A DNA stretch of 23,730 nt from positions 1 to 23,730 of the IMG/VR virus record IMGVR_UViG_3300037961_003393. The stretch is one strand, 5' to 3'. How positions within the stretch are numbered: the first letter of the stretch is position 1; the number at the start of each line of letters is the position of its first letter. The notes under the pieces were generated by a model. That model worked only from the letters and a program-made list of their open reading frames with translations, had not been told where the DNA came from and searched no databases. Shown here piece by piece: positions 1 to 23,730 of the stretch. Made by a program: the position numbers and the translations under genes. The DNA comes from a virus.

Positions 1-2
1 AA

Positions 3-506
3 TTACAATCAAACGCCGCACAATCTGCAGCTTCTGCTGTCATGTTTAATAGCACAGATCCAACATCAAGTGTTTTTAGTGTAAAAACTTATGGCGGATC
101 AAATGGTTCGAGTGATGATATGATAGCTTACTGTTTCACAAGTATTAAAGGTTATTCTAAAATTGGATCCTACACAGGAAATGGCAATGCAGATGGAGCA
201 TTTGTTTATACAGGTTTTAAACCAGGTTGGGTTATAATTAAAAGAACTAATAGTACAGGCAACTGGACATTATGGGATACAGCAAGACAAGACAATGAAA
301 TTAATAAACCTTTATGGGCTGATTTAACTAGTGCAGAAGCCGCTCAAACAACAGTAAAATTAGATTTATTATCCAATGGTTTTAAAATTAGAGGAACTGG
401 ATCTAATGTTGGTACTAGTGGCTCAACATACGTCTACATGGCCTTTGCAGAAGCACCGTTTGTAGGCAATGATTCTGGGACTGGAATACCAGTAACAGCT
501 AGATAA
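3..506 (+). CDS. Tail-fibre-like protein, C-terminal part (5' truncated by window edge)
   Basis: The reading frame is open from the first bases, so the true start lies upstream; the first ATG at 42 is internal, because the residues before it continue the same frame (LQSNAAQSAASAV). The visible 168 residues carry a repeat-rich beta-type pattern: YCFTSIKGYSKIGSYTGNG, then GAFVYTGFKPGWVIIKRT, a TLWDTARQ segment and a terminal YVYMAFAEAPF. I recall this order from the DUF7483-type domain in fibre and host-binding proteins of marine phages. The likely role is an exposed fibre or adhesin module at the tail tip. The family match is from memory; the virion role is inference from the fold type and from its place before other virion genes. 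It ends 45 bases before the next gene. Confidence 0.7.
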   Translation, partial: LQSNAAQSAASAVMFNSTDPTSSVFSVKTYGGSNGSSDDMIAYCFTSIKGYSKIGSYTGNGNADGAFVYTGFKPGWVIIKRTNSTGNWTLWDTARQDNEINKPLWADLTSAEAAQTTVKLDLLSNGFKIRGTGSNVGTSGSTYVYMAFAEAPFVGNDSGTGIPVTAR

Positions 507-551
507 ATAGATATAGACATTAAATTAAAAATATAATAAAAGGAGACCAAT

Positions 552-1154
552 ATGTATGCAAAAGTAGAAAATAACCAAATAGTACAAGCAAACTCAAATC
601 TTTCAGTATTTGGATTAGCTGGTAATGCAACTCAAGCTCAAAGAGAAGCTCAAGGCGTTTATGAAGTTGTATATGATACAACTAATTTAAAGGACCCAAG
701 ATACTATTGGAATGGTGCAGAGTCTATGACATTTGCAAATAATACTGTTACTGCAAGTTATGCAGCAGCAACGGGTAAAGATGTAAATGATGCTTTGTGG
801 ACACAGCAAGATTCTGATGATGGTTTAATGCCTTCTGAGGTATCTGTAGGTGATGTTAAAATTCCAGGTTTAAAAACTTTATTTAAAAATGAAGTAAAAG
901 CTCAAGCTAAAAATTTATTATCACCAAGTGATTGGTATGTAGTAAGAAAAGCAGAAGATTCTGAGTCTACAATTCCATCTAATATAGCTACTTACAGAGC
1001 AGCTATCAGAACTAAATCTAATGAAATGGAAACATCTATTGATGGTGCAGCTGATGCAGCAGCTATGGAAACTTTGTATACATACACTAATACAGGCACT
1101 GAAGAGAGCCCTGTTATCGCTAGACCTTTAGGCGAATGGCCTGAACTTTCATAG
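552..1154 (+). CDS. Tail-fibre-associated / assembly-like protein
   Basis: This 200-residue protein starts at an ATG preceded by a good ribosome site (AAAGGAG, about 8 bases upstream). The N-terminus (MYAKVENNQIVQ) resembles the short beta-hairpin start of many phage tail-fibre accessory proteins. Residues around 110-165 are helical, with a WYVVRKAE segment followed by IPSNIATYRAAIRTK. That pattern recalls the XkdW/DUF4376-like modules found next to tail fibres, where the DWxVxR...IP...YR..R spacing is typical. There is no signal peptide and no catalytic motif. Its place directly after a fibre-like gene supports a role in fibre assembly or as a baseplate/fibre component. The family link is tentative. 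Confidence 0.55.
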   Translation: MYAKVENNQIVQANSNLSVFGLAGNATQAQREAQGVYEVVYDTTNLKDPRYYWNGAESMTFANNTVTASYAAATGKDVNDALWTQQDSDDGLMPSEVSVGDVKIPGLKTLFKNEVKAQAKNLLSPSDWYVVRKAEDSESTIPSNIATYRAAIRTKSNEMETSIDGAADAAAMETLYTYTNTGTEESPVIARPLGEWPELS

Positions 1155-1190
1155 TTCTTAAAAATATTGATTCTGCATAAAAACTAATAT

Positions 1191-1214
1191 AAAACCTAGA
1201 AAACAGGTTTTTTT
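1191..1214 (+). terminator. Terminator-like hairpin touching the next start codon
   Basis: AAAACCT at 1191-1197 pairs with AGGTTTT at 1205-1211 around a 7-base loop, and the T run continues to 1214. This has the form of a weak, AT-rich rho-independent terminator after the 552-1154 gene. The T tract ends directly against the ATG at 1215. The only ribosome-site-like triplet for that gene (AGG, 1205-1207) lies in the 3' arm of the stem, so the hairpin could also mask translation. Confidence 0.5.
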
Positions 1215-3392
1215 ATGCTACAGAAAATAGGCTTTCAACCAGGATTTAATAAACAAGTTACAGAAACCACAGCTGAAGGACAATGGGTTGATGGTGACAA
1301 TGTAAGGTTTAGATATGGTACACCCGAAAAAATAGGTGGTTGGCAACAGTTAGGAGAAAGTAAACTAACTGGTTCTGCAAGAGCCTTGCACCATGTTGTA
1401 AATAAATCAGGAAATAAATTTGCAATCATTGGTACTAGTAAAATTTTATATGCTTATACAGGTGGTGTTTTCTATGACATACATCCAATCAAAACAACTA
1501 CAACGTTAACAAATGCATTCACCACGGTCAACGGATCAACGTCTGTTACAATTACTTTTTCAACATCACATGGCATTCAAGAAAAAGATATTGTTTTATT
1601 AGATACTTTTTCTACTATAACTAATTCAAATTTTGGTGCATCTGATTTTAATGATAAAAAATTTATGGTTACATCTGTACCAACAGATACAACCATTACC
1701 GTTACAATGCCATCAGCTGAAACAGGTTCAGGTGCAACAACATCTGGTGGTATAAGAATTAGACATTATTATCCTGTAGGACCTTCAGAACAACTACCTG
1801 GTTTTGGTTGGGGATTAGGTCAATGGGGTGGTACTGTATCAGGTGAAGCGACAACTACTTTAGTTGGTTCAATCAACGCTGTTCAAACAACAGGTATTCA
1901 ATTAACTGATGTATCACAGTTTCCTGATTCAGGGACCAATCACGTTCAAATAAATAACGAAGAAATTTCTTATACAGGTATAACTGGAAATGAATTAACA
2001 GGTGTTACAAGAGGTGTTAGAAACACTACAGCCACAACTCATACAACAGGTGATACGGTAACTAACTCATCTGATTATATTGCTTGGGGTGAAGCAGCAT
2101 CTGGAGATTTAGTTATAGATCCAGGTTTATGGAGCATAGATAATTTTGGAGATAAAATTATTGCACTAATACACAATGCACAAGTATTCGAATGGGATTC
2201 AAACGCAGCAAATGCAGTGACAGTTAGAGCAACTATTATATCTGGAGCACCAACAGCTTCACGTGACATGTTGGTATCTACACCTGATAGACACTTAGTA
2301 TTCTTTGGAACAGAAACAACAATTGGAGATTCAACAACACAAGATGAAATGTTTATTAGATTCTCGGATCAAGAAGATATTAATACTTACGCACCAACCG
2401 CTATCAATACAGCAGGTACTCAAAGACTTGCAGATGGATCTAAAATAGTAGGTGCAGTTAGAGGTAGAGATGCAATCTATGTTTGGACAGATACATCTTT
2501 ATTTACTATGCGTTTCATTGGTCAGCCATTTACTTTTGGTTTTGCACAAGTAGGTACTAACTGTGGATTGATTGGTCAGAATGCAGCATTAGAAGTTGAT
2601 GGTGCAGCTTATTGGTTTTCAGAAAACGGTTTCTTTAAATACTCTGGTAATTTAGAAACAATGATATGTTTAGTAGAAGACTTTGTATTTAATGATTTAA
2701 ATACAACAGCTAATCAATTAATTAATGTTGGATTAAATAATTTATTTGGTGAAATAACATGGTTCTATTGTTCTAATGGTTCTACTGTAATTAATAAATG
2801 TGTCACATATAACTATCTAGACTCTAGTCCACAAAGACCTGTTTGGACAACGGGAACTTTATCTAGAGGAACTTGGAAAGATTCTTCTGTGTTTGGTTTA
2901 CCACACGCAACAGAATTTAACGCTTCAGATAATACATCTTTTGATGTAGTTGGTAATACCGATGGTAGTTCAATTTATTACGAACATGAAAAAGGAACTG
3001 ATCAAGTAAAAGGTGGTACAACAACAGCTATTGCTGCAAATATTCAATCGGGGGACTTTGATATTACACAACAAAGAAGTGCCTTGGGTCAAGCATCAGG
3101 GATTGCAACATTTAGAGGAGATGGTGAACATGTAATGAAAATTAGAAGATTTGTACCAGATTTCTTATCTCAAACAGGTAACACTCAAATAACTTTAAAT
3201 TTACGTAATTATTCAAACGATTCTAAATCAAGCTCACCACTTGGACCCTTTACAATTACATCATCTACTAGTAAAGTAGATACACGTGCAAGAGCAAGAG
3301 CTGTATCTCTTAAGATAGCAAATACAGGTACTTCTCAAAGTTGGAAACTAGGGACATTTAAATTGGATACACAACCAGACGGAAGAAGATAA
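1215..3392 (+). CDS. Large virion structural protein (stabilisation-protein-like)
   Basis: A 725-residue, beta-rich, Thr/Ser/Gly-rich protein without signal peptide or membrane segment. The N-terminus (MLQKIGFQPGFNKQVTETTA, then WVDGDNVRFRYGTPEKIGGW) matches from memory the start of large structural proteins of many marine podovirus contigs. These are often annotated as related to the P22 gp10 packaged-DNA stabilisation protein, which closes the portal channel. Two inserted beta modules are visible. One at about 95-165 is rich in TTxTVTMP-type strands. One at about 215-285 carries an EISYTG...LTGVTRG motif typical of virion decoration or adhesin modules. The start is set by the conserved N-terminus, although no normal ribosome site precedes it. 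The stop overlaps the next start (TAATG at 3390-3394). The exact role, head-tail connector or tail hub, is inference. Confidence 0.6.
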   Translation: MLQKIGFQPGFNKQVTETTAEGQWVDGDNVRFRYGTPEKIGGWQQLGESKLTGSARALHHVVNKSGNKFAIIGTSKILYAYTGGVFYDIHPIKTTTTLTNAFTTVNGSTSVTITFSTSHGIQEKDIVLLDTFSTITNSNFGASDFNDKKFMVTSVPTDTTITVTMPSAETGSGATTSGGIRIRHYYPVGPSEQLPGFGWGLGQWGGTVSGEATTTLVGSINAVQTTGIQLTDVSQFPDSGTNHVQINNEEISYTGITGNELTGVTRGVRNTTATTHTTGDTVTNSSDYIAWGEAASGDLVIDPGLWSIDNFGDKIIALIHNAQVFEWDSNAANAVTVRATIISGAPTASRDMLVSTPDRHLVFFGTETTIGDSTTQDEMFIRFSDQEDINTYAPTAINTAGTQRLADGSKIVGAVRGRDAIYVWTDTSLFTMRFIGQPFTFGFAQVGTNCGLIGQNAALEVDGAAYWFSENGFFKYSGNLETMICLVEDFVFNDLNTTANQLINVGLNNLFGEITWFYCSNGSTVINKCVTYNYLDSSPQRPVWTTGTLSRGTWKDSSVFGLPHATEFNASDNTSFDVVGNTDGSSIYYEHEKGTDQVKGGTTTAIAANIQSGDFDITQQRSALGQASGIATFRGDGEHVMKIRRFVPDFLSQTGNTQITLNLRNYSNDSKSSSPLGPFTITSSTSKVDTRARARAVSLKIANTGTSQSWKLGTFKLDTQPDGRR

Positions 3393-4636
3393 TGGCAACA
3401 AGATATGATACAAGATATGGATTAAGTCAGCCTATAGTTAATTATTTAAATTTAGGTTTACCAGATATTTCTGGTATTCTTGGCACACCTCAAGCTTTAG
3501 CACTTGCAGCAGAAGAAGAAGTAGCTGCTTCAAGTTCACCTCAAATAATTTATTCTCAAGAAGGTAGAGTTGGTGATGGAAGTTTTAATCCGTATACTAT
3601 GGGAGCAGGTGATCTTGGTGTTAGAGGACCTGATAATTATAGTCCTTATAGTGCTAGAAGATTAACAGACAAAGGCAGCACCGCTTTAGCTTTATATCCA
3701 GAATTTTATTATCCAAAAGGAGTTACAGATACAGGAATAATGGGAGCATATAAACAATTTAGAAAATCACCTAAATCTCTACAAGCAGGTATGTTTGGAT
3801 TAAATTTATTAAGTGGAGGAAAATTACTTCCTGCCGCAGCTGGAGTAGTAGCAGCTGGAGACGTTCTAGGAGGTTTACTTCCTGTAAGTAAAAGAGGTAT
3901 AGTTGAGAATCAACTATTAGGACAAGGAATTTCATTAGATAATATTGGTAGAGTTGTTGGTGATCCAAATACAGCTGAAGGTATTATGGCAGGTTATAAT
4001 GCATATCAAATAGATAAAGGAACTTTTGATAAAAGAAGAGCAGGAATTATGAAAGGATTAATGAAAACTAATCCTGAAGCAGCTAAAAAAAGACTTGCTT
4101 TATTAGATGAAGCAGAAGCAAAATTCTTACAAGCAAATAAAATAGGTGATGCATTATATACTGAGAAAATGTCTGCCAAAGACCCTAATTACAAAGTAGA
4201 TGATGACGAAGATAAGGATAGAGCGTTTAAAGAAGCACAAAAAGAAACTTCTGGTATTATTCCTTTTGGACCAAACCCTGCTTTTTATGCAAGTCAAAGA
4301 GGTGGTATTATTCCTTTTGGACCAAACCCTGCTTTTTATGCAAGTCAAAGAGGAAAAACTACAGGAACAAGAATTCAACCAGGATCAGGAAGACAAGTTT
4401 TACCTGGTGGTAAAAAAATACAGGACAAGAGAAGAGACAAAGGTCCGAGTCCTATAAATATTCAAAAGAAAAAAATAGGTATGCCTGAAAATTTAACTTA
4501 CAATCGTAGAAGAGATAATAGTTCACCAAAACCAAATCGACCTGGTGGTAAAAAAAGTGGAGCTAAAAAAAGTAAAGCTCCAGCAAAAACAAGTCAAGGA
4601 CTAACGTCTGCACAACACAGTGCGTTTAGAAGATAA
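3392..4636 (+). CDS. Unknown virion-module protein with 17-residue tandem duplication and basic tail
   Basis: I do not recognise this 414-residue protein. It starts in a TAATG overlap with the gene before it, so it is probably translationally coupled. Residues about 130-170 form a hydrophobic Ala/Gly/Leu-rich stretch (LLSGGKLLPAAAGVVAAGDV) that could insert into a membrane or pack as a hydrophobic helix pair. Residues about 205-270 are charged and helical. A perfect tandem duplication of 17 residues (GIIPFGPNPAFYASQRG twice) follows at residues 288-321. The last 90 residues are strongly basic (KKIQDKRRDK, YNRRRDN, GGKKSGAKKSKAPAK), as expected for a nucleic-acid- or capsid-interior-facing tail. 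Position suggests an internal or ejected virion protein. This is inference only. Confidence 0.6.
   Translation: MATRYDTRYGLSQPIVNYLNLGLPDISGILGTPQALALAAEEEVAASSSPQIIYSQEGRVGDGSFNPYTMGAGDLGVRGPDNYSPYSARRLTDKGSTALALYPEFYYPKGVTDTGIMGAYKQFRKSPKSLQAGMFGLNLLSGGKLLPAAAGVVAAGDVLGGLLPVSKRGIVENQLLGQGISLDNIGRVVGDPNTAEGIMAGYNAYQIDKGTFDKRRAGIMKGLMKTNPEAAKKRLALLDEAEAKFLQANKIGDALYTEKMSAKDPNYKVDDDEDKDRAFKEAQKETSGIIPFGPNPAFYASQRGGIIPFGPNPAFYASQRGKTTGTRIQPGSGRQVLPGGKKIQDKRRDKGPSPINIQKKKIGMPENLTYNRRRDNSSPKPNRPGGKKSGAKKSKAPAKTSQGLTSAQHSAFRR
4253..4354 (+). repeat. 51-bp in-frame tandem duplication
   Basis: Two adjacent 51-bp units (4253-4303 and 4304-4354) differ only at their last base (GGT versus GGA, both Gly). 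They encode GIIPFGPNPAFYASQRG twice. Near-perfect DNA identity means a recent duplication or strong homogenisation. Confidence 0.95.
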
Positions 4637-4818
4637 TGGCTAAGATAACTTTAGTATTTACTAGACCTGGTAAAGAATACAAACAACAAGATGCAGACTC
4701 TTTGGTTAGAGATTTAGACGGATTGATTGAAAAATTAAATTCTACATTTCAACAAGACTTAAGAGATGAATCACAAAGATTTACTTGGTACACAGATGGT
4801 AAAAGTAATGGATCATAA
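4636..4818 (+). CDS. Small unknown protein of the virion module
   Basis: A 60-residue protein joined to its neighbours by TAATG overlaps on both sides (4634-4638 and 4816-4820), which makes it a credible coupled gene. It begins with a short beta strand (MAKITLVFTRPG), followed by a helix (DADSLVRDLDGLIEKLNSTF) and a polar, aromatic end (QRFTWYTDG). It has no Cys, signal peptide or membrane segment. I do not recognise a family. The position among structural genes suggests a small virion or assembly component. Confidence 0.65.
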   Translation: MAKITLVFTRPGKEYKQQDADSLVRDLDGLIEKLNSTFQQDLRDESQRFTWYTDGKSNGS

Positions 4819-5147
4819 TGGCAAATAGATATAAAAATGCAAACTTTGATTTAACAACCACAGATGTAACAGACATATATACTGTACCATCTGAGTCTAG
4901 AGCCATTATTCAAAATATACATGTCGCAAACGTTGGAGCAGGGAACACGGAAATAAAAGCTTTTATATATGATAATTCTGCAACAAGAGCTTATCAGTTT
5001 GCAGAACATACAGTCAATGCAGGTAATTCTAAATCTGTATCAGATGGCACAATTATATTAGAAGAAAATGATAAACTACAATTGCAAGCAGGTTCAGCAG
5101 ATATATTTGAAGGAACTGTTTCAATATTAGAGTTTGATAGGACTTAA
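4818..5147 (+). CDS. Small beta-sandwich-like virion protein
   Basis: The 109 residues are almost all alternating beta strands: IYTVPSESRAIIQNIHVANV, TEIKAFIYDNS, GTIILEENDKLQLQAGSADI, GTVSILEFDR. The order 'adhesive strand, exposed loop, TIxLxxGDxLxxxA, VSILE' resembles the single-domain beta-sandwich proteins common among phage tail-tip and head decoration proteins. It has no signal peptide. Coupled by TAATG to both the gene before and the gene after. The structural class is inferred from the pattern; the precise virion location is unknown. Confidence 0.65.
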   Translation: MANRYKNANFDLTTTDVTDIYTVPSESRAIIQNIHVANVGAGNTEIKAFIYDNSATRAYQFAEHTVNAGNSKSVSDGTIILEENDKLQLQAGSADIFEGTVSILEFDRT

Positions 5148-5347
5148 TGAAAACAATAAACGTAGACGGTCAGGACATACCATTAGTAGAACCAACTGAA
5201 GTAGTTGTGACCATAAAAAACAAAAAAACAGGGGAAGTTTATAAGAATGAAGAGGCTTTAAAAACAGCTAATATACCTCAAGAGGACGTACAAAGAGATG
5301 TATTGGTTAAGATGCCAAGCCTTGATTTATTCGGAAAAACTAAGTAA
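5147..5347 (+). CDS. Small conserved-looking unknown phage protein
   Basis: A 66-residue protein starting in a TAATG overlap with the preceding gene. It is mostly polar and charged with a beta-type start (MKTINVDGQDIPLVEPTEVVVTI, given here as pattern only: strand, turn, strand) and a C-terminal VKMPSLDLFGKTK. I recall very similar short proteins from marine phage contigs but know no function. No membrane segment, Cys pair or catalytic motif is visible. It may be a virion or assembly factor by position. Confidence 0.6.
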   Translation: MKTINVDGQDIPLVEPTEVVVTIKNKKTGEVYKNEEALKTANIPQEDVQRDVLVKMPSLDLFGKTK

Positions 5348-5359
5348 ACTAACAAAACT

Positions 5360-6580
5360 ATGGCTATTTCAAGATCACAAATAAAACGACAACTAAGAAT
5401 GGGGGGTGGAATTATGGAAGTTACACCTCGTCAAGGAGCATTGTTTGGTGGTCTTAAAAAAGCTGTTAAAGGTGTTGCTAAAGGTATTGGTAGTTTTCTA
5501 AAATCTGATTTAGGTAAAGCAGCTATTATTGGAGCAGGAGCTTTTGGAATTCCAGGAACTTCTTTCGGTGGATTATTTGGAAAAGGAGCATTAGCAAATA
5601 TTATTGGACAAAAAGCTATGACACAAGCACCTTTTGCTAAAGGAACAGGTATTAAAGGATTTTTACAAAATTTTTTAGGCGGTGAAAAAACATTAGGCAA
5701 GACTCTTGGAGTAATGGCAGGTGGAACTGTTTTGGGTGGAGTACTAGCAGGATTAGATCCACAAGAAGAAGAAGAAATTACATCAGGTAGAGATTTAGGG
5801 GCTTTAAGAAGTAAACTAACTAAAGCTTATCAAGACTTAGGTTATGATGAAGAAGAAATACCTAGTCTTGTAGCTAATGACATGTCTGAGTACACAAAAG
5901 ATATGTCTAGAGGAATGGCTGACGGTGGACGTATTGGTTATGCTGGAGGAACTAAGATGGCATCAGCAGATAATCCTTTTTTTAGATCTGATTATGCAGA
6001 TGAACATTCATACAGAATGTTTGGTAAACCATATAAAAATTTAACGCCTTCAGAATTAGAAGAATTTGAAGAAGAAATGGATAGACTTAGAAATAAATTT
6101 ATGGCTGATGGTGGAAGAGTAAATTATGCTGATGGTACAGAAGACTTAACTAAAGATAGACAATATAAGTTATGGGCAAAAAGATACGAACAAAATCCTA
6201 AAAGCATGCTGGTTCAAGGACATGAAAACTATAATAAATATAAAGAGTTTTATGATAGAGAAAATAAAGCTATGGGTGGTAGAATGAAATATGCCATGGG
6301 TGATACTGCAGAACAGAACGCTGTGCAGGCAGCAGGCATCATGAACCTACCATTAAATCAAAATTCAGCAGGTGTGACAGAGCTAGATTTACGAAAAACA
6401 GGTGGATTTATTCCTCCAGTTGGTGTAAAAGAAAAAGCAGATGATATCCCAGCGATGTTATCTAATAACGAATTCGTATTTACCGCTGATGCAGTTAGAG
6501 CTGCAGGGGGTGGTAGCGTCAACAAAGGTGCTCAGAGAATGTATGATCTCATGAAGAACCTAGAGAGTAAGGTAGTATAA
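5360..6580 (+). CDS. Gly-rich marine-phage virion protein with GGRxxYAxG repeats
   Basis: The 406 residues fall into three parts. Residues 1-140 are basic and then Gly/Ala-rich, with a hydrophobic run (KAAIIGAGAFGIPGTSFGGL and TLGVMAGGTVLGGVLAGL) that could be membrane-active. Residues about 186-315 carry three imperfect copies of an ADGGRxxYAxG motif. The last 60 residues contain GGFIPP, ADDIPAMLSNNEFVFTADAV and AAGGGSVNKGAQRMYDLM, an end I recall from many marine phage virion proteins. The start at 5360 follows the previous stop by 12 bases with only a weak ribosome site; a later ATG at 5414 is an alternative. The stop overlaps the next start (TAATG). Internal, possibly ejected, virion protein is the best guess. 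Confidence 0.6.
   Translation: MAISRSQIKRQLRMGGGIMEVTPRQGALFGGLKKAVKGVAKGIGSFLKSDLGKAAIIGAGAFGIPGTSFGGLFGKGALANIIGQKAMTQAPFAKGTGIKGFLQNFLGGEKTLGKTLGVMAGGTVLGGVLAGLDPQEEEEITSGRDLGALRSKLTKAYQDLGYDEEEIPSLVANDMSEYTKDMSRGMADGGRIGYAGGTKMASADNPFFRSDYADEHSYRMFGKPYKNLTPSELEEFEEEMDRLRNKFMADGGRVNYADGTEDLTKDRQYKLWAKRYEQNPKSMLVQGHENYNKYKEFYDRENKAMGGRMKYAMGDTAEQNAVQAAGIMNLPLNQNSAGVTELDLRKTGGFIPPVGVKEKADDIPAMLSNNEFVFTADAVRAAGGGSVNKGAQRMYDLMKNLESKVV
5915..6304 (+). repeat. Three imperfect GGRxxYAxG protein repeats
   Basis: Copies at 5915-5953 (MADGGRIGYAGGT), 6101-6139 (MADGGRVNYADGT) and about 6266-6304 (KAMGGRMKYAMGD) are spaced 186 and 165 bases apart. DNA identity between copies is only partial, so selection is on the protein motif. 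Confidence 0.75.
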
Positions 6581-7389
6581 TGGCAACAGAAACAATTAGA
6601 CAAATAACACAGCCACCAGAATTTATAGAAGCAGCTGCAAAACCATATATCACAGAGTTACAACAGGCCGTAGGAAAATTTAAAGGTGCTGATTTATCAA
6701 AAGTTTATGGCCCACAATTTGTAGCAGGATTAGATCCACTACAACAACAAGCAGTTGGTATTGCACAACAAGGTATTGGTGCATATCAACCTTTTGTTAC
6801 GGCTGCACAAGCTGCAACAGGACCTACTGCATACAGAGCGTTCATGTCTCCGTATCAACAAGATGTAATTGATGCAACATTAAAAGAATTTGATATTCAA
6901 GCACAAAAAGGTTTGAAAGGAATTGCACAACAAGCAATTGCTTCAGGTGCGTTTGGTGGAGGACGTGAAGGTGTTCAAAGAGCTGAGTTCATGTCAACAT
7001 CGGATAGAAATAGAGCAGCATTACAAGCACAATTATTACAACAAGGTTTTGGTCAAGCACAACAATTAGCTGGACAACAGTTTGGACAACAAATGCAATT
7101 AGCAAGTGCTGTTCCTAGTTTAAGAGGACAAGAAGTTGCAGGACTAACTAGTTTAGGTGCAGGATTACAAGGACAAAAACAAGCAGAATTGGGTGCACAA
7201 CAACAACTTGCACAACAACAATTAATGCAACCAGTTACAGCGGCACAGACTCTAGGATCAGGCATCATGGGTCTAATCTCAGGATATCCTGGAGAACAAA
7301 CAGTTAAACAACAACCAGCTCCAACTGCATTACAATCTGCATTAGGTTTAGGTTCAACACTGGCTGGTATATATAGAGCGTTCGGTTAA
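6580..7389 (+). CDS. Gln/Ala-rich candidate internal virion protein
   Basis: This 269-residue protein is unusually rich in Gln and Ala (stretches such as QAQLLQQGFGQAQQLAGQQF and GAQQQLAQQQLMQPV), giving long predicted amphipathic helices at about 125-240. The N-terminal third is more ordered, with PPEFIEAAAKPYITELQQAV and a YGPQFVAGLDPLQQQAV segment. It has no signal peptide, Cys or catalytic signature. Helical, Gln-rich proteins next to a giant internal protein are typical of the podovirus ejection apparatus, where they form the channel through the cell envelope. I recall similar proteins in pelagiphages but cannot name a family. It starts in a TAATG overlap. Confidence 0.6.
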   Translation: MATETIRQITQPPEFIEAAAKPYITELQQAVGKFKGADLSKVYGPQFVAGLDPLQQQAVGIAQQGIGAYQPFVTAAQAATGPTAYRAFMSPYQQDVIDATLKEFDIQAQKGLKGIAQQAIASGAFGGGREGVQRAEFMSTSDRNRAALQAQLLQQGFGQAQQLAGQQFGQQMQLASAVPSLRGQEVAGLTSLGAGLQGQKQAELGAQQQLAQQQLMQPVTAAQTLGSGIMGLISGYPGEQTVKQQPAPTALQSALGLGSTLAGIYRAFG

Positions 7390-7390
7390 T

Positions 7391-8347
7391 ATGAGTAGAG
7401 TATTTAGAAGACCAATGTTTAGAAAAGGTGGTGGTGTCAATATGAATGGCATTATGTCTGGCATTGAAGATAGACAAAATTATCAAGAAGGGGATAGAGT
7501 TTCAGAGTTAACAGAAAAATACACAGGATTACTGGGTGCTAATAAAGAAGACAAAGGTTTTGATCCACTAACAACTTTTTTACTACAATACGGCCCAGCC
7601 ATTGCATCACAAAGACCTATTGGTTCTGGAATTAGTGGAGCAATAGCTACAGGTTTAGCAGCTGCAGAAAAACCAATTGGATCACTATTAGAATCGCAAG
7701 CTGAAAAAAGAAAATTTGAAAGAGGTGTAAAAGCAGGTGCAACTGAATTAGCTATTCAACAAGCGTTTGAAGAACAATTACAAAAAGATGCATTAGCAGC
7801 AAAAGAAAGAATGTTGGAAAAACAATTAGGCGCAGAAGGTGATCAAAGACTACAACGTCTAACTGATAAATATTTTACAACATATAATGACTTTATATTA
7901 GCAGAAAATAGAGCAAGACATGATATAGACAATGTACCAGGTCAAGTAAGAAATAAATTTGGTAAAGAACAATATGGTGGTTTATTAGAAGGTGGAGATA
8001 TTAATAAACAAGCTCAAAAACTAGGTAAAAAAGATAATGAAGGTAAAGTTTATTACGACATAACTGATGGAAAAACTAAAAGATTAAGAAAAGATGCTCA
8101 AACAGGTAAATTTGTGTGGGAAGAAGTTTCTATAACAGGAGAAATAGAAGAGGGAGTTGGTCAAGCTGGTCCAGAAGATACAGAAACAAATAATGTAAAG
8201 ATAGAAGAAGAAAAAATAAAACTTAAACCTTTTGGAAAAAAAGAGTATGAAGAAAGCATACAAAAAGGCACAGATTATATCATGACTCCAAGAGATCCAG
8301 AATCTTTTGACATATCGAATATAAGAAGTTTTAGAAAAGATTTTTAA
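7391..8347 (+). CDS. Coiled-coil candidate internal virion protein with Gly-rich N-terminus
   Basis: The 318-residue protein opens with SRVFRRPMFRKGGGVNMNGI followed by SGIEDRQNYQEGDR. This relates loosely to the Gly/Arg/Tyr motif of the 5360-6580 protein, and I recall it as the start of many marine phage virion proteins. Residues about 50-85 are Gly/Ala-rich (FLLQYGPAIASQRPIGSGIS). Residues about 95-150 are a charged helix likely to form a coiled coil (ESQAEKRKFERGV through KERMLEKQLG). The C-terminal half is very polar and Lys/Glu-rich. There is one base between the previous stop and this ATG. No enzymatic motif is seen. Its place before the 1325-aa gene fits an internal or scaffold-type virion protein. 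Confidence 0.55.
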   Translation: MSRVFRRPMFRKGGGVNMNGIMSGIEDRQNYQEGDRVSELTEKYTGLLGANKEDKGFDPLTTFLLQYGPAIASQRPIGSGISGAIATGLAAAEKPIGSLLESQAEKRKFERGVKAGATELAIQQAFEEQLQKDALAAKERMLEKQLGAEGDQRLQRLTDKYFTTYNDFILAENRARHDIDNVPGQVRNKFGKEQYGGLLEGGDINKQAQKLGKKDNEGKVYYDITDGKTKRLRKDAQTGKFVWEEVSITGEIEEGVGQAGPEDTETNNVKIEEEKIKLKPFGKKEYEESIQKGTDYIMTPRDPESFDISNIRSFRKDF

Positions 8348-8356
8348 GGAGGATAG

Positions 8357-11300
8357 ATGGCGGAATTCGTTCCTCTAAATTCAGCAGAAGAAAATAGCGA
8401 AACTAGTTGGTACACTGCTATGGCAGCAGGTTTAGCGTCTGGTATTTTAAAAGTACCAGAAGGTATTGTATCATTAGGTGCAGAATTAATAGACTTAGGT
8501 GCAGATACAAATACAGTAGCTGACGTAGAAAAATTTTTTGATAAATTAAATCCATTTGAAGAAATAGCAGAAGAAAGAGCGATAGGTAAAATTACTGAGG
8601 CATTAGTTTCTATTGGTATACCTGGAGCAGCTGGATTTAGGGCAGGAACTAAATTAGCACAAAAAGCTTTAGATGCTAAAAAAGCAGGAGCATATGCTAA
8701 ATTTGGTAAAGACTCAATGAGAGCAGCTACTGAAGTTAATAAGTTAAATAAAAAATTTGGTAAAAGAAAATTTGTATCAGGAGTTATTGGTGGAGCTGCA
8801 GGAGAAGGATTAGTTGCAGATGTAGAAGGTATAGGTACTTTTGGTGATTTATTTAATGGTCCAACAGCACTAGATAGAGATGAAACATATGGCAGACAAG
8901 ACGCAACAAGAAGATTATTAAATAGATTAAAGTTTGGAACTGAATCTATTTTTATTACACCTCTTGTTTTTGGTGCAGGTAAAGGAGCAAAAGCTTTAGC
9001 ACAAAGAGGAAAAGAACTAGCATATAGTGATAGTGCATTTGAAAGATGGGTTAATAAATATATTGGTGCACCTTTTAGACCTAGAGGTGATTTACCTGAA
9101 GAAGTATTTTTGTCTGAAATGCAAAAACAAGGTTTAATATCTGGTGATACATTAAAAGCAAAAGAAATTGTAGACAATATTACAAAATCAGTTGACTCTA
9201 TATTTCCTGATGCATCTAAAGTATTTGGTAAAGCAAGCACAAAGGAAAGAGATGAGTTTCTTAAAAAATTAAATGAAACTTTATTTGAGGGTAATTTAGC
9301 TGATCCAATCAACGCAAGAAAAATAGATGAATTAGTTGATTTATTTAATGATGTTAATGTAAGCAAGCAAACAAAACAAAATATTCTTTTAGGTGTAAAT
9401 GATGCAAGGTCAGAATTTACTAAACTAATAAATATATTAGATAATAAAGCTGAAGGTGTAAAATTAAAAGAAGGAGTTAAAAATTTACAAACTATTTTAA
9501 AAGACAGAGTGCAAAACTGGATAGGTAATAGTTATAGAATATTTGAAGACAGAAGAGGTATTTTTAAAACATTTAAAAGGTACGAACCAACAGATGAAGC
9601 ATATAATAATGCGATAAATTTGTTTAGAAGATATTTATCAAAAACAGATCCGCAAAGAAAAAAAGATTTTGATATAAAAGGTTCTGATTACTATGAACAA
9701 GCAAAGTTTATGGTAGATGATATTATTGAACAAACACAAAAGAAAAAGAAAGCAGGAGTTTTACCTGATGTTACCTATCAAGATGCAACTATGCAAGGTG
9801 TTAAAACAAAATCTTTTAAAGCTATGTTGGAAAAAACAGGTGGTAAAGGAAGTAAAGTATTTAGAGAATTATTTGGTGAAATAAAAGATCCAAGATATTC
9901 TATCTATAATGCAATGACAGGACTATCTGCAATTGCAAGAACAGCTGTATATTTTGATGACATCGCTGCAAAAAATAGACAAGTACAAGCAGAGGGCAAT
10001 AGAGGATTTTTTTGGGATACAGCTGAAATTGGAAGACAAGCTGTTAACTCTCCAACTACAGGAATACAAATAGTTAAACTGCAAGATGAATTAACTAAAG
10101 CAGGATTTACTGGTTTAAGATATATTGATAGTGAAGTATTGAATAAATACACAACAAAAGAAGTTGTTGACGGAATACTTAATGCAAACGAAATTAGTGG
10201 AGGATTAGCTGGTTTTGTTAGAGGAAGAAACGCAACTTCATCCGCAGAAAAAGCTGCTAGTTGGACATACAGAAATTTATTATTATTTCCAAAAGGAATA
10301 TCACAAATAGCTAAAACAGTTTTATCAGTACCTACTCACTTAAGAAACTTTTTCAGTGCAGGAGCTTTTGCAGGTGCAAATGGTGTTTTATTTGAACCAA
10401 AATTTTATAATGAAGCTTTTAAAAAAGGTATTGATGTATCAGGTATATTAAAGTTTGGACCTAATAGTAGACAAGCTCAAGAAGCATATAGAGAATTATT
10501 AGAATTAGGTGTTGTAAATTCACAAGTTCAAATAGGAGATCTAATGGGTCTTTTAAAAGATATTAGATTTGGAGAAAATTTATCTAATGTAGACACTGTG
10601 CTAGGTAGATTTATGAAAAAATTTAAACAACTTGGTAGATTCGCACAAGGTAAATATGTTGCAGAAGATGATACTTGGAAGATTGCAAACTATACAACTG
10701 AATTACATAGAATAAAAAGAGCGAGAGCAAAACAATCTAAACAAACTATTGATGAATTTGAAAAAACTTTAACAGAAGATCAATTAAAACAATTAAAAAT
10801 AGAAGCTGCAGAGATTGTTAAAAATACTGTACCTAATTATGCATACGTTGGGTCAGCAGTTAAAACAGCTAGATTATTACCGATTGGTAATTTTATGTCT
10901 TTCCCATCAGAAATGATTAGAACAACAGGTGGTATTGCACAGCAAGCTTTAAAAGAAATGAGACACTCAAAACCAACAAGAGGAAGCAATGTTACACCTT
11001 ATGTAATTGATGCAGAAACAGGTCAATTGGTTAAAAATGATAATATAATGTATGGAACTGGAATGACAAGATTAGCAGGTATGGCAACAACTTTAACAGT
11101 TGTGCCTGCAGCAGTTGCTGAAGGAGCAAAAGCTTTATACAATGTAACAGAAGATGAAATTGCAGCATTAAGGGAATTTGTACCTGAGTGGTCAAAAAAT
11201 TCTACATTAGTTCCAATAAGAAGTGATGATGGTGATCTAAGATATATAGATTTTAGCCATAGTAATGCATATGATGTAATAGCTAGACCTTTTAGAACAT

Positions 11301-12334
11301 TACTAAATAATGTAATGGAAGGACAACAAACTGATAAAATATTATTAGATGGTTTTGTAGCAGGTTTATCAGAAGCAGGAGCTGAAATAATGAATCCATT
11401 TATTTCAGAATCTATCTGGACGGAAGCTGCAGCAGATATTATTGTCAGAGGTGGTAGAACTTCTGATGGTAGAGTTTTATATACAGATCAAACTTCTGCA
11501 GGTGATAAAGCATCTATTGTATTCTTACATTTAGGTAATGCATTAGCTCCTTCTTACAAACAATTTCAAAGAATAGGTCAAGCTTCTTTTGGTATACCAA
11601 CTAAGAGAGGAGATGAACTAGAAATAGGACCAGAGCTTGCAGGATTTATGGGGCTACGTCCAATTAAAATTGATCCATTAAAATCAATGGGATTTAAAAT
11701 TGCTGAATACCAGACAGGTATTAGAAATGCTAGAAGAGAATTTACAGGTGGTTTCTTTGGATTATTAAGAGGAGGAAGAGTAACACCTAATGATATTATA
11801 GATAGATTTTATAAATCAAACAAAGCAAGATTTGATATTCAACAAAACATGAATAAAACAATTAACGCTGCAGAAATTTTAGGTGTGAGTTCAAGTTCTT
11901 TAAATAGAGAATTTAAAGAAAGACAAATAAGTTCTGGTACATATAATAATTTAAGAATAGGTAAGTTTGAGCCATATTACCCATCACTTGATATTCAAGG
12001 TAGATTCAGAGAGATAGCTTTAAATTTAGGTGATCCAAATCCTTTCCTAGAAGCTGCTCCTATATTAAGAGAAATGGAAAGAGATATGAAACAAATAGGT
12101 TTAGATGAACCTTTCGATTTAAATTTAGATGATTACATAATTGAAACACCAAGCATTACAGAAAGTCTTGGTTTAGGAAACATTGGTCAAACACCAATGC
12201 CAAACGCTCAAGTATTACAGCCTCAAACATCAGGAACCAATAACATTATGTCGTCAGGATTGACTCCAATAGAAAACGCTTTATTATCTGAAGAAGAAAA
12301 AATGATTAGATTAAGACAGCGAGGTTTAGCATAA
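8357..12334 (+). CDS. Giant internal virion (ejection-type) protein, 1325 aa
   Basis: The largest gene in the window has the strongest ribosome site of the structural block (AGGAGG, 8347-8352) directly after the previous stop. It is helical and charged with scattered hydrophobic Ala/Gly stretches: about 20-50 (AMAAGLASGILKVPEGIVSL), 85-110, 195-210, 640-680 (NLLLFPKGISQIAKTVLSV), and 905-930. Around residue 835 a PIGNFMSFPSEMIRTTGGIA segment is of a kind I recall from large internal virion proteins of T7-like marine phages. I see no lysozyme or transglycosylase signature. Size, composition and position at the end of the virion block fit a T7 gp16-like ejected protein that lines the DNA entry channel. 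A siphovirus tape measure is less likely because no tail-assembly genes surround it. Confidence 0.65.
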   Translation: MAEFVPLNSAEENSETSWYTAMAAGLASGILKVPEGIVSLGAELIDLGADTNTVADVEKFFDKLNPFEEIAEERAIGKITEALVSIGIPGAAGFRAGTKLAQKALDAKKAGAYAKFGKDSMRAATEVNKLNKKFGKRKFVSGVIGGAAGEGLVADVEGIGTFGDLFNGPTALDRDETYGRQDATRRLLNRLKFGTESIFITPLVFGAGKGAKALAQRGKELAYSDSAFERWVNKYIGAPFRPRGDLPEEVFLSEMQKQGLISGDTLKAKEIVDNITKSVDSIFPDASKVFGKASTKERDEFLKKLNETLFEGNLADPINARKIDELVDLFNDVNVSKQTKQNILLGVNDARSEFTKLINILDNKAEGVKLKEGVKNLQTILKDRVQNWIGNSYRIFEDRRGIFKTFKRYEPTDEAYNNAINLFRRYLSKTDPQRKKDFDIKGSDYYEQAKFMVDDIIEQTQKKKKAGVLPDVTYQDATMQGVKTKSFKAMLEKTGGKGSKVFRELFGEIKDPRYSIYNAMTGLSAIARTAVYFDDIAAKNRQVQAEGNRGFFWDTAEIGRQAVNSPTTGIQIVKLQDELTKAGFTGLRYIDSEVLNKYTTKEVVDGILNANEISGGLAGFVRGRNATSSAEKAASWTYRNLLLFPKGISQIAKTVLSVPTHLRNFFSAGAFAGANGVLFEPKFYNEAFKKGIDVSGILKFGPNSRQAQEAYRELLELGVVNSQVQIGDLMGLLKDIRFGENLSNVDTVLGRFMKKFKQLGRFAQGKYVAEDDTWKIANYTTELHRIKRARAKQSKQTIDEFEKTLTEDQLKQLKIEAAEIVKNTVPNYAYVGSAVKTARLLPIGNFMSFPSEMIRTTGGIAQQALKEMRHSKPTRGSNVTPYVIDAETGQLVKNDNIMYGTGMTRLAGMATTLTVVPAAVAEGAKALYNVTEDEIAALREFVPEWSKNSTLVPIRSDDGDLRYIDFSHSNAYDVIARPFRTLLNNVMEGQQTDKILLDGFVAGLSEAGAEIMNPFISESIWTEAAADIIVRGGRTSDGRVLYTDQTSAGDKASIVFLHLGNALAPSYKQFQRIGQASFGIPTKRGDELEIGPELAGFMGLRPIKIDPLKSMGFKIAEYQTGIRNARREFTGGFFGLLRGGRVTPNDIIDRFYKSNKARFDIQQNMNKTINAAEILGVSSSSLNREFKERQISSGTYNNLRIGKFEPYYPSLDIQGRFREIALNLGDPNPFLEAAPILREMERDMKQIGLDEPFDLNLDDYIIETPSITESLGLGNIGQTPMPNAQVLQPQTSGTNNIMSSGLTPIENALLSEEEKMIRLRQRGLA

Positions 12335-12402
12335 TGATAAGTTTGGGCGGATTGATAGATTCATTCTATCGGGTATCTTTTGTAGCGGGGGTTACAAAAT
12401 AA
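12334..12402 (+). CDS. 22-codon micro-ORF coupled on both sides (tentative)
   Basis: A 22-residue frame (starts MISLGGLIDSFY, ends VAGVTK) begins in a TAATG overlap with the end of the 1325-aa gene and stops in a TAATG overlap with the start of the holin-like gene. Such double coupling is the rule among the accepted genes here, which favours translation. Against it: its codons (GGC, CGG, GCG, GGG) are unlike those of its neighbours, and a hairpin lies inside it (GATAGA 12354-12359 with TCTATC 12365-12370, 5-base loop). The run may instead be a structured spacer. No function can be assigned. Confidence 0.4.
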   Translation: MISLGGLIDSFYRVSFVAGVTK

Positions 12403-12596
12403 TGGCAAAGAATATTGCATTAGAGAAAATAGAATCTCACGAAAAACTTTGTCGTATCATGCAAAAGCAAACACATGATAAAATTAATGGACTTCAAGGT
12501 CAGATAAATAGAATAGAAAGAATTCTTTTAGTATCAGCAGGTGCATTAATGTCAGGTATGGCTGGCGTTATAATTGTACTCTTGCAAAAATTATAA
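12402..12596 (+). CDS. XhlA/holin-like small membrane protein
   Basis: A 64-residue protein with an N-terminal charged helix (residues 5-40, including KIESHEKLCRIMQKQTHDKI and NGLQGQINRIERI), likely a coiled coil, and one C-terminal transmembrane segment (about 41-62, LLVSAGALMSGMAGVIIVLL) ending in QKL. This two-part layout and length match the XhlA/haemolysin-type accessory holin family, which works with a holin and endolysin in host lysis. It starts in a TAATG overlap with the micro-ORF. No endolysin is seen in the window, so the lysis role rests on architecture alone. It could instead be another membrane-anchored coiled-coil protein. Confidence 0.6.
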   Translation: MAKNIALEKIESHEKLCRIMQKQTHDKINGLQGQINRIERILLVSAGALMSGMAGVIIVLLQKL

Positions 12597-12609
12597 TAAT
12601 CCCTATATT
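12582..12609 (+). promoter_or_regulatory. Sigma70-like promoter for hsp20
   Basis: TTGCAA (12582-12587), a 16-base spacer and TATATT (12604-12609) lie at the end of the holin-like gene. Transcription would start near 12616, giving about a 50-base leader to the Hsp20 ATG at 12668. The -10 region shares 13 identical bases (TAATCCCTATATT, 12597-12609) with the promoter at 14913-14940. Confidence 0.55.
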
Positions 12610-12640
12610 TATACTAGGTTGCTCAGGAGAGGACCTATAA
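12587..12640 (+). other. Start-less reading frame ending in a lipobox (possible frameshift product or remnant)
   Basis: In the -1 frame relative to the holin-like gene, codons from 12587 read KIIIIPIFILGCSGEDL and then TAA (12638-12640). A hydrophobic run followed by ILGC and a short polar end is what a lipoprotein signal peptide and lipobox look like, as in Rz1-type outer-membrane spanins next to holins. The frame is open from 12512 but contains no ATG, GTG or TTG. It would need a -1 shift at the five-A run (12586-12590) in CAAAAATTA, or an upstream indel. It overlaps the promoter at 12582-12609, which may explain the sequence instead. Confidence 0.25.
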
Positions 12641-12667
12641 ATTAACTGTCTAACACTGGAGGTTACT

Positions 12668-13078
12668 ATGACAAATCTTATAAATACTTTCCTAAATAGT
12701 TCAATTGGTTTTGATCCATTCTTTGATGGATTTGATAATTGGATTACACCAAGATCAGGTTTTCCTTTTTACAATATAAAAAAAGAATCTGATAAAAAAT
12801 ATGTAATAGAAATGGCTTTAGCTGGTTTTGCTAGAGAAGACATTGATGTCAGTCAAACAGACGAGATATTAACTGTCGAAGCTTCTGAACATATTAAAGA
12901 AGAAAAACAAAAACCTGAAGATTATATTTCAAAAGGTGTATCAAAAAGATGGTTTAAAAAACAATTTCAACTAGCAGATACAGTTGAAGTTAAAAAAGTT
13001 AAACTTGAAAATGGTATGTTGTGTATTCATTTAGAAAACAATAGACCATCAAAAGATAAGACTTTTGATATAGATTAA
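12668..13078 (+). CDS. hsp20: Small heat-shock protein, Hsp20/IbpA-like
   Basis: A 136-residue small heat-shock chaperone that would hold unfolding proteins in an ATP-independent way. The alpha-crystallin domain spans about residues 33-125, with YVIEMALAGFAREDIDVSQ, then the IbpA-type GVSKRWFKKQFQLAD strand and the diagnostic ENGMLCIHLE near the end. The C-terminal IxI anchor is replaced by a FDI-like end (KTFDID). A strong GGAGG ribosome site (12658-12662) sets the start. The gene has its own predicted promoter just upstream and is convergent with the SNF2 helicase gene, overlapping it by four bases. Phage-borne Hsp20 genes are well known in marine T4-like cyanophages and also occur in other marine phages. 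The likely role is support of virion protein folding or of host fitness in infection. Confidence 0.92.
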   Translation: MTNLINTFLNSSIGFDPFFDGFDNWITPRSGFPFYNIKKESDKKYVIEMALAGFAREDIDVSQTDEILTVEASEHIKEEKQKPEDYISKGVSKRWFKKQFQLADTVEVKKVKLENGMLCIHLENNRPSKDKTFDID

Positions 13079-14511
13079 ATCCAGTCTTTTAAATCTTCAC
13101 CCATGATCTCGTTGGCGATATTTACTTTATTACGAAGAGCTTTGACGATTCTATCATCAACAGTATCTTCTGAAATAATGTCGATGTAGGTCATGGGTTT
13201 TGTTTGTCCAATACGATCTATTCTAGCTTCTGATTGTTGTCTCTTCTCTAAATCATAACCATTTGAAAAATAAATCATTGTACTCGCTGCAGTCAATGTG
13301 ATACCATACCCGCCTGTGTGAGTGGTACCTACAAAAAATCTACACTTGTCATCATTCTGAAATTTCTTTATATTAATTGACCTTTGATCTTGGTCAGTTT
13401 CACCAAAATAATCTACAACAGAATCTTCTCCATATTTATTTTTTATCTCTTCAATAATTCTTTTTACATCATGAGTGTAGTGTGACCAAATAACAGCTTT
13501 ATTATGTACATTATCTAATATGTCCATAAGTTCTACAACTCTATTACAAGGTAAATTTTTTATAACACCATCATCAGCTGTGAAATGACCACAAGTAATT
13601 TGATGCAGTCTCATTAATTGAGTCATCACAGTTGCAGAAGATAATACTTTACCATCAAGAAAAGCAATAGCTTCTTCTTTCATTTGTTTATAAACTTTTT
13701 TCTGTTCTTTTGTTAATTCAACAACATGTTTTAAGAAAGTCTTTTTAGGTAAATCTAAACAATCATCTTTTAATACTCGTTTAGAAAATGGTTGTATTTT
13801 TTCTGATAGTTCTCCAAGATTCCTGTAACCTACAACTATTTCTACTTGTCTACCATGAGCTTGTATTTTTCTAGTTACTGCATAACGAGACTTGAATGTC
13901 CAATAAGAAGAATGGCCCAGGAGCCAGGGATCAAGGAACTCACATTGACTAAACAAATCTAGTGGTGATTTGGTTACAGGAGAACCTGTTAGAATTCTCC
14001 TGTATTTAGCCATGTCTCTCAGCGCAATAATATTTTTAGTTCTTTTAGTCGTAGGTGTTTTGATAGTGGTTGATTCATCAATCGCTATCATTGCTTTGTG
14101 TGCGGATAAAAACTTACGAGCAAATATAGGGCCATCACTAGATGAGAAAGCTTCAACATTCATTAATAAAATATGAAACTCACTGCCCGTTTCAAACAAA
14201 GTATTTAAAATCTTTTTTTGTTTTTGTGATTTATCTGATGTCTTCCATAAAACAGTTTTTCTAAAAATATAGTCTGGTAAATGTGTTGGTATTTCTGAGT
14301 CATACCAATTTTTATAAACACCTTTTGGTGCAATAATTAATAATCCGTTTATTAATCCTTTGTTATAAAGAACAGCAGCGTTATCTAAAAGAACTTTAGA
14401 TTTACCTGTACCCATCTCCATGAAATAGGCAAAATTTTCTTTATCACAAGAATCTTGTAATGCATCCAATTGATGCTTATATGGTGTTGTCTTAAACTTA
14501 TAGTTTATCAT
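13075..14511 (-). CDS. SNF2-type SF2 helicase/ATPase
   Basis: A DNA-dependent ATPase of helicase superfamily 2, 478 residues from the ATG at 14511. That start has an AAAGAGG ribosome site and the conserved MINYKFKTTPYKHQLDAL opening; a longer frame to 14580 lacks these and would cross the promoter. Walker A is MGTGKS (33-38), motif II is DEST (145-148), motif III is LTGSP (173-177) and motif VI is about 424-436 (QSEARIDRIGQ, with arginine finger). The RIGQ ending and the two-lobed layout identify the SNF2/Rad54-like group. In phages such proteins are thought to remodel DNA-protein complexes or drive branch migration during replication and recombination. It is the only minus-strand gene, divergent from 14574-14912 and convergent with hsp20. 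All motifs look intact. Confidence 0.9.
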   Translation of the reverse strand: MINYKFKTTPYKHQLDALQDSCDKENFAYFMEMGTGKSKVLLDNAAVLYNKGLINGLLIIAPKGVYKNWYDSEIPTHLPDYIFRKTVLWKTSDKSQKQKKILNTLFETGSEFHILLMNVEAFSSSDGPIFARKFLSAHKAMIAIDESTTIKTPTTKRTKNIIALRDMAKYRRILTGSPVTKSPLDLFSQCEFLDPWLLGHSSYWTFKSRYAVTRKIQAHGRQVEIVVGYRNLGELSEKIQPFSKRVLKDDCLDLPKKTFLKHVVELTKEQKKVYKQMKEEAIAFLDGKVLSSATVMTQLMRLHQITCGHFTADDGVIKNLPCNRVVELMDILDNVHNKAVIWSHYTHDVKRIIEEIKNKYGEDSVVDYFGETDQDQRSINIKKFQNDDKCRFFVGTTHTGGYGITLTAASTMIYFSNGYDLEKRQQSEARIDRIGQTKPMTYIDIISEDTVDDRIVKALRNKVNIANEIMGEDLKDWI

Positions 14512-14523
14512 AATATATACCTC

Positions 14524-14551
14524 TTTACTTTGCTTTCTAAGGATGTATATA
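14524..14551 (+). promoter_or_regulatory. Weak plus-strand promoter sharing a -10 with the divergent gene
   Basis: TTTACT (14524-14529), a 16-base spacer and TATATA (14546-14551) would serve the 14574 gene, which has an AAAGG ribosome site near 14559-14563. The same palindromic TATATA is the -10 of the minus-strand promoter. The -35 matches consensus only partly. Confidence 0.35.
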
Positions 14552-14574
14552 TGAACAGAAAGGTAAAAAGTCAA
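14546..14574 (-). promoter_or_regulatory. Sigma70-like promoter for the SNF2 helicase
   Basis: Read on the minus strand: TTGACT (14574-14569), a 17-base spacer and TATATA (14551-14546). Transcription would start near 14539, about 28 bases before the ATG at 14511. The -35 box overlaps the start codon of the divergent gene at 14574. Confidence 0.6.
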
Positions 14575-14912
14575 TGGCAAAAGTTTATTTAGTACAGGAT
14601 ATTCCTGTAGATAGAGAAACAGGAAAACCTAAATTTGATATAACGCCTGCAATAAAATATGGCGAAATTAAGATTATGTTTCCTAGGTTGAAACAAATGC
14701 AGTTCTCACCAGGGCCTTTAATAATAGAAATAAAGAACAGTTTAAAAGATTTTACATCAGAAGATTATTTATTATTATATGGAGATCCAGCTCTCATAGG
14801 AGTTGTATGTTCTGTCGCAAGCGATATTACAAATGGAAAATTTAAATTTTTAAAATGGGACAGAATACAATCAGGTTATTACCCAATAGAAATAAATCTT
14901 TTTCAAAAGTAG
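14574..14912 (+). CDS. Unknown protein, divergent from the helicase
   Basis: This 112-residue protein mixes beta strands and short helices: AKVYLVQDIPVDRETGKPKF, YGEIKIMFPRLKQMQF, PGPLIIEIKNSLKDF, EDYLLLYGDPALIGVVCSVA and NGKFKFLKWDRIQSGYYPI. It is cytoplasmic in character and lacks Cys clusters or catalytic signatures. I recall similar short proteins near replication genes of marine phages, without a known function. An AAAGG site lies about 10 bases upstream. It shares a 62-base divergent control region with the helicase, and its stop is directly followed by the promoter at 14913, so it may be expressed separately from the replication operon. Confidence 0.65.
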   Translation: MAKVYLVQDIPVDRETGKPKFDITPAIKYGEIKIMFPRLKQMQFSPGPLIIEIKNSLKDFTSEDYLLLYGDPALIGVVCSVASDITNGKFKFLKWDRIQSGYYPIEINLFQK

Positions 14913-14940
14913 TTGACAAAGAAAAATTAATCCCTATATT
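14913..14940 (+). promoter_or_regulatory. Near-consensus sigma70 promoter of the replication operon
   Basis: TTGACA (14913-14918, perfect -35), a 16-base spacer and TATATT (14935-14940) start right after the 14574-14912 gene. Transcription would begin near 14947, with an AGAGG site at 14965-14969 serving the ATG at 14976. It shares TAATCCCTATATT with the hsp20 promoter. It is the best promoter in the window and probably drives genes through at least 16320 and perhaps to 22510. Confidence 0.7.
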
Positions 14941-14975
14941 CCGTGTCATGAAAGTTAAATTGAAAGAGGTATATT

Positions 14976-15521
14976 ATGATTAGTTTACGTGACGATGCAC
15001 CTGATCAAATTGATGTAGTTGATCCTACAGAATTATCTGAAGCTATTGAAAAATTAAAGTCTGTTGGTGCACAGGTTTTAGCTGCAGAATCTAAATTAAA
15101 AGAACTTAAAGAACAGGAAAAATATATTAATAATTTTACTATTCCTGAAATAATGAATAAGATGAATTTAAGTACAGTTAAGTTAAAAGATGGTTCTGAA
15201 CTATCTATTAAAAAAGTGTACAGCGCCACAATAAAAGCTGATAAAAAAGCTCAGGCGATAAAATGGCTTCGAGACAATGGCCTAGGTGATATTGTGAAGA
15301 ATGAGATCACAGTTAACTTTGGTCAAGGCGAAGAAAACAAGGCAATGGCTTATGCTACCCTTGCACGGGGTCAAGGCTATGAACCTTCTCAAAAGGAAGC
15401 AGTTCATGCCATGACTCTAAAAGTAACCATGGAAGATTGGAAGAACAAAGGCAACGAAGTTCCAGAAGATCTTTTTTGGACGTTTGATGGAAATCAAACG
15501 AAAATTAAATCTAAACGTTAA
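14976..15521 (+). CDS. Coiled-coil protein heading the replication operon (unknown function)
   Basis: The 181-residue product is the first gene after the strong promoter. Residues about 17-50 form a heptad-like helix (ELSEAIEKLKSVGAQVLAAE continuing through KELKEQ). A compact region follows, with VKLKDGSELSIKKVYSATI, a helix AQAIKWLRDNGLGDIV and the strand EITVNFGQGEENKA. The end (VPEDLFWTFDGNQTKIKSKR) is basic. I recall close relatives in many marine phage replication clusters, always next to the following gene, but no tested role. It has no catalytic motif. An accessory or protein-interaction role in replication is inference from operon position. Confidence 0.7.
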   Translation: MISLRDDAPDQIDVVDPTELSEAIEKLKSVGAQVLAAESKLKELKEQEKYINNFTIPEIMNKMNLSTVKLKDGSELSIKKVYSATIKADKKAQAIKWLRDNGLGDIVKNEITVNFGQGEENKAMAYATLARGQGYEPSQKEAVHAMTLKVTMEDWKNKGNEVPEDLFWTFDGNQTKIKSKR

Positions 15522-15537
15522 TCGATAAGGAGTAATT

Positions 15538-16320
15538 ATGTCAAATAATACTGAAGTGGCAAAAAAGAATAGTGCAGGTGCACTATCGCCAGTCAATCTA
15601 AGAGCTGATTCAGGCAAAGGTACAGAAGAAATTAAGGCGGGAGATACTTCAACTCCAATCTTAAAGATTCTTCATCAACTTTCTCCAGAATGCAACGAAA
15701 GAAGTGCTAAGTATGTAGATGGTGCTAAACCAGGAATGATATACTCTAGCAGTTTTGGATCTTTAATAGATGGAAACAAAGGACTAGATATAGTTGTTTG
15801 TCATTCACAAACTAGATATCCAGAGTGGCAGGAGAGAGGTGACAGTGCACTTGCACCAGTCGGCACTCATATGGAGCCACCTGCAGATGCAGTAGAAGAA
15901 CGTAACGGTAAATACAGATTATCAAATGGTAATTACTGTGAAAAAACAATGTACTTCTATGTGCTTGCATTGGTTGATAAAGAAACAAGAAAAGCTGTAA
16001 TGCCTATGAGATCTTCTAATCTAACTCCAGGTAGAGAATTAAATAATTTAATTCAAAACTTAAGAGCTCATGATGACAAAGGTTCTTTTAGACCAGCGGC
16101 ATATTCTGCAGTCTTTAATCTTAAAACAGCAGGCAAGAGCTGGGGAGATAAAAACTGGCACGTTTATAAACCATCAAAAGTTAGAATGTTAGATTTATCT
16201 AATGATTCTGATCTTGGTATTTATGAAACAGCAAGAAAGCTTCAAGAAGAAGCTTTCAAAGGTGCTACTCAACCAAAATATGAGAAGGTTGAATCTGGTA
16301 AGAAAGAAGATATTATCTAG
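15538..16320 (+). CDS. Candidate single-stranded-DNA-binding protein
   Basis: A 260-residue protein with a strong GGAG ribosome site and no catalytic motif. The N-terminal 30 residues are polar and low in complexity. A mixed beta domain then spans about 38-230, with strands such as GLDIVVCHSQTRYPEW, EKTMYFYVLALVDKE and RPAAYSAVFNLKTA and conserved-looking aromatic residues of the kind that stack on bases. The C-terminus is short and acidic (SGKKEDII). Acidic tails that recruit partners are typical of SSB proteins, and the primase two genes on ends in a related tail (DEDDII). Position before the primase supports an SSB or recombination-mediator role. This is inference; no family is recognised from sequence alone. 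Confidence 0.5.
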   Translation: MSNNTEVAKKNSAGALSPVNLRADSGKGTEEIKAGDTSTPILKILHQLSPECNERSAKYVDGAKPGMIYSSSFGSLIDGNKGLDIVVCHSQTRYPEWQERGDSALAPVGTHMEPPADAVEERNGKYRLSNGNYCEKTMYFYVLALVDKETRKAVMPMRSSNLTPGRELNNLIQNLRAHDDKGSFRPAAYSAVFNLKTAGKSWGDKNWHVYKPSKVRMLDLSNDSDLGIYETARKLQEEAFKGATQPKYEKVESGKKEDII

Positions 16321-16375
16321 TTCCCTCTCAGGGATACTTGCAAGAAGAGGCGCTGAAGGGAGACTGGAGGCGCCT
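16321..16375 (+). promoter_or_regulatory. GC-rich structured leader upstream of the primase
   Basis: The 77-base gap 16321-16397 is far richer in GC than its surroundings. TCCCT (16322-16326) can pair with AGGGA at 16330-16334 (3-base loop) or with a second AGGGA at 16357-16361. The latter sits in the loop of a second stem, AGGCGC (16348-16353) with GCGCCT (16370-16375). Two mutually exclusive pairings, one a pseudoknot, suggest a regulatory RNA leader. The GTG-started primase follows with an AAAAGG site at 16386-16391. It matches no riboswitch class I can name. Confidence 0.45.
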
Positions 16376-16397
16376 TACATAAAGGAAAAGGATTGTA

Positions 16398-18020
16398 GTG
16401 AAAGATTTTATAAAGTATTTTACAGGTTTAACACGTAATTATGGTGTCTGTAAAACAGATCAAGGTTATGTAGATCAAGAAACAGGAAAGAAAAAATTTA
16501 AACATGAATGGTCACAAGAAAAAATAACAAACAAAGATTATGAAGACCATTTAAAAGGAACCAAATCAATTGGTGTTCAACCGTGCACAGATGAAGGACT
16601 AGCTAGATTTGGTGCAATTGATGTAGATAAATATCCAATAGACAGAGAATTTTATTTAAGAACAATCCAAGAAAAAAATTTACCAATCATCCCTATCCTT
16701 TCCAAAAGTGGTGGACTTCATTTATATGTGTTCACCACTGAATTTGTAAAAGCGATAGAGATAAGACAATTTTTGGAACAGATGCTTTATGTGTTTAAGT
16801 TGTCTATAAAAACAGAAATATTTCCAAAACAAACAAACTTAAGATCTTCAGATGAAGAAGGAAACAAAACTAATGGTAACTTCATAAACTTACCTTACAA
16901 CGGAAAAGACAGAAGAGCATTAACACCTGATGGAAAAGAAATGGAATTAGATTTGTTTTTAAAATGCATAGAATTAAATGCAGTAAGTAAAAAACAATTA
17001 AAAGATATACAAGAAAAAATTATATCAGATGAATTAAAAGGTAGTGGACAAGAATTTGAAGATGGTCCACCATGTTTAGGAATTCTTACAAAAGAAATAA
17101 TGGAAGATGATAGAGATAGATTTTTATATAACTACATGGTCTTTGCAAAGAAAAAATATAAAGATAATTGGAAAGATAAAATAGTAGAAGCAGCTAGAAA
17201 TTATTTTAAGTTTGACTCAAAATGGACAGATGATCATGTTAAATCTAAAATTAAAAGTTGGGATAAGGAAACAAAAGGTTATCAATGTAATGGAGAATTA
17301 TTGTCTCCTGTATGTGTCAAACCAGTTTGTTTAAAAAGAAAGTTTGGAGTTTTGTCTGATGATAAACCATCGTGGCCTAGAATATATGCATTACAAAAGA
17401 TAAATTATAAACCAACTCCTGAATGGAAATTTACTGTTGAAAGAGATGATGGAGAAACAGTTCAAGTTCATGCAAAAGATATTTATAAATTAGAAAGTCA
17501 AAAAGCATTGAGAGCACTATTGATGGAACAAGCATTTGTAGTTCCACCAAATATAAAAGGTAACGACTTTATAGAAATAATGAAACTATTGTTCGATAAA
17601 GAAAAAGTAGAAACAATAGAACCTGCAGCAGGAACCAGTCCTACAGATATGTTACAGAAACACTTAGAAAAATATATTTATGGTCCAAAAGCAACCACAT
17701 ATAAATCTTTTGAAAGTGGTAAACCTTTGATTGATGATCAGTATGCATGGTTTGTTTACGATGAATTTTATGCGGATTTAAAAACTAGAGAATGGAAAAC
17801 AGATCCACAAAGAACATCATACATGATAAAAGAATTATTCAAAAGTGAAGATAAAGAAAAGAAAGCTTTGTTTAATAAACCAAAAAGATTTCCAGGAAAA
17901 AATTCAGATGGAGAATATTTTCCTCCAATAAAAGTTTTAAGAGTTCCTTTATATATTTTTGAAGAAAGAAAAAATGTTAAAGAAATAATAGACTTTGAGG
18001 ACGAAGACGACATTATATGA
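16398..18020 (+). CDS. AEP-type DNA primase with PriL-like cysteine domain
   Basis: A 540-residue archaeo-eukaryotic primase/prim-pol that would make primers for the phage polymerase. The catalytic core is residues about 1-190: motif I IDVD (D75, D77), motif II SKSGGLHLY (S102-Y110, H108), and motif III EIFPKQ (E140), followed by GNFINLPY. This arrangement fits the AEP clade that includes TOTE-type primases. A helical domain follows at about 215-315, opening GPPCLGIL and closing YQC...PVC...PVCLKRKFG, with cysteines 226, 297, 306 and 311. It looks like the Fe-S C-terminal domain of the primase large subunit PriL; a zinc site is the alternative. The rest has no helicase motif and ends in an acidic DEDDII tail. 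The start is GTG at 16398, as a stop at 16380-16382 excludes upstream starts. Its ATGA overlap couples it to the SF1 helicase. Confidence 0.85.
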   Translation: MKDFIKYFTGLTRNYGVCKTDQGYVDQETGKKKFKHEWSQEKITNKDYEDHLKGTKSIGVQPCTDEGLARFGAIDVDKYPIDREFYLRTIQEKNLPIIPILSKSGGLHLYVFTTEFVKAIEIRQFLEQMLYVFKLSIKTEIFPKQTNLRSSDEEGNKTNGNFINLPYNGKDRRALTPDGKEMELDLFLKCIELNAVSKKQLKDIQEKIISDELKGSGQEFEDGPPCLGILTKEIMEDDRDRFLYNYMVFAKKKYKDNWKDKIVEAARNYFKFDSKWTDDHVKSKIKSWDKETKGYQCNGELLSPVCVKPVCLKRKFGVLSDDKPSWPRIYALQKINYKPTPEWKFTVERDDGETVQVHAKDIYKLESQKALRALLMEQAFVVPPNIKGNDFIEIMKLLFDKEKVETIEPAAGTSPTDMLQKHLEKYIYGPKATTYKSFESGKPLIDDQYAWFVYDEFYADLKTREWKTDPQRTSYMIKELFKSEDKEKKALFNKPKRFPGKNSDGEYFPPIKVLRVPLYIFEERKNVKEIIDFEDEDDII

Positions 18021-19444
18021 TATATAAATACTTTGGTCCTCCAGGCACAGGAAAGACACATAAATTAATTAGCAGGGCAAGAGCTTATGTAAGAATTGGA
18101 ACTAAATTAAATAGAATAGGTTATTTTGCTTTTACAAAAAAAGCTGCAGAAGAGGCTAGAAAAAGAATGCCTACGGATGATAACAAGCTTTTATATTTTC
18201 AAACATTACATTCTTTTGCATTTAATTTATTAGATTTAAAAGAAGAAGATATTATGCAACCTTATCATTATGAAAAATTTGGAAAGGATTTAAATGTTAA
18301 GGTCAACTACTATGACAGGTACAATAAAGAAGAGACACATTTTTTAACCTGTGATAATCCATACTTTCAATTAATACATAGATCCATAAATAGATGCGTT
18401 GATATAAGAGAAGAATTTGATCGAGGAGAGCATAACTCAAAAGAAGTTGATGATTGGACTATGTTGGAACACATTCACGCTAATTATTTAGAATACAAAC
18501 AAAAGAAAAAAATGATGGACTTCAACGATATGATTGAACTCTTGATAGAAAAACAAGATAAAATACCTGAGTTTGATGTGATATTTATAGATGAAGCACA
18601 GGATTTATCTCCACTACAGTGGAAACTATATGACATTTTAAAACAAAAAAGCAAAGATGTTTATCTTGCAGGAGATGATGACCAAGCTATTTTTGCCTGG
18701 GCTGGAGCTGACGTATCAAGATTTATAAACGAACCTGCAAAAGAAAAGGTATTAATATATTCAAAAAGAATATCTAAATCAGTACAAGAACAATCTCAGT
18801 CATGTATAGAAAACATTATAGGACCTAGAAAAATTAAAAAATATTATCCAAGAAATTTTGATGGTGTGTGTGAAGAGATTTCAAACTTAGATCAAATTGA
18901 TTTAACAAAAGGTAAATGGTTAATATTAACCAGAACAGTATCTAGATTATTAAAGATAGAAGATTATCTAAGAAAAAATAATTTATATTTTGAAAGTAAT
19001 CGAGGCAGAAGTGTTAAGAAAGGATTATACAAAGCTGTTAAAAATTATGAACTTCTTCAAAAAAATATTAAACTAGAAGAAAACGATATGAAAGACATAA
19101 CAGAATACTGTGGAGATAAAATTAATTATAAGAAAGATTGGTATCACTCTTTTCAAAATGTAGAACAAGATGATAAAGATTATTTACTCGGGCTTCTGGA
19201 ATCAGGGGAAGATGTAGAAAAACCTGCAAGAATATGGTTGTCAACTATACATGCAGCAAAAGGTGGAGAACAAGACAATGTAATTCTTTGTTTAGACATG
19301 GGTAAAAAAATATTAAAAGCAATTAAAAAAAGTCAAGACAAAGAAGATGAAGAACACAAAGTTTGGTACGTAGGAGTTACCCGTGCCAAAAATAATTTAT
19401 ACAAACTAAAAGCTAGAATAAAAAGAAAAGGTTACAAATTATAA
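18017..19444 (+). CDS. UvrD/Rep-like SF1A DNA helicase
   Basis: An ATP-driven DNA helicase of 475 residues, likely 3'-5', that would unwind DNA for the phage polymerase or in recombination. Motif I is GPPGTGKT (7-14), Ia is FAFTKKAAEEA, II is IDEAQD (D192-D196), III is GDDDQAIFAWAGAD (from 219), V is STIHAAKGGEQDNV (from 409) and VI is YVGVTRAKNNL (from 451). All motifs are intact. It is shorter than cellular UvrD (about 720 aa) because the 1B/2B insertions are reduced, as usual in phages. It starts in an ATGA overlap with the primase gene, so primase and helicase are translationally linked. With no DnaB-like gene seen, this may be the main replicative helicase. Confidence 0.93.
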   Translation: MIYKYFGPPGTGKTHKLISRARAYVRIGTKLNRIGYFAFTKKAAEEARKRMPTDDNKLLYFQTLHSFAFNLLDLKEEDIMQPYHYEKFGKDLNVKVNYYDRYNKEETHFLTCDNPYFQLIHRSINRCVDIREEFDRGEHNSKEVDDWTMLEHIHANYLEYKQKKKMMDFNDMIELLIEKQDKIPEFDVIFIDEAQDLSPLQWKLYDILKQKSKDVYLAGDDDQAIFAWAGADVSRFINEPAKEKVLIYSKRISKSVQEQSQSCIENIIGPRKIKKYYPRNFDGVCEEISNLDQIDLTKGKWLILTRTVSRLLKIEDYLRKNNLYFESNRGRSVKKGLYKAVKNYELLQKNIKLEENDMKDITEYCGDKINYKKDWYHSFQNVEQDDKDYLLGLLESGEDVEKPARIWLSTIHAAKGGEQDNVILCLDMGKKILKAIKKSQDKEDEEHKVWYVGVTRAKNNLYKLKARIKRKGYKL

Positions 19445-19608
19445 TGAATTTATACTTAAAGTATAAACCGATTGGGATAGAGAACATTTTTCCGTGGCAA
19501 GTGGCAGTGTCATGCTTTAAGCGACGTTGGTTCGGATTTCTCGAATCCCATTTCATAGATCAATCAACCGTTAAACCAACAACTGCCACAAAAAAAGGAG
19601 ACTTATGA
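19444..19608 (+). CDS. 54-codon ORF in a structured region (tentative)
   Basis: A 54-residue frame (starts MNLYLKYKPIGIENIF, centre SCFKRRWFGFLESHF, end TTATKKGDL) fills the whole gap between the helicase and the DUF3310 gene. It starts in a TAATG overlap (19442-19446) and stops in an ATGA overlap (19605-19608), which is the local signature of a real gene. Its codons (CGA, CGT, CCG, CTC, TCC) are unlike the AGA-rich neighbours, and it covers a perfect palindrome and a nested pair of 7-bp stems. The sequence may therefore be constrained as RNA rather than as protein, or as both. No family is recognised. The residues are basic and aromatic without membrane segment. Confidence 0.45.
   Translation: MNLYLKYKPIGIENIFPWQVAVSCFKRRWFGFLESHFIDQSTVKPTTATKKGDL
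19449..19467 (+). repeat. 19-base perfect palindrome after the helicase gene
   Basis: TTTATACTT (19449-19457), one A, then AAGTATAAA (19459-19467). As RNA this forms an 8-bp hairpin with a 3-base loop. There is no U tract after it, so it is not a standard terminator. It could be an operator, an RNA processing site or part of the structured region that follows. Confidence 0.75.
19501..19589 (+). promoter_or_regulatory. Nested stems upstream of the DUF3310 gene (RNA-like structure)
   Basis: GTGGCAG (19501-19507) pairs perfectly with CTGCCAC (19583-19589). Inside it GTTGGTT (19526-19532) pairs perfectly with AACCAAC (19574-19580), and GGATT (19534-19538) pairs with AATCC (19544-19548). The AAAGGAG ribosome site of the next gene follows directly. 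A second GTGGCA lies at 19494-19499 as a tandem partner. The 7-bp outer stem recalls a tRNA acceptor, but no D- or T-arm fits, so I do not call a tRNA. Confidence 0.5.
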
Positions 19609-19862
19609 CAAACAAAGATATATTTAAAGATGTGTTCCCACAAGATAAACAGATAGGCGGGAGTCACTATAAAAATTTTCGTATTCAGCCATACGAATTT
19701 ATTTCAAAGAATGATTTATCATTCTTCCAGGGCAACGTTGTGAAATATGTTTGTAGATATTTACACAAAAATGGTATAGAAGACCTGGAGAAAATCAAAC
19801 ACTATTGTGATTTAGAAATTAAAAAATTGAAAGATATAGGAGGAAAGAAAAATGGCATATAA
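19605..19862 (+). CDS. DUF3310 family protein
   Basis: An 85-residue protein with the clear DUF3310 pattern: GGSHYKNFRIQPYEFI near the start, FFQGNVVKYVCRY in the middle and GIEDLEKIKHYCDLEIKKL at the end. This small family is widespread in phages, often next to nucleotide-metabolism or replication genes. Some members are annotated as nucleotide-kinase-like, but the sequence holds no P-loop and the function is unknown. A strong AAAGGAG site sets the start. Its end overlaps the next gene by 11 bases. Confidence 0.85.
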   Translation: MTNKDIFKDVFPQDKQIGGSHYKNFRIQPYEFISKNDLSFFQGNVVKYVCRYLHKNGIEDLEKIKHYCDLEIKKLKDIGGKKNGI

Positions 19863-20283
19863 AAAATTTGACAGGTCATTATATCAAGAGAACGATAAAA
19901 AAGGAAAAGAGTTTGCAATTAAAATTTTGAACAAGCTTTATCCTGAACACAAAATTGTTGAAGGTACACAGTTTGGTGTTGATTTAAAAGTATATGACAA
20001 AGAAGATAATCTTGTAAAAAATGTTGAAGTGGAAGTACGTATTAGTTGGAAGTCAGATTTTAAATTTCCATTTGATACAGTAAATATACCTGAAAGAAAA
20101 AGAAAATTTTTTGATGGTAACTGTTTATACATAAGCATAAACAAAAATTGTAATAGATGTTTAGTAATTGAAGACAAAACAATTTTAGATTCTCCAGTAG
20201 TTGAAAATCCAAACAGGTATGTATCTTCAAATGAATATTTCTTTCAAGTTCCAGTTGAACAAACTAAATCAATAGTGCTGTAA
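19852..20283 (+). CDS. PD-(D/E)XK nuclease-like protein, variant active site
   Basis: A 143-residue protein with an AGGAGG ribosome site inside the end of the preceding gene. The layout is a helix (KKGKEFAIKILNKLY), a strand with FGVDLKVY (D44), then NVEVEVRISW (E59, E61, R63), and FPFDTVNIPERKRKFF. This is the core pattern of the PD-(D/E)XK nuclease fold, with Arg where the catalytic Lys is usual. The NIPERK...F pattern followed by YISIN is one I recall from phage nuclease-like families. Possible roles are DNA end processing or recombination. Activity is uncertain because of the K-to-R change. It joins the next gene by TAATG. Confidence 0.6.
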   Translation: MAYKKFDRSLYQENDKKGKEFAIKILNKLYPEHKIVEGTQFGVDLKVYDKEDNLVKNVEVEVRISWKSDFKFPFDTVNIPERKRKFFDGNCLYISINKNCNRCLVIEDKTILDSPVVENPNRYVSSNEYFFQVPVEQTKSIVL

Positions 20284-20594
20284 TGATATTAGACAGTTCT
20301 AAAGACTCGGCTAAAATTGGTACAATTCATGAGAATTTAGCAATCAATCAATTCTTAAAAAATAAATGTTTTGTATTTAAAAATGTTTGTCAACATGGAC
20401 CAATAGATATAATTGTATTACATCCAGATGGACAAATTGAATTATTAGATGTTAAAAAACGTTCTGTGAGAAAAAGAGATAATCTACCTATACATAGATC
20501 TTTGACAGATTTGCAAAAAAAATTTAATGTAAAATTGTTTTACATTGATGACAGTAACGAAGGCCATTATCATCCACCAAAAGGAGTAAAATGA
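20283..20594 (+). CDS. PD-(D/E)XK endonuclease / resolvase-like protein
   Basis: A 103-residue protein with the compact nuclease layout of archaeal Holliday-junction resolvases and related PD-(D/E)XK enzymes: GTIHENLAINQFL (E17), CQHGPIDIIVL (D42) and ELLDVKKRS (D56, K58). All expected acidic residues and the Lys are present. It would cut branched or foreign DNA in a metal-dependent way. It starts in a TAATG overlap with another nuclease-like gene and ends in an ATGA overlap with the polymerase gene, so the three are likely made together. A junction resolvase that clears replication intermediates before packaging is the best guess; substrate specificity cannot be read from sequence. Confidence 0.68.
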   Translation: MILDSSKDSAKIGTIHENLAINQFLKNKCFVFKNVCQHGPIDIIVLHPDGQIELLDVKKRSVRKRDNLPIHRSLTDLQKKFNVKLFYIDDSNEGHYHPPKGVK

Positions 20595-22510
20595 TATTAC
20601 CACAAACTGAATGGTTACCACCAAAAGAATTTCCAGACTTAAGTAAGTATAAAGAAATAGCAATTGACTTGGAAACAAGAGATCCAGATCTTAAGAAAAA
20701 AGGATCAGGGTCTGTAATAGGTAATGGAGAGATAGTCGGCATAGCTGTAGCTGTTGATGGTTGGAAAGGTTACTATCCGATTGCACATGGTGAAGGACCC
20801 AATATGGACAAACAACAAGTTATCGAATGGTTTACAAATGTTTGTGCATTACCTTCTACAAAAATATTTCATAATGCTATGTATGACGTATGTTGGATAC
20901 GTAAATTAGGTATAAAAATCAATGGTTTAGTGATGGACACTATGATCGCTGCATCTTTAATTGATGAGAACAGATATTCATACACCTTAAATACTTTATC
21001 ATGGCATTATTTAAAACAAGGTAAGAACGAATCAAGATTAATTGATGCTGCAAAATCAAGAGGGTTAGATCCAAAAGCAGATATGTGGAAACTGCCTGCA
21101 ATAGAAGTAGGTGAGTATGCAGAAAAAGATGCAGAACTAACTTTAGAACTTTGGCAGTTATTTAAAAAAATAATTGAAGAACAAAAGTTACAAAAAATAT
21201 TTGATCTTGAAACTAATCTTTTTCCTTGTCTTGTTGACATGAGATTTCTCGGTGTGAAAGTGGATGTGAGCAGAGCCCATGAATTGAAGCGACAATTACA
21301 GCTACAAGAAGAAATGCTATTGAACAAAATAAAAAGAGAAAGTAACATAGACGTTCAAATATGGGCAGCAAGATCCATTGCCAAAGTTTTTGACAACCTT
21401 GGTTTAGAATATTCCAGAACTGAGAAAACAGATTCACCATCATTTACAAAAAATTTTATTACTAATCATGAACATCCTATAGTGAAATTAATAGCAGAAG
21501 CTAGAAAGATAAACAAGGTTAGAACTACATTTATTGATACTATTTTAGAACATGAATATTGTGGTAGAATACATGCAGATATAAACCAAATACGATCTGA
21601 TGATGGTGGTACTGTTACAGGAAGATTTAGTTACTCTAATCCAAACTTACAACAGATACCTGCCAGGGATCCAGTGACAGGCCCCATGATTCGATCATTA
21701 TTTATTCCAGACAAAGATTGCAAGTGGGGTTGCTTTGACTACTCGCAACAGGAACCAAGGCTTGTTGCACACTATGCATTAAAATTTGAATTAAATTCTG
21801 TAAACACAATTGCAGATTCATACGACAATGATCCGTCAACAGACTTTCACAAAATTGTTGCTGAGATGGCTGAGATACCAAGATCACAAGCAAAAGTAAT
21901 TAACTTAGGTTTGTTTTATGGAATGGGTAAAGCAAAACTTCAAGCAGAACTTGGTGTGTCAAAAGAAAAAGCAGAAGAATTATTTTCAAAGTATCATAAT
22001 AAAGTTCCGTTTGTTAAACAGTTGATGAACAAAGCTATGAAAGCTGCAGAGAATAAAGGTGAAGTAAAAACTTTATTAGATAGACGTTGTCGTTTTCCAA
22101 AGTATGAACCTGTACTAAAAGGAAGTGATTGGGGAACTTTTGTACCTGCAGAAGATCATGAAAGAATGTTAGAACTTCAGAAAATGGGGCCAACTATTAT
22201 TGATGAAGAAGGTAAAGACACAGGTAAGAAAAATTATTGGCACAATAATTCTACGAGAAGAGCATTTACATACAAATCTTTAAATAAACTAATTCAAGGA
22301 TCAGCTGCTGACATGACTAAAAAAGCTATGGTTGAATTACATAAAGAAGGAATATTAGCTCACATACAAGTTCATGATGAATTAGATTTTTCAGTTGAAT
22401 CAGATTCACATGCTGGTAAAATAAAAGAAATTATGGAACACGCAGTAGATTTAGAAGTTCCAAACAAAGTAGATTATGAATCAGGACCTAATTGGGGTGA
22501 AATAAAATAA
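20591..22510 (+). CDS. polA: Family A DNA polymerase with 3'-5' exonuclease, Leu762 type
   Basis: The replicative DNA polymerase, 639 residues. The proofreading domain is at about 20-200: Exo I DLE (D26, E28), Exo II FHNAMYD and Exo III YAEKDAE. The polymerase domain follows: GTVTGRFSYSNPNLQQIPAR, motif A FDYSQQEPR (D383), motif B RSQAKVINLGLFYGMG (R431, K435) and motif C QVHDELD (H595, D596). There is no 5'-3' exonuclease domain, as in T7-like enzymes. The residue equal to E. coli Phe762 is Leu439. Viral surveys have linked Leu at this site to slower, higher-fidelity synthesis and, by hypothesis, a less virulent life style. It has a strong AAAGGAG site and an ATGA overlap with the nuclease gene upstream. 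No defect is visible. Confidence 0.95.
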   Translation: MILPQTEWLPPKEFPDLSKYKEIAIDLETRDPDLKKKGSGSVIGNGEIVGIAVAVDGWKGYYPIAHGEGPNMDKQQVIEWFTNVCALPSTKIFHNAMYDVCWIRKLGIKINGLVMDTMIAASLIDENRYSYTLNTLSWHYLKQGKNESRLIDAAKSRGLDPKADMWKLPAIEVGEYAEKDAELTLELWQLFKKIIEEQKLQKIFDLETNLFPCLVDMRFLGVKVDVSRAHELKRQLQLQEEMLLNKIKRESNIDVQIWAARSIAKVFDNLGLEYSRTEKTDSPSFTKNFITNHEHPIVKLIAEARKINKVRTTFIDTILEHEYCGRIHADINQIRSDDGGTVTGRFSYSNPNLQQIPARDPVTGPMIRSLFIPDKDCKWGCFDYSQQEPRLVAHYALKFELNSVNTIADSYDNDPSTDFHKIVAEMAEIPRSQAKVINLGLFYGMGKAKLQAELGVSKEKAEELFSKYHNKVPFVKQLMNKAMKAAENKGEVKTLLDRRCRFPKYEPVLKGSDWGTFVPAEDHERMLELQKMGPTIIDEEGKDTGKKNYWHNNSTRRAFTYKSLNKLIQGSAADMTKKAMVELHKEGILAHIQVHDELDFSVESDSHAGKIKEIMEHAVDLEVPNKVDYESGPNWGEIK

Positions 22511-22516
22511 TGTATT

Positions 22517-23167
22517 ATGGCTTATTTAAATGCAAACATACCACCGATCTATTGCAAGATAAGGACAGAGTATCTTTATGACATGGATCAATCTAGAAAA
22601 GGTGAAGAAGAATGTGTTATCTTCGGTGTCACATCTATATCAGGTCGTGCGCTCTTATTTAATATCATGTTACCCAACGGTGCGTGTTTTTGGCGTTTGC
22701 CTATCTCAGCGTTTTTCCAAAAACGTTTTTCTAGATCCGAAGTGCAAGATATGTCAGTCGACAAGCTTCAGTTGTGGAACTGTTTCAGCTATTGGCCTAG
22801 TATTCATTGCTTTGATTTTCTTGCTGGTATAGACGGTAAATTTAGAGGAAAAGATAAAAAATTTTATGATGGTCAATACCTTTTTACTATTGACTGGGCT
22901 CATCCAGAGACTAATATACTAAATACGGAACATTCTGAAATACCGCAAGAGCATAAATGTGCTCACATAATGGCGTTAGATAACGGCAATTATGCAGCTC
23001 AACCAAACAATAGAATAATTTGGCATGTCAATAATTATACAACAGATAATTCTTGGCCAGATTATAAAGTACAAACAACGTACTGGGATGTTGAAGGTAA
23101 GGAATGGGTAACAGAAGATACCGATAATATGTTTTATGAGATAGAGGATAAAAATGATGGAAAATGA
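22517..23167 (+). CDS. Conserved-looking unknown marine phage protein
   Basis: A 216-residue soluble protein rich in aromatic residues and Cys. It opens AYLNANIPPIYCKIRTEYLY, continues FGVTSISGRALLFNIMLPNG and CFWRLPISAFFQKRF, and has a second half with YLFTIDWAHPETN, HKCAHIMALDNGNYAAQPNN and RIIWHVNNYT. I recall near relatives in several marine phage groups, without a known function. No catalytic motif is certain. GC content and arginine codons (CGT, CGC-type runs such as GGT CGT GCG CTC) differ from the genes before it. It begins six bases after the polymerase stop, and its end overlaps the next gene. Confidence 0.75.
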   Translation: MAYLNANIPPIYCKIRTEYLYDMDQSRKGEEECVIFGVTSISGRALLFNIMLPNGACFWRLPISAFFQKRFSRSEVQDMSVDKLQLWNCFSYWPSIHCFDFLAGIDGKFRGKDKKFYDGQYLFTIDWAHPETNILNTEHSEIPQEHKCAHIMALDNGNYAAQPNNRIIWHVNNYTTDNSWPDYKVQTTYWDVEGKEWVTEDTDNMFYEIEDKNDGK

Positions 23168-23351
23168 GTCTGGATTTTGTTTAAACTGCAGCCATAAACA
23201 CAGAGGAGTGGCTGTATGTATGTATTGTGATTGTAATTGGAATAACAATAACAAAGAGGAGGAACCTATGGCAAGAAAAATTTGGAAATGGGTATGTTGG
23301 CCATTCAAAAAAGTTTGGGACTGGCTAAAGAGTTGTTTACCTAATGGCTGA
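23154..23351 (+). CDS. Cys-pair peptide with amphipathic tail and a second possible start
   Basis: The full frame gives 65 residues: FCLNCSHKHRG and VCMYCDCNW form two CxxC pairs typical of a zinc ribbon or knuckle. They are followed by an acidic linker and a Trp/Lys-rich amphipathic end (ARKIWKWVCWPFKKVWDWLK). The first ATG lies inside the end of the preceding gene. A second, in-frame ATG at 23268 has the better ribosome site and would make only the 27-residue Trp/Lys-rich peptide. It overlaps the next gene by eight bases. No family is recognised; the end looks able to bind membranes. Confidence 0.6.
   Translation: MMENESGFCLNCSHKHRGVAVCMYCDCNWNNNNKEEEPMARKIWKWVCWPFKKVWDWLKSCLPNG
23257..23262 (+). 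promoter_or_regulatory. Strong internal ribosome site (AGGAGG)
   Basis: AGGAGG at 23257-23262, five bases before the in-frame ATG at 23268, is one of the strongest ribosome sites in the window. It lies inside the 23154-23351 gene and points to an internal translation start. Confidence 0.65.
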
Positions 23352-23730
23352 TAAACCATTACAAATCGGAGAAGAGGCAAAAGTGCAAATGCCGATGAAG
23401 ACGGTTGCCAGTCTGATTATAATCGTGGCACTCGGAACGATGGGCTATTTTCAAATTATAGAACGTCTCAATGTTGCAGACACTCGTATACAATTAATGG
23501 AAAAGGACCTGGAAGAGAATACAGAATTTAGAATTAAATGGCCACGTGGACAACTAGGTTCATTGCCCGCCGATTCTGAACAGTTCATGATGATCGAGGA
23601 TCTTTACAAGACCACGGAAAAGTTAAATACACATATTGAATCAATGGCTTTGAATAAAGTAAACATCGAGTTTTTAAGAAAACAAATGGATAAAGCTTTA
23701 GAAGATATTGAAAAATTAAAAGATGCAAAC
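23344..23730 (+). CDS. Membrane-anchored coiled-coil protein (3' truncated by window edge)
   Basis: The frame runs from the ATG at 23344 to the window end without a stop (129 residues visible). A short polar start (MADKPLQIGEEAKVQMPM) leads into one transmembrane segment at about 19-38 (KTVASLIIIVALGTMGYFQI), then a long charged helix with RIQLMEKDLEENTEFRIKWP, GQLGSLPADSEQFMMIEDLY and KVNIEFLRKQMDKALEDIEK. One N-terminal membrane anchor and a coiled coil are what inner-membrane spanins and some holin partners look like. I recall this protein as common in marine phages but know no tested function. GC is about 40% against about 33% in the replication genes, with CGT arginine codons. Confidence 0.75.
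   Translation, partial: MADKPLQIGEEAKVQMPMKTVASLIIIVALGTMGYFQIIERLNVADTRIQLMEKDLEENTEFRIKWPRGQLGSLPADSEQFMMIEDLYKTTEKLNTHIESMALNKVNIEFLRKQMDKALEDIEKLKDAN

Follow-up and report, generated by a model that had tools for sequence, protein, structure and literature searches.

Small protein, folded RNA or both

The short segment between a UvrD-like helicase gene and a DUF3310 gene in a viral genome raises the question of whether its bases encode a small protein, a folded RNA or both at once. The segment lies in an IMG/VR virus record of 23,730 bases, referred to here in its full length as the window, whose replication genes are similar to those of the pelagiphages HTVC027P and HTVC023P. The original prediction had pointed to a palindrome, two perfect stems and a small inner hairpin within a 54-codon reading frame, and had proposed either dual coding or an undescribed phage RNA element. 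The features of the locus are as follows.

18017..19444, + strand: UvrD-like helicase gene (Pfam UvrD-helicase, E 1.6e-29); its stop codon precedes the RNA
19444..19608, + strand: 54-codon reading frame that crosses the RNA and is coupled to both neighbouring genes; interpreted as passenger translation
19449..19467, + strand: hairpin P0 (the 19-base palindrome), accessory, behind helicases ending xYK*
19466..19592, + strand: structured RNA element, match of covariance model R1 (107.4 bits, E 3.4e-25; the window was among the sequences used to build the model)
19474-19589, + strand: paired core of the RNA element
19474..19483, + strand: helix A 5' strand, GGGATAGAGA; 0 of 20,000 permutations as stable in the partner-swap test
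19501..19507, + strand: helix B 5' strand, GTGGCAG; relatives show the double changes CG/UA and GC/CG
19514..19522, + strand: hairpin C, GCTTTAAGC in the window; double changes at all four pairs in relatives
19526..19535, + strand: helix D 5' strand, GTTGGTT plus a CGG extension; double changes at three pairs, one-sided changes at three
19538..19549, + strand: helix A 3' strand, TTCTCGAATCCC; lies in the B-D hairpin loop and forms the pseudoknot
19568..19580, + strand: helix D 3' strand, CCG, a UUA bulge and AACCAAC
19583..19589, + strand: helix B 3' strand, CTGCCAC
19594..19600, + strand: AAAGGAG, putative ribosome-binding site of the DUF3310 gene, by sequence; outside the paired core
19605..19862, + strand: downstream DUF3310 gene (Pfam DUF3310, E 3.4e-12); the gene at this place differs among relatives

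The palindrome and both stems were present as predicted. The palindrome, TTTATACTTAAAGTATAAA (19449-19467), is perfect over its 19 bases around a 1-nt centre, and the window has only two such inverted repeats with arms of 9 nt. Helix B pairs perfectly, to 8 bp with the flanking T/A, as do GTTGGTT (19526-19532) and AACCAAC (19574-19580). The 95-nt core (19498-19592) folded at -26.0 kcal/mol compared to -15.3 kcal/mol for its shuffles (z -3.67), none of 200 shuffles being as good; the entire 181-nt stretch by itself gave a weak folding signal (z -1.36). The GC content of the RNA core was 0.45 compared to 0.33 for the window. The reading frame was also coupled on both sides as described, overlapping the helicase stop (TAATG) and the DUF3310 start (ATGA). 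ARAGORN found 0 tRNA or tmRNA genes in the window. Elsewhere in the window, a 414-aa ORF (3392-4636) contains a tandem duplication of approximately 17 residues, GIIPFGPNPAFYASQR occurring twice, back to back.

Relatives of the element

The starting set consisted of loci encoding relatives of the DUF3310 protein, in which the gap before the gene was inspected; most had no element and about ten had one. In close helicase relatives that have no element, the helicase stop overlaps the DUF3310 start. A pattern search with helix B added about 80 contigs. A covariance model of helices B, C and D alone, based on 20 sequences, gave 10 matches among 80 DUF3310 loci plus the window, and matched 15/80 helicase loci plus L158 as well as members of further sets; its E-values are rough because the calibration was shortened. 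Twelve pattern matches, L126 and L134 among them, were judged by eye not to be relatives. In these two IMG/VR contigs, an unrelated inverted repeat (GTGGCAGGTGGCAG ... CTGCCAC) flanks a GTGCGC-rich core resembling a long hairpin.

The resulting family comprises 119 distinct sequences in 42 clusters at 80% identity, all from uncultured viral contigs, which are metagenomic and often short. The element is approximately 125 nt long, and its carriers are mostly relatives of HTVC023P-type pelagiphages, ocean phages that infect SAR11; it was not found in the isolate phages HTVC023P and HTVC027P or in phage 023Pt_psg01. A single copy per genome was present in 19/19 carriers (7/7 and 12/12 records, a weak match of E 0.39 in HTVC027P being counted as none in the former). 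Its distribution is patchy: when 96 helicases were placed on a tree, of which 30 have the RNA and 66 do not, at least eight changes of presence, gains or losses, were required.

Searches of Rfam 15 returned no match at the gathering score and nothing meaningful up to E 10, for the window segment or for seven elements, and no known ribozyme family was matched in them. Four element queries found no relative in 50,697 GenBank phage records, and two exact pattern scans found none in bacterial genomes; one bacterial match (L525, Candidatus Microthrix) had no model match and was attributed to chance. An attC-like recombination site and a tRNA remnant were suggested by motif likeness, and no support was found for either. 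No description of the element was found in the openly licensed literature.

Covarying helices and a pseudoknot

Helices B, C and D covary, with 67 double-change cells compared to 14.5 after shuffling. In the model alignment, which was fitted to these helices and is therefore biased towards them, 98.3% of the B, C and D cells were paired and double changes occurred at 9/18 pairs; the pairing signal was lost when the partners were slid by one column. G-U pairs are common in helix D (19/52 rows at one pair), which points to an RNA rather than a DNA structure. Invariant unpaired bases were also apparent on sequence comparison. The loop of hairpin C is UAAC, GCAA or UUCG in relatives. A contact between the UAAC loop and the UUA bulge of helix D was considered and dropped because many relatives with GCAA or UUCG loops still keep the bulge.

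The predicted small inner hairpin did not hold up: taken alone, TCTCGAATCCC (within 19538-19549) looks like one side of it, but it pairs instead with GGGATAGAGA at 19474-19483. This helix A, overlooked in the original prediction, joins the 5' strand GGGAUAGAGA to the loop UCUCGAAUCCC and gives an H-type pseudoknot. Since it is absent from the covariance model, helix A was tested free of any alignment by swapping partners between clusters. Native duplexes had a mean of -14.8 kcal/mol compared to -11.8 kcal/mol for swapped ones, and 0/20,000 permutations reached the native value. In the divergent elements L416, L461, L437, L466 and L434, no swapped partner equalled the element's own helix A. Compensatory changes occur across distant relatives, as measured by shuffling, by sliding the partners and by partner swaps. 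The palindrome is a separate hairpin (P0) retained in one clade only, where relatives keep a 6-9-bp stem despite altered sequence and loop.

Judged from sequence comparison, the segment belongs to a structured RNA family with covarying helices B, C and D. The suggestion of an undescribed phage RNA element is supported by this covariation, by recurrence in several gene contexts and by absence from Rfam. The original prediction had looked to near relatives for conservation of either the stems or the frame, and by that measure both survive.

Genomic placement

In nearly all cases with an identifiable upstream gene, the element begins 1-23 nt past a stop codon on the same strand; in one exception, L470, the stop was placed 14 nt inside the element. 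Most upstream genes encode UvrD-like helicases, and others an SNF2-like helicase, a PD-(D/E)XK nuclease-like protein or other products; several sites adjoin replication genes. Behind the SNF2-like gene the next gene, where found, is convergent, which can leave the RNA in an ordinary 3' UTR. The single copy in the window lies behind the UvrD helicase, and other phages carry the RNA at the 3' end of the SNF2-like gene, whose homologue in the window is at 13075-14580 on the minus strand.

In the window the element precedes the putative ribosome site of the DUF3310 gene, but the family has no tie to that gene: its downstream genes are varied and unrelated, or convergent. A consistent class of same-strand downstream gene, which a riboswitch or other 5' regulator would be expected to have, was not found. 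In L255 and its relatives L051, L066, L061 and L068, short genes lie between the RNA and the DUF3310 gene: one for a 26-aa membrane-like peptide (MKILTSDIF...) and a 50-aa ORF, into which the passenger frame of L255 continues in frame. Away from the UvrD and SNF2 sites (L470, L472, L480 and L432), the RNA is often near HNH or endonuclease VII-like genes, with an Endonuclease_7 match in L472. Such neighbours might hint at the route by which the RNA moves.

An open frame through the RNA

In clusters whose next gene is co-directional, at least one forward frame was free of stops through the whole RNA in 35/35, compared to 16.0 expected from dinucleotide shuffles; because a close downstream gene is unconfirmed for L158 and L461, which are counted here, the contrast rests on 33 firm clusters and these two. 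In contrast, clusters at operon ends, where the next gene is convergent, were open in 2/7 compared to 3.4 expected, these seven being few and, like the rest, sharing ancestry. The chance that all five closed clusters among the 42 would be at operon ends is 21/850,668, approximately 2.5e-5, a figure that serves as a guide only because the clusters are related. Among elements examined later, 13/13 co-directional ones were open, including three new clusters (L510, L495 and L514), and one of two before convergent genes was closed. Only one of 82 distinct UvrD-labelled elements lacked an open frame, and it was not a cluster representative.

As expected of a small protein gene, an in-frame ATG lies between -20 and +13 nt from the upstream stop in 34/35 co-directional clusters, and the open frame usually terminates near the next start codon. 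However, no purifying selection on amino acids was detected: the synonymous fraction was 0.22 compared to 0.27 expected, and variable sites were spread evenly over codon positions (53/45/40) with no excess at the third. The register in which a given RNA helix is read varies from group to group, and the passenger peptide had no Pfam or PHROG family. The proposal of dual coding was half correct: a frame is open in every co-directional cluster, but the peptide has no sign of amino-acid selection, no constant register and no family. These findings show that what is preserved is the openness of the frame, not the peptide. The simplest cause would be avoidance of an untranslated stretch inside an operon.

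Discussion

The account that we favor, tentatively and with a probability of about 0.42 for the whole, is that of an accessory phage RNA of approximately 125 nt, pseudoknotted, whose copies inside operons are kept translatable. The RNA would be transcribed within the mRNA of the preceding gene; in its fold, B and D would form a long hairpin carrying C as a side hairpin, with the terminal loop pairing back to the 5' strand through helix A. It would be an accessory, single-copy RNA gene that came to lie right behind stop codons. The open frame would allow ribosomes that have finished the upstream gene to re-initiate and travel over the RNA. An untranslated gap, prone to Rho-dependent termination, polarity and mRNA decay, would thereby be avoided and the next gene would stay coupled; if the frame serves ribosome passage in this way, the peptide would be a by-product. 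The RNA may then be processed out of the mRNA and act as its own molecule, probably bound to a protein or RNA of the host or the phage. A trans-acting accessory RNA would fit the loose neighbourhood, the single copy and the patchiness, and it is the loose neighbourhood that suggests action in trans. Against this account, a fold with a function sits awkwardly with the passage of ribosomes, which should unfold the RNA. Moreover, most copies lie behind one type of gene, so a link of the RNA to that gene is possible.

An alternative is a cis-acting role in the 3' UTR, in which the knot would shield the end of the upstream message, often that of a helicase, from exonucleases or would set a processing point. 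The position 1-23 nt behind a stop codon and on the same strand, in nearly all cases, speaks for it, as do the copies between convergent genes, which are true 3' UTRs. We nevertheless consider it unlikely, since the upstream genes differ, each genome has a single copy, close relatives manage without the RNA, and the conserved detail appears to go far beyond what a simple stabiliser would need.

A self-cleaving ribozyme that cuts the transcript between genes is improbable. A compact pseudoknot with invariant unpaired bases, in a phage setting and with no fixed gene partner, would suit one, and its class would be one that Rfam does not hold; but the element matches no listed ribozyme, and cutting would uncouple the very genes whose coupling the open frame seems designed to preserve.

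Less probable again is a 5' regulator of the downstream gene, either a riboswitch or a leader-peptide control whose ORF, when translated, would melt the knot. The course of the ORF in operons, from the upstream stop usually to near the next start, is as such a control would have it, and the ribosome site of the next gene begins within approximately 10 nt after the fold. That site, however, is unpaired in the fold, the downstream genes are unrelated, and the copies at operon ends, including those behind SNF2 with a convergent next gene, do not fit and do not keep the frame.

An ordinary small phage protein gene with incidental stems has its ATG and open frame in 34/35 co-directional clusters to recommend it, and is already contradicted, to the point of being very improbable, by the covarying helices, the differing registers, the codon-position and synonymous counts, the closed frames at operon ends and the lack of a protein family. 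Equally improbable is a DNA-level site for origin, packaging or recombination, whose hairpins would act as DNA: inverted repeats, a single copy per genome and the replication genes beside several sites would suit it, but the strand is fixed relative to the upstream gene, G-U pairs are common in helix D, the element has a pseudoknot, and near relatives have no element.

An undescribed RNA in many relatives of pelagiphages could bear on how these phages handle SAR11 cells. The family also offers a natural experiment, the same RNA having an open frame in operons and a mostly closed one at operon ends, so the cost of an untranslated RNA in a phage operon is directly testable.

Comparison with known systems

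The processive-antitermination RNAs EAR and put are structured RNAs inside an operon or a phage early transcript, and the element resembles them in this. In contrast to them, it also occurs at operon ends, ahead of a convergent gene, a position in which antitermination would serve no purpose, and it has no Rfam match. An H-type pseudoknot a few nucleotides past a stop codon recalls the readthrough and frameshift pseudoknots of the MuLV gag-pol and antizyme type. Stimulation of readthrough or frameshifting was rejected because the frame that stays open is a different one from the zero frame and changes phase from one group to the next; it also has an ATG of its own, and most clusters at operon ends have it closed. 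The structured RNAs described from phages and marine metagenomes, GOLLD among them (PMC2864571, PMC12286853), are likewise phage-carried and of unclear function, but the element is much smaller, has a different fold and shares no sequence match with them. The text of a survey of 104 motifs makes no mention of a helicase. The manA and wcaG motifs, from marine samples and cyanophages, are also marine phage RNA motifs and appear to regulate downstream genes (PMC2864571), whereas the gene downstream of the element is not constant. That phages carry structured RNAs is already known; what is new is this RNA family and its passenger frame.
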